Positions 1-64,000 of a DNA stretch of 64,000 bases are shown piece after piece; position 1 is the stretch's first letter, and every line of letters begins with the position of its first letter. The notes under the pieces are model-generated. The model ran no database searches. It had not been told where the DNA came from and saw only the letters and a list, made by a program, of their open reading frames with translations. Source of the DNA: Hyphomicrobiales bacterium (lineage in GTDB: Bacteria; Pseudomonadota; Alphaproteobacteria; Rhizobiales; Rhizobiaceae); the NCBI GenBank assembly GCA_900465685.1, contig UEGR01000021.1, forward strand, positions 98,302-162,301, read 5' to 3'. Made by a program: the position numbers and the translations under genes.

Positions 1-58
1 ACTCCGCCGTCTGCGACAAGATTTTCGGCCCCTCACCCGTGAATCTGCCGCGCAGGAG

Positions 59-87
59 TTGACATTTACCCGAAACCTTGTGTATTT
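59..87 (+). promoter_or_regulatory. candidate promoter of rpmJ
   Basis: A perfect TTGACA hexamer at 59-64 is followed after 17 bases by GTATTT (82-87), a weak -10. It lies about 117 bases upstream of the rpmJ start and is the only promoter-like signal I see before that gene. The 1-203 stretch otherwise shows no gene, although it may hold the tail of something lying left of the window. Confidence 0.35.
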
Positions 88-203
88 CGGCCAACCCTTC
101 AGGCACATATACCGTGTCTGTAATCAATTGGCGCCTTGGGCGCTGTTTTTATGAAGCCCGGCGGCGTGTTCATGTCGATGGGCCAACCAGACCGGTGATT
201 GAC

Positions 204-329
204 ATGAAGATCAAGAACTCGCTTAAAGCGCTTAAGGGCCGTCATCGCGACTGCCAGCTGGTCCGCCGCAAGGGCCGCGTTTACATCATCAATAAGACTG
301 CTCCGCGCTACAAGGCTCGTCAGGGCTAA
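204..329 (+). CDS. rpmJ: 50S ribosomal protein L36 (bL36), 41 aa
   Basis: Small basic ribosomal protein of the large subunit. The product starts [20 protein letters not shown] and ends [11 protein letters not shown]. This is the alternative L36 type common in alphaproteobacteria, which keeps only one of the zinc-ribbon cysteines and is probably zinc-independent. The ATG at 204 was chosen because the family begins MK(I/V)xxSLK; the longer open frame back to 78 adds unrelated sequence. The gene stands alone, with a TPR protein gene 49 bases downstream on the same strand. Family identity is secure; zinc independence is inferred from the missing cysteines. Confidence 0.95.
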
Positions 330-378
330 TCTTATTTTTGATTTTGCATTTGACGTTCCGCCGTGCATAGGGAAATCT

Positions 379-1089
379 ATGCATATGCGGAACGTTTTTG
401 CATGTCTGAAGATTTTTGCGACGGTTGCCGCATTCGGTGCGGCGACATTGTTTGTCGACGGCGCACGCGCCGAGATGACGCCTGATAAGGCGCCTTTGAA
501 TTCCCCGCTGATCGCTCCGCTCACGCCCGTGCAAATTGGCGCAGACAGCGAGCAGAAGCCAGATTCGACGCAGCCAGCCCCTGCCAAAGCTGCCGAGCCC
601 CAGACGCCGGAAGAGCGCCTCGACAAGCTGTTTGCCGAATTGCGCAAAACGCCGGACGAAGCCAAGGCACGGCGCATTGCTTCGCAGATCAATACGCTCT
701 GGTCGCAATCCGGCAGCGCTACGATTGACCTTCTGGTGCAATGGGCCAATGCTGCCCTGCTCGAACGTCGCTATGCGTCGGCGCTTGATTTCCTGAATGA
801 AGCCATCGCTCTCAATCCGGATTATGCTGAAGCATGGAATCGCCGTGCGACCGTCTATTTCCTGCAAAAAGACTATGCCCACGCCATGTACGACATCAAT
901 CGTACGCTTGAGCTGGAGCCGCGCCATTACGGTGCCCTGACGGGCATGGCGGCCATTCTGCGCGCCCGTGGTCTCAAGGAGCAGGCGATGAAGGCTTACG
1001 AGCAGGCGCTGATCGTTTATCCGATGATGCGCGATGCCCAGAAGAGCTTCAACGACCTCGCCGACGAGCTGGCCGACACCCGCACCTGA
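379..1089 (+). CDS. secreted tetratricopeptide-repeat protein, 236 aa
   Basis: The first 31 residues form a Sec signal peptide (hydrophobic core around FATVAAFGAATLF, cleavage near GARA-E), so the product is probably periplasmic. A Pro/Ala-rich stretch follows (about residues 35-75). The C-terminal half holds TPR-like helices; residues around 135-220 contain the typical pattern of AL-x3-A-x2-LNPDYAEAWNRRA. TPRs mediate protein-protein contact and no catalytic motif is visible. An AGGGA ribosome-binding site precedes the ATG at 379, and the second ATG (385) is possible. A terminator-like hairpin lies about 140 bases downstream. The partner is unknown. Confidence 0.85.
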   Translation: MHMRNVFACLKIFATVAAFGAATLFVDGARAEMTPDKAPLNSPLIAPLTPVQIGADSEQKPDSTQPAPAKAAEPQTPEERLDKLFAELRKTPDEAKARRIASQINTLWSQSGSATIDLLVQWANAALLERRYASALDFLNEAIALNPDYAEAWNRRATVYFLQKDYAHAMYDINRTLELEPRHYGALTGMAAILRARGLKEQAMKAYEQALIVYPMMRDAQKSFNDLADELADTRT

Positions 1090-1231
1090 CACTGCAAGTT
1101 GCATTCTTCGTGATGCCGGTCTGCAACGAGCAGTTTGCTCCGCTCCGGTACTCGAAAATCACTCGTTTCGTCACGGCCTGACGAATTTGCAACTGTAGTG
1201 CTGATCTGCAAACAGAACTATCCCACAAAGC

Positions 1232-1260
1232 AAAACGCGCCCCGAAAGGAGCGCGTTTTT
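1232..1260. terminator. intrinsic terminator, usable on both strands
   Basis: AACGCGC and GCGCGTT arms with a short loop, flanked by an A-run on the left and T5 on the right. It lies between the TPR gene (+) and pyk (-), which converge here. Confidence 0.8.
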
Positions 1261-1425
1261 CGAACTTATGCGGATGAGCACCCGAAACTGGATGAGATTC
1301 GGGATGATGGTGTGCCGAAAATGGTGGGGCTTTGAGACCCGGAGCGGAATGTACTTAACGTACATGAGCACCGGAAGCTCAAAGGCGCGCCATTTGCAGG
1401 CCACCAGAGCCCGAATATCGCCAGT
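1261..1425 (-). other. structured 3' region downstream of pyk
   Basis: There is no gene here. The 165 bases between the pyk stop and the terminator contain two inverted repeats: CCCGAA (1281-1286)/TTCGGG (1298-1303), and a longer imperfect palindrome at 1330-1384 whose outer arms are CTTTGAG/CTCAAAG and inner arms ATGTAC/GTACAT. On the minus strand this would form a folded pyk 3' UTR or a small RNA. Neither function is shown. Confidence 0.4.
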
Positions 1426-2862
1426 TTAGACGCCGGACTTGCCGTCCGCGCCGATATAGGCGATGCGCAGCATGTTGGTCGCGCCTGGCGTACCGAAAGG
1501 CACACCGGCGGTGATGATGATGCGCGAACCGGCCTTGCCGAATTCTTCTTCGAAGACGATCTGGCAGGCGTGGTCGACCATGTCTTCCAGATCATGCGCA
1601 TCGGCGGTCACGACGCAATGCAGGCCCCAGACGAGCGAAAGCTTGCGGGCGGTATCGACGACGGGCGACAGCGCGATGATCGGCGTGCGTGGACGCTCGC
1701 GGGCGGCACGAAGGCCAGTGGTACCGGAAGCCGTGTAGGTCACGATGGCCGACAGCTTCAGCGTTTCGGCGATCTGGCGGGCTGCGAGCGAAATCGCATC
1801 GGCGCCGGTTGGCTCAGGTGCTGCACGCTGCGCATCGATGATGGTCGAATAGGTCTGTTCCTGCTCAACCTGCTCGGCAATGCGGTTCATGGTGGCGACC
1901 GCTTCGACCGGATACTGGCCCGATGCGGATTCAGCCGAAAGCATGATGGCATCCGCGCCTTCGAACACAGCCGTTGCAACGTCCGACACTTCGGCGCGGG
2001 TTGGCACCGGCGCGGTGATCATGGATTCGAGCATCTGCGTCGCGACAACGACCGGCTTGCCAGCGCGGCGGGCACGACGGGTGATCTGCTTTTGAATGCC
2101 GGGAACGCTTTCAAGCGGCATTTCCACGCCGAGATCGCCACGGGCAACCATCAGCGCGTCGGAAAGCTCGATGATCTCATCAAGACGCGTGACAGCCTGC
2201 GGCTTTTCGATCTTCGACATGATGCCGACCTTGCCGCGCGAAACCTTGCGCACTTCGGCCAGATCTTCGGGACGTTGAATGAAGGACAGCGCAACCCAGT
2301 CGATTTCTTCCTTCAGCACGGCATCAAGGTCCTTGCGGTCCTTTTCGGTCAGAGCGCCGACACCCAGCGTGGTGTCCGGCAGGCTGACGCCCTTGCGGTC
2401 GGAAATGCGGGTGCCGGAAATGACCTTGCAGCGGATAGACTTGCCGTCGGTTGCTTCCGCAACCAGATGCAGCTTGCCATCGTCGATGAGCAGGCGGTGA
2501 CCCGGCTCGACCGCTTCCAGAATTTCCGGATGCGGGAGGAAGACGCGGGTTTCGTCGCCCGGCGCTTCGTTATTGTCGAGCGTGAAGGTCTGGCCGGGAA
2601 CGAGATCGACCTTTCCGTCCTTGAACTTGCCGACGCGCAGCTTCGGGCCCTGAAGGTCGGCGAGAATGCCGATCGGGCGGCCAATGGCCTTTTCCACATT
2701 GCGGATGCGCTTCACGAGGGTGCGCATCAGGTCATGGTCGGCATGGCTCATATTGATGCGGAAAACATCGGCACCGGCTTCAAAGAGCTTGCGGATGACG
2801 GCTTCCTCGCCAGACGCCGGACCCAGCGTTGCGAGAATCTTGACCTTGCGGTTGCGCTTCAT
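1426..2862 (-). CDS. pyk: pyruvate kinase, 478 aa
   Basis: Converts phosphoenolpyruvate and ADP to pyruvate and ATP in lower glycolysis. The full-length protein begins MKRNRKVKILATLGPASG. It carries the PK signature with the catalytic lysine (MSKIEKPQAV), the metal/substrate segment MVARGDLGVE, and the MLSAESASG region, followed by the C-terminal alpha/beta domain. Its ATG (2860-2862) overlaps the TGA of the upstream DUF1036 gene in an ATGA junction, so the two are probably translationally coupled. The 3' side has a structured region and a shared terminator. Identity is secure; allosteric behaviour cannot be read from sequence. Confidence 0.97.
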   Translation of the reverse strand: MKRNRKVKILATLGPASGEEAVIRKLFEAGADVFRINMSHADHDLMRTLVKRIRNVEKAIGRPIGILADLQGPKLRVGKFKDGKVDLVPGQTFTLDNNEAPGDETRVFLPHPEILEAVEPGHRLLIDDGKLHLVAEATDGKSIRCKVISGTRISDRKGVSLPDTTLGVGALTEKDRKDLDAVLKEEIDWVALSFIQRPEDLAEVRKVSRGKVGIMSKIEKPQAVTRLDEIIELSDALMVARGDLGVEMPLESVPGIQKQITRRARRAGKPVVVATQMLESMITAPVPTRAEVSDVATAVFEGADAIMLSAESASGQYPVEAVATMNRIAEQVEQEQTYSTIIDAQRAAPEPTGADAISLAARQIAETLKLSAIVTYTASGTTGLRAARERPRTPIIALSPVVDTARKLSLVWGLHCVVTADAHDLEDMVDHACQIVFEEEFGKAGSRIIITAGVPFGTPGATNMLRIAYIGADGKSGV

Positions 2863-3320
2863 TGACTATTCGTTCCTGTAACAGTGGGGGTTTCCGGCGG
2901 TGTTTCGTCTGCAAGCTGAACCATCCAGCTCGACTGTTCCCCGGTATCATATTCCTGGAAGCCATTGCGCTGGAAGCCGCGCGCAAAGCAATCCTGTACG
3001 CCTGAAATGCGGAATTCCTTTTCCGCGACGCACATATTCACATTGCCCTGCCAGCGACCGTCGCCCTGGGCGTCCTCGGCATAGAGGTAATAATAGCGCG
3101 AAGTCAGCGGGCCTTCGATCAGCGTTTTGCAGGTCGAGCCTTCGATATGCCACCAACCTTCCGTTACCCAGCCGGTCTTGGCCCGGTAACCGATGGCGAC
3201 GCCAACAAGATTCTGCGTCGAATTACATACGCGGAAATCGGCACGCGCCTCCACAGATGTCATGCCGAGTGCGCCAAGCAACACAGCGGAAAATACAGCT
3301 AGGAAGTGTGGAAGTCGCAT
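2859..3320 (-). CDS. DUF1036 family secreted protein, 153 aa
   Basis: A signal peptide (MRLPHFLAVFSAVLLGALG, cleavage after VEARA) is followed by a DUF1036 domain, recognisable from FRVCNSTQ, a WxxEGWW segment and paired cysteines later in the chain. The function of the family is unknown; members are small exported proteins of alphaproteobacteria and cyanobacteria. The ATG at 3320 was chosen because an AAGGGG-type site precedes it and it starts a clean signal peptide; upstream in-frame starts (3374, 3479) add charged sequence. It sits directly before pyk with a 4-base overlap, an arrangement that looks like one transcript. Confidence 0.85.
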   Translation of the reverse strand: MRLPHFLAVFSAVLLGALGMTSVEARADFRVCNSTQNLVGVAIGYRAKTGWVTEGWWHIEGSTCKTLIEGPLTSRYYYLYAEDAQGDGRWQGNVNMCVAEKEFRISGVQDCFARGFQRNGFQEYDTGEQSSWMVQLADETPPETPTVTGTNSQ

Positions 3321-3508
3321 CCGCCGAACCCCTTCAGCCCGCAATCGCTTTTGTTTCACGTCTGGAAATCCCATTTCGGTCGCTCTCTTTTCGGCAGTTT
3401 CGCCGGTGATGTCAACGCAGTCCCAGCGAGAAGAAAGAACATGACGAAAGAATGATCGTTGCAATCCCGGCTTTCTCATGACAGACCTGAAACAGCTTCC
3501 CGCGCCCG

Positions 3509-4360
3509 ATGAAAATCAATCCCGAATTGTTCCTGGGAATTCAATCCGTGTCGTTCGCCAAACCGTCAGTCACTTCGTTCTCGCCTGTTTACAGGGTTGA
3601 AGGCGATTTTCGCCTCGGCCTGCTTCTGACCGCCGACCATGCACGGCGCGACGTGCCTGCCGAATACGGTAGTTTGGGTCTGGAAGAAAGCGAATTCGAC
3701 CGTCATATTGCTTATGACATCGGTGTCGAAGCCCTGACGCGCGAACTGGCCGCCCGACTTGGGGCGCCTGCGGTGCTGGGTGGTTTCTCCCGCCTGCTGA
3801 TCGATCCCAATCGCGGCGAGGACGACCCGACGCTCATCATGCAGCTCTCGGATGGCGCGGTTATCACCGGCAATTATCCGATGTCGGCAGGCGAGCGGGA
3901 AGACCGGCTGACCCGTTTCTATCGCCCCTATCATGATGCTGTGACAGAAATGAGCGCCCGCGTCGCAAGCGAAAGCGGCCATGCGCCTTTCATCGTCTCG
4001 ATCCATTCATTCACACCACGCTGGAAGGACAAGGCCCGCCCCTGGCATATCGGCCTGCTCTGGGACAAGGACGACCGCGCCACCGTCCCGCTTCTCTCGC
4101 TGCTGCGCGCCGAACCGGGCTTGGTGGTTGGTGACAACGAGCCTTATGACGGCGCACTGCGCAACGATGCCATGTATCGCCACGCCACGGCCAAGGGCTT
4201 TGCCCATGTGCTGATCGAAGTGCGGCAGGACCTGATTGCCGACGCGGCCGGAGCGATGGAATGGGCGGAACGGCTTGCTCCGATGCTACAGCAGATCAAC
4301 AGGCTCGAAGGCATTCACGAGGTCCGACACTTCGGCTCGCGCACCGGCGCAGTGGCGTAA
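3509..4360 (+). CDS. N-formylglutamate amidohydrolase family protein, 283 aa
   Basis: Member of the N-formylglutamate amidohydrolase (FGase/HutG) family, which cleaves N-formyl-L-glutamate at the end of one histidine degradation route. Family marks include LLTADHARRDVP near the N-terminus, LIDPNRGEDDPTL, and IVSIHSFTPRW, which supplies metal or substrate histidines. No other hut gene is nearby, so the substrate may differ from N-formylglutamate. The gene is divergent from the DUF1036-pyk unit. The ATG at 3509 gives an N-terminus of about 30 residues before the domain; a later start is possible. Confidence 0.85.
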   Translation: MKINPELFLGIQSVSFAKPSVTSFSPVYRVEGDFRLGLLLTADHARRDVPAEYGSLGLEESEFDRHIAYDIGVEALTRELAARLGAPAVLGGFSRLLIDPNRGEDDPTLIMQLSDGAVITGNYPMSAGEREDRLTRFYRPYHDAVTEMSARVASESGHAPFIVSIHSFTPRWKDKARPWHIGLLWDKDDRATVPLLSLLRAEPGLVVGDNEPYDGALRNDAMYRHATAKGFAHVLIEVRQDLIADAAGAMEWAERLAPMLQQINRLEGIHEVRHFGSRTGAVA

Positions 4361-4535
4361 GCCGCCGCTTTTCCACAGTGTTCCACAGGGTTTGACCCTA
4401 TAAATCGTGCCGGGCATCGAAAAGGCTCTTAATTTTGCCCGCGACTCGCGGGAAAACCGGTCCAGAGTTTCAGACATGCGAAATCGTGCATCTGCGCCAT
4501 TCGCATCCATCAAAAATGAGAATTGGAGAAACCGC

Positions 4536-4796
4536 GTGAGCGACGACATTACCAGCGAAGCCCAAACCATTGCCGTCGGCCAGTTGCGTGCCTTCATCGA
4601 GCGCATCGAGCGCCTCGAAGAAGAAAAAAAGACCATCGCAGACGATATCAAGGAAGTTTACGCTGAATTGAAGGGTTCAGGGTTTGACAGCAAGGTCGTG
4701 AGGACCATTATTCGTCTGCGTAAAAAAGAAGACCATGAACGTCAGGAAGAAGAAGCGATGCTCCAGCTCTATATGGACGCGCTTGGCATGGGCTGA
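4536..4796 (+). CDS. gapR: GapR family nucleoid-associated protein (DUF2312), 86 aa
   Basis: Small DNA-binding coiled-coil protein. In Caulobacter, GapR encircles overtwisted AT-rich DNA and supports replication and topoisomerase action. The sequence is nearly canonical: [20 protein letters not shown], then a long helical [20 protein letters not shown] segment and a C-terminal [11 protein letters not shown]-x-HERQEEE block. The GTG at 4536 is taken as the start because GGAGA lies 7 bases upstream and the family begins (M)SDD; the open frame back to 4407 adds 43 non-family residues. It appears monocistronic. Confidence 0.93.
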
Positions 4797-4891
4797 CCGA
4801 AAGCTCTTCCCGGAGCTTTTACCCCTTCTTCCTGAAATCGGAACCCGGCGGATCAAGCCTGATTCGTATTCAGAGGAAGGGGATTGGGTCC

Positions 4892-5839
4892 ATGGAGTTT
4901 AAGAAGCTCGGACGTACCGAACTAAAAGTCTCGCCGCTCTGCTTCGGCGGCAACGTATTTGGATGGACGGTCGATGAAGCGACTTCGTTTTCGCTGCTCG
5001 ACCGTTTTGTCGATGCAGGCCTGAATTTCATCGACACGGCGGATGTCTACTCCGCCTGGGCCAACGGCAATGTCGGTGGCGAATCCGAAACCATCATCGG
5101 CAACTGGCTGAAATCCCGGGGCCTGCGCGACAAGGTGGTTATCGCGACCAAGGTGGGCTCGGAAATGGGGCCTGACGAAAAAGGCCTTTCTCCCGCTTAT
5201 ATCCGCAAAGCCGTCGACGCCTCTCTCAAGCGGCTGCAAACCGACTATATCGACCTCTATCAGTCGCATTGGGATGATCCCGAAACACCGTTCGAAGACA
5301 CGCTCGGCACCTATAAAGAGCTGATCGACGCCGGGAAAGTGCGCGTCATCGGCGCTTCCAACCTGACGCCGGAACGCCTGACGGAAGCGCTGGACGTTGC
5401 GAAGAAACACAACCTCCCGCGCTACGAAACCTTGCAGCCGCTCTATAATCTTTATGACCGGTCGGGTTTTGAGGACGGGCTGGAAGCAATCTGCCGCGAC
5501 AACGAGATTGGCGTCATCCCCTATTACGCATTGGCTGCGGGCTTCCTGACCGGCAAATACCGGTCTGCCGATGATCTTGGCCAGAGCGCTCGTGGCAAGT
5601 CGGTTGAGAAATATCTGACGGATCGCGGTTCGCGGATCATTGCCGCGCTGGACGAAGTGGCCCGCAATGTCGACGCCACGCAGGCACAGGTGGCTATCGC
5701 CTGGATGATCGCGCACCCGTCAATCACCGCCCCGATTGCCAGCGCCACACGCCTGACCCAATTGGGAGAACTGATCACTGCCGCCGAGCTGAAGCTACGC
5801 GACAGCGACATTGCCCTTTTGAACAAGGCAAGCGCCTAA
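4892..5839 (+). CDS. aldo/keto reductase, 315 aa
   Basis: NADPH-dependent TIM-barrel oxidoreductase of the AKR family (yeast-like/YajO group). The tetrad is visible: Asp and Tyr in NFIDTADVYS, Lys in VIATKVGSEMG and His in YQSHWDDP. The C-terminal cofactor segment includes PIASATRLTQLGEL. The start MEFKKLGRTELKVSPLCFGG is typical and an AGAGGAAGGGG site precedes it. Physiological substrate is unknown. It ends at a hairpin shared with the convergent ABC-F gene. Confidence 0.92.
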   Translation: MEFKKLGRTELKVSPLCFGGNVFGWTVDEATSFSLLDRFVDAGLNFIDTADVYSAWANGNVGGESETIIGNWLKSRGLRDKVVIATKVGSEMGPDEKGLSPAYIRKAVDASLKRLQTDYIDLYQSHWDDPETPFEDTLGTYKELIDAGKVRVIGASNLTPERLTEALDVAKKHNLPRYETLQPLYNLYDRSGFEDGLEAICRDNEIGVIPYYALAAGFLTGKYRSADDLGQSARGKSVEKYLTDRGSRIIAALDEVARNVDATQAQVAIAWMIAHPSITAPIASATRLTQLGELITAAELKLRDSDIALLNKASA

Positions 5840-5846
5840 ATCCACA

Positions 5847-5874
5847 GAAACCCGCCGAGATATCGGCGGGTTCG
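5847..5874. terminator. hairpin between convergent genes
   Basis: AACCCGCCGA/TCGGCGGGTT arms (5849-5872) lie between the aldo/keto reductase and the ABC-F gene. The T-rich flank on the right is short (TTCGTTTA). Confidence 0.7.
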
Positions 5875-5875
5875 T

Positions 5876-7702
5876 TTATCCCTCAATCTCTTCCCGCAGC
5901 ATTTCGAGTTCCAGCCATTCTTCTTCCATGGCGGCGTTCTCGCTGCGCTTCTTTTCCAGAAGATCGGCAGTCTTGGCAAAAAGCGTCGGGTCCTTGGCAT
6001 AGAGCTGCGGATCGGCAAGCTTGCCTTCAAGGACGGTGATTTCCTTGCCCAGAGCGTCCATCTTGCCCGGCAGCGTTTCCAGCGCGAATTTCTGCTTGAA
6101 GGAGAGCTTGCGCTTTTCCTCACGCTTTGGCTGCGAAGCCTCCTCGCTGCTATCGCCGCCCTTATCACCAGCGCGGGCGTTCGCCGTCTTGACGTTGCGA
6201 CGTTCCAGCGCCTGTTCCTTGCGCTGCGCCATCATGTCGGCATAACCACCCGCATATTCCAGCCAGCGCCCGTCGCCTTCCGGCGCGATCACAGAGGTCA
6301 CCGTGCGGTCGAGAAAATCGCGATCATGGCTGACCAGAATAACCGTACCCGGAAAACCTGCGACCAGTTCCTGCAACAGATCCAGCGTTTCCATGTCGAG
6401 ATCGTTGGTCGGCTCGTCGAGGATCAGCAGGTTGGCGGGGCGAGCCAGCACGCGGGCCAGCATCAGACGCGCCCTTTCGCCACCGGAAAGCTCGCGGATC
6501 GGCGTCCGGGCCTGTTCCGGCTGGAACAGAAAGTCCTTCATATAGGAAACAACATGGCGCTGCTCGCCATTGATGACGAGGTTTTCCCCGCGCCCGTCGG
6601 TCAGATAATGCGACAGCGTCTCATCCAGATTGAGGCTGTCACGCTTCTGATCAAGCTCGGCCATTTCCAGATTGACGCCCAGCCGAAGCGTGCCGGAATC
6701 TGGCGCCAGCTTGTCGGTCAGGAGCGAGAGCAGTGTGGTTTTTCCCGCGCCGTTGGGGCCGACCAGACCGATCCGGTCGCCGCGCTGCACGCGCGTGGAG
6801 AAATCCTTCACCAGAACACGGTCGCCATAGGCTTTGTTCAGCAACTTGGCTTCGATCACCAGCTTGCCGGATTCCTTGGAATCGCTGGCCGTCAGAACCG
6901 CCGACCCTTGCGCCTTGCGGTGATTGCGGAAATCCGCGCGCATGGAATGCAATTCGCCGAGGCGGCGCATGTTGCGCTTGCGGCGTGCCGTCACGCCATA
7001 GCGCAGCCAATGCTCCTCGCGGGCAATCTGGCGGCCAAGCTTGTGATGATCGCGCTCTTCTTCTTCCAGAACCTTGTCGCGCCATTCCTCGAAATGGCCG
7101 AAACCCTGCTCCAGACGGCGTGTGATACCACGGTCGAGCCAGACAGTCGCGCGGCTGACATTTTCCAGAAAGCGACGGTCATGCGAGATCAGCACGATGG
7201 CCGAACGGATCTGGCGCAATTCGCCTTCCAGCCATTCGATGGTTGTCAGATCGAGATGGTTGGTCGGCTCGTCGAGCAAAAGCACATCGGGCTGCGGCGC
7301 GATCACACGCGCCAGCGCCGCACGGCGCGCTTCGCCACCCGAAAGATGATCCGGATTTTCGTCGCCGGTCAGGCCCAGATGCTCCAGAAGATAGGTCACG
7401 CGATGCGGATCGTCGGTCGGTCCGAGCCCCGCTTCGACATAGGCGCGCACGCTGGCAAAGCCGTCCATGTCCGGCACCTGCGGCAGATAGCGAACGGTCG
7501 CGCCCGGATGCTTGAACACTTCGCCCGAAGTCGGCTCGACCATGCCGGCGGCGATCTTCAAAAGCGTGGATTTGCCAGAACCATTGCGCCCGACCAGCGC
7601 GATGCGGTCGCCCTCGCTCACCGAAAGGCTCGCATCCTCCAGAAGCGGCGTACCGCCGAAGGTGAGCTTGATCTGGTCTAGGCGAAGGAGCGGTGGTGCC
7701 AT
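5876..7702 (-). CDS. ABC-F family ATPase, 608 aa
   Basis: Soluble protein with two ABC ATPase domains and no membrane segments, typical of ABC-F proteins (Uup/EttA relatives) that act on ribosomes or nucleic acid. Walker A motifs are GRNGSGKST (about residues 38-46) and GPNGAGKTT (about 315-323). Signatures are LSGGEARRAALAR and LSGGERARLMLAR, each with an LLLDEPTNHLD or LILDEPTNDLD Walker B. A charged linker separates the domains and a Lys/Glu-rich coiled coil forms the C-terminus, as in Uup. Which ABC-F subfamily it belongs to is not settled by inspection. It is the nearest minus-strand gene after the lipoprotein, but a terminator separates them. Confidence 0.93.
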   Translation of the reverse strand: MAPPLLRLDQIKLTFGGTPLLEDASLSVSEGDRIALVGRNGSGKSTLLKIAAGMVEPTSGEVFKHPGATVRYLPQVPDMDGFASVRAYVEAGLGPTDDPHRVTYLLEHLGLTGDENPDHLSGGEARRAALARVIAPQPDVLLLDEPTNHLDLTTIEWLEGELRQIRSAIVLISHDRRFLENVSRATVWLDRGITRRLEQGFGHFEEWRDKVLEEEERDHHKLGRQIAREEHWLRYGVTARRKRNMRRLGELHSMRADFRNHRKAQGSAVLTASDSKESGKLVIEAKLLNKAYGDRVLVKDFSTRVQRGDRIGLVGPNGAGKTTLLSLLTDKLAPDSGTLRLGVNLEMAELDQKRDSLNLDETLSHYLTDGRGENLVINGEQRHVVSYMKDFLFQPEQARTPIRELSGGERARLMLARVLARPANLLILDEPTNDLDMETLDLLQELVAGFPGTVILVSHDRDFLDRTVTSVIAPEGDGRWLEYAGGYADMMAQRKEQALERRNVKTANARAGDKGGDSSEEASQPKREEKRKLSFKQKFALETLPGKMDALGKEITVLEGKLADPQLYAKDPTLFAKTADLLEKKRSENAAMEEEWLELEMLREEIEG

Positions 7703-7812
7703 GGTGTCTTCTGAGGCTTTCTGGGCGGTTCTCGGGATGTGCTTTGAAATTCCGCCCTGCTTGTCCGCGACAAAAGCCGTTCTGTCAAATGGATCGATAG
7801 GAAAGAGGCACG

Positions 7813-7844
7813 AAAAACAAACAGGCCGGGTTTCCCCGGCCTGT
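7813..7844 (-). terminator. intrinsic terminator of the glycine-zipper lipoprotein gene
   Basis: Perfect 10-bp arms ACAGGCCGGG/CCCGGCCTGT (7821-7844) with a 4-base loop. On the minus strand it is followed by TTGTTTTTC. It lies 26 bases after the lipoprotein stop. Confidence 0.85.
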
Positions 7845-7870
7845 CCGCGATACGATTTTAAGCTTCAAGC

Positions 7871-8155
7871 TTACTGGCAGCGTGCTTCGTAGACGCGGCC
7901 GTAGTTGTCGCGATAGCGGCAGTACTGCACGCCATTACGCGTCTGGGCAGCGCCAACCAGCGTACCGGCAACAGCACCAATAGCAGCACCCGTGAGAGCG
8001 CCACGGCCGTTACCGCCGATTGCACCACCGGCGAGAGCACCGATTGCTGCACCGCCAACACCGTAACCAGCTGTGCGCTGTTCGTTGGTCGTGCATGCTG
8101 CTGTCGACAATGCGAGCACCCCGGCAACCGCAATCATGGAAAGACGTGACTTCAT
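7871..8155 (-). CDS. glycine-zipper lipoprotein (YMGG-like), 94 aa
   Basis: Likely outer-membrane lipoprotein: signal sequence MKSRLSMIAVAGVLALSTAA with a lipobox ending at Cys21. It is followed by a glycine-zipper repeat region (GYGVGGAAIGALAGGAIGG and a second GALTGAAIGAVAGTLVG block) and a short cationic tail with two cysteines. Such proteins are small envelope components of unknown exact role, similar to SlyB/Omp10-19-type lipoproteins. AGGAGA lies 8 bases before the ATG at 8155; the frame back to 8182 is not needed. It is downstream of thiN on the same strand but 111 bases away. Confidence 0.9.
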   Translation of the reverse strand: MKSRLSMIAVAGVLALSTAACTTNEQRTAGYGVGGAAIGALAGGAIGGNGRGALTGAAIGAVAGTLVGAAQTRNGVQYCRYRDNYGRVYEARCQ

Positions 8156-8266
8156 CAAACAATCTCCTGTCAAAGTTGACACTTCAGGTGCCGATTTTGC
8201 GTCCCCAATTTCGGCGCTAACTAATAACCCGCTTACCGCATTTGAAATACGTTTCGCTGTCGAGCG

Positions 8267-8944
8267 TCAAGCCTTTTCAATCGGTAAGGTTAGCGACACG
8301 CCGTCAGCATGCTCCGAATTTAAGTTTGCAACAAGTATCGCTAAGCCAGAACGCACAGTAATGCGAAGTGTTCCACGCACTATATTGGAAACTGTCCACG
8401 AAGAACCAAAAGGAAGGGTCACGTTGTCTAACGGCCACTCTGCATTTGTGATTGAAAGCCCGTCCACAGCGGTGAAACTGATGACGCTGAACAGCGTGCC
8501 GTCAGGGAAATCATAGGTAAACTCGCCAGCCGTCACCGGCCATGCCTCTTCCGCACCGCTGGACAGGAGGACATTCCGCCCCTTGTTGGCCTGCGCTGTC
8601 GCCATTGTGAGATGCAGCAGCGTGTGGTCGGTGCGCTGGCCGCCAAAAGCACCGCACAAAATGGCGCGTGTCGCGCCACGGGCAAAGGCTTCCTCGAAAG
8701 CCAGTTCGCCGTCTGTCATGTCCTTGGCGCGCGGAAATGTCTTTTGCGGCACATGCGCATATTGATCGAGCAGGGCTTGTGGCGTGGAATCGAAATCGCC
8801 GAGCCACAGTTCCGGTTCGACGCCCAGAGCGGCCGCATGACGAATACCACCATCGGCGGCCAGAATGCGCGCGCCGGCTATCTGCTGACGCAGCCGTTCG
8901 GTTACGACGAGGTCGCCGCCGAGAAGGATGACGAATGTGCTCAT
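8267..8944 (-). CDS. thiN: thiamine diphosphokinase, 225 aa
   Basis: Transfers pyrophosphate from ATP to thiamine to give thiamine diphosphate. Thiamin pyrophosphokinase family marks are ILAADGGIRHAAALG, WLGDFDST, the KDMTDGELA segment and GGQRTDHTLLHL, followed by the C-terminal vitamin-binding beta domain. The gene is divergent from the TPP riboswitch and thiBPQ. The locus therefore couples thiamine uptake with its activation, and the kinase itself has no riboswitch on its own side. The ATG at 8944 starts MSTFVILLGG, the usual beginning. Confidence 0.93.
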   Translation of the reverse strand: MSTFVILLGGDLVVTERLRQQIAGARILAADGGIRHAAALGVEPELWLGDFDSTPQALLDQYAHVPQKTFPRAKDMTDGELAFEEAFARGATRAILCGAFGGQRTDHTLLHLTMATAQANKGRNVLLSSGAEEAWPVTAGEFTYDFPDGTLFSVISFTAVDGLSITNAEWPLDNVTLPFGSSWTVSNIVRGTLRITVRSGLAILVANLNSEHADGVSLTLPIEKA

Positions 8945-9049
8945 AAGCCGCTCTTATCATGGGCAAATCCCAGCTGGAAGTCTGCTCTGTCCCAGTTTGT
9001 ATCGCTTTTGCCTCTCTTGCCCTTCATGGCCTGACATATTAATGTCGCA

Positions 9050-9152
9050 ACGCTCTAACGGGGTGCCATTTGTTCCCATGAATGGCTGAGAGGTTTTTCA
9101 AAAAACCAACCCGCTGAACCTGATCCGGTTTGCACCGGCGGAGGGATTAGAT
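9050..9152 (+). promoter_or_regulatory. TPP riboswitch (THI element)
   Basis: The conserved core is clear: GGGTGCC near 9061, GGCTGAGA (9084-9091), then CTGAACCTGATCCGG (9113-9127) and GCGGAGGGA (9138-9146). It lies about 110 bases before the thiB start on the same strand. Binding of thiamine diphosphate would shut off thiBPQ. Downstream GCTGCT (9153-9158) can pair with AGCAGC (9181-9186), which is followed by TTTT, a possible terminator platform. Confidence 0.95.
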
Positions 9153-9259
9153 GCTGCTCTGCGGCACGATCCCGAAAAGTAGCAGCTTTTCGGTTATTGT
9201 TGTGCTCCAGACCCCAAGCGGCGCTAAATCCTTTTAACTTTATGAAAGGACGTGCCGTT

Positions 9260-10264
9260 ATGCGGCTGTTATCTTTGCTGGCCTTCTCTTTCGCGGCAGC
9301 CGTTAGTCTGGCACCTGCGGCACAGGCCAAAGACAAGCTCACCATCTATACCTATGACAGTTTCATTTCCGAATGGGGTCCCGGTCCCAAGGTAAAGGAA
9401 AACTTCGAGAAGGAATGCGACTGCGAGATCAACTGGGTCGCTTCCGCCGACGGTGTGGCCCTGCTCAACCGGCTGAAGCTTGAAGGCGGCAACACCAAGG
9501 CCGATATCGTGCTTGGCCTCGACACCAACCTGACCACGGAAGCGCGCGCCACTGGCTTCTTTGCGCCAAGCGGCATCGATCTTGGCAATGTCAGCGTGCC
9601 GGGTGACTTCAAGGACGATATTTTCGTACCCTATGACTATGGCTATTTCGCCATTGTCTATGATTCGGAAAAGCTGCCCAATCCGCCCAAGAGCCTGAAG
9701 GAACTGGTCGAAGGCGACCCGTCGCAGAAGATCGTGCTTCAGGATCCGCGCACCTCGACACCGGGTCTTGGTATGCTGCTTTGGATGAAAGCCGTCTATG
9801 GCGATCAGGCCGGCGATGCCTGGCAGAAATTGCAGAAGCGCATTCTCACCGTCACGCCGGGCTGGTCGGAAGCCTATGGCCTCTTCACCAAGGGTGAAGC
9901 GCCGATGGTGCTCTCCTATACCAGTTCGCCAGCCTATCATGTCATTGCGGAGAAGACAGATCGCTACAAGGCGCTGGCCTATCCGGAAGGCAATTACCTC
10001 CAGATCGAGCTTGCCGCCCAGACGACGACCGGCGCCAAGAACCCGCTGGCGCAGAAATTCCTGTCCTTCATGACCGGCCCCGGCTTTCAGGATGTGATCC
10101 CGGAAACCAACTGGATGTTCCCGGCAGGCAAGACATCAACGCCGCTTCCCGCCGCTTTCGACGCCTTGCCGAAACCGGAAAAGACCTTGCTCATTCCAGC
10201 CGACGAGGTTGCGAAGAACCGCAAGGCCTGGGTCGATGAATGGCTGGCAGCTACCAGCAAATGA
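9260..10264 (+). CDS. thiB: thiamine ABC transporter substrate-binding protein, 334 aa
   Basis: Periplasmic binding protein for thiamine and its phosphates. It has a signal peptide [23 protein letters not shown] and then [20 protein letters not shown], the family's mature start, with VLGLDTNL and [13 protein letters not shown] motifs. The ATG at 9260 was preferred to 9242 because GAAAGGA lies 9 bases upstream and it begins the signal peptide directly. First gene of thiBPQ, under the TPP riboswitch. Its TGA overlaps the ATG of thiP. Confidence 0.95.
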
Positions 10265-11889
10265 TCAACGCTCCGGCAGGCAAGAACACCAGCCCCACCC
10301 CCCCGATGAAACCCGTCGCGGGGGCTTTGGCGCTGGCCTTCCTTATCGTGCTTGCCGGTGGCGCGCTTGTCGCTCTTGCCTTTGAAGCCAGCGGCGGCTT
10401 CGATGTCGCCGCAAATTTCGATGCCTATCTCTGGCGAACCGCCCGTTTCACCATCGCACAAGCCGTCGCTTCGAGCCTGCTTTCGGTCGCCTTTGCGATC
10501 CCAGTTGCGCGCGCCTTGCATTCGGAAGCGCATTTTCCCGGACGGGGTTTTATTCTGCGGCTGTTCGCCCTGCCGCTCGCGTTGCCTGCCCTTGTGGCCG
10601 TGCTGGGCGTTACCAGCATTTACGGTCGAAACGGCCTCATCGCCCATATATCGGAGGCTGCGGGCCATTCGTTCCAGCCGGATATCTATGGCATTACGGG
10701 CATTTTGATTGCGCATGTGTTCTTCAACATGCCGCTGGCAGTGCGGCTCATCCTCGCCGCCTATGAATCGATACCCGCCGACTATTGGAAACTCGCGGCC
10801 CAGCTTGGCATGGGCAACAGCGCCCGTTTCCGGCTGATCGAATGGCCGGTTATCCGCCGCAGCCTGCCCGGCATGGCGGGGCTCATCTTCATGCTGTGCG
10901 TGACGAGCTTCACCACCGTGCTGACGCTCGGCGGTGGTCCACGGGCGACAACACTGGAAGTGGCGATCTATCAAAGCCTGCATTTCGATTTCGACCCGGC
11001 ACGTGCGGTGGCGCTCACCGTCACCCAGCTCGGGCTGACCTTGCTGATCCTGCTGGCCCTGCGCCTGACCGGGCGTCCTTCCGAAGAAGGCTTTACCCAC
11101 ACGGCAACACCGCGCCGCTATGGCAGGCCTGCGCGTGGTGAACGCCTGTTCAACATCATCGCCATTCTCATCGGCTTTCTTTATGTCGCCTTGCCGATTG
11201 CAGGCGTGGTCGTGTCTGGTCTTGCCGCCGACCTCGCCCGCCTGCTCAGCGAACAGACGGTCTGGCGCGCCATCGGCACTAGCCTGGCGCTCGGCTTTTC
11301 TGCGGCAACGCTCTCGGTGCTTCTCTCACTGGCGCTCGTTTCAGCCCGGGAAGCGGTAAAAAACAACAAAATAGCCAGCCTGTTCGATACGGGCGCGAGC
11401 CTCATTCTGGTCATGCCGCCCATCGTGATCGGCGCCGGATGGTTCATCCTGCTGCGCCATTTCACCAATCCTTTCGCCATCGCACCGGTGATGGTGGTCA
11501 CGGTCAACGCAGCCATGGCCATGCCTTTCGCAGTCCGGCTGTTGCGCCCGGCCTGGGACACGGCAGCCGCACGCCACAATAGGCTCTGTGCCCAGCTTGG
11601 CATTTATGGCCTCAATCGGCTGCGGCTCATTGACTGGCCGTCGATCCGCAGACCCTTTGGCATGGCCTTCGCCTTTGCCATGGCGCTTTCCATTGGCGAC
11701 CTTGGCACAATCGCGCTGTTCGGCAGCGATGCGCTTCTGACCCTGCCCTATCTTCTCTTGCAGCGCATGGGCAGTTACCGCACATTCGATGCGGCCGGTC
11801 TCGCGCTCATTCTGGGGCTTCTCTGCCTCGGTCTGATGATGCTTGCCGACCGCGCCGCCACATCCCGGAAAGAGAATTCCGCCTCATGA
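10261..11889 (+). CDS. thiP: thiamine ABC transporter permease, 542 aa
   Basis: Inner-membrane permease with two fused permease halves, as in FbpB/ThiP transporters. Each half carries the cytoplasmic loop that contacts the ATPase, at [20 protein letters not shown] and [20 protein letters not shown]. Many hydrophobic helices are visible from about residue 18 onward. The ATG at 10261 overlaps the thiB stop as ATGA, favouring coupling; an upstream ATG at 10240 would add seven residues. Its 3' end overlaps thiQ by 4 bases. Confidence 0.94.
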
Positions 11890-12608
11890 CTGCTTCCGCC
11901 GACATCCGCCTTACCGACGTGCGCTTCAGCTATGGCGAAACCGCAATGCGCTTCGATCTGGCTATTGCGGGCGGCGCTATTGCGGCCATTGTCGGCCCAA
12001 GCGGCTCGGGCAAGTCCACGCTCCTGAATCTCATTGCCGGTTTCGAGACGCCTTCATCGGGCGCCATTGCCATCGGCGGTGTCGATGTAACTCACCTGCC
12101 GCCGCCGCAACGGCCGGTTTCGATGGTGTTTCAGGAAAACAACCTGTTTGCCCATCTGACAGTCGCGCAAAATGTCGGCCTCGGTCGCGCGCCCAACCTG
12201 AAACTGACGGATAGCGACCGCGCCGCCATTGCCGACGCGCTGACCCGTGTCGGCCTCAAGGATAAAGAACAGCGCAAGCCCGAAGCCCTGTCCGGCGGTG
12301 AACGCCAGCGGGTGGCGATTGCCCGCGCGCTTGTTCGCGAACGCCCGGTGCTGTTGCTGGATGAAGCCTTCGCCTCGCTTGGACCCGCATTGCGGCATCA
12401 GATGCTCGATCTGGTCAATGAACTGCGCCGTGAAACCGGCATGACCGTGTTGATGGTCACCCATACGCCGGAAGATGCGCTCTATCTCGATGCGCAATTG
12501 CTGTTCATCGAAAACGGTGAGGTCGTGGCGCAAGGACCGGCGAAGGACCTTTTGTCGGAGACTGGACCTGACGCGCTTCGGCGCTATATCGGTGATAAAA
12601 GCCGATAG
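11886..12608 (+). CDS. thiQ: thiamine ABC transporter ATP-binding protein, 240 aa
   Basis: ATPase of the thiamine importer. Walker A is GPSGSGKST, the signature is [15 protein letters not shown], and Walker B is LLLDEAF. The D-loop reads ASLGPALR where most family members have SALDPALR, so the usual D-loop Asp is Gly. Q-loop is VFQENNLF and the H-loop His lies in VTHTPEDAL. It starts inside thiP (ATGA overlap). Its TAG stop forms the first three bases of a mosaic repeat element (TAGAGCGG). Confidence 0.95.
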
Positions 12609-12711
12609 AGCGGCTTCTGTTGTGACGTAATCGTTGAAACCGCTCTATCCTTTTTTACGCCGCATCGTCCGACGCAAAACCGCTTCGCACTTTTGCTGGA
12701 AATGCTCTAAT
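12606..12711. repeat. mosaic palindromic repeat, copy A
   Basis: Begins at the thiQ stop with a stem TAGAGCGG (12606-12613)/CCGCTCTA (12640-12647). It continues with the shared module CCGACGCAAAACCGCTTCGC then TTTTGCTGGAAATGCTCTA. The same module occurs near 31.1, 37.2 and 38.4 kb in this window. Resembles the short intergenic mosaic elements known in Rhizobiales (Bru-RS or RIME type); the exact family assignment is inferred. Confidence 0.75.
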
Positions 12712-12837
12712 CTCAAATAGAGTTACGGTAACGGACATATTTTGTTCGCAATCCACCGGAAGAACCGTATTCAACTTTACTGGGCCGCTTGTACGTCTGC
12801 TGGTCTGTGACTAGATTTGCGGACGACCTGATGATGT

Positions 12838-14391
12838 ATGAATCGCGAGGATAAAATACTGTTCCGTCACAAGACCCTTTTCCGGGCCTCCCTGTGTCTT
12901 CCAGTCTCCCTGCCAGAACGGACGCAGCGCAATTGGCGGAAAACAGCCGTGGGTTTTGGCTTGTTTGCTGTCGCCCTGATTTCCGGGTGCCAGTCGATCA
13001 ATTCCAGCAAGGATCTCGGCTTGCAGCCATCGGATAATCCGGTGACGGTTGATAATGTGACGCGCAACGACAAGCTGGCGCAGATCGGTGCACAGCAGCA
13101 TCCGCGCATTCTCGCCACCTATGGCGGCGAATACAAGGATCAGCGGCTGGAGCGCATGGTCGCGAAGATCGTGGGCAAGCTCACGACCGTTTCCGACAAG
13201 CCGGACCAGACCTACCGCATCACCATTCTCGATTCACCCAACATCAACGCCTTCGCCCTGCCCGGCGGCTATCTCTACGTGACGCGCGGCCTGCTTGCGC
13301 TCGCCAATGATTCCTCGGAAGTCGCAGCGGTGATCGCCCATGAAATGGGCCACGTCGTCGCCAATCACGGCATTCTGCGGCAGGAAAAGGAAGCAGAAAC
13401 AGAAATCGCCGGTCGTGTGGCCAGCGAAGTGTTGCACAACGAATCCGCCAGCCGTGAAGCGCTTATTCGCGGCAAGCTGCGCCTTGCCCAGTTCTCGCGC
13501 AATCAGGAACTGCAAGCCGACGCTATCGGTATCAAGATGATCGGCGAAGCGGGTTATGACCCATTCGCCTCGGCACGTTTCCTGCAATCGATGGAGGCCT
13601 ATACCGGTTTCCGTTCGGTGTCGGGTGCGACCGATGCGAGCCTCGACTTCCTCGCCAGCCACCCCGCCACCCCGCAACGCATCGAACTGGCGCTGGGCCA
13701 TGCCCGCCGCATTGGCGCGCCGGGCGTGGGCACAACCGACCGCGATTCCTTCCTCGATGGCATTGACGGGCTGCTCTATGGCGACTCGCCCACTGAGGGC
13801 TATATTCGCGAGCAGACCTTCATTCATCCGAAGCTCGGCGTGACGTTCCGCGCGCCCGAAGGCTTCACTATCGACAATTCCGCTACCGCCGTCATGGCGA
13901 GCGGTCCCGGTGAAGTGGCAATCCGTTTCGACGGCGCTTCCCTGCCATCCGGTTCCAGCCTTACCGATTATATCAAGTCGGGCTGGGTGACGGGTCTGGA
14001 CGAAAGCTCCATTCAGGCGACCACCATCAACGGATTGCCTGCCGCAACCGCGCGCGCTGCTGCCGACCGCTGGCAGTTCGACATCGTGGTGATTGGCGCA
14101 AACGGAAAGGTCTATCGTTTCCTGACTGCGGCACCGAAAGGCAGCAACGCTCTGCTGCCCGCCTCGCAGACCGTGACGCAGTCCTTCCGCCTTCTCACGC
14201 CCGCCGAACAGAACGCCATCAAGCCACTGCGCATCCGCGTTGTGACGGTGAAGCCGGGCGACACCATGGCAAGCCTGTCGTCACGTGTTCAGGGGACGAC
14301 GCGCAAGCTTGAACTGTTCCGCCTGCTCAACGCCATGCCAGCCGGAGCCACTGTCTCCGTCGGCGACCGCGTGAAGATAATCAGTGAATAA
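12838..14391 (+). CDS. M48 family metalloprotease lipoprotein with C-terminal LysM, 517 aa
   Basis: Likely periplasmic zinc protease related to BepA/LoiP. A lipobox-like LISGC puts Cys at about residue 51 after a rather long 37-residue N-region. The zinc motif HEMGH is at residues 168-172, with the third ligand Glu224 in NQELQADAIG. A middle domain follows (about 310-455). The C-terminus (about 463-515) is a LysM-like fold: VVTVKPGDTMASLSSRV and NAMPAGATVSVGDRVKI. Role in outer-membrane protein quality control is inferred from the family. The ATG at 12838 has only a weak ribosome-binding site, so a later start near the lipobox is possible. Confidence 0.9.
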   Translation: MNREDKILFRHKTLFRASLCLPVSLPERTQRNWRKTAVGFGLFAVALISGCQSINSSKDLGLQPSDNPVTVDNVTRNDKLAQIGAQQHPRILATYGGEYKDQRLERMVAKIVGKLTTVSDKPDQTYRITILDSPNINAFALPGGYLYVTRGLLALANDSSEVAAVIAHEMGHVVANHGILRQEKEAETEIAGRVASEVLHNESASREALIRGKLRLAQFSRNQELQADAIGIKMIGEAGYDPFASARFLQSMEAYTGFRSVSGATDASLDFLASHPATPQRIELALGHARRIGAPGVGTTDRDSFLDGIDGLLYGDSPTEGYIREQTFIHPKLGVTFRAPEGFTIDNSATAVMASGPGEVAIRFDGASLPSGSSLTDYIKSGWVTGLDESSIQATTINGLPAATARAAADRWQFDIVVIGANGKVYRFLTAAPKGSNALLPASQTVTQSFRLLTPAEQNAIKPLRIRVVTVKPGDTMASLSSRVQGTTRKLELFRLLNAMPAGATVSVGDRVKIISE

Positions 14392-14413
14392 TATGTAAAC
14401 CCGTATCGACGCA

Positions 14414-15082
14414 TTGCTTGCAGGCCAGATCGCTCCACTCGGTCCACGTAACGCGCCGAGCGCGATCGACAAGCGCCCTGTTACCGGCAAGGCCCGCGTG
14501 ACGTTGGTCGGTCTCGATTGCGACGAGCAAGGCGACCGCAAGGTGCATGGCGGGCCAGAGAAGGCGCTGCATCACTATCCTCACGATCACTACGCTGTCT
14601 GGCGCAAGGACATTGGCGACAATCATCGGCTTGGCGCAGCTGGCGCTTTCGGTGAAAACATTTCCACCACCGGTCTTGATGAGCACAATGTCGCTGTCGG
14701 CGACCGTTTCCGCTTCGGAACGGCGCTGATCGAAGTTTCGCAAGGGCGTCAGCCGTGCTGGAAGCTCAATGCACGCTTCGAGACACCGGATATGGCAATC
14801 CGTGTCCAGAAGACCGGAAGAACCGGCTGGTATTATCGCGTACTGGAAGAAGGTGAAGCGCAGACCGGCGACAGTATGGTGCTTGTTGACCGTCTTTCGC
14901 CCGAATGGTCGCTGCACCGCGTCTGGCATCTGCTTTATGTCGATATGCTCAATTACGACGAGCTGGCACTTATGGCCGTAATTCCGCATCTGGCGGATGG
15001 CTGGAAGCGCTATGCCATTCGTCGTCTGGAAAACCGCAAGGTTGAGGATTGGTCAAACCGCCTCGAAGGCGACAAGTCCTGA
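14414..15082 (+). CDS. MOSC domain protein (YiiM-like), about 222 aa
   Basis: MOSC (molybdenum cofactor sulfurase C-terminal) fold protein of the YiiM type, thought to handle pterin/Mo-cofactor-linked N-hydroxylated substrates. Core marks are GDRKVHGGPEKALHHYPHDHY, FGENISTTGL and the cysteine-bearing SQGRQPCWKLN. The 14414 start is a TTG without a clear ribosome-binding site. In frame upstream the sequence reads ATG (14393) TAA (14396) ACC CGT ATC GAC GCA TTG. A family-like N-terminus (M-x-TRIDALLAGQIAPLG) thus seems cut by a stop at codon 2. The gene may start weakly at TTG or be damaged. Confidence 0.8.
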   Translation: MLAGQIAPLGPRNAPSAIDKRPVTGKARVTLVGLDCDEQGDRKVHGGPEKALHHYPHDHYAVWRKDIGDNHRLGAAGAFGENISTTGLDEHNVAVGDRFRFGTALIEVSQGRQPCWKLNARFETPDMAIRVQKTGRTGWYYRVLEEGEAQTGDSMVLVDRLSPEWSLHRVWHLLYVDMLNYDELALMAVIPHLADGWKRYAIRRLENRKVEDWSNRLEGDKS

Positions 15083-15088
15083 CTGCCG

Positions 15089-15120
15089 AAAAGAAAGGGC
15101 GGTCCGACCGCCCTTTTCTT
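15089..15120. terminator. bidirectional terminator between MOSC gene and rpoH2
   Basis: AAGGGCGGTC/GACCGCCCTT stem with A-rich and T-rich flanks (AAAAGAAAGG...CCTTTTCTT). It serves two convergent genes. Confidence 0.85.
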
Positions 15121-15151
15121 GTGCTGCCCAAGTGTTGTGAATGTCTGGCCG

Positions 15152-16087
15152 TCAGGCCTGATAAGCTGCCAGTTCGTGCTGGCTGAGCAGCGCGATCTTG
15201 AGCTTTTCCAGCGCACGACTTTCGATCTGTCGTACACGTTCCTTCGAAATACCGAGCTTTTCGCCAAGCGCTTCCAGTGTCACGCCATCATCGTCCAGAC
15301 GGCGTTCACGGATGATGTGCAATTCGCGCTCGTTGAGCGAGTGCAGCGCAACATGCAGCCACTGGTTCCGGCGTTCCATATCGATGGAGCTTTCGGCGAC
15401 TTCATCCTGAAGCGGATGATCATCGACGAGAAAATCCATGCGCCGCGACGCACCGGACTCATCATTGTTGACCGGCGCAGACAAGGAGCTGTCGGGGCCG
15501 GACAGGCGACTGTCCATGAACTCCACATCGGTGGCCGAAACGCCCAGCTGATCTGAAATCTCGCGATAGATTTCCGCCTTGCTCATGGTGTCGTCGGCCT
15601 GAGCCAGCTTGGAACGCAGACGACGGAGATTGAAGAACAAAGCTTTCTGGGCAGAGCTTGTACCACCGCGAACGATGGACCAGTTACGCAGAATATAGTC
15701 CTGCATGGATGCGCGGATCCACCAGGATGCATAGGTCGAGAAACGGACCTCACGATCCGGGTCGAAACGGGCGGCTGCTTCCAGAAGGCCGACATAGCCC
15801 TCCTGAATGAGATCATTCATCGGCAACTTGAACTTGCGAAAACGCCCGGCCATGGAAATCACCAGACGCATATGCGCCGAGGTGATGCGGTGCAGGGCAT
15901 CCTGGTCTTTCAACTCTTTCCAGCGAATGGCGAGGTCCCGCTCCTCTTCGCGCTCCAGATAGGGAGCCGACATTGCGCTGCGGATCATGGATTGGGAAGA
16001 CGAGGCTGGCGTTGGGAGATTACGCGCAGCCGGAGGCATGCGATGTGCGGGAACTGCGGAAGAACTGCTTATTGATGACGGCTTCAT
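15152..16087 (-). CDS. rpoH2: RNA polymerase sigma-32 family factor, RpoH2 type, 311 aa
   Basis: Alternative heat-shock-type sigma factor. Region 2 reads DLIQEGYVGLLEAAARFDPD and VRFSTYASWWIRASMQDYIL. The RpoH box is present as QKALFFNLRRLRSKL. Region 4 has the helix-turn-helix VTLEALGEKLGISKERVRQI. The Ser/Pro-rich N-terminus (MKPSSISSSSAVPAHRMPP) and the APYLEREEERDLAIRWKE segment match the second rhizobial RpoH rather than RpoH1. AGGAGA lies before the ATG at 16087; the open frame up to 16213 is not supported. Transcribed toward a shared terminator. Confidence 0.92.
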   Translation of the reverse strand: MKPSSISSSSAVPAHRMPPAARNLPTPASSSQSMIRSAMSAPYLEREEERDLAIRWKELKDQDALHRITSAHMRLVISMAGRFRKFKLPMNDLIQEGYVGLLEAAARFDPDREVRFSTYASWWIRASMQDYILRNWSIVRGGTSSAQKALFFNLRRLRSKLAQADDTMSKAEIYREISDQLGVSATDVEFMDSRLSGPDSSLSAPVNNDESGASRRMDFLVDDHPLQDEVAESSIDMERRNQWLHVALHSLNERELHIIRERRLDDDGVTLEALGEKLGISKERVRQIESRALEKLKIALLSQHELAAYQA

Positions 16088-16482
16088 CTGGTTCTCCTGT
16101 TCTGAACTGACACCCTTCTGGACGCCAGGCTGAAGGATATGCCAGTTACGCGAAGAACAATTGAACACTAACAAAAGTCGTTCAGAACGCCCTCTTGGAC
16201 AGTCTTGAGGCACACGTTCGAACGCCGCAAAACAAACCCATTACGAACTGGTGTCTTGCACAACGCGCGAAAAGCGATCCGGTTCCCTTCGAAAAGTATA
16301 AATCTCTGACAACGCTGACAAAAGTGGACTGTGGTAAATGATTGATTTGGAAAATCATTCAAATTTGAAGCAAGTCACTGTAGCCGGCAGCAGCATCCGC
16401 CCAGAGTGAAACGCGCTTTAAACAGCACAAATAAAAAACCCGGCTTTCGCCGGGCTTTTTAAAACATCGAGAAAAGTGAAAC
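16088..16482. other. intergenic region upstream of rpoH2 and downstream of carD
   Basis: Contains the carD terminator (16437-16461) and an AT-rich inverted repeat AATGATT (16337-16343)/AATCATT (16353-16359). The latter could be a regulator site for rpoH2, or part of its promoter. I see no open frame with a ribosome-binding site. Confidence 0.45.
16435..16463 (-). terminator. intrinsic terminator of carD
   Basis: AAGCCCGGCG/CGCCGGGCTT-type stem with a TTTC/GAAA loop. Read on the minus strand it is followed by TTTTTTAT, just after the carD stop. Confidence 0.85.
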
Positions 16483-17061
16483 TTATGCAGCTTCAACTTC
16501 ATCATCTTCAAGGTCGGCTTCAGCATCGGCTTTGCCGCGCTTCGGTCCCTTGGCGAGATTGGCTTCGATGAGACGGACAGCCTCGGTATCCGACAGCTTG
16601 TTGACGGCTGCGATTTCGCGAGCCATGCGGTCGAGAGCAGCTTCATAAAGCTGGCGTTCGGAATAGGACTGTTCCGGCTGGTTTTCTGCACGATAGAGAT
16701 CGCGCACAACTTCCGAAATAGAGATCAGGTCGCCGGAATTGATCTTCGCATCATATTCCTGCGCGCGGCGCGACCACATGGTACGCTTTACACGGGCACG
16801 ACCTTGCACCACCTTCAGAGCACGCTCCACATAATCCGTTTCAGACAGCTTGCGCATACCGATGGTTGCGGCCTTGGCGACCGGTACCTTCAGACGCATC
16901 TTGTCTTTTTCGAAATCGATCACGAAAAGTTCAAGCTTGTGACCAGCCACTTCCTGCTCTTCGATCGCTACGATCTGACCAACGCCATGAGCCGGATACA
17001 CAATCGACTCACCGGTCTTGAAACCACCACGGATTGCGGGTTTTTTCTGCTGGGATGACAT
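16483..17061 (-). CDS. carD: CarD family transcriptional regulator, 192 aa
   Basis: CarD/CdnL-type RNA polymerase-binding protein that stabilises open complexes at promoters, notably for ribosomal RNA. The N-terminal RNAP-interacting domain shows FKTGESIVYPAHGVGQIVAIEEQEV; the helical C-terminal part contains RAQEYDAKINSGD and LYEAALDRMAREI. The tail after residue 175 is acidic. The ATG at 17061 (MSSQQKKPA) was chosen because GGGAG lies about 11 bases upstream and the domain follows directly. A 620-base gap separates it from fdxA, so it probably has its own promoter. Confidence 0.93.
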   Translation of the reverse strand: MSSQQKKPAIRGGFKTGESIVYPAHGVGQIVAIEEQEVAGHKLELFVIDFEKDKMRLKVPVAKAATIGMRKLSETDYVERALKVVQGRARVKRTMWSRRAQEYDAKINSGDLISISEVVRDLYRAENQPEQSYSERQLYEAALDRMAREIAAVNKLSDTEAVRLIEANLAKGPKRGKADAEADLEDDEVEAA

Positions 17062-17681
17062 ACGCTTCAATACTCCCTGTTGTGCCCGGCGCGACCCGCC
17101 GGTTGACACATGATCTTCGACCGCGCTTCTACAAAGCACGGAAGCTGTTGTCGGCACTGGAGCCTATGTCGATCTGACAAAAGCAGACCGGCGCTCCAAG
17201 CCGCTGTTAAGGCGCATTTATGCGGCGTCAGATGTTTTCCATCCGACTGCAAAATGCGATGACCGGAAACGCCTCTAACGGCAGATTTTCTCTATCGGGC
17301 GAGAAAAGGGGCAGAAACGGAATGATGTTGCGGCGCATAAAACCGTCCTGAGAAGCCAAGAACTTTTCAGGACCTTGCGTTTGATCGCAATCATCCACCC
17401 CGGTGCCAATTTTAGCCCGGTAAAAAACATCAGCCTTTCTGAGAAAAACGCATTTGCGCCACGAATTGACGTCCAGTCACCGAAATTATTGGTGCAGGCT
17501 AACACAATTTCGCGAAAGAATCAACAAATTGCCAGATATGTCCCGTCTGGCAACTTAATACACCTGTTTTGCCGGTGCTTTCCCGTGATTTTATTCGTCT
17601 TTTGCCGCCTTAATGTAGAAAAAGCAAGTGAAAGGCGATGCTAATCTACATGCGATGGCAAGACGATAGGCAGGTCGGAAC
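17062..17681. other. 620-base intergenic region, carD promoter side
   Basis: No convincing gene on either strand. A hairpin TTGCCAGA (17529-17536)/TCTGGCAA (17546-17553) could end fdxA transcription, although its T-tract is weak. Nothing else stands out beyond AT-rich stretches that could hold the carD promoter. Confidence 0.4.
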
Positions 17682-18020
17682 TCAGTCGCCGCTGCCTGGC
17701 TCCGGGGAGAAATGGTTTTCGAGCTTACCCGTGACGCCGTCCATTTCCTTGGCTTCCGGCAAGGCATCCTTCTTGACGGTGATATTCGGCCACTTCGCCG
17801 CATATTCCGTGTTGAGTTCCAGCCACTTGTCGAGGCCAGGCTCGGTATCCGGGCTGATGGCTTCAGCAGGGCATTCCGGCTCGCACACGCCGCAGTCGAT
17901 GCACTCGTCAGGATTGATGACGAGCATGTTCTCGCCTTCATAGAAGCAATCGACCGGACAGACCTCGACGCAGTCCGTATATTTGCAGCGAATGCAATTA
18001 TCGGTCACGACATAGGTCAT
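17682..18020 (-). CDS. fdxA: seven-iron ferredoxin FdxA, 112 aa
   Basis: Small [3Fe-4S][4Fe-4S] electron carrier. The first cluster region is [17 protein letters not shown] and the second [12 protein letters not shown], the arrangement of the Azotobacter FdI-like FdxA group. The C-terminal extension (about residues 58-112) is typical. The ATG at 18020 ([10 protein letters not shown]) is the family start; the longer frame to 18068 is not. The order helicase, S4 protein, fdxA, carD on one strand recurs in many alphaproteobacteria (known), although here the spacing suggests separate promoters. Confidence 0.95.
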
Positions 18021-18384
18021 CGTCGAACTCCTGTTACCGCCCCTCTTTCCGAGAGGTGGTTTATCCATCCTGGTGTTTTGCGCCGATATCCGACAGGCCT
18101 ATGGAAATGGCTGTGTCATGAAATATCTCGCCACGACGTCACGGTCCATGGAAACGATAGTGGATCGGATGACCCATTTTATCGTCATGTCCTTCGTGAC
18201 ACAGCGTGAGGTAACGATTTTATTGCGCTCTGACAAGGGTGCAATCGCCGCATTATAAGCATCGCGCAAATAGCGGAAACCGCATTTCGTCTCAACCTGA
18301 AAGCGTAGAAAACACTTTCGTCAAAGCGCCTTACAGAGCAATTTCCATCGCGGTCACTTCTGCGGCTGCGGCAACACGTCCGGA
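18021..18384. other. 364-base region upstream of fdxA with nested inverted repeats
   Basis: CTGTGTCATGA (18111-18121) is complementary, with one wobble-type mismatch, to TCGTGACACAG (18194-18204). Between them ACGATA (18154-18159) pairs with TATCGT (18180-18185). The nested layout could fold into a 95-base stem. No gene is evident. Confidence 0.4.
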
Positions 18385-18771
18385 TCAAATCCCGCGCAGG
18401 CGGTCCGTATCGCGGCGTTCTTTCTTGGTGGGGCGTCCAGCGCCGCTCTCACGCTGCGGCAGAGCTGTGACTGTCGGATCGCTCGAAGATACCGGAGCTG
18501 GCGACATATCTTGATAGAGAAGCTGGGCTTCGGGTGCGGGGCCACGCCGCTCGCCGGGCAGAAGCACCTTGTAAACGAGGATGCGGCGATCAAGTGTAAC
18601 GGTCAGCACATCGCCGACTTTCACCTGATGTGCAGCCTGATCAATCTTGTCGCGGTTGACCCGGACCTTGCCGCCGACGGCGAGTTTCGCCGCCAGCGAT
18701 CTTGATTTGACCACGCGCGCGAAAAACAGCCACTTGTCGATACGCTGTCTTCCGCTCGGTTCACCGGTCAT
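18385..18771 (-). CDS. RNA-binding S4 domain protein (Hsp15-like), 128 aa
   Basis: Small protein with an S4 RNA-binding fold at residues 8-55 (QRIDKWLFFARVVKSRSLA, then KVRVNRDKI), resembling Hsp15/HslR, which rescues free 50S subunits carrying nascent chains. A basic tail ends RPTKKERRDTDRLRGI. Its ATG is 1 base from the helicase stop (18773-18775), so it is almost certainly co-transcribed with the helicase. Identity to HslR itself is inferred from the domain. Confidence 0.9.
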   Translation of the reverse strand: MTGEPSGRQRIDKWLFFARVVKSRSLAAKLAVGGKVRVNRDKIDQAAHQVKVGDVLTVTLDRRILVYKVLLPGERRGPAPEAQLLYQDMSPAPVSSSDPTVTALPQRESGAGRPTKKERRDTDRLRGI

Positions 18772-18772
18772 C

Positions 18773-21700
18773 TTACTTCTTCATCTGCTCCTTGAGAGCC
18801 AGAAGCTTGGCGAACGGCGAATCGGGATCGATCCGTGCGGGGCGTTCCTGCTCGAAGCGCTTGTTGCCCTGCGATGCGCCATGAGGGGCACCATGCTCGC
18901 GCTTTGGCTGGCGGTCACGACCGCCGCCGTCACGGGGCTTGCCCTTAAAGCCTTCGCGCTTGCCCTGACCTTCGCCGTCATGATTGTGACGCTTGTTCTT
19001 GTCGAAACGCTTGCCGCCACGCGCATTCTGCTCGTCGCCGCCTTCGGACTTGCGCGCCTCGCCCTGCTGACCACGATTGTTCTGGCCACCATGACGCTGA
19101 CGGTTGTTCTGTTCCTGATTGCGGTTACGACCTTCGAAACGGCCCTGACGCCACAGGAGAACCGGCTTCGGCTCTTCAACAACCGCGTCACCGGCAGGTG
19201 CAGCGGCTTCGGCAACGGGGGCTTCCGCAGCTGGTGCTGGCTCTTCAGCCTTCACTTCTACAGCGACAACCGGTGCTGGCACTGGTTCTGCAGCAGGCAC
19301 GGCAGGCTTTTCAGCTTCCGCTGCAACAGCGGAAACGGCGACGCCTGCATCCTTGGCAGCAGCTTCGGCAGCAAAGGCATCCAGTTCTGCAAGCTTGGCC
19401 GCAACATCGGCTGCTTCCATCGCCTCATGGCGATAGCCCAGGCTCTTGAGGATTTCTTCCATGTCTTCGGTGGTCGCACCGAGGATCGACATCATGGCAG
19501 GCGTGACGATGAAACGTCCGCCGTCATAAGCGCCATCCGGACGAACACCCGAACCCGGACGCCAGGCCAGAGCCGGACGGATGAGATCGGCAAGACGTTC
19601 CAGAATGTCGATACGAACTGCACGACGGCCAAGCACGCGATAGCCTGCCAGACGGTAGAACATCGGATCGAAAGCCGGATCGACGACAACCGACGTACGA
19701 CCAGCAGCCAGAACATTGACCACATCGCCGTAACCGGCACGCTCGCGGCCATCGTTCTTCAAGGCCCAGAGCAGCGTGATGAGACCGGCAGGAGCCGGCT
19801 TCAGCAGCATGGGCATGAAGACGTGATAGGCACCGAAACGCACGCCGAGACGACGGAGCGCCGCACGCGAATCTTGATCGAGACCGCGTACTTCCTCCAC
19901 CACCTCACGGCGCTGGAGAATACCGAGGTTCTCGACGATCTGGAAAGCCAGACCGCGCGTCATGCCGGTCAGCGCGTCTGCACCAGCCAGATCGGTCAGG
20001 GGCTTCAAAACGGTTTCGATGTGATGCGCCACGAAACGGTCAATGCGCGCAGCGACCTTGTCCCGTGCGGGACCGGTGAGCTGTTCGTCGGCAAGGATCA
20101 CCGTGCGCGGCTTCAGAATGTCGTCACCTGCAACCAAAGTTGCGACGGTCGCACCGACCCAGCGCAAGACGCCGTCCGAACCAAGCGCGAAGTCTCCGTT
20201 GGGAGCAGCCGCAAAGCGCTCCGCACGGCGATCGAACTCGGCGGCCAGCGCCTTTTGCGCAGCCGTCTTCACTGCCTTCGCGTCCGGCCCCTCGGCCTGG
20301 ACGTCGGCGGTGAAACGGAATCCTTCCAGTTGCCCAATATTGTGGCCTTCGACACTCACGTCTCCGGCCGGGCTGATTTCTGCTTCAAGCATGGCATTCT
20401 CTCTCAGGCGCCTCATAAGCACGCTTGTCCTGCGGTCTACAAAGCGTTTCGTCAACCTTTCATGCAGCGCGTCGGACAATCTGTCCTCTATTTCGCGCGT
20501 CTTTTCCTGCCAGTGTGTCGGATCGGCAAGCCAACCGGGCCTATGCGACACAAAAGTCCAGGTTCGAATTTGCGCCACGCGGTGCGACAGAGTGTCGATT
20601 TCCCCCTCTGTACTGTCGGCGCGGCGCACCTGTTCGCTCATATAATCTTCATCGACGCTCCCTCGGCGCACTAGATCCTGATAGATAGACGCAATGATAT
20701 CGGCATGTTGTGCCGGTGCGATCTTACGATAATCGGGAAGCGCACAGGCATCCCACAAAAGTTCAATTCGCGCCGGCGTTGTCGCAAGGCGCACAATCTC
20801 TCCGTCTTTCGACAGATTTTCAAGCGCCTGCTGGTCAACAGCCGGCAAAGCCTTGGCAAGCCCCTCGACCGGGGCCGGGGTTTCCAGTGATCGGCGCAGT
20901 GCCTCAATCGACGAGAAGTCGAAACGCTCCGTGCGCCATTGCAGCACTTTCACCGGATCGAAATTATGCGCTTCCACCCGCTCGACCAGTTCGTCGTCGA
21001 AGGGCTGCACCTGCCCCGTCACACCAAATGTGCCGTCGCGCAGATGGCGACCGGCGCGACCGGCGATCTGCCCCACTTCGGCAGGCGTGAGATCACGGAA
21101 CTGATAGCCATCGAACTTACGGTTCTGCGCGAAGGCCACATGATCGACATCGAGATTGAGGCCCATGCCGATGGCATCTGTCGCCACAAGAAAATCTACG
21201 TCGCCCGACTGATAAAGCTCGACCTGCGCGTTGCGCGTGCGCGGCGACAAAGCGCCCATCACCACAGCAGCCCCGCCGCGTTGGCGACGGATCAACTCGG
21301 CAATCGCGTAAACCTCATCGGCAGAAAATGCGACGATGGCAGACCGGTTCGGCAGGCGCGTGATCTTCTTGGAACCGGCATAGGCCAGATGCGACAGGCG
21401 CGGGCGTGTTACCACATTAATGCCGCGCAGGAGTTTTTCCAGAATGGTGCGCATGGTCGCGGCACCGAGCAGAAGTGTTTCCTGTCGTCCGCGCAGATGT
21501 AAAATACGGTCTGTGAAAATATGTCCGCGTTCAAGATCGCCAGCGAGTTGCACTTCGTCGATGGCGACGAATGCCACATCGGTGCGGCGCGGCATGGCTT
21601 CCACAGTGCAAACGGAATAACGCGCAGTGGGCGGGACGATCTTTTCCTCGCCGGTGACCAGCGCGACATTAGCCACGCCGACCCGTTCGACGACACGATT

Positions 21701-21871
21701 GTAGACCTCGCGCGCCAGAAGGCGCAGCGGCAGGCCGATCATGCCGCTCCCGTGCGACAGCATACGCTCGATTGCGAGATGGGTTTTGCCGGTATTGGTT
21801 GGCCCCAGCACCGCAGTCACGTCGCGGCCGCTCAGGGTCAGCGGCAAATCATGGGCAGGGCGTTGGTTCAT
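18773..21871 (-). CDS. Suv3-like superfamily 2 helicase with long low-complexity tail, 1032 aa
   Basis: DExH-type RNA/DNA helicase related to mitochondrial Suv3. It carries GPTNTGKTHLAIE (motif I), AIDEVQLAGD (motif II, DEVQ), VATDAIGMGLNL and QIAGRAGR (motif VI). The C-terminal 180 residues are Ala/Glu/Pro-rich and then Arg/Gly/Asn/Gln-rich, likely disordered and RNA-binding. The ATG at 21871 (MNQRPAHDLPLTLSG) was chosen over the 21946 frame start. The S4 protein follows after 1 base. Role in RNA turnover is inferred from Suv3. Upstream lies an unusual 760-base regulatory-looking region. Confidence 0.92.
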   Translation of the reverse strand: MNQRPAHDLPLTLSGRDVTAVLGPTNTGKTHLAIERMLSHGSGMIGLPLRLLAREVYNRVVERVGVANVALVTGEEKIVPPTARYSVCTVEAMPRRTDVAFVAIDEVQLAGDLERGHIFTDRILHLRGRQETLLLGAATMRTILEKLLRGINVVTRPRLSHLAYAGSKKITRLPNRSAIVAFSADEVYAIAELIRRQRGGAAVVMGALSPRTRNAQVELYQSGDVDFLVATDAIGMGLNLDVDHVAFAQNRKFDGYQFRDLTPAEVGQIAGRAGRHLRDGTFGVTGQVQPFDDELVERVEAHNFDPVKVLQWRTERFDFSSIEALRRSLETPAPVEGLAKALPAVDQQALENLSKDGEIVRLATTPARIELLWDACALPDYRKIAPAQHADIIASIYQDLVRRGSVDEDYMSEQVRRADSTEGEIDTLSHRVAQIRTWTFVSHRPGWLADPTHWQEKTREIEDRLSDALHERLTKRFVDRRTSVLMRRLRENAMLEAEISPAGDVSVEGHNIGQLEGFRFTADVQAEGPDAKAVKTAAQKALAAEFDRRAERFAAAPNGDFALGSDGVLRWVGATVATLVAGDDILKPRTVILADEQLTGPARDKVAARIDRFVAHHIETVLKPLTDLAGADALTGMTRGLAFQIVENLGILQRREVVEEVRGLDQDSRAALRRLGVRFGAYHVFMPMLLKPAPAGLITLLWALKNDGRERAGYGDVVNVLAAGRTSVVVDPAFDPMFYRLAGYRVLGRRAVRIDILERLADLIRPALAWRPGSGVRPDGAYDGGRFIVTPAMMSILGATTEDMEEILKSLGYRHEAMEAADVAAKLAELDAFAAEAAAKDAGVAVSAVAAEAEKPAVPAAEPVPAPVVAVEVKAEEPAPAAEAPVAEAAAPAGDAVVEEPKPVLLWRQGRFEGRNRNQEQNNRQRHGGQNNRGQQGEARKSEGGDEQNARGGKRFDKNKRHNHDGEGQGKREGFKGKPRDGGGRDRQPKREHGAPHGASQGNKRFEQERPARIDPDSPFAKLLALKEQMKK

Positions 21872-22074
21872 GCCAATAATAGAATTCCCGGTGCAGGCAC
21901 CCCAACATGCAATTGGGAGGCCGATTGTCGTGTCTTGCGATAGCACTATACGACCTTGGCCGAAAGCGCTCCTGTTAAGTTTGAACCACCCGCGATTTTA
22001 AAATAGGCAGCCCGACATTTTTTACAAATGGCCGATCTCAGCGAACGACCCGATTTAACGAATAGAACGACTCT

Positions 22075-22230
22075 GGAACGAATCGGCTACGAATCGCTGA
22101 CTCTGATTCCTTCGCCTTTTGTTCACGGCAACATATGGTAACCGGATTGTCGATAGCCACCATATGCTGAATCTCATAGATGCGACGTCCCAACATAAAC
22201 AGAACAGAACGCGATTGGCGTTAACTTTTG
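22075..22230. repeat. direct repeat unit 1 (156 bp)
   Basis: Starts with GAACGAATCGGCTACGAATC and ends with TTGGCGTTAACTTTTG. Shares colinear anchors with unit 2: paired GAATC sites 11 bases apart, TTTGTTC, two CATAT-centred sites, and the GGCGTTAAC end. The interior has diverged. Confidence 0.65.
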
Positions 22231-22271
22231 CCAGAAGCGCGTCAACAGCTTATGACAGCACTTTGAGCAGT

Positions 22272-22287
22272 TTAAAGAAAACTTAAC
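22272..22287 (+). promoter_or_regulatory. candidate CtrA box (TTAA-N7-TTAAC)
   Basis: The sequence TTAAAGAAAACTTAAC matches the alphaproteobacterial CtrA consensus exactly. It lies between the two repeat units, about 400 bases upstream of the helicase start. Binding is inferred from the motif only. Confidence 0.45.
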
Positions 22288-22356
22288 AATTCCTAATAGT
22301 TGGTTATCGAAAATCAAGTCGCGAAAGCCATTTTCATTAACCTTCAGGCCAAAGCC

Positions 22357-22513
22357 GGAACGAATCGGCGACGAATCGGTGATTGATCAATTTTCTCTCT
22401 TTGTTCTCACCATATCTGGTAGGCTTTCACCAAAGCGCACCATATTGGAACATCGATTACCGCAACGATACACCCGAAAACCGGACAGAGAAGCCGTTTG
22501 GCGTTAACCTTTG
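22357..22513. repeat. direct repeat unit 2 (157 bp)
   Basis: Starts with GAACGAATCGGCGACGAATC and ends with TTGGCGTTAACCTTTG. Start-to-start distance from unit 1 is 282 bases. Confidence 0.65.
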
Positions 22514-22570
22514 AACGCTCAAGCGGAACCCTCCCCGTCTGCATTCGCCATCAAGCCTGTCATTGCGGAC

Positions 22571-22605
22571 ATAAAAAGGCAGGCTGCGGAAACCCACAGC
22601 CTGCC
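22571..22605 (-). terminator. intrinsic terminator of the thiolase gene
   Basis: GGCAGGCTG (22578-22586)/CAGCCTGCC (22597-22605) arms. On the minus strand the stem is followed by TTTTTAT. It lies about 30 bases past the thiolase stop. Confidence 0.85.
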
Positions 22606-22633
22606 CGAAAGATAAAGCCTGATCGGAAGCAGA

Positions 22634-23944
<1,311 letters not shown>

Positions 23945-24004
23945 TTAGCGGATGCGGATCATCCCCCAGACGCTAAAATGGCAGCATTGAAACAGGAGGT
24001 TCCC

Positions 24005-24436
24005 ATGGTCCAACTCACGCTCGATCAGGCCAATTCCATCATCGCAACAGCCTTTGCCAAAGCCAGCGATCTAAAGCTCAAGCCGCTTGCCGTCTCGGTT
24101 TTCGATGCAGGCGGCAATCTCAAGGCGTTTCAGCGCCAGGACGGCACGTCGATCCTCCGCTTCGAGATTGCATCCGGTAAAGCCTTTGGCGCTCTGGCGG
24201 TCGGGACCGGCTCGCGCTGGCTGCACAATCAGGCAAAGGATCGCCCGCATTTTCTGGAAGGCCTCTCCGGCGTTTCCGGCGGCAAAATCGTTCCAGTACC
24301 TGGCGGCGTCATCATCAAGAATAGCGATGGAGAAATTGTTGGCGCGGTCGGCGTTTCGGGAGATACGTCAGACAATGATGAAGCTGTCGCCATTGCTGGC
24401 ATAGAAAAGGCCGGTTTCACCGCAGACGCCGGTTGA
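24005..24436 (+). CDS. GlcG/HbpS family heme-binding-like protein, 143 aa
   Basis: Small alpha/beta protein of the GlcG/HbpS (DUF336) family: LDQANSIIATAFAKASDLKL, then VFDAGGNLKAFQRQDG, PVPGGVIIKNSDGEIVGAVG and SGDTSDNDEAVA. Relatives bind heme or cobalamin-related cofactors, or occur with diol and glycolate metabolism; none of those genes are nearby. AGGAGGT precedes the ATG at 24005, which beats the in-frame ATG at 23978. It is followed by a strong terminator. The exact role is unknown. Confidence 0.88.
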   Translation: MVQLTLDQANSIIATAFAKASDLKLKPLAVSVFDAGGNLKAFQRQDGTSILRFEIASGKAFGALAVGTGSRWLHNQAKDRPHFLEGLSGVSGGKIVPVPGGVIIKNSDGEIVGAVGVSGDTSDNDEAVAIAGIEKAGFTADAG

Positions 24437-24446
24437 ACTGAAAAAG

Positions 24447-24482
24447 AAGAAGGCCGCCCAATAATAGCGGCCTTCATTTTTT
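24447..24482. terminator. bidirectional terminator
   Basis: GAAGGCCGC/GCGGCCTTC arms with AAAAAG on the left and a T-run (ATTTTTTAT) on the right. It ends the GlcG-like gene and could also end the small minus-strand gene at 24488-24688. Confidence 0.85.
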
Positions 24483-24487
24483 ATCTT

Positions 24488-24688
24488 TTATCGCAAGTTC
24501 TTGTGGGCGAAATGCACTATAGCCCTTGCGCTATTTTCGTCCAACCGCCCGTCAAGATTAGGTGTGTCAGACATATATTTCGAGAAATTATCTTTATAAT
24601 CTGCATTATCTATAACATTAAAAAAAGAAGATGCAGATCTAAAAGAAACGCTGGAATTTAATATGATTGCCTTGATGATATCATTCAT
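24488..24688 (-). CDS. small hypothetical protein in an AT-rich island, 66 aa
   Basis: Begins MNDIIKAIILNSSVSFRSAS and ends with HFAHKNLR. The sequence is not obviously a shadow frame: no other gene overlaps, and composition is far more AT-rich than the rest of the window. GGTGG lies about 7 bases before the ATG at 24688. It is flanked by two terminators, so it is its own unit if transcribed. I do not recognise the family. Lower base composition suggests recent acquisition, or simply an intergenic island with a chance frame. Confidence 0.4.
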   Translation of the reverse strand: MNDIIKAIILNSSVSFRSASSFFNVIDNADYKDNFSKYMSDTPNLDGRLDENSARAIVHFAHKNLR

Positions 24689-24831
24689 TGATAGCCACCA
24701 TTAAATAAATTTATAATACACAGTACTTTTCAACGGCTACATTGAGGCAAAAAAATGTCCGGTCAGTTTAGACCGACTTGCGACCGGCGATTTATTCTTC
24801 GTTTCTCTAAAATTCCGAAAGATAATAAAAG

Positions 24832-24866
24832 AAAACGCCGCTCCCGGTTTCCCGGAAACGGCGTTT
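24832..24866 (-). terminator. intrinsic terminator of rpmF
   Basis: AAAACGCCG/CGGCGTTTT arms with an inner CCCGG/CCGGG pairing. On the minus strand it is followed by CTTTTATTATC. It lies about 45 bases beyond the rpmF stop. Confidence 0.85.
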
Positions 24867-24908
24867 TTGAAACGTGTCTGCTAGGCTGCGGTAACCGCAG
24901 CGTCAGAC

Positions 24909-25088
24909 CTATTCCTTAGCTTCGAGGACCTGACGGCCGCGATACATACCGCTCTTCAGATCGATATGATGCGGACGACGAAGTTCGCCCGAGTTCTTGT
25001 CCTCGACATAGGTCGGGGCCTTCAGAGCGTCAGCCGAACGGCGCATGCCGCGCTTCGACGGAGACGTTTTTCTTTTAGGTACTGCCAT
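24909..25088 (-). CDS. rpmF: 50S ribosomal protein L32 (bL32), 59 aa
   Basis: Translation of the minus strand from the ATG at 25088 gives [20 protein letters not shown], then [20 protein letters not shown], ending with a TAG at 24909-24911. This is the classic bL32 start and the cysteine-free type. The gene is short and easily missed. It lies 150 bases downstream of mtgA on the same strand and ends at a strong terminator. Confidence 0.96.
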
Positions 25089-25238
25089 GGATCCAGCTCC
25101 ACTGATCGGTCAATAAACGTCCGGCACGGCCCCGGTGGAGCCTGTCACAGCGGACAAAATTCCGGAAAGTCAGGTGCCTATACACGCTCTTGCGGGCTTT
25201 GACCAGTCGGAGTCTGATCTTTTTTTCATGACTCGCAT

Positions 25239-26006
25239 TTATTGTACGCAGGCCACATAGGGACCGGAGCGTACCGCGCGACCGGCAACGATCCGCGCGA
25301 TGCGCTGCATGTTGCGGGTCGGCTTGGCCGGATTGCGCAGCGCCGGATTGGGCAATGTCACAGCCAGAAGCGCTGCCTGCTGCGCATTGAGCTTTGCCGC
25401 CGGTCGCTTGAAATAATGCTGGGCGGCGGCTTCGATGCCGTAAATGCCTGGCCCCCACTCGGCGATGTTCAGATAGATCTCCATGATCCGGCGCTTGGAC
25501 AGGATCGCGTCCGCGGCCAGCGCCAGCGGAAATTCCAGCCCCTTGCGGATGAAAGAACGCCCATTCCACAGGAAGAGATTCTTCACCGTCTGCATAGTGA
25601 TGGTGGAAGCGCCCCGGCTTGGGCCGCCTTCGCCGGCATCATCCAGCACAATGCTCAGCTGATGCCAGTCCACACCGCCATGACTGCAAAACTGGCCGTC
25701 CTCCGCCATCATCACCGCATTGATTACATTCGGCGAAATATCATCGATGCTCACCCAGCGCCGGTCGACATTCTGAAACAGGACATAGTCCTTCACCATC
25801 AGCATTGAGACCGGGCGCACGAAGGGGATTGAATAAACGAGGAGGAGAAAGAGCGGCAACACCGCCAGCACCAGCAAAACCCGGAACGCCAGAATGATCC
25901 GGCGTCCCCACACGGGATCGGCCAGATAACTGCGCCCGTTTTTGCTCTTTAAGATGATTTTGGCCACGTCCACCGCCTGATGTACTCCCCCAGCGACATA
26001 AACCAT
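25239..26006 (-). CDS. mtgA: monofunctional peptidoglycan transglycosylase, 255 aa
   Basis: Membrane-anchored GT51 enzyme that polymerises lipid II into glycan strands. One N-terminal helix (about residues 37-60, ILAFRVLLVLAVLPLFLLLV) precedes the catalytic domain, with motifs AEDGQFCSHGGVDW, GASTITMQTVKNLFL and RRIMEIYLNIAEWG. There is no transpeptidase domain. The ATG at 26006 has a poor ribosome-binding site; a GTG near 25970 after GGGGGAG is a reasonable alternative. Divergent from the prenyl synthase and followed by rpmF. Confidence 0.93.
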   Translation of the reverse strand: MVYVAGGVHQAVDVAKIILKSKNGRSYLADPVWGRRIILAFRVLLVLAVLPLFLLLVYSIPFVRPVSMLMVKDYVLFQNVDRRWVSIDDISPNVINAVMMAEDGQFCSHGGVDWHQLSIVLDDAGEGGPSRGASTITMQTVKNLFLWNGRSFIRKGLEFPLALAADAILSKRRIMEIYLNIAEWGPGIYGIEAAAQHYFKRPAAKLNAQQAALLAVTLPNPALRNPAKPTRNMQRIARIVAGRAVRSGPYVACVQ

Positions 26007-26139
26007 TCTTTAATAATATAGAACCCGATTCCATAATCCTGTGTTGGAAACAAGCCGGAAACATATCGTTTGATGACCGTCTGATGAAAAAGCCTGTGCT
26101 GATCGATATGCCCAGTTGACCAAATTAGCGCTTTCGTCC

Positions 26140-27066
26140 ATGCCGATCATCATGGAACATGTGACTGTCGAATTCACCGATGCCCTGAACCATCGCGCCC
26201 ACGAAGTGGAAGCGATGCTGATCGGGCTTCTTGATGAGCGCCTGCGCAGCGGTGAGATCGCCCGCCCGGAACGGCTGATTGCCGCCATGCGTCACGGTGT
26301 GCTGAATGGTGGCAAACGGCTGCGTCCGTTCCTGGTTGTGGAAAGTGCTGCACTATTCGGCAAGAGCGGCGACGCCGTGCTACGGGTTGCGGCGGCACTG
26401 GAATGCATCCATTGCTATTCGCTCGTTCACGACGATCTTCCCGCCATGGACGATGATGATCTGCGCCGCGGCCAGCCAACGGTGCACAAGGCCTTTGACG
26501 AAGCGGCTGCGATTCTCGCGGGCGACAGCCTTCTTACCTACGCTTTCGACATTGTTGCCTCTGACGAGACCGATCTCGATTCGTCCGTGCGCGTACAACT
26601 GGTTTCCGCCCTCGCCCGTGCCTCGGGCCTTGGCGGCATGGCGGGCGGGCAGGCCCTCGATCTGATGGCCGAGACAAAGAAGCCGGACGAAGCTGGCATC
26701 ATAACGCTTCAGGCGATGAAAACCGGCGCGCTGATCCGCTTTGCCTGCGAGGCAGGGGCGATCATCGCCGACGCCTCCCGCGAAGATCGCGAACGCATGG
26801 CGGAGTTCGGTTCAGCCATCGGTCTTGCTTTCCAGCTTGCCGACGACCTTCTGGACGTGACGGCAGATGCCGCTGCAATGGGCAAGGCGACTGGCAAGGA
26901 TGCAGCTGCCGGCAAGGCAACCCTTGTGGCACTGCATGGCATCGACTGGACGCGCAAGCAATTGTCGGGCCTTGTCGCTCAGGCGGAAAGCCTGCTTGCT
27001 CCTTTCGGCAAGGATGCCGATATTCTCAAGCAGGCTGCGCGATTCATCGCCGAACGCCAGAGCTAA
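26140..27066 (+). CDS. ispA: polyprenyl (farnesyl/geranylgeranyl) diphosphate synthase, 308 aa
   Basis: Head-to-tail condensation of isopentenyl diphosphate. The first Asp-rich motif is DDLPAMDDDDLRRG and the second DDLLD; GGKRLRP and a GQALDL helix complete the family. Chain length (FPP versus GGPP) cannot be decided by eye. Three starts are possible: TTG 26116, ATG 26140 and ATG 26152, none with a strong ribosome-binding site; 26140 is a compromise. ispG, another isoprenoid gene, lies 1.8 kb downstream. Ends 4 bases before the convergent HxlR gene. Confidence 0.9.
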   Translation: MPIIMEHVTVEFTDALNHRAHEVEAMLIGLLDERLRSGEIARPERLIAAMRHGVLNGGKRLRPFLVVESAALFGKSGDAVLRVAAALECIHCYSLVHDDLPAMDDDDLRRGQPTVHKAFDEAAAILAGDSLLTYAFDIVASDETDLDSSVRVQLVSALARASGLGGMAGGQALDLMAETKKPDEAGIITLQAMKTGALIRFACEAGAIIADASREDRERMAEFGSAIGLAFQLADDLLDVTADAAAMGKATGKDAAAGKATLVALHGIDWTRKQLSGLVAQAESLLAPFGKDADILKQAARFIAERQS

Positions 27067-27069
27067 TGC

Positions 27070-27528
27070 TCAAAGATCGTCTTCTCGGACCTTGATCAGA
27101 ACGACATCATCGACAGAAAGTATGCGCCCATCCTGCGCGCGCACGTCGAGCTTGGCAATGTTCTGACCAGACACGCTGTCGACCAGCCGTGAATGCGGTT
27201 CCTCCGGCGCGAAGAGATGCTTCTCGCCCCATTGCCGCAGAGAGACCACGACCGGCAGAAGATCGCGCCCTTTCGCAGTCAGCACATATTCCTGATGCGC
27301 ACCGCCATTGGGATCGGGCACGCTTTCCAGAATACCTTCGCCCGTCAGCTTGCGCAGACGCTCGGCCAGAATATTGCGCGCAATGCCCAGATTCTTCTGA
27401 AAAGCGCTGAAGCGTGTCACGCCATCAAAGGCCTCCCGCACGATCAGCAGCGACCACCAGTCACCGATTACATCCAGCGCCCGCGCACTGGGACAATAGT
27501 CGCCTTTCAGGCTCTTCTTGCGAACCAT
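27070..27528 (-). CDS. HxlR family transcriptional regulator, 152 aa
   Basis: Winged-helix regulator with the HxlR core: CPSARALDVIGDWWSLLIVREAF, FSAFQKNLGIARNILAERLRKL and the wing YVLTAKGRDLLPVV. A 40-residue C-terminal extension beyond the usual domain ends at VLIKVREDDL. The ATG at 27528 was chosen because GGAG lies 7 bases upstream; the ATG at 27543 would lack one. Divergent from an MFS transporter gene, with two matching operator-like sites between them, so it probably represses that transporter and itself. Confidence 0.9.
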   Translation of the reverse strand: MVRKKSLKGDYCPSARALDVIGDWWSLLIVREAFDGVTRFSAFQKNLGIARNILAERLRKLTGEGILESVPDPNGGAHQEYVLTAKGRDLLPVVVSLRQWGEKHLFAPEEPHSRLVDSVSGQNIAKLDVRAQDGRILSVDDVVLIKVREDDL

Positions 27529-27550
27529 CTTCACTCCATTCATTCAATCT

Positions 27551-27604
27551 GGTTGCAATATAAAACTTCTTTCGCTACAAGCAAAATGGTTTCATATTAA
27601 AACC
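27551..27604. promoter_or_regulatory. candidate HxlR operator pair
   Basis: GGTTGCAATATAAAAC (27551-27566) and GGTTTCATATTAAAACC (27588-27604) are near copies whose starts are 37 bases apart. The second is itself a GGTTT/AAACC palindrome. They sit in the 95-base gap between the divergent regulator and MFS genes. Confidence 0.6.
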
Positions 27605-27623
27605 AAATTTGCTGGAGTTCATC

Positions 27624-30154
<2,531 letters not shown>

Positions 30155-30257
30155 TTAACTGGGTCTGCGCTTATAAGGATTTCGATCTATATAATCACTT
30201 GCCGACGCATTGTCGCCCTCTCATTATGCGCGTCATCATAAACGAGGACGCCCACCC

Positions 30258-31049
30258 ATGACTGACGCAACTGCCCGCAAAACCGCTATTGTCACTGGCT
30301 CCAATTCCGGAATCGGCCTTGGCATCGCCCATGCATTGGCGGCCGCGGGACACAACGTTGTGATCAACTCCTTCACCGACCGTGACGAAGATCATGCGCT
30401 TGCCCGCATGCTGGGCGAAGAACATGGCGCCAGCGTGGTCTATATCGCAGCCGATATGTCGAAGGGCGACGACTGCCGCAGGCTGGTCACCGACAGCGTC
30501 AAGGCTTTCGGCAGCGCCGATATTCTGGTCAACAATGCAGGTATCCAGCATGTTGCGCCAGTGGAAGAGTTTCCGACCGAGCAATGGGACCGCATTATCG
30601 CGATCAACCTGACCTCGGCCTTCCATACATCCGCTGCCGCCATCCCGCATATGCGCGCGGGCGGCTGGGGACGTATCATCAATATCGCGTCGGCCCACGG
30701 ACTGGTCGCCTCACCGTTCAAGTCGGCCTATGTCGCTGCCAAGCACGGCATTGTGGGCTTTACCAAGACACTGGCGCTGGAACTGGCGACAGCCAAGATC
30801 ACTGCCAATTCCATCTGCCCCGGCTATGTGCTGACACCGCTTGTGGAAGCGCAGATTCCAGACCAGATGAAGGCCCACAACATGGATCGTGAAACGGTGA
30901 TCCGCGAAGTGATGCTCGATAAACAGCCGACGAAGGAATTCGTCACCACCGCACAGATCGGGGCGCTTGCAGCCTTCCTCGCCACGGATGCGGCCGCGCA
31001 GATCAATGGCGCGGCCCTGCCTGTCGAAGGTGGCTGGACCGCGGAATAA
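30258..31049 (+). CDS. bdhA: 3-hydroxybutyrate dehydrogenase, 263 aa
   Basis: Short-chain dehydrogenase. Cofactor motif is TGSNSGIG, NNAG is present, and the catalytic Ser/Tyr/Lys are in NIASAHGLVASPFKSAYVAAKHG. The later GYVLTPLVEAQIPDQ stretch matches D-beta-hydroxybutyrate dehydrogenases, which oxidise (R)-3-hydroxybutyrate to acetoacetate. The ATG at 30258 follows a GAGG site; the frame start at 30210 adds unlike residues. The thiolase in this window handles acetoacetyl-CoA, a connected pool. Confidence 0.92.
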   Translation: MTDATARKTAIVTGSNSGIGLGIAHALAAAGHNVVINSFTDRDEDHALARMLGEEHGASVVYIAADMSKGDDCRRLVTDSVKAFGSADILVNNAGIQHVAPVEEFPTEQWDRIIAINLTSAFHTSAAAIPHMRAGGWGRIINIASAHGLVASPFKSAYVAAKHGIVGFTKTLALELATAKITANSICPGYVLTPLVEAQIPDQMKAHNMDRETVIREVMLDKQPTKEFVTTAQIGALAAFLATDAAAQINGAALPVEGGWTAE

Positions 31050-31069
31050 ACAGGTCTATTCATTTGTTT

Positions 31070-31166
31070 TCACGCATTATCCTACGCATCGAAGCGGGAT
31101 TAGAAATCAGTCCAGTGAACTGATTTCCCCGCGTAGGCGCTACGCACTTTTGCTGGAAATGCTCTA
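31070..31166. repeat. mosaic palindromic repeat, copy B
   Basis: Contains CCTACGC (31081-31087)/GCGTAGG (31131-31137) outer arms and GAAATCAGT (31103-31111)/ACTGATTTC (31119-31127) inner arms, then the shared TTTTGCTGGAAATGCTCTA. Its end supplies the TAG stop of the MFS gene at 31164-31166, read on the minus strand. Confidence 0.75.
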
Positions 31167-32354
31167 GTGCTTCTGGTCGGCGTAGCGAGCGAGACTGGAA
31201 AAGGCCAGCACGACCAGAAGCAGTGCTGGCAGCGCGATAAACACCACGCCGAAGCCGCTATGGCTGGCGACAAAGCCGATCAGCGACGGGGCCACCAGCA
31301 TGCCGGAATAGCCAAGCGTCGTTGCAATCGACAGGCCGACGCTTGGGTTTACGCCCGGCATGTTACCAGCCATCGAAAAGGCGATCGGCACCATGTTGGA
31401 AATGCCGATGCCGCAAATGGCGAAGCCGACCAGCGACACATAAGGATCGGTGGAAAAGCCGACGATCAACATGCCGATAATGGCAATCACCGTGCAGACA
31501 CGCAACGTCCGCACTGCGCCGAAACGGTCGCGCACCAGATCGCCCGCAAAGCGCATTACCGCCATGGAGAAGGAGAAGGCCGCAAAGCCGAAGCCCGCCA
31601 GCGTCACCGACGCGCCCAGATCCTGGCGCATATGATAGGCGCTCCAGTCAATGATTGCCCCTTCCGGCACCATAGAGAAAAGCGCCATCACACCAACCAG
31701 CCAGGGCAGCGGATTGCGTGGCAAGGTCAGCTTCTGCTTCTCGCCGCTCGGGTGATGGAACTTGTCGGCGATAACCGATGGCCACGCGACAGCGATCAGC
31801 CCCGCCGCAACAACGGTCGACACCAGCGCGTGAACAGTCGAGCCGAACTGCGCGATGAGAAAGCCGCCGCTTGCCGCGCCGATAAGCCCGCCAAGGCTCC
31901 AGAAGGCATGACAGGACGACATGATGGCGCGGCGCATGGATTTCTCCACGGCGACCGCATTGGCATTCATCGCCACATCCATCGCAGCCATGGTACCACC
32001 AAAATAGAACATCACGATCACGGCGGTGACGACATTCGGCACCAGAGCAATGATCAGCAGAGCCGGAATGAAGGCGAGCGCGAAAATGCGCACCACAGCA
32101 CCGGAACCGCGCTGCGCCGACAAAGCCCCGGCCACCGGCATCATGGATAGCGAGCCGATGCCGAAGACGAGGATCATCAGTCCCATGCCTGCGCTATCCA
32201 GCCCAAGGCGTGCGGCGAATTCCGGAATTTTCGGCGCCCAGCCGCCGAAAATATAACCGTTTGCCAGAAAGAGCAGCGCAACAGCAATACGCTCTTTGGT
32301 GATCATCGGCGCGCGTGACAGCGCGGTATCTTCCCGTCCGGAAACCTGTTCCAT
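31164..32354 (-). CDS. MFS transporter (YbjJ-like), 396 aa
   Basis: Twelve-helix major facilitator protein: starts near MITKERIAVALLFLANGYIFG, with conserved IPEFAARLGLDSAGMGL and the MAVMRFAGDLVRDRFGA loop between halves. Relatives include YbjJ and fucose-permease-like proteins; the substrate is unknown. GAGGGA precedes the ATG at 32354, 8 bases after the DeoR stop, so the two genes form an operon and the DeoR protein may regulate it. The TAG stop lies in the conserved edge of repeat copy B. Confidence 0.88.
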   Translation of the reverse strand: MEQVSGREDTALSRAPMITKERIAVALLFLANGYIFGGWAPKIPEFAARLGLDSAGMGLMILVFGIGSLSMMPVAGALSAQRGSGAVVRIFALAFIPALLIIALVPNVVTAVIVMFYFGGTMAAMDVAMNANAVAVEKSMRRAIMSSCHAFWSLGGLIGAASGGFLIAQFGSTVHALVSTVVAAGLIAVAWPSVIADKFHHPSGEKQKLTLPRNPLPWLVGVMALFSMVPEGAIIDWSAYHMRQDLGASVTLAGFGFAAFSFSMAVMRFAGDLVRDRFGAVRTLRVCTVIAIIGMLIVGFSTDPYVSLVGFAICGIGISNMVPIAFSMAGNMPGVNPSVGLSIATTLGYSGMLVAPSLIGFVASHSGFGVVFIALPALLLVVLAFSSLARYADQKH

Positions 32355-32361
32355 GTATCCC

Positions 32362-33147
32362 TCAGCCACGGCCTGCTGCCGCGCGTAGTATATTCACGCT
32401 CGCCGCGATAAAGGGCGCGAGCAATTCTTCATCAGCATCCTGTTCAACAGCCATGACGCCGATATCGTCCAGTGAGACGACATCGTGCGCTGCGACAGTG
32501 CCAAGCTTGTCATTGGTGATCGCCAGTACGACAGACCGGCTGCGGCTGGCAATGGTGCGCTTGAACTCGGCATCGTCCAGAAAAAGCGCCGTGACGCCGA
32601 TTTCCGCCGCAACACCGCAGGCGCCCAGCACACAAAGATCGGGACGCAACAGTTCCGCATCACGCAAGGCGCGTGCGCCAACCGCAGCGCTGACACGGCG
32701 ATCAATCGGCCCGCCGATCATGATCAATTCAATATCGGGCGCAGCAAGCAGAATAGTGGCAATCGACGGCGTATTCGTGACAACTGTCAGCGCCTCCCCG
32801 CGTTCCACCATAAGACGCGCCAAAGCCGTATTGACCGAAGAAGCATCCAGAAACACCGTCATGCCCGGCTTAATCAGGCCGAGCAGTACATCCGCCAGCG
32901 CCGCCTTGGCCTCCGTGCGCTCCACGTCGCGCTCAGCCAGCGACAGCGTTGACGGTGCAGCTTTCAGAGCACCGCCGTAAACACGCTTGCATAGCCCCGC
33001 AGCCGCCATTTCGCGCAAGTCGCGCCGGATCGTATCTTCCGACACACCAAAGCTCTCGGCCAGCTCAGCCGCCAGCACGCGGCCCGACTGTTGCAACAGG
33101 TCCTGAATGCGCGCCTGTCTTTCATGAAGCAAAAGCTCCGTCGCCAC
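32362..33147 (-). CDS. DeoR/GlpR family transcriptional regulator, 261 aa
   Basis: N-terminal helix-turn-helix RQARIQDLLQQSGRVLAAEL and VSEDTIRRDLREMAAAG. The C-terminal sugar-phosphate sensor (DeoRC) shows VFLDASSVNTALARLM, VVTNTPSIA and MIGGPIDRR. The start is GTG at 33147 with AGGAGA 6 bases upstream. It is first in an operon with the MFS transporter. Two identical AAACATGCATA sites 20 bases apart lie 20-50 bases upstream, a likely self-operator. The effector is unknown. Confidence 0.92.
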   Translation of the reverse strand: MATELLLHERQARIQDLLQQSGRVLAAELAESFGVSEDTIRRDLREMAAAGLCKRVYGGALKAAPSTLSLAERDVERTEAKAALADVLLGLIKPGMTVFLDASSVNTALARLMVERGEALTVVTNTPSIATILLAAPDIELIMIGGPIDRRVSAAVGARALRDAELLRPDLCVLGACGVAAEIGVTALFLDDAEFKRTIASRSRSVVLAITNDKLGTVAAHDVVSLDDIGVMAVEQDADEELLAPFIAASVNILRAAAGRG

Positions 33148-33167
33148 TTATCTCTCCTAACGCGCAT

Positions 33168-33198
33168 AAACATGCATAAATCGGCACAAACATGCATA
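33168..33198. promoter_or_regulatory. candidate DeoR-family operator (two direct repeats)
   Basis: AAACATGCATA occurs at 33168-33178 and 33188-33198, exactly 20 bases (two helical turns) apart, just upstream of the DeoR-MFS operon. Confidence 0.6.
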
Positions 33199-33228
33199 TC
33201 AGAATTTGCGCGTACTGCAAGCGCAAAC

Positions 33229-33260
33229 AAATGCCGCGCCTTTTAAGGGGCGCGGCATTT
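33229..33260. terminator. hairpin terminator-like structure downstream of pyc
   Basis: Perfect 12-bp arms AAATGCCGCGCC (33229-33240) and GGCGCGGCATTT (33249-33260), loop TTTTAAGG. T-tracts are short on either side. Confidence 0.7.
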
Positions 33261-33296
33261 TCAATATTGGTGGTCAGAGGAATAGGCTTCTCTTTC

Positions 33297-33391
33297 CCTC
33301 ATCCTGAGGAGCCGTTGAAAACGGCGTCTCGAAGGGCGAGGGAAACGCACAGCGCCTGCCCTCGTCCTTCGACAAGCTCAGGATGAGGGGG
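33297..33391. repeat. large palindromic intergenic repeat
   Basis: Outer arms CCCTCATCCTGAGGAG and CTCAGGATGAGGG, with nested TCGAAGG/CCTTCGA and CGAGG/CCTCG arms. This pattern is common as a dispersed intergenic element in Rhizobiales (known). It lies 50 bases beyond the pyc stop. I saw no second copy in the window. Confidence 0.75.
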
Positions 33392-33442
33392 AAGCGTGGT
33401 GCACATGGAGCTTGAAATCATCCGGCTCGGGCTGAACGCAAA

Positions 33443-36400
33443 CTATTCCGAATACACAATCAGCAGGTCCTTCGCGTCGATCTGCTCGCCAGGCCGTACC
33501 AGCACTTCGGCAATCACACCGTCGCGCTCGGCATGAATGGCCGTTTCCATCTTCATGGCCTCGATGGAGAGCAGCACATCGCCCTGCGAAACCTTCTGGC
33601 CACTGGCGACGGCAACCGTCGAGATGACACCCGGCATCGGCGCGCCGACCTGATTGTCATTGCCAGTTTCCACCTTGCGACGGACACCGCCAGAGGCGCC
33701 CTTAGCGCGGTTCGGCACCTTGATGCGGCGCGGCTGACCGTTCAGCTCGAAGAACACGGTGACCATGCCCTTTTCGTCGGTCTCGCTCATCGCCTGATTG
33801 ACGATCACTAGCGTCTTGCCGCGCTCCAGATCGACAAAGACTTCTTCCTCCGGCTTGAGGCCGTAGAAATAAACCGGCGTCGGCAGAACACTTGTCGGAC
33901 CGTAGGTTTCCTGCGCGGCAGCGAAATCCGTGAAGACTTTCGGATACATCAACGCCGAAGCGAACTCCTGATCGTCGATCTTGCGACCCACGGTTTCCTC
34001 AAACCCGTTACGCTCCGCATCGAGATCGGCGGCAGGCAGCAGCGAGCCGGGACGCACAGTGAACGGCTTTTCGCCCTTCAGCACTTTCTTCTGAAGCGCT
34101 GCCGGCCAGCCCGAAGGCGGCTGTCCAAGATCGCCGCGCATCATCGACACCACGGAATCCGGGAAGGCTATATCCTTGTCCGGATTCTCGACATCGCTGA
34201 CATCCAGATCCTGGCTGACCATCATCAGCGCCATATCGCCCACCACCTTGGAGGACGGCGTGACCTTAACGATATCGCCAAACATGCGGTTCACATCGGC
34301 ATAGGCCTGCGCCACTTCATGCCAGCGGGTTTCAAGCCCGAGCGAACGCGCCTGTTCCTTGAGATTGGTGAACTGGCCGCCCGGCATTTCGTGCAGATAG
34401 ACTTCCGAAGCCGGTCCCTTGAGGTCACTTTCAAAGCCCGCATATTGATTGCGCACGGCTTCCCAATAGAACGAAATGCGGCGGATCGATTCCGGATCGA
34501 GACCCGGATCACGCTCGGCACCGTGCAGTGCTTCCACGATGGAGCCAAGGCAAGGCTGCGATGTGTTGCCGGACAAGGCATCCATGGCCGCATCGACCAC
34601 ATCGACACCCGCATCCACCGCCGCCAGCACCGTCGCAGCGGAAATGCCGGAGGTGTCATGGGTGTGGAAATGGATCGGCAGATCGGTTTCCTCACGCAGC
34701 GCCTTGAACAGCACCCGCGCCGCAGCAGGCTTCAACAGGCCAGCCATATCCTTGACGGCGATGATATGCGCGCCCGCCTTTTCAACCTCTTTCGCCAGAT
34801 TGACGTAATATTTGAGGTCATATTTGGCGCGTTCCGGGTTCAGAATATCGCCGGTGTAGCAGATCGCCGCTTCACAGAGCTTGTTTTCCTCCAGCACCGC
34901 ATCCATCGAGACGCGCATGTTCTCAACCCAGTTGAGGCTGTCGAACACGCGGAACAGATCGATGCCGCCACGCGCGGCTTCCCGCACGAAATACTTCACC
35001 ACATTGTCCGGATAGGACTTGTAGCCTACGCCATTGGCGCCACGCAGCAGCATTTGCAGAAGCAGGTTCGGCGCACCTTCGCGCACTTGCGCCAGACGTT
35101 CCCAAGGATCTTCCGTCAGGAAGCGCATCGACACGTCGAAGGTCGCCCCGCCCCAGCATTCCAGCGAGAACAGGTTCGGCAGCGCCTGCGCATAGGTGTT
35201 GGCAATGCGCGCAATATCATAGGTGCGTACACGCGTGGCCAGCAGCGACTGATGCCCGTCGCGCATCGTCGTATCGGTGACGAGAACGCGCTTTTCGTTG
35301 CGCACCCATTCGGCAAACTTCTTCGGTCCGAGACTGTCCAGAAGCTGCTTGGTTCCATCCGCAACCGGCGTGTCACCAAACCACGGCACGCGCGGCTTTG
35401 CAGCATCCTTAGCCGGCTTCGCACGCCCCTTGGTTTCAGGATGACCGTTGACGGTCACATCGGCAATATAGGTCAGAAGCTTGGTGGCACGGTCCTGACG
35501 CTTTACCTGCTCGAACAGTTCCGGCGTCGTATCAATGAAGCGGGTCGTATAATCATTCGACAGGAACTTCGGATGATTGATGATCGCTTCAAGGAAGGTG
35601 AGATTCGTCGCCACACCGCGAATACGGAATTCACGCAGCGCACGATCCATGCGGCGAATGGCTTCCAGCGGCGTCGCGCCAGAAGCCGTGACCTTCACCA
35701 GCAGCGGATCGTAATAGCGCGTGATGAACGCGCCCGAATAGGCCGTGCCGCCATCAAGGCGGATGCCGAAGCCCGACGCCGAACGGTAAGCCTGAATGCG
35801 CCCGTAATCGGGGATGAAATTCTGTTCCGGATCTTCCGTCGTGATACGGCACTGGAGGGCATGGCCGTTGAGACGAATATCTTCCTGACGCGGTACGCCT
35901 GATTCTGGCGTGCCGATGGCAAAACCTTCCAGAATATGGATCTGCGCCTTGACGATATCGATGCCAGTCACCTGCTCGGTGACGGTATGCTCAACCTGAA
36001 TGCGCGGATTGACCTCGATGAAATAGAACTTGCCGCTATCGGCATCCATCAGGAATTCCACCGTGCCCGCGCCGATATAATCGGTCGCATGCGCGATCTT
36101 CAGGCCGTAATCTGCCAGTTCCTGACGCTGCGCGTCGTTGAGATAAGGGGCTGGCGCGCGCTCCACGACTTTCTGGTTGCGCCGCTGGATGGAACAGTCG
36201 CGCTCGAAAAGATGCACGGCATTGCCATGCGTATCGCCCAGAATCTGCACCTCGACATGGCGGGCGCGTTCAATGAGCTTTTCGAGATAGACCTCATCCT
36301 TACCGAAAGCCGCCTTGGCTTCGCGCTTGGCTTCCGTGACCTCGCGGGCAATATCGGCTTCGGAGCGAATGGCGCGCATGCCGCGACCGCCGCCGCCCCA

Positions 36401-36904
36401 GCTTGCCTTGAGCATGACCGGGTAGCTGACCTGCGCTGCAAGCTTCTTGACCTCTTCCATATCGTCCGGCAGCGGATCAGTGGCTGGCACCACCGGAACG
36501 CCAATTTCGATGGCCAGATTGCGCGCAGCAACCTTGTTGCCAAGACGGCGCATGGTTTCCGGCTTCGGTCCGATGAAGATGATGCCGTTTTCGGCACAGG
36601 CTTCGGCGAATTCCGGGCTTTCCGACAGAAGGCCATAGCCCGGATGAATGGCGTCTGCGCCCGAAAGCTTGGCGACGCGGATGATCTCATCGATCGACAG
36701 ATAGCTTTCGATGGGCCCCAGATCGCGAGGCAGATGCGGCCCGCGCCCGACCTGATAGCTCTCGTCCGCTTTAAAGCGATGCAGGGAAAGTTTGTCCTCC
36801 TCAGCCCATATGGCCACCGTTTTGAGCCCCAGCTCGTTGGCGGCGCGGAATACGCGAATTGCGATTTCGGATCGATTGGCGACCAGAATTTTCCTGATAG
36901 GCAA
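33443..36904 (-). CDS. pyc: pyruvate carboxylase, 1153 aa
   Basis: Biotin enzyme making oxaloacetate from pyruvate and bicarbonate. Domains in order: biotin carboxylase (about 1-460, with ILVANRSEIAIRVFRAANEL and the ATP-grasp GGGGRGMR), carboxyltransferase (about 540-830, VLVTDTTMRDGHQSLLATR), a linking/allosteric segment, and the biotinyl domain near the end (SIEAMKMETAI, the lysine that carries biotin). Length is that of the single-chain homotetramer type. The 3' side has a palindromic repeat and a hairpin. With pyk in the same window it connects lower glycolysis to anaplerosis. Confidence 0.97.
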   Translation of the reverse strand: MPIRKILVANRSEIAIRVFRAANELGLKTVAIWAEEDKLSLHRFKADESYQVGRGPHLPRDLGPIESYLSIDEIIRVAKLSGADAIHPGYGLLSESPEFAEACAENGIIFIGPKPETMRRLGNKVAARNLAIEIGVPVVPATDPLPDDMEEVKKLAAQVSYPVMLKASWGGGGRGMRAIRSEADIAREVTEAKREAKAAFGKDEVYLEKLIERARHVEVQILGDTHGNAVHLFERDCSIQRRNQKVVERAPAPYLNDAQRQELADYGLKIAHATDYIGAGTVEFLMDADSGKFYFIEVNPRIQVEHTVTEQVTGIDIVKAQIHILEGFAIGTPESGVPRQEDIRLNGHALQCRITTEDPEQNFIPDYGRIQAYRSASGFGIRLDGGTAYSGAFITRYYDPLLVKVTASGATPLEAIRRMDRALREFRIRGVATNLTFLEAIINHPKFLSNDYTTRFIDTTPELFEQVKRQDRATKLLTYIADVTVNGHPETKGRAKPAKDAAKPRVPWFGDTPVADGTKQLLDSLGPKKFAEWVRNEKRVLVTDTTMRDGHQSLLATRVRTYDIARIANTYAQALPNLFSLECWGGATFDVSMRFLTEDPWERLAQVREGAPNLLLQMLLRGANGVGYKSYPDNVVKYFVREAARGGIDLFRVFDSLNWVENMRVSMDAVLEENKLCEAAICYTGDILNPERAKYDLKYYVNLAKEVEKAGAHIIAVKDMAGLLKPAAARVLFKALREETDLPIHFHTHDTSGISAATVLAAVDAGVDVVDAAMDALSGNTSQPCLGSIVEALHGAERDPGLDPESIRRISFYWEAVRNQYAGFESDLKGPASEVYLHEMPGGQFTNLKEQARSLGLETRWHEVAQAYADVNRMFGDIVKVTPSSKVVGDMALMMVSQDLDVSDVENPDKDIAFPDSVVSMMRGDLGQPPSGWPAALQKKVLKGEKPFTVRPGSLLPAADLDAERNGFEETVGRKIDDQEFASALMYPKVFTDFAAAQETYGPTSVLPTPVYFYGLKPEEEVFVDLERGKTLVIVNQAMSETDEKGMVTVFFELNGQPRRIKVPNRAKGASGGVRRKVETGNDNQVGAPMPGVISTVAVASGQKVSQGDVLLSIEAMKMETAIHAERDGVIAEVLVRPGEQIDAKDLLIVYSE

Positions 36905-36997
36905 GGCAGATCTCCCTTACTGCAATGACGAAGGCGCCATTGCTTACCTTGCAATATGATCAAGCGCAAACAAACTGTGCAACCACCAATTAAAAAC

Positions 36998-37026
36998 AGA
37001 ATGCCCGACCAAAAGCCGGGCATTCT
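36998..37026 (-). terminator. intrinsic terminator downstream of the first LivK-type gene
   Basis: AGAATGCCCG/CGGGCATTCT arms. Read on the minus strand it is followed by GTTTTTAATT. It lies beyond repeat copy C after the 37202 stop. Confidence 0.8.
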
Positions 37027-37103
37027 GATTAATTTTATAGCAATTTATGCCAATATATCAGGCACAAGAGAGGTTCCTACTGTGAAGCAATCATCAGAAC
37101 TAC

Positions 37104-37201
37104 TCTATGCATTATCCAACGCATCGAAGCGGGATCAGAAATCAGTCCAGTGAACTGATTTCCTCGCGTAGACGCTTCGCAGTTTTGCTGGAAATGCTCC
37201 A
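37104..37201. repeat. mosaic palindromic repeat, copy C
   Basis: Nearly the same as copy B: GCATCGAAGCGGGATCAG, the GAAATCAGT/ACTGATTTC stem, CGCGTAGACGCTTCGCAG and TTTTGCTGGAAATGCTCCA. It abuts the stop codon of the adjacent binding-protein gene (37202-37204). Confidence 0.75.
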
Positions 37202-38317
37202 TTACTTCTGGAAGTAGTTATACTTGCCGTCTTCACCCTTGCGCCACTCGAACATGACATAAGGCGAAAGGCTCGGATCGCCCTTCTTGTCGAAGGAGAT
37301 TTCACCCAGAACAGTCTTGAACGGACCCTTGTCCTTCATTGCGGTTGCAACTTCCTGCGGATCGTTGCTGCCAGCTGCATTGGCGGCGCTGACAAGCGAC
37401 TGCACACCGGCATAGGCGTAGAAGGTGTAAGCTTCCGGCTCAAAACCCTTGTCGCGGAACGCCTTGATGAGTTCAGCGTTCGACTTGTCGTCGCGCGGGT
37501 CCGGTCCGAAGGTGTTCATGACACCAGCCACTGCATCGCCGGCGATCGAAGCCAGTTCGTTGGAAACGATACCATCACCCGAAATGAACTGCGCCTTGAG
37601 GCCCTGATCGGCCATCTGACGGATCAAAAGACCGGCTTCAGGGTGCATACCGCCCCAATAGACAGCGGTAATGCCTGCAGCCTTCATCTTGGAAATCAGC
37701 GCCGAGAAATCCTTGTCGCCCTGGTTCACGCCTTCATAAAGCGTTTCCTTCATGCCGTTCTCGTTGAGCGACTTCTTGGTCTCATCGGCGAGGCCCTGAC
37801 CATAAGGCGTCTTATCATGCAGGATGGCAACCTTGCCGTCCTTGTAATGGTCGGCCATGTACTTGCCGGCAACGATACCCTGCTGGTCATCACGACGGCA
37901 GGTGCGGAAGGTGTTCCACAGTTCACGCTCGGTGAAGGTCGGGTTGGTGGTGCCCGGTGCGATCATCAACACGCCGTTTTCGGCATAGATGTCTGAAGTC
38001 GGAATGCTGACGCCGGAATTGAAGTGACCGATGACAAACTGAACGCCATCGCCAACGAACTTGTTGGCAACCGAAATGCCCTGCTTCGGGTCGGCGGCAT
38101 CATCGCCATAAACGATGCTGATCTTTTCGCCATTCATGCCACCCTTGGCATTAGCTTCTGCGACAGCGGCTTCAACGCCGCGCTTGATCTGTTCGCCAAA
38201 GGCTGCCTGGCTGCCTGTCAGAGGCGCGCCAACACCGACCATCACATCGGCAAAGGCTGCGCCGCCAAAAGCGACCAGAGCCGAAAGGCAAACTCCGCAG
38301 AACAAAGACTTTTTCAT
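37202..38317 (-). CDS. branched-chain amino acid ABC transporter substrate-binding protein (copy 1), 371 aa
   Basis: Periplasmic LivJ/LivK-type binding protein. Signal peptide [20 protein letters not shown], cleaved near AFA-D, then [20 protein letters not shown], and [20 protein letters not shown] with the ligand-contacting segment. GGGAG precedes the ATG at 38317. It is a close paralogue of the gene at 38964-40082, and both stand downstream of livFGMH on the same strand. It probably arose by tandem duplication; ligands may differ within the aliphatic amino acid range. Confidence 0.92.
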
Positions 38318-38367
38318 TTCGATTACTCCCACTTCAAACGCATCCAGTGAAAACCAAGCCACTGGCA

Positions 38368-38438
38368 CCGCTCTGTCTCATTGTTATCGCGCATTATCCG
38401 ACGCAATACCGCTGCGCAGTTTTGCTGGAAATGCTCCA
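38368..38438. repeat. mosaic palindromic repeat, copy D
   Basis: ACCGCTCT start, GCATTATCCGACGCAATACC, GCTGCGCAG and TTTTGCTGGAAATGCTCCA. It matches copy A in module order but lacks the closing half of the TAGAGCGG stem, and it lacks the GAAATCAGT hairpin of copies B and C. Confidence 0.7.
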
Positions 38439-38904
38439 GGCACCCTGCCGCCAGACAACAATCCCGGCGACCAAATGCGAATTAGAATGCGCACCCCCGG
38501 CAGGAATCGCAGCAGACGCTGCAAACCGCATGAGAAAACCGATATTCCATATGCCCGTTGCCGGACGCAGTTTGGGGGAAATAAAACACCTCCGCCCGAA
38601 TGACCGGCCTCCTCCCCAGAAGGCGAGATTAAACGTAGAGAATCACGCTACGCAAAATCACATAGACAGGTAAATTCGCATAGCCATAAAAGTAAAGCAT
38701 AGAAATCAACTACTTTCGGCGTTTTCCGCATGAGTTTATGCGGCTGCGGCGGCCTCCGCAAAATCGCCCCCGCCACAACCGACGCAACCCATTGTTTTAA
38801 ATAAATATTCCATTCTCCAGTCCGCACATGCCTATCAACGCAATGCGGTATCACTCATCAATAAGAGTCAGCTACTTTTTACAAACCTATATTAGATGGC
38901 AGAA

Positions 38905-38938
38905 AGCAAAAATGCCCGGCACGATGGCCGGGCATTTT
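38905..38938 (-). terminator. intrinsic terminator of the second LivK-type gene
   Basis: AAATGCCCGGC/GCCGGGCATTT arms, loop ACGATG. Read on the minus strand it is followed by TTTGC and lies 26 bases after the stop at 38964. Confidence 0.85.
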
Positions 38939-38963
38939 CCAATTACGCAATAATGCTGCGTTA

Positions 38964-40082
38964 TTACTTCTGCTGAATGTAGGTATATTTCCCGTCAGCG
39001 CCTTTTTCCCACTTGTACATAACGTAACCTGGGAGCTTCGGATCGCCCTTTTCATCATAGGAAATATCGCCGAGCACGGTCTTGAACGGACCCTTTGCCT
39101 TCAGCGCCTTCGCAACTTCCTGCGGGTCGTTGCTGGCTGCAGCCTTGGCGGCCTGAGCAAGCGACTGAACGGCCGCGTAGGAATAGAGCGTGTAGGCTTC
39201 CGGCTCAAAACCGGCGTCGCGGAACTTCTTGACGAGTTCAGCATTGTCCGGGTTGTTGCGCGGATCTGGACCGAAGGTGTTCAGCGTACCGGCAACAGCA
39301 TCGCCAGCGATGGAAGCCAGTTCGTTCGACACGATACCGTCGCCCGAGATGAACTGAGCCTTGAGGCCCTGGTCAGCCATCTGACGGATGATCAGGCCAG
39401 CTTCCGGGTGCAAGCCACCCCAATATACGACAGTGACGCCAGCCTGCTTGAGCTTGGCGATCAGAGCCGAGAAATCCTTTTCGCCGACGTTTACGCCTTC
39501 ATAAAGGGTTTCCTTGGTGCCGAGCTCGTTCAGCTTCTTCTTGGTTTCGTCGGCAAGGCCCTGACCATATGGGGTCTTGTCGTGAATGACGGCGATCTTC
39601 GCGTCCTTGAAGTTGTCGAAGATGTACTGGCCGGCAACGATACCCTGCTGGTCATCACGGCCGCAGGTACGGAACGTGTTCCAGAGCTGACGCTCGGTAT
39701 AGACCGGGTTGGTTGCAGCAGGCGAAATTTCGAGAATGCCGTTTTCGGCATAGACTTCCGAAGCCGGAATCGAAACGCCCGAGTTGAAGTGGCCGACAAC
39801 ATACTTCACGCCATCGGCAGCGAACTTGTTGGCAACCGAAATGCCCTGCTTCGGATCCGAAACGTCGTCGCCGAGCGTAATCGCGATCTTCTCGCCGTTG
39901 ATGCCGCCAGCATCGTTGATTTCCTTGATGGCGGCTTCGGCGCCTTTCTGGATCTGCGCACCGTAAACGGCATTCGGGCCGGTCAGCGGCGCACCGATGC
40001 CCAGAAGTACATCAGCCCATGCAGAGCCGCCAAAAGCCATCACAGCAGCAAGAGCCACGCCCGAAAAAAGATACTTCTTCAT
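38964..40082 (-). CDS. branched-chain amino acid ABC transporter substrate-binding protein (copy 2), 372 aa
   Basis: LivJ/LivK-type periplasmic binding protein. It has a signal peptide [20 protein letters not shown] with cleavage near AWA-D and the mature start [20 protein letters not shown]. Conserved segments [20 protein letters not shown] and [11 protein letters not shown] match copy 1 over nearly the full length. It is the binding-protein gene nearer livFGMH and is separated from DUF6867 by 152 bases, so it may be expressed more strongly from its own promoter. Ligand specificity is not readable. Confidence 0.92.
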
Positions 40083-40234
40083 TTTTGGAACTCCCATCCT
40101 TGTATTTACCCCGAAGCGATGTTTTAGCACCGCCTTATTATCTTGCTGAATACTCAGCAATATCTACGCTGAATCATAGTACTGTCAACGTGATCTTTTA
40201 AAAAAAGCTCCGCCGCGAACGGCGAAGCTTCGAA

Positions 40235-40579
40235 TTATTTTGCTTTCCAGCTCAGCGGCGAAGCTTTTTCATAAAGCCAGCCATACTGCCGCACCATTTG
40301 TTTGGTGCGCGTGAACTGGAAGCCGATCGTCCCAACGATCATCAGAACGATCGTGTCGACCAGATAATAGTGGAAGGAAAGCAGCGTTCCTTCAAACAGC
40401 GCGAAGTGGATGAAACGCACAGCAGCGCCCAGCGGGATCAGATAGACCAGAAGCTGCGGCAAGCTGCGCCAGGTCTGCGCGCAGGCGCGACCTGTCATCC
40501 AGGCAGCCCAGCCGCCCAGCACGCACGTGATGAGGAAAAACAGCCAGAAAGACGGTTCTTCGTAGAGAATACCTTGCAT
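40235..40579 (-). CDS. DUF6867 family membrane protein, 114 aa
   Basis: Small integral membrane protein with about three helices: SFWLFFLITCVLGGWAAWM, LLVYLIPLGAAVRFIHFALF and YYLVDTIVLMIVGTIGFQF. A charged C-terminus ends with SPLSWKAK. Such proteins occur in liv operons of Rhizobiales (known), with no defined role. The start at 40579 follows AAGGAGAAAGTC; it lies 10 bases after the livF stop, so it belongs to the liv transcript. It may assist permease assembly, but that is a guess. Confidence 0.85.
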   Translation of the reverse strand: MQGILYEEPSFWLFFLITCVLGGWAAWMTGRACAQTWRSLPQLLVYLIPLGAAVRFIHFALFEGTLLSFHYYLVDTIVLMIVGTIGFQFTRTKQMVRQYGWLYEKASPLSWKAK

Positions 40580-40589
40580 GACTTTCTCC

Positions 40590-41339
40590 TTAATGCCTTC
40601 CGCCTTCGAGATAGGCGGCGCGCACTTCCGGATCGGCCAGAAGATCACGGCCAGAGCCGCTCATCGTGATCGATCCGTTGACCATCACATAGCCGCGGTC
40701 GGCGAGCTTGAGCGCACCGAATGCGTTCTGCTCGACGAGAAATACCGTCAGGCCCTGTGTGCGGTTCAGTTCCTTGATCGCCTCGAAGATCTGCTTGACG
40801 ATCAGCGGTGCAAGACCAAGCGAAGGCTCATCGAGAAGCAAAAGCTTCGGACGCGCCATCAACGCGCGAGCGATGGCCAGCATCTGCTGTTCGCCGCCCG
40901 ACAGTGTACCGCCACGCTGGCTGATGCGCTCCTTGAGACGCGGGAACAGATCGAACATCAGCTTCACGTCTTCTTCGAAGTACTTCTGATGATCAAGGCT
41001 CGCGCCCATCTGGAGATTTTCGAGAACCGTCATGCGCGGGAAGATACGGCGACCTTCCGGCGACTGCGCGATACGCAGCTTGGCAATCTCGTGTGGCGGC
41101 ATGGACGTAATGTCCTTGCCGTTGAAGAGAACGCGACCGGTGCGTGCCTTCGGCGAACCGAAAATCGTCATCATCAGCGTGGACTTGCCCGCGCCGTTGG
41201 CACCGATCAGGGCCACGATTTCGCCCTCGTCCACTGTCAGGTCGATGCCCTTCAGCGCACAGATGTTGCCGTAATAGGTTTCAACCTTTTCAACGGCCAG
41301 AAGCGGTTGCTTTTTCTGCATGGGATCAGCCTGCATCAT
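40590..41339 (-). CDS. livF: branched-chain amino acid ABC transporter ATPase LivF, 249 aa
   Basis: Second ATPase of the high-affinity branched-chain amino acid importer. Walker A GANGAGKST, signature LSGGEQQMLAIARALMARP and Walker B LLLDEPSLGLAP. The family-typical start VEKVETYYGNICALKGIDL is visible. Its ATG (41339) overlaps the livG stop, so translation is coupled. An alternative ATG lies at 41336. Followed after 10 bases by the DUF6867 gene. Confidence 0.95.
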   Translation of the reverse strand: MMQADPMQKKQPLLAVEKVETYYGNICALKGIDLTVDEGEIVALIGANGAGKSTLMMTIFGSPKARTGRVLFNGKDITSMPPHEIAKLRIAQSPEGRRIFPRMTVLENLQMGASLDHQKYFEEDVKLMFDLFPRLKERISQRGGTLSGGEQQMLAIARALMARPKLLLLDEPSLGLAPLIVKQIFEAIKELNRTQGLTVFLVEQNAFGALKLADRGYVMVNGSITMSGSGRDLLADPEVRAAYLEGGRH

Positions 41340-42655
41340 TCGCCTCCCTTCTTCGGCTTGGCCGGAGCTTTTCGGCTTCGCGGCGCCTTTGCGGGAGCAG
41401 TCTTGTGGCTCGTCGGAACATCACCGGCTTCGACGCGGCTCGAGAATTCGGTCGCCTGGCCAGCAGCCAGTTGCTTGGCCTGCCCCACCCAGTCTTCACG
41501 GGCGATGCGGCCATCGAATTCCAGATAGGTTTCGGCCTGCTTGATGTCAGCTTCGGACCATGCGGCGATCTGATCGAAATGATAGATGCCGTGCTCGTTC
41601 AGCTTCTTTTCGTTAACCGCACCGATACCCTTCACGAGCGTCAGATTGTCGGCCTTGCCATCGCGAGCCGCTTCCAATCCACCGGCAAGACGGGACACTT
41701 CCGCAGCCTTTTCCTGTTCGATCGCTTCTTCGGCAAGCTGCGTCGTAACAAGATCGATGGCATCGGTCACACCAGGCTTGTCCGCCTCGTCAATCAGATC
41801 GGCGATTTCCTCGTCGTCGACGCCGAGATAAGCAGCGATAACGCGCGGATCGTTGCGGACTTCTTCCGGCGTGCCGTCAGAAATCTTCGTGCCATATTCC
41901 AGCACGATCACGTGGTCGGAAATTTCCATAACCACCGACATATCGTGCTCGATCAGCAGGAGCGACGTTCCCGTATCCTTGCGGATATCAAGCAGAAGCT
42001 TGTTCAGCTCAGCCGACTCGCGTGGATTGAGGCCTGCTGCCGGTTCATCGAGGCAGAGAATTTCCGGCTCGGTGCACATGGCGCGGGCGATTTCCAGACG
42101 GCGCTGATCGCCATAAGGCAGATCGCCGGCCGGATCGTCTGCGCGCGCAGTCAGATTGATCTTGTCCAGCCAGTAACGCGCCTTTTCGATGGCTTCCTTG
42201 GCGGCCTTCTTGTAGCCCGGCAAGCCCAGAAGACCGAGGATCGTGAACCCGGACGACCGCATCAGCGTGTTGTGCTGGGCGACCAGCAGGTTTTCCAGAA
42301 CGGTCAGGCCTGAGAACAGGCGAATATTCTGGAAGGTACGTGCCACCTTGGCCTGTTTGGTGATCTGGAAATCCGGAAGACGTTCCAGAAGGAAAGTGTC
42401 GCCCGTGTTCCGATGCATGGTCAACATCCCGCCCGTTGGCTTGTAAAAGCCGGTGATGCAGTTGAAGACCGTCGTTTTACCGGCCCCGTTCGGGCCAATG
42501 AGCGCGGTAATGTCACCACGCTTCACATCGAAGCTCAGATCGTTGATGGCGACGAGGCCACCAAAGCGCATCGACAGATGCTCAACCTGAAGAACGGTGT
42601 CTTTCTGAACCAGGTTTTTCTGAACATTGTCAGACATTGTCGCTGTCTCCGCCAT
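41336..42655 (-). CDS. livG: LivG ATPase with C-terminal helix-hairpin-helix extension, 439 aa
   Basis: First ATPase of the branched-chain amino acid importer. The ABC domain occupies about residues 17-270: GPNGAGKTT, PYGDQRRLEIARAM in place of the LSGGQ motif (common in LivG), LCLDEPAAGLNP. LivG is usually about 255-300 residues; here an acidic linker follows, then a helix-hairpin-helix-like module at about 335-395 (LVKGIGAVNEKKLNEHGIYH, FDQIAAWSEADI) and a Lys/Pro/Ala-rich tail. That module is known from COG3743-type proteins. Its 3' end overlaps livF; its 5' end shares one base with livM. The function of the extension is unknown. Confidence 0.92.
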   Translation of the reverse strand: MAETATMSDNVQKNLVQKDTVLQVEHLSMRFGGLVAINDLSFDVKRGDITALIGPNGAGKTTVFNCITGFYKPTGGMLTMHRNTGDTFLLERLPDFQITKQAKVARTFQNIRLFSGLTVLENLLVAQHNTLMRSSGFTILGLLGLPGYKKAAKEAIEKARYWLDKINLTARADDPAGDLPYGDQRRLEIARAMCTEPEILCLDEPAAGLNPRESAELNKLLLDIRKDTGTSLLLIEHDMSVVMEISDHVIVLEYGTKISDGTPEEVRNDPRVIAAYLGVDDEEIADLIDEADKPGVTDAIDLVTTQLAEEAIEQEKAAEVSRLAGGLEAARDGKADNLTLVKGIGAVNEKKLNEHGIYHFDQIAAWSEADIKQAETYLEFDGRIAREDWVGQAKQLAAGQATEFSSRVEAGDVPTSHKTAPAKAPRSRKAPAKPKKGGE

Positions 42656-44034
42656 CAGCCGTGCCCTTCCTTGGTAAAGGCACCCGACACCATCTTCTTT
42701 GCATGCAGGAACGCGCTTGGTTCTCGGCTTCCGACAAAGCCACGCGGTTTCCAGACCATGACGACCACCATAGCGAGGCCGAAGATCAGCATGCGATAGA
42801 GTTCCGGCGTAAAGTCGGGACCGAAGATCACCTTCAGGAAGCCCATTTCGCGCAGGATTTCCGTGCCGCCGATCATGACGACTGCAGCGATGGCGATACC
42901 GACGAGCGACCCCATACCGCCGAGAACGACGATGGCGAGGATAACTGCGGATTCAAGGAACACGAAGGATTCCGGGCTCACAAAGCCCTGACGTGCGGCG
43001 AAGAAGGAGCCCGCAAAACCACCGAACATTGCGCCCGTGGCAAAAGCCGTGAGCTTGGTGGTCGTGGTGTTGATGCCGAGCGAACGGCAGGCGATTTCGT
43101 CTTCACGCAGCGCTTCCCATGCACGGCCAACCGGCATGCGGCGCAGACGGATCGTAACCCAGGCAGTCAGAAGCGCCAGCAGCAGAATGACGTAATAAAG
43201 GAAGAACTTGTAATGCGCCGGCGAGAAAGCAATTCCCATATGTGCGGCAAAACCATCCGGACCGGCCTTGAACGGCAGACCGAAGAAGGTTGCCTTGGCA
43301 ATGCCCGAAATACCGAAGGTGCCCTTGGTGAGATCGGTCCAGTTGATGAGCACCAGACGGATGATTTCACCGAAAGCCAGCGTCACGATGGCAAGATAGT
43401 CACCGCGCAGACGCAAGACCGGGAAGCCCAGAATGACGCCCCATGTCGCGGCCAGAATGCCAGCCATGGGAAGCAGCATCCAGAACGACAGGCCGAAATA
43501 GCTCGAGAGGATCGCGTAGGAATAAGCACCGACAGCGTAGAAGGCCACATAGCCGAGATCGAGCAGACCGGCGAGACCGACAACGATGTTCAACCCCCAG
43601 GCCAGCATCACATAGATGAGGATCTGAACGCCGAAATTATCGACCCATTTGAGCGAACCCTGCCAGCCCAGAGCCATGACGATCAGGATCGGATAGGCAA
43701 AGAGGAAGGCAACGCCAAGCTTGGAGAAATGAGTGCGGAAGAAGGACTGGCCTTCCGAGGCATCCACCGTGCGCTTGCTTTTGGCGAGTTTGCGCGCCTC
43801 CAGCTGCGGCTGCAGGAACGCAACGAACAGGAATCGCCCCACTGCCGCCAGCGCGACCATGACAGCCAAAGCGCCCCAGCGCTGCACCAGCACCAGTTCA
43901 TTGTTGATATTCTGCTCGGTCTTGAAACCGATGATCAGAACGAAGAGACCCAGCGCCAGCAAACCGGCGATGATACCTTCACGAATGGCCCGGCCAAAAA
44001 GGGAATCCGGGCGTGAACTCGACTGTACAGCCAT
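42655..44034 (-). CDS. livM: branched-chain amino acid ABC transporter permease LivM, 459 aa
   Basis: Inner-membrane permease. The N-terminal 120 residues hold extra helices ([35 protein letters not shown]) before the core [20 protein letters not shown] and [15 protein letters not shown]. The ATPase-contact loop is [20 protein letters not shown]. Long LivM forms with this N-terminal part are common in Rhizobiales. The stop shares a base with the livG start, and livH ends 2 bases upstream, so the four genes are tightly packed. Confidence 0.95.
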
Positions 44035-44036
44035 GA

Positions 44037-44945
44037 TTACACCTTTTCGACTTCAGGACGGCCAAGAATACCCGACGGCATGAAGATCAGCACGATCGCC
44101 AGGATCGAAAACGCCGCGACATCCTTGTAGTCGATCGAGAAATAAGCCGACCAGAGCGCTTCGATCAGACCGATCAGCAGACCGCCGACAACCGCACCCG
44201 GAAGCGAGCCAATACCGCCCAGAACTGCGGCGGTGAACGCCTTGACGCCGGGGATGAACCCGTCGGCGAAGGAAATCACACCGTAGAAGGACAGGTAAAG
44301 TGTACCGGCAACGGCTGCGAGCATGGCGCCCATCACGAAGGTGAGCGAAATCACGCGGTCGACATTGATGCCGAGAAGTGCGGCCATCTTGCGGTCTTGC
44401 TCACAGGCACGCTGCGCACGACCGAGCGATGTACGATTGACGATGTACCAGAAGATCGCCAGCAGCACCGCCGTTACCACAATGACGACGATCTGCTTGA
44501 GCGAAATCGTGACACTGGAACCGAACAGGCTGTACGAGCCGTTCAGGAGCTGCGGAACCGGCTTGTTGCGCGGACCCTGCGTCACCTGGACGAAGTTGGA
44601 CAAGACGATCGACATGCCGATTGCCGTGATCAGCGGTGCAAGGCGGAACGAACCGCGCAGCGGCCGATAAGCCACGCGCTCGATCGTCCAGCTCCACAAG
44701 CCGGTCATGAGCATAGCAACCACCATCATCAGAAGCAGAAGCAGCGCAATCGGCAGTGCTCCGATGAAGGTTGTGATGATTAGAAAAACAATCAGCGCCA
44801 TAAAGGCGCCGAGCATAAAAACATCGCCATGAGCAAAGTTGATCATGCCAATGATACCATAGACCATCGTGTAGCCGATGGCGATCAGGCCATAGATCGA
44901 ACCGAGCGCGAGCCCGTTGATCACCTGCTGGAGGAAATATTCCAT
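44037..44945 (-). CDS. livH: branched-chain amino acid ABC transporter permease LivH, 302 aa
   Basis: Inner-membrane permease partner of LivM. Typical start [20 protein letters not shown], then [14 protein letters not shown], the cytoplasmic contact loop near [20 protein letters not shown], and [18 protein letters not shown]. The ATG at 44945 was chosen because GGGTGG lies 7 bases before it; an in-frame ATG at 44960 lacks a site. It is first in the liv transcript, with about 290 bases of promoter region before it. Confidence 0.95.
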
Positions 44946-45202
44946 CGAAAAGCCACCCATTTAACAAGCCGGAATCTTATTGGCGCATCATTATTTCGTG
45001 CACCCTCATTTTTTTCCCGGTCGATTACACCTAACGGCTGCATCAAGGAATGCAAGCCCCTTTCGTCTTAAACAAAAGACTAATTGCTTCATCCTTCTGC
45101 AAACCAGTTATGTCCCCTACTAAACGCCCCTTTCGCGTCCTTTTCTACCGAAACGGACGCCTTATCCCATGTTTTCCCCGAAGCCTCAAAGGGCAAGAAA
45201 TT

Positions 45203-45234
45203 GGGTGGTTGGCCGCTTTTGGCCAACCGTACCC
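45203..45234 (-). terminator. hairpin immediately after the hydroxyproline epimerase gene
   Basis: GGGT-GGTTGGCC and GGCCAACC-GT-ACCC arms with a 6-base loop, starting 4 bases past the stop at 45238. Its T-tract on the minus strand is weak (AATTTCTT). The rest of 44946-45237 shows no gene and probably holds the liv promoter. Confidence 0.65.
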
Positions 45235-45237
45235 GTT

Positions 45238-46263
45238 TTACGAAACTGTGAAACCGTGAGCAAACGGATCCCGGTCATCGATGAAGATGGTATTATAACC
45301 TGTCATGCGTGCCCAGCCCGCAATTGACGGGATAATTCCCGGCAGGACGGTATCCTGGCCCGATGCTGGGCCCGTGACTTCCACTGCACGCTCGACGCGA
45401 CCGTGGAACAACGAACCGATGATGGATTCATGCACGAATTCATCGCCCGGCTTCAGCTTGCCCTTGGCGGTGAGCTGCGCCATGCGTGCCGAGGTGCCAG
45501 TGCCGCAAGGCGAACGGTCGATGGCCTTGTCGCCATAAAAGACGGCGTTTCGGGCATGGGCTTCCGGCTTGGTCGGCTTGCCGGTCCAAAGGATATGCGT
45601 CAGACGGTTGATATCGGCCAGCAGTGGGTGCTGGAACTTGTATTTCTCGTTGAGACGCTGGCGCAGAACCGGGCTCCAGGCGATCAGCTGCAAGGCGCTG
45701 TAATCGGCCATGTCGGTGTAGTTGTCCTGCGGCTCGACGATGGCATAGAAATTACCGCCATAAGCCACATCGACCTTGAGCGTACCGAGATCAGGGCATT
45801 CCACTTCCATGCCCTCGGCATAGAGGAAAGCCGGAACATTGGTGAGGCGCACGCGCTCCACATACTGGCCGTTCTGCTCATATTCGATGGCAACCAGACC
45901 GGCTGGCGTATCGAGGTTGAGTTTGCCGGGCGTCTTCGGCGTGACGAGGCCCTGTTCAATGGCCATGGTCACCGTACCGATGGTGCCGTGACCGCACATG
46001 GGCAAGCAACCGGAGGTCTCGATGAACAGCACCGCCACATCGCAATCCGGGCGCGTCGGCGGATAGAGGATCGATCCCGACATCATGTCGTGGCCGCGTG
46101 GTTCGAACATCAGGCCGGTGCGGATCCAGTCAAACTCGCGCAGAAAATGCGCGCGCTTTTCCATCATGGTCGAACCTTCGAGGTTCGGGCCGCCGCCGGC
46201 AACCAGACGCACAGGGTTACCGCATGTATGTCCGTCGACGCAGAAAAAGGAATGTCTTGCCAT
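45238..46263 (-). CDS. proline racemase family, probable 4-hydroxyproline 2-epimerase, 341 aa
   Basis: Cofactor-independent epimerase/racemase. The two catalytic cysteines are in MCGHGTIG and SPCGTGTSA. The start MARHSFFCVDGHTCGNPVRL matches hydroxyproline 2-epimerases; the Brucella member is known as PrpA. The start at 46263 was chosen for this match; the frame back to 46476 is unlike the family. It lies 5 bases after an FAD-dependent dehydrogenase gene. Together they would turn trans-4-hydroxy-L-proline into the cis-D form and oxidise it. Substrate assignment comes from family and context. Confidence 0.9.
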   Translation of the reverse strand: MARHSFFCVDGHTCGNPVRLVAGGGPNLEGSTMMEKRAHFLREFDWIRTGLMFEPRGHDMMSGSILYPPTRPDCDVAVLFIETSGCLPMCGHGTIGTVTMAIEQGLVTPKTPGKLNLDTPAGLVAIEYEQNGQYVERVRLTNVPAFLYAEGMEVECPDLGTLKVDVAYGGNFYAIVEPQDNYTDMADYSALQLIAWSPVLRQRLNEKYKFQHPLLADINRLTHILWTGKPTKPEAHARNAVFYGDKAIDRSPCGTGTSARMAQLTAKGKLKPGDEFVHESIIGSLFHGRVERAVEVTGPASGQDTVLPGIIPSIAGWARMTGYNTIFIDDRDPFAHGFTVS

Positions 46264-46268
46264 GATGG

Positions 46269-47546
46269 TCAGTTCCGAAAACGTTGAGGCTTGAATGGTT
46301 CGATGTCGATTGCAGGCTTCGCACCGGTGATCAGATCGCGGATGAGGCGTCCGGTCGCTGCCGATTGCGTGAGGCCAAGATGGCCGTGGCCGAAGCCGTA
46401 GAAAATATTTCCGCCCGACGATGCGCGGCCGATAACAGGCACTGAGTCCGGAATGGACGGACGATAGCCCATCCACTCGCGTCCGCCTTCAGTCTTGAGG
46501 CCGGGCAGGAAGCGGGAAGCCTTGGTCAGCATCGCTTTGGAGCGCGCATAATTCGGCGGCAGATCAAGCCCGCCGAATTCAACCGCGCCGCCAACGCGCA
46601 ATCCTGTCGCCATTGGCGTGACGACGAAACCGTGACTTGGGAAAGTGAGCTGTCGCTTCACATCGAAAGACCCCACCGGCAATGTGGTGTTGTAACCGCG
46701 TTCGGTGTCGAGCGGCACCGCGTCGCCGAACCCCTTGGCGAAATCGCGTGAGAAGGCGCCGGTCATCACGATGAGGTTCTTCGCGTTGATTTCGGTGCCG
46801 TCTTCAAGACGCACACGCGCGCCGCCATCTGCCGGTTGCGCGCTCGTCACTTTCGCTTTCAGGAAGCGTGCGCCAAGGCGCTCCGCATAGGCCCAGACAG
46901 CCTGTCCGAACAGTTTCGGGTCGCTGACATTTTTCCAGCCGGGCACGAAGGTTCCGGCCACGATGCGCGGGCTCAGACCCGGCTGCAATTCGGCCAGCCG
47001 CGCACCATGGACATGCTCATGCGCAATGCCAGCCTTCTCGCGAATGTCCCAGCTTGGCAGAGCAGCGTTCAGCTCGGCTTCGCTTTCATAGAGTTCCAGA
47101 TTGCCGTTTTCCTGCAGACGGTCGCGCAACTCGGCGCGGTCGATCAGCGCCAGCATTTCGCTTGCCGCAAGCCGCATGATATTGGCCTGCGTGACAGCGG
47201 TTTTCTCCAGCGCTTCGGCGCTGCTGGCGCGCCAGAATTGATACAGCCACGGCACCATTTTCGGGAAATAGGACGGGCGAATGGAGAACGGTCCCAGCGG
47301 GTCCATCAGCCAGCCCGGTACCTTGCGCATGACACCCTTGGAAGCCAGCGGCAGAATTTCGGAAAAGGCGAGCGCCGCAGCATTGCCGGAACTCGTTTCC
47401 TCGCAAATGCCCGTGCGATCAATGACGAGCACGTCACGCCCGGCTTCGGTCAGGAGAGCTGCCGTCACAGAACCGACAATGCCGCCGCCGATGATAACAA
47501 TATCCTGCTGTCCCATTTTTTGCTGCTTGTTGGGATCAGATTTCAT
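46269..47546 (-). CDS. FAD-dependent D-amino acid dehydrogenase (probable D-hydroxyproline dehydrogenase), 425 aa
   Basis: DadA-like flavoenzyme of the DAO superfamily. The FAD fold is at IVIIGGGIVGSVTAALLTEAG (about residues 15-35) and the C-terminal motif is GFGHGHLGLTQSAATGRLI. It oxidises a D-amino acid, probably cis-4-hydroxy-D-proline, passing electrons to the membrane. The ATG at 47546 follows a GGGGAG stretch; the ATG at 47516 (MGQQDIVIIGG) is nearly as good. First in a two-gene operon with the epimerase and divergent from a GntR regulator gene. Confidence 0.88.
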   Translation of the reverse strand: MKSDPNKQQKMGQQDIVIIGGGIVGSVTAALLTEAGRDVLVIDRTGICEETSSGNAAALAFSEILPLASKGVMRKVPGWLMDPLGPFSIRPSYFPKMVPWLYQFWRASSAEALEKTAVTQANIMRLAASEMLALIDRAELRDRLQENGNLELYESEAELNAALPSWDIREKAGIAHEHVHGARLAELQPGLSPRIVAGTFVPGWKNVSDPKLFGQAVWAYAERLGARFLKAKVTSAQPADGGARVRLEDGTEINAKNLIVMTGAFSRDFAKGFGDAVPLDTERGYNTTLPVGSFDVKRQLTFPSHGFVVTPMATGLRVGGAVEFGGLDLPPNYARSKAMLTKASRFLPGLKTEGGREWMGYRPSIPDSVPVIGRASSGGNIFYGFGHGHLGLTQSAATGRLIRDLITGAKPAIDIEPFKPQRFRN

Positions 47547-47868
47547 TCTTGTGCGGCTCCCCACCGATCCTTATGAGAGGCGTCATCACGGATGGAGCCC
47601 CTTGTCTTTGTCAATACCGGTTACCCGGTGCCCGAATTTCTTGCTTGCAATCCATGCCTGTCTGGCACAATGCGGGTTCGAAATCAGAGCGACTTTGAAA
47701 TCGGAGCGCCAGCCCGTCTAACAAAATTTTGGAATAACACTATGCCGAAACCCGGTTAAAGCAAGCGGAGGCCCGGCATGGCTGCACCCTTGGTCCGTAT
47801 TGATATATCAGAGATATATTTGTAGGATTGTTTCATGTCAATTGCCATCATGCAGGACACTGGACCCG
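47547..47868. other. divergent control region between D-amino acid dehydrogenase and GntR regulator
   Basis: No gene. A perfect palindrome ATATATC-AGA-GATATAT (47803-47819) lies about 50 bases before the GntR start. ACCGGTTACCCGGT (47616-47629) is a second imperfect inverted repeat nearer the dehydrogenase. Confidence 0.5.
47803..47819. promoter_or_regulatory. candidate GntR operator
   Basis: Perfect 7-bp arms ATATATC/GATATAT around AGA. Its position before the regulator gene suggests autoregulation and control of the divergent operon. Confidence 0.5.
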
Positions 47869-48564
47869 ATGACACAGACGAGCCTCCGCGAGCGGTCAAT
47901 GAAAAGCGCCACCGGCAAACTGACAACCGCCATTGACGGCCTAGGCGGCGAAAGCCTTGCCGATCAGGCCTATCGCACGCTTGAACGCATGATCGTGACA
48001 CTCGAACTGGAGCCGGGAGCTGTCGTCAACGAACGCACGCTCATCGAGCTGACAGGAATGGGGCGCACACCGCTGCGTGAAGCCATTCAGCGGCTTGCCT
48101 GGGAAGGACTGATGGAAGTCCGCCCCCGTTCCGGCATTGCGATCGCGCCGATTGACCCGAAGGATTTTGCCAAGGTGCTGGATGCCCGCGAAGGCGTCGA
48201 ACGTGTGTTGGCGCGCGATGCGGCCCGCTTTGGTAGTCCGCGCGATTATCAACGGCTGGAGGCGGCCGCCGCTGCCATGCGGAAGGCCATCCCGGATGAG
48301 GACGTGCAGTCATTTCTCGATGCCGACAAGGCCTTCGACATCGTTCTCGGCACCGCGGCCAACAATCCCTATGCGACCCGTCTGGCGGCCCCGCTTCAGA
48401 CGCATAGCCGTCGCTTCTGGTTCCGCTTGCGCCCATCGGCCAGCATTACCGGCTCCGCCCATGCCCATGCCGCGCTCATCGAAGCCATTGTGTCCCGCGA
48501 ACCGGAGCGCGCCAGCAATACCGCAAGTGAACTGATGGAATATCTGCGCACGCTTGCACCCTAA
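47869..48564 (+). CDS. GntR family (FCD-type) transcriptional regulator, 231 aa
   Basis: N-terminal winged helix: LADQAYRTLERMIVTLELEP then VVNERTLIELTGMGRTPLRE and EGLMEVRPRSGIAIAPI. The C-terminal helical ligand domain (FCD) includes VLDAREGVERVLARDAA and HAHAALIEAIVSREPERA with metal/ligand histidines. ATG 47869 was taken; ATG 47899 is also possible. It is divergent from the hydroxyproline pair and likely controls it, with hydroxyproline or a derivative as the effector (inferred). It overlaps the next minus-strand gene by 4 bases at the 3' end. Confidence 0.9.
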   Translation: MTQTSLRERSMKSATGKLTTAIDGLGGESLADQAYRTLERMIVTLELEPGAVVNERTLIELTGMGRTPLREAIQRLAWEGLMEVRPRSGIAIAPIDPKDFAKVLDAREGVERVLARDAARFGSPRDYQRLEAAAAAMRKAIPDEDVQSFLDADKAFDIVLGTAANNPYATRLAAPLQTHSRRFWFRLRPSASITGSAHAHAALIEAIVSREPERASNTASELMEYLRTLAP

Positions 48565-48776
48565 CGCATACGGGAACTTCTACGCGAGCGCTCTGTCGTT
48601 CTCACGCCGTAGGAGGCCGATGCATTGGTATCGAAAACCATGCCGTCATCCGTATTCACATCGTTGAGCGCCCGCGCATAGGAATGCCGGGTGCCATGGC
48701 GCATATCCTTCGCCTGCACCGAAACGATGGAAACAATGGCCATGAGGCCCACCAGGGTCTGGGTCGAATAACGCAT
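48561..48776 (-). CDS. small secreted hypothetical protein, 71 aa
   Basis: MRYSTQTLVGLMAIVSIVSVQA is a plausible signal peptide. The mature part of about 48 residues is polar and basic, ending SRRSSRMR, with no known domain. GGGAG lies 9 bases upstream of the ATG at 48776. No other frame competes here. It is convergent with the GntR gene. Function unknown. Confidence 0.65.
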   Translation of the reverse strand: MRYSTQTLVGLMAIVSIVSVQAKDMRHGTRHSYARALNDVNTDDGMVFDTNASASYGVRTTERSRRSSRMR

Positions 48777-49001
48777 TTCCGACGCTCCCGTCAGGCAAAA
48801 CACCACGGCACTTGTTCGATCCGTTCAACGGCGCTTTGTGTGTTGGTTTGAACGCACATCTTTTCGAAAGCCGACTTGCGCATTTCTGGACATGCGTTCC
48901 GTCCGCAAAATTGTGCGACCAGTGAACGGTGAACTGGCGACCGAAAGATGGCGCAAGCCGACCGGCTTCGGGGCAGATTTTCACAAAACCGTGATTGAAA
49001 T

Positions 49002-49029
49002 AAAAAAGCCGGAGCGAACGCTCCGGCCG
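49002..49029 (-). terminator. intrinsic terminator of the MarR gene
   Basis: GCCGGAGCG/CGCTCCGGC arms with loop AA, followed by TTTTTTA on the minus strand, 26 bases after the stop. Confidence 0.85.
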
Positions 49030-49054
49030 GTTTCTCAAGGACTGAGACGTTCGT

Positions 49055-49492
49055 TTAATGCGTCTTGTTCATCGATTCCGACATTTTGCGCAGCACATTC
49101 AGTGCAACGCTCAATTCTTCATCAGTGACGCCTTCAAGCAGGTCCTCACGCACGTCGCCGGCGAGTTTCTCAACCTGCTCGGCAAGAACCTTGCCCTCTT
49201 CGGTCATCACGACACGCTTGGCGCGCCGGTCACCTTCGACGGTCTGGCGCTCGATGAACGACTGACGCTCCAGACCATCGAGCAGGCGAACCATGGTCGC
49301 ATTCTCGATCTCCAGCGTTTCAGCCAGTTCCTTCTGATAAAGACCTTCCTGTTCAATCAGTGCCAGCAGCGTGCGCGCGCGCGCCAGTGTCAGGCCGCGC
49401 TCCTTTACCCTGGCGTCAAAAACGGTGCGAAGCTTGCGGTTCACCTTCGCCATGGCATCAATCATTTCTGCTCTGAGATCTGTCGTGCTCAT
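49055..49492 (-). CDS. MarR family transcriptional regulator, 145 aa
   Basis: Winged-helix dimer protein: LTLARARTLLALIEQEGLYQ, KELAETLEIENATMVRLLDG (recognition helix) and the wing QTVEGDRRAKRVVMTEEGK. Flanking helices form the dimer interface. The start is the ATG at 49492, with AAGG about 10 bases upstream; the GTG at 49549 adds 19 unlike residues. A short palindrome TTAGTAAACTAA lies 18 bases upstream and suits autoregulation. Target genes and ligand are unknown; no efflux gene adjoins it. Confidence 0.9.
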   Translation of the reverse strand: MSTTDLRAEMIDAMAKVNRKLRTVFDARVKERGLTLARARTLLALIEQEGLYQKELAETLEIENATMVRLLDGLERQSFIERQTVEGDRRAKRVVMTEEGKVLAEQVEKLAGDVREDLLEGVTDEELSVALNVLRKMSESMNKTH

Positions 49493-49509
49493 ATCCGATG
49501 CCTTATATA

Positions 49510-49521
49510 TTAGTAAACTAA
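49510..49521. promoter_or_regulatory. candidate MarR operator
   Basis: TTAGT-AA-ACTAA palindrome, 18 bases before the MarR start and next to TATATAT, where it would overlap the -10 region. Confidence 0.45.
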
Positions 49522-49730
49522 CGATTGTGTTTCTGGATAAATGGCTCACGGTTCATTTTCAATGGTTACACGCGCAAGTCACGCAAGCGTGAAGTTTTTC
49601 CCTCAGCCTGGGGAGTAAAACCAAATAAGTTGTGCCTGAAGCCTGAATTTAAGAACCGAAATAACTTGAAAAACGAATAGTCGTTAAAAACAAAAAATAT
49701 GCGCTGCAAATGAAACCAAAAAGAAAAGCG

Positions 49731-49750
49731 GACCAAAGTCCGCTTCTCCA
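49731..49750 (-). terminator. intrinsic terminator of the atp operon
   Basis: GAAGCGGAC/GTCCGCTTT-type stem with loop TTTG. On the minus strand it is followed by TCTTTTTGG, 26 bases beyond the atpC stop. Confidence 0.8.
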
Positions 49751-49775
49751 TAAAATCTGTGAATTTCTTAGCCAA

Positions 49776-50183
49776 TCAGCCCGGTATAACCGCGCCCTGC
49801 AGCGTCATCAGCTGGTGCAGGAAGATTTCGGCCTTGGTGCGATGCTCCGGCGACGTCGCATCATCGAGCGCCTTGCGGGCTTCATCGATGCGGCGCGTAA
49901 TGTCCGACGGCTCAATGGCGTCGACATGCGTTGCGGATTCGGCCAGCACGGTGCAGCTCTGCGGGGTAATATCGGCAAAACCACCGAAAACCACATAAGA
50001 GTCGGACTTGCCGTCGGCAAGCTTCACCGAAACGACTCCCGGCATGATCGTCGACATCAGCGGCGAATGACCGGCGAGAGCCGTCAGATAGCCTTCGCTA
50101 CCCGGAATGACGACTTCCGTCACCTGCGCGGAAAGCAGGAGGCGTTCAGGCGACACGAGTTCGAATTGGAAAGCTTGAGCCAT
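49776..50183 (-). CDS. atpC: ATP synthase F1 subunit epsilon, 135 aa
   Basis: Central-stalk subunit that couples and regulates F1. N-terminal beta sandwich: FQFELVSPERLLLSAQVTEV and GSEGYLTALAGHSPLMSTIM; the C-terminal helical part is shortish and ends AEIFLHQLMTLQGAVIPG. The ATG at 50183 (MAQAFQFEL) was preferred over the GTG at 50192. Last gene of atpHAGDC; a terminator follows. Confidence 0.95.
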   Translation of the reverse strand: MAQAFQFELVSPERLLLSAQVTEVVIPGSEGYLTALAGHSPLMSTIMPGVVSVKLADGKSDSYVVFGGFADITPQSCTVLAESATHVDAIEPSDITRRIDEARKALDDATSPEHRTKAEIFLHQLMTLQGAVIPG

Positions 50184-50307
50184 GGTTCTCACTTAAATCT
50201 CAAGAGCGCGATCCCGAAACTGGAAACCGGTTTTCGAAAAAATCGTGCTCAAACAAATGAAGAGGTCGTCTCGGTGGGCCTGTCGGCCCACCGGGAAACT
50301 CAATTCA

Positions 50308-51885
<1,578 letters not shown>

Positions 51886-51948
51886 TTACCTTCCGTTAGC
51901 ATGGTCCCGAAAAGTTGCAGACTTCCCGGATAGACCGTGCGGTAAACC

Positions 51949-52827
51949 CTAGAGCGCTTCCGCGCCCGAAATGATTTCGATCAGTTCCTTGGTGATCTGA
52001 GCCTGACGCTGACGATTATACGTGATCGACAACTTGTTGATCATGTCACCGGCATTACGCGTCGCATTGTCCATCGCGCTCATCTTCGCGCCCATTTCGC
52101 CCGCCACATTTTCCAAGAGAGCGCGGAAAATCTGGACCGAAATATTGCGCGGGATCAGCGTGCTCAGGATCGCCGCAGGATCAGGTTCGTACTCATAAAT
52201 CGCATCGCCTGCAGTGTCCGCCTGCGCAACATCGCCAGCCGAAGCCGGAATGATCTGCTGTGCAGTCGGGATCTGTGCAATCACCGACTTGAATTCGGAA
52301 TAGAACAGGGTGCAGACATCAAATGCGCCTTGTTCGAACAGCTCGATCACCTTGTGGCCGATCTGGTCGGCATGCACAAAAGCGAGCTGCTTGACTTCGC
52401 GCAAATTGACGTGGTCGATGATCAGAGAGGCAAATTCGCGACGCAGAATATCTGCGCCCTTCTTGCCGACCGTGATGATCTTGACCGTCTTGCCTTCAGC
52501 GAGGAGCTTGCGGGTATGATCGCGCGCCAGGCGTGCGATCTGCGAGTTGAAACCGCCGCAAAGGCCACGTTCTGCAGTGCAGACGACGAGCAGATGCACG
52601 TCGTCCTTACCCGTACCGGCCATCAATGCCGGTGCATCTTCGCCGCTGACATTCTGCGCGATATTCGCGAGAACGGCGCCCATGCGCTGCGAGTAAGGCC
52701 GTGCGGCCTCCGCAGCTTCCTGGGCACGGCGCAGCTTCGCCGCGGCGACCATCTGCATCGCCTTGGTGATTTTCTGCGTCGCCTTGACCGAGGCGATACG
52801 GTTTCTCAGATCCTTTAGTGAAGGCAT
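51949..52827 (-). CDS. atpG: ATP synthase F1 subunit gamma, 292 aa
   Basis: Rotor shaft of F1. Starts [20 protein letters not shown] and ends [20 protein letters not shown], the two conserved coiled-coil ends; the middle domain has [16 protein letters not shown]. Full length for the family. Lies 21 bases after atpA and 69 bases before atpD on the operon. Confidence 0.97.
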
Positions 52828-52848
52828 CCGTTCATCCCGTCACAAAAT

Positions 52849-54378
52849 TCAAGCAAAAGACTTGGCGAACGCGTCGACCGCTGCCTTGAGCTTTGCTTTG
52901 ATGTCGTCGGTGAGCGCCTTCTGATCGCGGATCGCATCCAGCACATCCTTGTGCTCGGTGCGCAGCGAAGAAAGAAGACCTGCTTCGAACTTGCCAACCT
53001 GGTTGACGGCGATCTTGTCGAGATAGCCATTCACGCCGGCGAAAATCACGGCAACCTGTTCTTCCGTCTTGAGCGGCGAGAACTGCGGCTGCTTGAGAAG
53101 CTCGGTCAGACGTGCGCCGCGGTTCAGCAAACGCTGGGTCGAGGCATCGAGATCCGAACCGAACTGTGCGAAAGCGGCCATTTCACGATACTGGGCGAGC
53201 TCGCCCTTGATCGAACCGGCAACCTGCTTCATGGCCTTGACCTGAGCCGAAGAACCAACGCGCGAAACCGACAGACCGACGTTAACAGCCGGGCGGATAC
53301 CCTGATAGAACAGGTTGGTTTCGAGGAAGATCTGGCCGTCGGTGATCGAGATCACGTTGGTCGGAATGAAGGCCGAAACGTCGTTGCCCTGGGTTTCGAT
53401 GACCGGCAGAGCCGTCAGCGAGCCAGCGCCGTTTTCGTCGTTGAGCTTTGCAGCGCGCTCGAGAAGACGCGAGTGCAGATAGAAAACGTCGCCCGGATAA
53501 GCTTCACGGCCCGGAGGACGACGAAGCAGAAGGGACATCTGACGGTAAGCAACAGCCTGCTTGGACAGATCGTCATAACCGATGAGAGCGTGCTGACCGT
53601 TGTCACGGAAGTATTCGCCCATTGCGCAACCTGCGAACGGAGCGAGGTACTGCATCGGAGCCGGATCGGAAGCGGTAGCAGCGATAACGATCGAATATTC
53701 GAGAGCGCCGCGTTCTTCGAGAACCTTGACGAACTGAGCAACAGTCGAACGCTTCTGGCCGATAGCAACGTAAACGCAATAAAGCTTTTCGCTGTCCGGG
53801 CCGTTGTCGTGGATCGGCTTCTGGTTCAGGAAGGTGTCGAGAATGATGGCGGTCTTGCCGGTCTGACGGTCACCGATGACCAGCTCGCGCTGACCACGAC
53901 CAACCGGGATCAGAGCGTCAACAGCCTTGAGGCCGGTCGACATTGGCTCATGAACCGACTTGCGCGGGATGATGCCCGGTGCCTTCACGTCGACGCGGCG
54001 ACGCTCGGTAGCAACGATTGGGCCCTTGCCGTCGATCGGGTTGCCGAGAGCGTCAACGACGCGGCCCAGCAGGCCCGGACCAACCGGCACGTCAACGATG
54101 GCGCCGGTACGCTTAACGACGTCGCCTTCCTTGATGTCACGGTCGGCACCGAAGATAACGACACCAACGTTGTCGTTTTCAAGGTTGAGCGCCATGCCGC
54201 GAATGCCGCCGGGGAATTCGACCATTTCACCAGCCTGAACATTGTCCAGACCATAGACGCGAGCAATACCGTCGCCGACGGACAGAACCTGACCGACCTC
54301 GGAGACCTCAGCCTCCTTGCCGAAGTTCTTGATTTGCTCTTTCAGGATAGCGGAAATTTCCGCAGCGCGGATGTCCAT
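52849..54378 (-). CDS. atpA: ATP synthase F1 subunit alpha, 509 aa
   Basis: Non-catalytic nucleotide-binding subunit. Walker A is GDRQTGKTA, and [19 protein letters not shown] and [20 protein letters not shown] are characteristic. It starts [20 protein letters not shown], the usual N-terminus that contacts delta. Its start codon shares one base with the atpH stop, which suggests translational coupling. Confidence 0.98.
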
Positions 54379-54938
54379 CAGCCGACCTCTTTCAGTGCAA
54401 GCTTGAGAGAAGATAGTTTGGTGCGAAGGGACGTGTCGATCTGACGCGAACCCATCTTGACGATAAGACCGCCGAGGATCGACGGATCGACGGTGACGTT
54501 AATCGTCACGTCCTTGCCGGCCACGCTCTTCAGCGTTGCCTTCAATTCGTTTTCCTGCGCAGCGGTGAGCGCATGCGCGGAAGTGACATCGGCGGAAACT
54601 TCTCCGCGATGTTCAGCAGCAATCTTGTGGAATGCGGCGATAATGCCCGGCAGGGCGAAAAGGCGGCGGTTCGCTGCGACGACGCGCAGGAGATTTCCGA
54701 CCAGACCCGTGATGCCCGCCTTGTCGGCAATGGCGCCGATCGCATGGAGCTGGTCTTCCGAAGAAAATACCGGACTGGAGATCAGACGCTTGAGGTCCTC
54801 GCTTCCGCTCAGAAGCGCCTCGAAACGAACAAGATCTTTCTCCACAGCAGCAACGGACTTGGCTTCGAGCGCCAGCTCGAAAAGCGATCCGGCGTAACGC
54901 TGTGCCACACCTGAAATGAGCGAAGACGTTTCAGCCAC
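54378..54938 (-). CDS. atpH: ATP synthase F1 subunit delta, 186 aa
   Basis: Peripheral-stalk subunit connecting F1 to b subunits. The sequence [20 protein letters not shown] opens the helical N-domain and the C-terminus has [20 protein letters not shown], standard for OSCP/delta. The GTG at 54938 was chosen because AGCAGG lies upstream and it gives (M)AETSSLIS; a TTG at 54944 is less likely. First gene of the F1 operon. The Fo genes are elsewhere, as is usual in this group. Confidence 0.96.
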
Positions 54939-55162
54939 GAACAACCTGCTCTCTACGTTGAAACCATCCTTTTGGGGCCCATTATTGCTCAGGACGCCAA
55001 GCCGATGATTTTATTGAATGTTTCCGGAAAACCACTGACGCGCGAGCACGTCAACACCGAAATGTGATTGCCGTCTAGCATAGACGAACAGGACTCGCAA
55101 CACGCGAATCCCGCACTTTTGTGTAAGTTTTGTCGCGTTTTCAGATCAAAAAAGTCGCAGGG

Positions 55163-55552
55163 TTAACCGATGAAGCCAAAAGCGTAGAGCAATGGCCCGG
55201 CGGCCAGAAGGAATTCTACAATTCCTGCCAACCAGTTATAGATAGTGCCGCCCCTATCGGACATCATCGAGATGAAGCGACCGAACAGCGCAAAGCCCCA
55301 TGCCACACCCAAAACGATCCACAGGTAGGGCTGTGCAAAGATGAGAGCGCCAAGACCGAGAGCGAGATAAGGACCAGCCAGCACCGCGCGGATGGAGCTG
55401 AAGGCTTCCGGACGGGCATTGATCGGCTGCAACCGCAACAGCTTCATGGTGATGCCGGGCGCGAAAAGCATGACAATGCCCGCAAAGGCGGTCACGGCTG
55501 CCGAGCTCCAGGCGAGCCATTCGCCGGTCGTGGTGGGAAGATAGAATTCCAT
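55163..55552 (-). CDS. small integral membrane protein, DUF4345-like, 129 aa
   Basis: Four probable helices: WLAWSSAAVTAFAGIVMLFA, AVLAGPYLALGLGALIFAQP, LWIVLGVAWGFALFGRFISM and WLAGIVEFLLAAGPLLYAF. The layout and the conserved R-GG-like loop (SSIRAVLAG, GRFISMMSDRGG) resemble DUF4345 proteins, whose role is unknown. The ATG at 55552 has GAAGG upstream; a GTG three codons earlier (55561) is possible. Lies between atpH and priA on the same strand, without close linkage to either. Confidence 0.75.
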   Translation of the reverse strand: MEFYLPTTTGEWLAWSSAAVTAFAGIVMLFAPGITMKLLRLQPINARPEAFSSIRAVLAGPYLALGLGALIFAQPYLWIVLGVAWGFALFGRFISMMSDRGGTIYNWLAGIVEFLLAAGPLLYAFGFIG

Positions 55553-55618
55553 CGTATTCACCTTCTTCGTTTTAGGCCCTATAGCGGATAATTCTCCGAG
55601 ATTCCATGCCGGTTCCGG

Positions 55619-57841
55619 TCACAAGAAACTCTGGGGATCTATGTCCACTTGAACGCGGATAGACCCTCGTTCCTTTGGCGAAGCCGCCAGCAAAGCGCGG
55701 ATAAAGGATTGAATATCCGCGCGTTTTGTCCCGTGGATCAATATCCGGAAACGATGCCTTCCGCGCACCAGCGCCAGCGGTGCTTCGGCTGGACCGAGCA
55801 CCGAAATCTCCGAAGAGGACGGTGCTGCACGACGAAGGGCGCGGGCATGATTTTCAGCATCCGGACGATTATCGGCAGAGATGATCAGCGCGGCCAGCCG
55901 CCCGAATGGCGGCAGCGCGCTACGCTCCCGCTCCTCGATCTCGCGAGCATAAAACGCCTCGGTATCGCCGCTGACGATGGCGCGCATAACCGGATGATCC
56001 GGCTGGTAAGTCTGGATCAGACCGAGACTCTTGCGGCCCGTTCGGCCTGCGCGCCCGGTCACCTGATTGAGAAGCTGGAAGGTACGTTCGGCGGCGCGCG
56101 GGTCGCCATTGGCCAGCCCCAGATCGGCATCCACCACGCCCACCAGCGTCATATTGGGGAAATTGTGCCCCTTGGCGACAAGCTGGGTGCCGATGACGAT
56201 ATCCGCCTCACCCTTCGCAATGGCATCGAGTTCCAGACGCAGCCGCTTCACGCCTCCCGCCATATCAGACGAAAGCACTATGATTCGCGCGTCGGTGAAG
56301 GTCGCCGCAACTTCTTCCGCGATGCGTTCTACGCCCGGACCGCAGGCGACCAGATGATCAAGGGTGCCGCATTCCGGGCAGGCTTCGGGCGTCGGCTCGT
56401 GATAGCCGCATTGATGGCACATCAACTGGCCGCGAAAGCGATGCTCGACCAGCCAGCTTGAACATTGCGGACACTGGAAGCGATGGCCGCAGACGCGGCA
56501 CAAGGTCAGCGGCGCGTAACCACGACGGTTGAGGAACAGCAGCGCCTGTTCGCCGCGCTCCACCGTCTTGCCGACGGCTTCGGTAAGCGCAGGCGACAGA
56601 AAGCGCCCCGGCGGCGGCGGTGAGCGCCGCATGTCGATGGTCTTCAGATCGGGAAGCGCAGCTTCCGCATAGCGCCCGTAAAGCTTGATTCGCTTGTAAC
56701 GGCCCTGATCCGCATTGACCTGACTTTCGATCGAGGGCGTGGCCGAGGCAAGCACCACTGGAAAGCCGCCAATGTGGCCGCGCACGACAGCCATATCGCG
56801 GGCATTGTAGAAGACCCTGTCTTCCTGTTTGTAAGCCGGATCATGTTCCTCGTCGACGATGATCAGGCCCAGTTCCTTGAAGGGCAGAAACAGCGCGGAG
56901 CGTGCGCCTGCGACCACGCGCACCGTACCTTCCGTGACCTGACGCCAGACACGCTCACGCGTGCGTGGCGCAAGGTCGGAATGCCATTCGGCGGGCTTGG
57001 CTCCAAACCTGTTGTGGAACCGGTCGAGAAACTGCTGCGTCAGGGCGATTTCCGGCAGGAGAATCAGCACCTGCTTGCCCTGCTCCAATGCCTTGGCGAC
57101 GGCTTCGAAATAAACTTCGGTCTTGCCGGAGCCAGTGACACCATCAAGAAGCGAAACGGAAAAACAGTCTGCCGCGACGGAATCAGAGAGCATTTCTGCT
57201 GCTGCCTGCTGGTCTTCCGAAAGCGTCGCGCGGGCATATTCCGTATCCGGTTTCGCCACCACGGCGGGCGGCGGCAGCATCACTTCCTCGAAAATGCCTT
57301 GCGCCTTCAACCCTTCCACGACCGTCGTCGAAACACCAGCCGCATGGGCCAGGCCGGATCGCGTCCAGGCAAGCCCGTCGCGAGCAAGCTCCATCACTCG
57401 CGCACGGGCGTCGGTCATGCGTTCTGGCTCGCCGCCTGAATAGCGCAAGCCCGGTACCGATGGCTCGGGATCGAAGGCCGCAGGCACGCGCAATACCATG
57501 CGCGCCACCATGCCGGGCGGAGAAAGCGTATAGTCCGCTGCCCAGCGCATGAAACGAAGCATCTCGCTATCCACCGGCGGACAATCGAAAACTTCAGAAA
57601 TAGATCGCAATTTTTTGGCATCGACCGCATCGGTTTCGCCTTCGCAGACGATACCCGCAACTTCACGCGGTCCGAGAGGGACGCGCACGATCGACCCGGG
57701 CTGGACGTTCATGCCCTCCGGGACCATATAAGAATAAGGCCGTTCTGCTGGCATAGGCACCAACACCGGAACCACGCGCGGCGCGAGGCTCGGAAAGAGG
57801 CCTTGAACGGGGTTAGCAATATCGTGCGAATCTTTCGACAT
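55619..57841 (-). CDS. priA: primosomal replication helicase PriA, 740 aa
   Basis: Restarts stalled replication forks by binding fork structures and loading DnaB. The N-terminal 3'-DNA-end binding domain (about 1-130) precedes the helicase core with Walker A GVTGSGKTEVYFE, DEEH (IIVDEEHDPAYKQEDRV) and motif VI QVTGRAGRTG. The zinc cluster lies between the helicase lobes: CRVCGHRFQCPQCSSW, and CHQCGYHEPTPEACPECG. It is divergent from the transaldolase-family gene, with 108 bases between them. Confidence 0.96.
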   Translation of the reverse strand: MSKDSHDIANPVQGLFPSLAPRVVPVLVPMPAERPYSYMVPEGMNVQPGSIVRVPLGPREVAGIVCEGETDAVDAKKLRSISEVFDCPPVDSEMLRFMRWAADYTLSPPGMVARMVLRVPAAFDPEPSVPGLRYSGGEPERMTDARARVMELARDGLAWTRSGLAHAAGVSTTVVEGLKAQGIFEEVMLPPPAVVAKPDTEYARATLSEDQQAAAEMLSDSVAADCFSVSLLDGVTGSGKTEVYFEAVAKALEQGKQVLILLPEIALTQQFLDRFHNRFGAKPAEWHSDLAPRTRERVWRQVTEGTVRVVAGARSALFLPFKELGLIIVDEEHDPAYKQEDRVFYNARDMAVVRGHIGGFPVVLASATPSIESQVNADQGRYKRIKLYGRYAEAALPDLKTIDMRRSPPPPGRFLSPALTEAVGKTVERGEQALLFLNRRGYAPLTLCRVCGHRFQCPQCSSWLVEHRFRGQLMCHQCGYHEPTPEACPECGTLDHLVACGPGVERIAEEVAATFTDARIIVLSSDMAGGVKRLRLELDAIAKGEADIVIGTQLVAKGHNFPNMTLVGVVDADLGLANGDPRAAERTFQLLNQVTGRAGRTGRKSLGLIQTYQPDHPVMRAIVSGDTEAFYAREIEERERSALPPFGRLAALIISADNRPDAENHARALRRAAPSSSEISVLGPAEAPLALVRGRHRFRILIHGTKRADIQSFIRALLAASPKERGSIRVQVDIDPQSFL

Positions 57842-57949
57842 GATCGCGTGACCTTGGCGCGGCTTTGCGCTAAAGAAAAGCCACCTTCCGGGACTTAAAT
57901 GGATTTAGCTCCCAAAAACCACCCGCGCTCATTATGGAGGAACGCTGTT

Positions 57950-58603
57950 ATGAAGTTTTTCGTGGACACTGCGGACGTCAAGGAAATCCGCGAACTGAAC
58001 GACCTCGGACTGGTCGATGGCGTGACCACCAACCCGTCCCTCATCCTGAAGTCGGGTCGTGATATCATTGAAGTTACCAAGGAAATCTGCTCCTTCGTCA
58101 AGGGCCCGGTTTCGGCTGAGGTTGCTGCGACCGAGTATGAGCAGATCATGAAGGAAGCGGCCGTTATCTCCAAGATCGCAGACAATATCTGCATCAAGCT
58201 GCCGCTGACGCTCGACGGCCTCAAGGCTTGTAAGGCCCTGACCTCGGACGGCCACAAGACCAATGTGACCCTCTGCTTCTCGGCCAATCAGGCACTGCTC
58301 GCCGCCAAGGCCGGCGCGACCTTCGTTTCGCCGTTCATCGGCCGTATCGACGATATGGGCGTCAACGGCATGGAACTGATCGCCGAAATCCGCACGATCT
58401 TCGACAATTACGATTTCCGCACCGAAATTCTTGCCGCTTCGGTTCGTACCGTCAATCACGTCAAGGAAGCAGCGCTTATCGGCGCCGATGTCGTGACCGC
58501 ACCTCCGGCAACGCTGAAGGCGCTCGTCAAGCATCCGCTGACCGACAAGGGCCTCGAAACCTTCCTCGCCGATTGGGCGAAGACCGGCCAGAAGATCGCC
58601 TAA
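57950..58603 (+). CDS. tal: transaldolase / fructose-6-phosphate aldolase family protein, 217 aa
   Basis: Short (TalC/FSA-type) class I aldolase: starts [31 protein letters not shown], the Schiff-base lysine Lys83 in [12 protein letters not shown], and later [16 protein letters not shown]-like segment ([12 protein letters not shown]). Members of this subfamily act as pentose-phosphate transaldolase or as fructose-6-phosphate aldolase; I cannot separate them by eye. GGAGG precedes the ATG at 57950, ruling out the upstream TTG frame. Ends at a strong terminator. Confidence 0.92.
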
Positions 58604-58626
58604 TCAGCGATCTTGCCAGACAGATG

Positions 58627-58655
58627 GAAGGCGGGCTTATGGCCCGCCTTTTTTA
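58627..58655 (+). terminator. intrinsic terminator of tal
   Basis: AAGGCGGGC/GCCCGCCTT arms (58629-58650) followed by TTTTT. It lies about 25 bases beyond the tal stop and just before the end of the convergent ATPase gene. Confidence 0.88.
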
Positions 58656-58665
58656 TTGCGGCTCA

Positions 58666-59760
58666 CTATTCCAGAACCGTCTCGCCATCCTGCTTGCTCA
58701 CGCGGATCGGCCTGCTGCCGCATTGCTCGGCAATGGCTTGGGCGAGCGCGCTGGAATGGGTCACCACCCAGATCTGGCTGCGTTCGGATGCCTGCGCGAT
58801 CATTCTGGCCAGTGACGGGATCATATCCGGGTGCAGGCTCGCCTCGGGCTCGTTCAGCGCAACCAGCGGCGGCAGACGATAGGACAGAAGCGCGCCGGCC
58901 AGCGCCAGCAGGCGAATCTGTCCGTCCGATAATTCACCGGGACGAAAAATGCGGGGCGGGAAAGCCGGGAAATTCAGACCGAAACTGGCGGTTTCCTCCG
59001 GATAGGGAACGACCAGTTGAGCGCCATCCAGCGCCTCTGCGATAAAACGGTCGAGATCGACCGTATCCTGACGGATATGAGCAAGCGTGGCGAAGACTGA
59101 GGCGAGATTGCCGCCATCCTCGTCCAGCATTGCCGCTGTGGCCGCGATGGAAGGCTGACGCGCCGGTGCGTCGCGATCGCTTCTGAAGCCGTGATAAAAG
59201 CGCCATCCGCGCATTTGCGCCGAGAGGTCGCCGATTTCCGGATAATGCCCCGACTGGCCGAGCACCGCCAGCCCGCTTTCCGATGTCAGAAGCCGCGCGG
59301 GATGCTCAATGCGCCGCCCCTCCCCGTCGCGGGCAAAAACCGCCGGGCCGCGCCGATCCATGAGATCGACCGGGCGGCGACCTGTATCGAGATTGAGCTG
59401 CTCTTCCTTGATCTGCGGCTCGAACGGAAAGGCTCCGGATACTGGTGGCGGCAAACCCGCCTCGATCCGATAGGACAGGCGCGATGCCAGCCTTTCATCC
59501 TCGAAATCCGCTTCCAGAATAATCCGCGCCGATTCGTGCTTGCGACGACCGCCGCTCCACATGGCCGACTGCATGCCGCCTTCCCGGACAATCTCTGTCG
59601 AAAAATTGCCTTCAGCAGCCGCCTTGATCAGTTGCAAAGCCCGATAGAGATTGGATTTGCCAGCGCCGTTTTCACCGACGAACACCGTCACCTGCCCAAG
59701 ATCAAACCGGACAGAACGCAGCGAACGATAGCCTTTGGCCGAAAAGGAAACGAGGCGCAT
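58666..59760 (-). CDS. AAA-family ATPase (COG4637/RecF-like), 364 aa
   Basis: Predicted ATPase of the SMC/RecF/OLD group. Walker A lies at GENGAGKSN (about residues 29-37), the signature-like ELSDGQIRLLALAGAL near 275, Walker B LVALNEPEASLHPDM, and the H-loop in WVVTHSSALAQAI. The central part (about 95-240) is the lid region. No nuclease (TOPRIM) domain follows, unlike OLD proteins, and no partner gene such as an endonuclease is adjacent, so a defence role is not supported here. The function is unknown. Confidence 0.85.
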   Translation of the reverse strand: MRLVSFSAKGYRSLRSVRFDLGQVTVFVGENGAGKSNLYRALQLIKAAAEGNFSTEIVREGGMQSAMWSGGRRKHESARIILEADFEDERLASRLSYRIEAGLPPPVSGAFPFEPQIKEEQLNLDTGRRPVDLMDRRGPAVFARDGEGRRIEHPARLLTSESGLAVLGQSGHYPEIGDLSAQMRGWRFYHGFRSDRDAPARQPSIAATAAMLDEDGGNLASVFATLAHIRQDTVDLDRFIAEALDGAQLVVPYPEETASFGLNFPAFPPRIFRPGELSDGQIRLLALAGALLSYRLPPLVALNEPEASLHPDMIPSLARMIAQASERSQIWVVTHSSALAQAIAEQCGSRPIRVSKQDGETVLE

Positions 59761-59783
59761 GATCTCCGCAACAGGCTAACACA

Positions 59784-59816
59784 ATAAAGGGCGGCACAAA
59801 CCGTGCCGCCCTTTAT
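59784..59816 (-). terminator. intrinsic terminator of the MBL-fold gene
   Basis: Perfect 14-bp arms ATAAAGGGCGGCAC/GTGCCGCCCTTTAT with loop AAACC. The stem base itself provides T-rich sequence on the minus strand. Confidence 0.8.
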
Positions 59817-59908
59817 ATCGATCTTGATACGAACCACAAATTCCAATCAACCAGCCAAGGCTGTTACGTACAGTCCGGGCTGAGAGCCGATTGTGCTTTG
59901 CCGGCGCA

Positions 59909-60817
59909 TTATTCCCATTTCATCTCGCCCTTGATGACCTTGGCCCCCAGTTCCAGGCTGCTTTCGCCACCGAGATCCGGATAGCGCTTCTTCATCGCGG
60001 CGATAAGCTCTGCGCTGTCCTTGGCCTTCGCGGCCTCTTCATCAAACGCAGCGATATAATCACGGGTGAATTTGATCGCAGAAACATCGGTTGCAGAACC
60101 AGCCTTCATGTGGGCGGGGACAACGACTTCAGGATTGCGTGCGGCAATCGCATCCAGCGTCTTGATCCAAGCTTCTCGCTGCGCCAGGTCTGGCGTATCG
60201 GCCAGCCAGATATGTTCGCCTGCGCCGATCAGAACACCACCGAACACGGCCTTCAGCGATGGCACCCAGAGATAGCGGCGGTTCTTCATGCCTTCAGCCG
60301 GAACAACCTCGATCTCGTTGCCTTCCAGCGTGAGTGTCTTCTCATCCGATGCCTGCGGCAGAACAAGATCGGACAGGCTCTGCGGACCATTCTCCTTGAG
60401 TTGCGGTCCCCAGACCTTCAGCTTTGTCTCGACATTGCCGTTGATGGCTGCAACGGCCTCAGGGGCAGCAATGATTTTGACATCCGGGAAAGCCGACTGG
60501 ATTTCACGCAGATTGAAATAATAGTCGGGATCGCTCTGGCTGACATAGACCGTGGTCAGCTTCTTGCCGGTTTCCTTGATCTTCTCGGCAACCGCCTTGC
60601 CATCGGAGAAGGTGAAACCACCATCGAGAAGAATGGCCTCTTTCTCTCCGGTCAACAGAACCGGTGTCCGGTTGAAGCCATTCTCGTCGGCCTGAAAAAA
60701 CTGCCACTTCAGCGGTGCCGCTTTTTCCTGTGCCGCTGCCGGGCCAGCAACGGCGAGCCCCGCCACGCCTATTGCCGCAAAGACCGCGCCTCGCAAAACG
60801 TCTGAAAATCGCATCAT
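59909..60817 (-). CDS. exported metallo-beta-lactamase-fold protein with altered zinc motif, 302 aa
   Basis: Signal peptide of about 30 residues (MMRFSDVLRGAVFAAIGVAG, cleavage near AAA-Q) and an MBL fold: ILLDGGFTFSDGKAVAEKIK, then the place for HxHxDH reads QSDPDY (in VSQSDPDYYFNL). A later His is kept in VVPAHMKAG, and an Asp in WLADTPD. The main zinc ligands are therefore gone; the protein may be non-hydrolytic or may bind something else. AGGAG precedes the ATG pair at 60814-60817. Monocistronic, with its own terminator. Confidence 0.8.
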   Translation of the reverse strand: MMRFSDVLRGAVFAAIGVAGLAVAGPAAAQEKAAPLKWQFFQADENGFNRTPVLLTGEKEAILLDGGFTFSDGKAVAEKIKETGKKLTTVYVSQSDPDYYFNLREIQSAFPDVKIIAAPEAVAAINGNVETKLKVWGPQLKENGPQSLSDLVLPQASDEKTLTLEGNEIEVVPAEGMKNRRYLWVPSLKAVFGGVLIGAGEHIWLADTPDLAQREAWIKTLDAIAARNPEVVVPAHMKAGSATDVSAIKFTRDYIAAFDEEAAKAKDSAELIAAMKKRYPDLGGESSLELGAKVIKGEMKWE

Positions 60818-60969
60818 CTGAATACTCCTGAAATTATGATTGAACCGACGGCAATACCGAGCGGCTTTCGTGCATGACGCTTCGGGCAAGTCCCTTCCCA
60901 TTTTTCGCGTCACGCCTCGGGCAATATGCAAATTGTAAATTAGTTCATTTGAAACAAGGAGTTATAAAA

Positions 60970-61122
60970 ATGTTTGCAGGGAACAGCGATGTTACCTTGC
61001 TGAATTCCTTGAGCCTTTTTGCAATAAAAGAAATAAAAAAAAGCGGCGCTTGGAAGCGCCGCTTTTTGGATTTCAGACCAAAGAACCGATCAGAGCTTCG
61101 AGAGCTTCTGCGCCAGTGCTAG
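60970..61122 (+). CDS. possible 50-aa mini-ORF with a strong ribosome-binding site
   Basis: AAGGAG lies 8 bases before an ATG at 60970, and AT-rich promoter-like sequence lies upstream. The product starts MFAGNSDVTLLNSLSLFAIK and stays open for 50 codons. The frame runs through the terminator hairpin at 61041-61064 and then antisense over the end of lptE, which makes a functional protein of this full length doubtful. It may be a remnant or a regulated leader. No known family. Confidence 0.25.
   Translation: MFAGNSDVTLLNSLSLFAIKEIKKSGAWKRRFLDFRPKNRSELRELLRQC
61036..61069. terminator. bidirectional terminator of lptE
   Basis: AAGCGGCGCTT/AAGCGCCGCTT arms around GG (61041-61064), with a run of A on the left and TTTTTGG on the right. 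On the minus strand it follows the lptE stop. Confidence 0.88.
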
Positions 61123-61671
61123 GAAAACCTGCTCGGCCAGCTCTTCTGCTGCACGCTTGCGCGCATCGCGTTCTGCACGAAGGTTTGCGAATTCCTGACG
61201 CGGACGATCGAAGGAAGCGCCCGTCGTGCGTGTACCCGTGGCAAGCGGCTTGCCGTCCTTGTCACGCAGCACGAAATTCGACGTCGCCTTGACAATACCA
61301 GCCGATGGACGGCCCGTACGGTCGGTCTGATCGCCGATATCCACGCTCACGGCGGAAATCGTACTCGTTCTCAAGCCGAGGCTGAGACGATACATCGGAT
61401 TGGCTGGCTCGCCAGCACCACCGCCCAACAGGAAGATGAGGCGATTGCGAACCTGCTGACCATATACGTCATGAGCCGCATCAACGGACACGGAAGCAAG
61501 CTTGGTACGCATATCCGGCGTCACGCTGCCACCGATCGAACCACCAGCGCCGCCGCCCGACGAATAAAGCGGCTGCACCGTGCAGGCAGCCAGAAGAGCC
61601 GCAGCTCCCACAGCCACAAAAGCGACGCGGAAAGTCTTGATTGCGGAGAGGAAACGATCAGGCAACGACAT
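61090..61671 (-). CDS. lptE: LPS assembly lipoprotein LptE, 193 aa
   Basis: Outer-membrane lipoprotein that plugs LptD for lipopolysaccharide export. Signal with lipobox LLAAC (Cys about residue 30), TVQPLYSS after it, and the alphaproteobacterial LptE pattern including [22 protein letters not shown] and the C-terminal helix [24 protein letters not shown] precedes the ATG at 61671, which overlaps the leuS end by 14 bases, so the two are co-transcribed. Assignment rests on the leuS-lptE order and lipoprotein form. Confidence 0.87.
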
Positions 61672-64000
61672 TGACGATCCTTTGCGGCACCACGATAATC
61701 TTCTTCGGCGAGCCCCCGTTGAGCGCAGCCTTGACGAAGTCAAGTTCGAGCACCGCCTGTTGGATGCTAGCTTGATCAGCGTCGCGGGCGATTGTCAAAT
61801 CCCCACGCTTCTTGCCGTTGATCTGCACGGGCATCACAATCTCGTTTTCCACCACCAATGCGGCATCGAATGCCGGCCATGGCGCGCGGGCGACCAACGT
61901 TTCCTGTCCGGCGATTTTGCCGCCCAGTTCCGTCAGGCACTGTTCGGCCAGATGCGGCATCATCGGCGCGAGCATCTGGATGAGCTTTTCCGTGGCGTCA
62001 CGAACGGCGCCCTTCAGCTCGTCATCGGCCTTGTCCGAGGCGACAAGCTGCAACGGTGCTGCAAGCGCATTCACCAGCTCATAAAGACGCGCAACGCCGC
62101 GATTGAAGGCGAGCTTTTCAATATCGTCGCCAACAGCGTTGACCGTCTTGTGCACGGCCTTGGAAACGGCAAGGGCTTCGCCCTGCGAACCGGTCTTGGG
62201 CGCAACATCTTTCAGATGCTCGGCCGCTTCCGACACCAGACGCCAGACGCGCTGCACGAAGCGATGCGCACCTTCAGCACCTGCTTCCGTCCAGATCACG
62301 TCACGCTCAGGCGGCGAATCGGACAGCATGAACCAGCGCGCAGTATCTGCACCATAAGAAGAGATGATATCGTCGGGATCGACGACATTCTTCTTCGACT
62401 TCGACATTTTCTCGATGGAACCGATTTCGACCGGCGCGCCGCTATCCAGCAGGGTTGCCGTGCGTTTGCCGTCAGCGTCCTCGATGCGGATATCGGCAGG
62501 CGCAACCCACTGGCCATCGGCCCTGTAGGTTTCGTGGACGACCATGCCCTGCGTGAACAGGCCCTTGAAAGGCTCGTCCAGACCGACATGACCTGTAGCC
62601 TTCATGGCGCGGGTGAAGAAGCGCGAATAGAGCAGATGCAGGATCGCGTGTTCGACACCGCCAATATACTGGTCGACCGGCAGCCAGCGATCAGCAATCG
62701 CACGATCCGTCGGCTCGTTTTCCCAAGGAGCCGTGAAGCGCGCATAGTACCAGGACGAATCGACGAACGTATCCATCGTGTCCGTCTCGCGACGGGCTTC
62801 GCCGCCGCATTTCGGGCACTTCACATGACGCCACGTGGCGTGACGGTCCAGCGGATTGCCCGGATGGTCGAAATCGACATCATCCGGCAGCTTGACCGGC
62901 AGGTCGGCGCGCGGCACCGGATTGACGCCACAGCTCTCGCAATGGATCATCGGGATCGGGCAGCCCCAATAGCGCTGGCGCGAAATGCCCCAGTCGCGCA
63001 GACGGAACTGCACCTTGCGAGCCGCCTGCGGCTGATTGCCGAGCGTGGACTGTTCCAGACGGTTTGCGACCTCGTTGAAGGCTGCTTCCGGCGTCAAACC
63101 ATCGAGGAAGCGCGAATTGATCATCACACCGTCATCGGTATAAGCCGTGTCGGTGATGGCAAAAGTCGCAGCATCGTCGCCCTTCGGCAGAACGACCGGT
63201 GTTACCTTCAGCGCATATTTGTTGGCGAAATCCAGATCGCGCTGATCATGTGCAGGGCAGCCGAACACAGCGCCTGTGCCATATTCCATCAATACGAAAT
63301 TGGCGACATAGACCGGCAGCTCCCAGTTCTCGTCGAACGGATGCTTGACCTTGACGCCAGTATCGAAGCCCTTCTTTTCAGCGGTTTCAAGCGCTGCAAG
63401 TGAGGTGCCATGCTGGTGGCATTCTTCGATGAAGCCGGTGAGCGACGCATTGTTTTCTGCAAGCTTCTTGGCCAGCGGATGATCGGCAGAAATCGCGACA
63501 AAAGCCGCGCCGAACAGCGTGTCCGGACGCGTCGTGTAAACCTCGATCTCCGAGAAGCCTTCCGGCGCCGTCTTGCCGTCGAGCGCGAAACGAACCTGCA
63601 AGCCTTCCGACTTGCCGATCCAGTTGCGCTGCATCAGGCGAACTTTTTCCGGCCATTGGTCAAGCGTATCGAGACCGGCCAGCAACTCTTCGCTGAAATC
63701 AGTGATCTTGAAGAACCACTGCGTCAGTTCGCGCTGTTCGACCAGCGCGCCAGAGCGCCAGCCGCGACCATCCACCACCTGCTCATTGGCAAGCACGGTA
63801 TTGTCGACCGGATCCCAGTTGACCTTGGAGGTCTTGCGCGTCACCAGACCTTTTTCGAACAGGTCGATGAACAGCATCTGCTGACGGTGATAATATTCCA
63901 CATCGCAGGTCGCGAATTCGCGCGACCAGTCGAGCGACAGGCCCATGGACTTGAGCTGGCGCTTCATCGTGTCGATGTTCTGGTAGGTCCATTCCTTCGG
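61658..64000 (-). CDS. leuS: leucyl-tRNA synthetase, 3' part (5' end outside window)
   Basis: Charges tRNA-Leu. About 780 codons are present; the frame stays open to base 64000 (…[20 protein letters not shown]) so the N-terminal HIGH region lies beyond the window. Visible: zinc-ribbon cysteines in CESCGVNP and CPKCGGEA, the editing domain ([15 protein letters not shown] and [15 protein letters not shown]), the KMSKS loop [10 protein letters not shown], and the C-terminal anticodon-binding part. It is followed by lptE with a 14-base overlap. Confidence 0.97.

What the first reader, a model, noticed from the sequence alone, without database searches (positions are those of the whole stretch)
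22075..22513. Diverged 156-bp direct duplication in a gene-free 760-bp gap
Units 22075-22230 and 22357-22513 share the same anchors in the same order at nearly the same offsets: GAATCGGCNACGAATC, TTTGTTC, two CATAT-centred sites, and TTGGCGTTAACYTTTG. The interiors have drifted. Such conservation of sites with loss of filler is what selection on a cis-acting element would leave. It is neither a transposon nor coding. It might be a tandem small-RNA pair, a regulator array or a chromosome-maintenance site.
Basis: partly seen in the sequence, partly recalled or inferred. Interest (0 to 1): 0.72.

Follow-up and report, generated by a model that had tools for sequence, protein, structure and literature searches.

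The report
Ancient regulatory array beside RNA helicase
Two diverged copies of a roughly 110-base non-coding DNA module lie beside an RNA-helicase gene, and the same module is found beside that gene in many distantly related alphaproteobacteria, most likely as a control region that answers to DNA damage and to cell-cycle DNA methylation.

Summary
The duplication is real: 0 of 1000 shuffles approach its alignment score. In 24 of 24 genus members anchors stay, filler drifts, and unit starts lie 281-284 bp apart. A sequence profile matches 116 of 150 genomes of the order and, below 1e-5, 28 genomes of other alphaproteobacterial orders. In most loci examined the units lie upstream of, and point away from, the Suv3-like helicase gene mgpS. 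The core is GAACRAA..CGAATCR..NTTC-N7-GTTC..CNANATNTNG. I found no base-pair covariation, reading frame or Rfam match, and almost no downstream terminators. The helicase-proximal unit carries GAAC-N7-GAAC in 60 of 62 named loci against 5 of 43 distal units; lexA and recA of this genome have boxes of that form. CGAATCR is the complement of the published extended GcrA/CcrM motif. Best reading: a multi-input control module of mgpS (SOS plus CcrM/GcrA), amplified in tandem. Units detached from mgpS stay conserved, so an autonomous role is not excluded. Binding, methylation and transcription were not measured.

The parts
22053..22178 (+). unit 1, helicase-proximal copy (whole)
   Evidence: aligned in 24 of 24 genus members; 60 of 126 columns invariant
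22065..22079 (+). GAAC-GACTCTG-GAAC, SOS (LexA)-type box of unit 1
   Evidence: same form as the boxes upstream of lexA and recA in this genome; GAAC-N7-GAAC in 60 of 62 proximal named units
22090..22096 (+). CGAATCG, near-invariant CcrM site in the complement of the GcrA extended motif
   Evidence: CGAATC at this column in 148 of 150 units of A5; next base a purine in 150 of 150
22110..22124 (+). CTTC-GCCTTTT-GTTC, right-hand NTTC-N7-GTTC box of unit 1
   Evidence: NTTC-N7-GTTC in 99 of 146 units of A5
22129..22138 (.). palindrome CNANATNTNG (CAACATATGG)
   Evidence: exact in 111 of 140 units of A5
22158..22173 (+). CACCATATGCTGAATC, second CNANAT site ending in a GANTC site
   Evidence: genus alignment; the N of GANTC differs in L004 (GAGTC)
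22220..22230 (+). GTTAACTTTTG right-flank box of unit 1
   Evidence: genus alignment; GTTAAC and TTAACC enriched near units
22335..22445 (+). unit 2, distal copy (whole)
   Evidence: 50 of 111 columns invariant in 24 genomes
22337..22342 (+). TTAACC left-flank box of unit 2 (CtrA half-site-like; recalled label)
   Evidence: genus alignment; enrichment
22358..22361 (+). inner GAAC of unit 2; the outer GAAC is replaced, so no complete SOS-type box
   Evidence: distal named units lack GAAC-N7-GAAC in 38 of 43
22372..22378 (+). CGAATCG core of unit 2
22392..22406 (+). TTTC-TCTCTTT-GTTC right-hand box of unit 2
22410..22419 (.). CNANATNTNG palindrome of unit 2 (CCATATCTGG)
22503..22513 (+). GTTAACCTTTG right-flank box of unit 2
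   Evidence: 7 of 11 columns invariant
21938..21982 (-). separate conserved block between unit 1 and the helicase, possible helicase promoter (inference)
   Evidence: 16 of 45 columns invariant in 24 genomes
18773..21871 (-). Suv3-like RNA helicase gene (mgpS), the neighbour in most loci examined
   Evidence: Pfam DEXQc_Suv3 and Helicase_C; name from passages of PMC4941405 and PMC4070974, assigned here by resemblance

Best explanation
The two units are copies of an ancient cis-regulatory module of the RNA-helicase gene mgpS. Shown: fixed architecture, conservation across the order and in other orders of the class, position upstream of mgpS in most loci examined, no RNA-type covariation, an SOS-type box in the helicase-proximal unit, and a near-invariant CcrM-site core. 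Inferred: LexA binds GAAC-N7-GAAC and releases it after DNA damage; CcrM methylates the CGAATCR site and GcrA reads it with sigma-70 RNA polymerase, so that output depends on replication and cell-cycle stage; a so far unidentified protein binds the CNANATNTNG palindrome. Tandem copies add GcrA/CcrM and unknown-factor sites upstream, while LexA control stays in the proximal copy.
For: Helicase beside the unit in 29 of 29 fetched (best-scoring) loci of other genomes of the order, and in 27 of 29 loci of the class search, 2 of these 29 being from the same order. Units upstream in 62 of 80 named helicase loci, all 105 hits on the strand opposite to the helicase. GAAC-N7-GAAC in 60 of 62 proximal but 5 of 43 distal units, with 30 different N7 sequences in those 60; lexA and recA of this genome have GAACAAGACTGGAAC and GAACAATAATGGAAC. 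CGAATC in 148 of 150 units followed only by a purine; YGAKTCG is the published extended GcrA motif (PMC7987155, one passage). GANTC 553 against a shuffled mean of 178 in 62 loci. GcrA in 148 of 150 genomes of the order.
Against: No sigma-70-like -10 sits at a fixed distance on either strand (at most 11 of 81); a loose -35-like hexamer does recur in the GTTC box (47 of 81) but without a -10 at the right distance, so the unit is not a canonical promoter. Units detached from mgpS keep their anchors. In three loci genes lie between units, which then sit 0.8 to 1.7 kb apart. 18 of 80 named helicase loci have no unit at E 0.1 with either profile, 17 of them with enough upstream DNA. 34 of 150 genomes of the order have no match although GcrA is nearly universal. 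In Brevundimonas subvibrioides the extended GcrA motif was not found (PMC7987155). Several units of other orders have an imperfect or no SOS-type box. No binding or expression data were available.
Confidence: 0.5

Rival explanations
1. The array is an autonomous chromosomal site (methylation-dense, protein-binding; for titration, sequestration or chromosome organisation) that merely stays linked to mgpS by descent.
For: Units separated from mgpS remain conserved beside other genes: G057/G155/G128 by a GST gene (53 of 64 unit columns invariant against 79 of 200 outside; Pfam for G057) and G049/G174 (16, 14 and 16 of 17 anchor bases kept against 308 of 706 columns outside). GANTC density about three times shuffled; exact DnaA boxes in 2 of 62, 4 of 30 and 1 of 22 loci against shuffled means of 0.1, 0.0 and 0.0. 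Few loci per genome; own genome only these two units.
Against: Linkage to mgpS in most loci examined, in and beyond the order, is tight for a freely placed site. No parS core in 114 loci; 107 of 114 loci lack an exact DnaA box. No GC-skew switch within the window.
Confidence: 0.22
2. The units are tandem small-RNA genes, the conserved block being their promoter and 5' end.
For: Tandem copies of roughly 200-295 bp spacing in a long intergenic region; rigid promoter-like spacing.
Against: No Rfam match in the gap at E up to 5; no covarying pair; terminator-like sites in the unit direction in 1 of 62 loci beyond the distal unit (shuffled mean 0.3) and 0 of 28 between units (my own strict scan); conservation ends where a transcript body should lie. 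Rho-dependent ends are not excluded.
Confidence: 0.1
3. A GcrA/CcrM regulatory element alone; the SOS-type box is an accidental reading of half-sites of another factor that recognises GAACRAA/TTYGTTC.
For: Inner GAAC and GTTC are conserved even in distal units that lack a complete GAAC-N7-GAAC; GAAC-N7-GAAC is complete in only 77 of 141 units of A5.
Against: 60 of 62 proximal units against 5 of 43 distal ones, with a drifting spacer, and the match with the lexA and recA boxes of the same genome.
Confidence: 0.15

Closest known systems
Alphaproteobacterial SOS (LexA) operators, GTTC-N7-GTTC
   Same: GAAC-N7-GAAC in the helicase-proximal unit, same spacing as the lexA and recA boxes of this genome
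   Different: Embedded in a larger fixed module with a second, imperfect NTTC-N7-GTTC box in inverted orientation; no fixed -10 beside it
GcrA/CcrM-dependent promoters (extended motif YGAKTCG, Caulobacter)
   Same: CGAATCR is the complement of YGAKTCG and a GANTC methylation site
   Different: No recognisable -35/-10 pair around the site; tandem copies; other conserved sites of an unknown factor
MucR-shielded hypomethylated GANTC clusters (PMC5172544, passages read)
   Same: Several GANTC sites close together upstream of genes in Alphaproteobacteria
   Different: Here the sequence architecture is conserved across orders; methylation state of this locus unknown to me
datA/DARS/parS-type chromosome sites (recalled)
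   Same: Non-coding, few per genome, multi-site
   Different: No parS core; exact DnaA box in only 7 of 114 loci; linked to one gene

Membership tests
LexA (SOS) operator, alphaproteobacterial type | direct repeat GAAC-N7-GAAC (GTTC-N7-GTTC) | tested here: met
   proximal units 60 of 62; distal units only 5 of 43
LexA (SOS) operator, alphaproteobacterial type | same form as boxes at lexA and recA of the same genome | tested here: met
   GAACAAGACTGGAAC and GAACAATAATGGAAC; genes identified by Pfam family
LexA (SOS) operator, alphaproteobacterial type | overlaps a promoter | tested here: inconclusive
   no -10 at a fixed distance, at most 11 of 81
LexA (SOS) operator, alphaproteobacterial type | bound by LexA and derepressed by DNA damage | not testable with these tools
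   no binding or expression data
GcrA/CcrM target | GANTC in the extended context YGAKTCG | tested here: met
   complement CGAMTCR in 146 of 150 A5 units by pattern in a fixed slice; CGAATC in 148 of 150 by column
GcrA/CcrM target | site lies within a sigma-70 promoter | tested here: inconclusive
   no consistent -10/-35 pair
GcrA/CcrM target | organism has GcrA | tested here: met
   PF07750 in 148 of 150 genomes, own genome included; control rang in Caulobacter and, unexpectedly, Sulfolobus of 14
GcrA/CcrM target | methylated by CcrM and bound by GcrA | not testable with these tools
small RNA gene | member of a known RNA family | tested here: not met
small RNA gene | conserved secondary structure | tested here: not met
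   0 of 7 predicted pairs with a two-sided change; none of the 25 strongest column pairs in 150 units looks like base pairing
small RNA gene | intrinsic terminator downstream | tested here: not met
   1 of 62 and 0 of 28 loci
small RNA gene | transcribed | not testable with these tools
   no RNA-seq
parS / DnaA-box chromosome site | parS core or clustered DnaA boxes | tested here: not met
   parS 0 of 114 loci; exact TTATCCACA in 2 of 62, 4 of 30 and 1 of 22 loci, one each, which is above the shuffled means of 0.1, 0.0 and 0.0 but no cluster
integron attC or mobile element | foldable, covarying inverted repeat with genes between sites | tested here: not met
   no covariation; genes between units seen in L092, L095 and L097, the loci examined for it
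protein-coding sequence | preserved reading frame | tested here: not met
   a one-base column inside the unit is present in 114 of 150 units and absent in the rest

The most novel reading that the evidence does not exclude
A previously undescribed chromosomal DNA site, spread through much of the Alphaproteobacteria, that joins damage (LexA) and replication (CcrM methylation) signals in one rigid module, uses an unidentified protein at the CNANATNTNG palindrome, and acts independently of the helicase gene, so that it is kept even when rearrangement detaches it.
Probability: 0.22. Interest if true: 0.85.

Novelty: new variant of a known kind. Interest (0 to 1): 0.66.

Why it matters
Non-coding regulatory DNA in bacteria usually turns over fast. 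A roughly 110-bp module with fixed architecture, kept upstream of one gene across orders of a class and multiplied in tandem, is unusual. If it joins the SOS response to CcrM methylation, it gives a concrete site at which to ask how Alphaproteobacteria couple DNA damage and replication state, and why an RNA helicase related to mitochondrial Suv3 should be the target. The palindrome points to a DNA-binding protein still to be named.

Tried and rejected
RNA structure: the RNAalifold consensus has 7 pairs, none with a two-sided change; of the 25 strongest column pairs over 150 units none looks like base pairing. Rejected.

Known RNA family: only a TPP riboswitch elsewhere in the window; nothing in the gap at E up to 5.

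Regulon search by the half pattern: one search used a wrong spacing (N{3,4}), which cannot match the units; its hits were few and near the control. Corrected, the pattern exceeds its reversed control in 8 of 10 genomes (9 against 2 in the own genome, the two array units included). I did not follow the extra sites, so no regulon is claimed.

Absence of GcrA as the cause of unit absence: rejected, GcrA is in 148 of 150 genomes while 34 of the 150 have no unit match.

Fixed -10 relative to the unit: not found. A first version used an ambiguous anchor and was repeated. The spacing list and the anchor count for A6 (13 of 17, not used) rest on a similar regular expression and may be off by 11 bp.

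Origin or terminus: no skew switch in the window; map positions in other genomes were not analysed.

Biases: loci fetched by the genome search are the best-scoring ones. R1 was trained on 20 of the 24 genus members for each unit (L002, L003, L007 and L012 left out as near-duplicates) plus one other-family unit. R2 was trained on the 105 named-locus hits. A5 holds the best 150 of 162 matches to R2 from 97 loci that I chose, so conservation counts on A5 lean towards the profile. In the class search 44 of 289 genomes match at E 0.05; about 14 would be expected by chance, and I rely only on those below 1e-5.

Literature: searches showed me no paper that describes this element; I saw listings, and passages of seven papers. 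Subscription journals are mostly not in that library.

Full report
OBSERVATION. The gap lies between the start of a minus-strand helicase gene (ATG at 21871) and the stop of a minus-strand thiolase (22634) (thiolase Pfam). The two units match as described. Their global alignment score is 36, against a mean of -29.6 (sd 6.0, maximum -10) for 1000 dinucleotide-preserving shuffles. The repeat finder reports the same two ends.

GENUS. A DNA search with the gap matched the own genome and 23 of 23 same-genus relatives, 1 of 16 genomes outside the genus. Helicase and thiolase flank it in these 24 genomes. The left cores have 28 of 34 and 32 of 46 invariant columns; fillers have none (0 of 61, 0 of 31, 0 of 99 and 0 of 36). 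Gap length varies from about 590 to 850 bp. The distance between unit starts is 282 bp in 18 of 24 genomes and 281-284 in all 24 (read from the coordinates). One relative has the contig length of Brucella thiophenivorans (220,407 bases; L023, L081), so the window genus is Brucella in the broad sense; that is my inference.

ORDER AND CLASS. A sequence-only profile of the units (R1) matches 115 of 150 genomes of the order at E 0.01; a second profile (R2) matches 116 of 150 at E 0.05, 68 of 87 genera, with 1 to 6 matches per genome; 34 of 150 have none. The own genome has only these two (R1, E up to 10). In the class search 44 of 289 genomes match at E 0.05; 28 of them lie outside the order and below 1e-5 (my count of the listing), and weaker ones may be chance. 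A unit occurs even in a 1.4 Mb genome whose unit is 28% G+C.

NEIGHBOURHOOD. In 29 of 29 fetched loci of other genomes of the order, the best-scoring ones, the helicase lies beside the unit, units pointing away from it. The same holds in 27 of 29 loci of the class search, two of which are from the same order; of the other two, one (G217) has a LolA-like gene in the helicase's place and one (G342) was not followed. Among 80 named helicase loci, 62 have 1-4 units, all 105 hits on the opposite strand, including Sinorhizobium meliloti, Rhizobium johnstonii 3841, Agrobacterium vitis, Mesorhizobium and Bradyrhizobium; 18 have none with either profile. The helicase is Suv3-like; a helicase called mgpS is named SMc03877 in S. 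meliloti and BMEI0275 in B. melitensis (passages of PMC4941405 and PMC4070974), and I take it to be this gene.

ANATOMY. From 150 units: TTAAC left flank; GAAC; GAACRAA; CGAATCR (CGAATC in 148 of 150; purine next in 150 of 150); TGAC; NTTC-N7-GTTC (99 of 146; exact GTTC-N7-GTTC in 8 of 146); the palindrome CNANATNTNG (exact in 111 of 140); and a second CNANAT site. A one-base column is present in 114 of 150 units, which excludes a reading frame. GANTC sites number 553 against a shuffled mean of 178 in the 62 named loci; GTTAAC 66 against 4; TTAACC 72 against 10. At some GANTC positions the middle base varies while the rest is kept, as expected if methylation sites are selected; but the core site always has A there, in 149 of 149.

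SOS-TYPE BOX. The helicase-proximal unit has GAAC-N7-GAAC in 60 of 62 named loci, distal units in 5 of 43. The spacer takes 30 forms in those 60, and a GANTC inside it is present in only 38 of 62, so the GAAC pair rather than the methylation site is what is kept there. In this genome the genes found with the LexA and RecA families carry GAACAAGACTGGAAC and GAACAATAATGGAAC upstream. That the alphaproteobacterial SOS box is GTTC-N7-GTTC is recalled knowledge.

CCRM/GCRA SITE. CGAATCR is the complement of YGAKTCG, described as the extended motif of GcrA-activated methylated promoters in Caulobacter (Haakonsen et al. 2015, as cited in the one passage of PMC7987155 that I read). The same passage says that this extension was not found in B. 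subvibrioides. GcrA occurs in 148 of 150 genomes of the order.

DETACHED UNITS. In three genomes of one genus (G057, G155, G128) a unit lies beside a GST gene, in G057 about 1.5 Mb from the mgpS unit; 53 of 64 unit columns are invariant against 79 of 200 beyond the GST gene (GST Pfam for G057). In G049 and G174 three units sit on another contig than mgpS with its single unit; 16, 14 and 16 of 17 anchor bases agree against 308 of 706 columns outside. DUF3108 lies near in G049 and ribosomal protein L28 in G174. In G125 and G094 a unit lies beside a capsid-like gene, confirmed by Pfam for G125, where a head-tail connector gene follows. In L092, L095 and L097 genes lie between units. These facts argue against a role confined to the mgpS promoter; control of the new neighbours, or recent descent, could also explain them.

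AGAINST RNA AND PROMOTER READINGS. No Rfam match in the gap, no covariation, terminator-like sites in the unit direction in 1 of 62 and 0 of 28 loci. No sigma-70-like -10 at a fixed offset on either strand (at most 11 of 81); a loose -35-like hexamer recurs in the GTTC box (47 of 81) without a matching -10, so the module is not itself a canonical promoter. In the genus a separate conserved block (21938-21982) nearer the helicase may be the promoter.

CHROMOSOME-SITE READING. No parS core in 114 loci. Exact DnaA boxes are in 7 of 114 loci, few, but more than shuffled sequence gives. This keeps the autonomous-site rival open.

VERDICT. The best explanation is an ancient multi-input regulatory module of mgpS; what remains inferred is every binding event and the direction of control.

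Noticed in passing
window 9049-9163 (+): TPP riboswitch aptamer, 73.6 bits.
   Followed up: no
window 22577-22606 (-): Terminator-like hairpin with a T run on the thiolase strand only.
   Followed up: no
window 21938-21982: A further block conserved across the genus between unit 1 and the helicase, with TATAGT on the helicase strand; possible helicase promoter.
   Followed up: partly
L150 2959-3038 and L154 3118-3201: A unit copy lies beside a phage-type capsid gene in a cluster that looks like a gene transfer agent (my label); Pfam confirms capsid and connector in L150 only.
   Followed up: partly
L092, L095, L097: Genes (in L092 a hydrolase-like gene and a Gly-zipper lipoprotein-like gene, read by eye) lie between units, which then sit 0.8 to 1.7 kb apart.
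   Followed up: partly
L033 1501-1516 (own genome, contig C12): GAATCAGCAACGAATC next to CATATG just upstream of a gene with a signal-peptide-like start; a possible related single site.
   Followed up: no
own genome and nine others: GTTCNCN{1,2}CNANATNTNG occurs more often than its reversed control in 8 of 10 genomes (9 against 2 in the own genome, two of the 9 being the array), a hint of further sites.
   Followed up: no
L257 3754-3864, L157 2915-3195: In two families a detached unit or array lies on the 3' side of a GST gene, perhaps from one old rearrangement.
   Followed up: partly
114 loci: Exact DnaA boxes TTATCCACA lie within 150 bp of units in 7 loci, more than shuffled sequence gives.
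   Followed up: no
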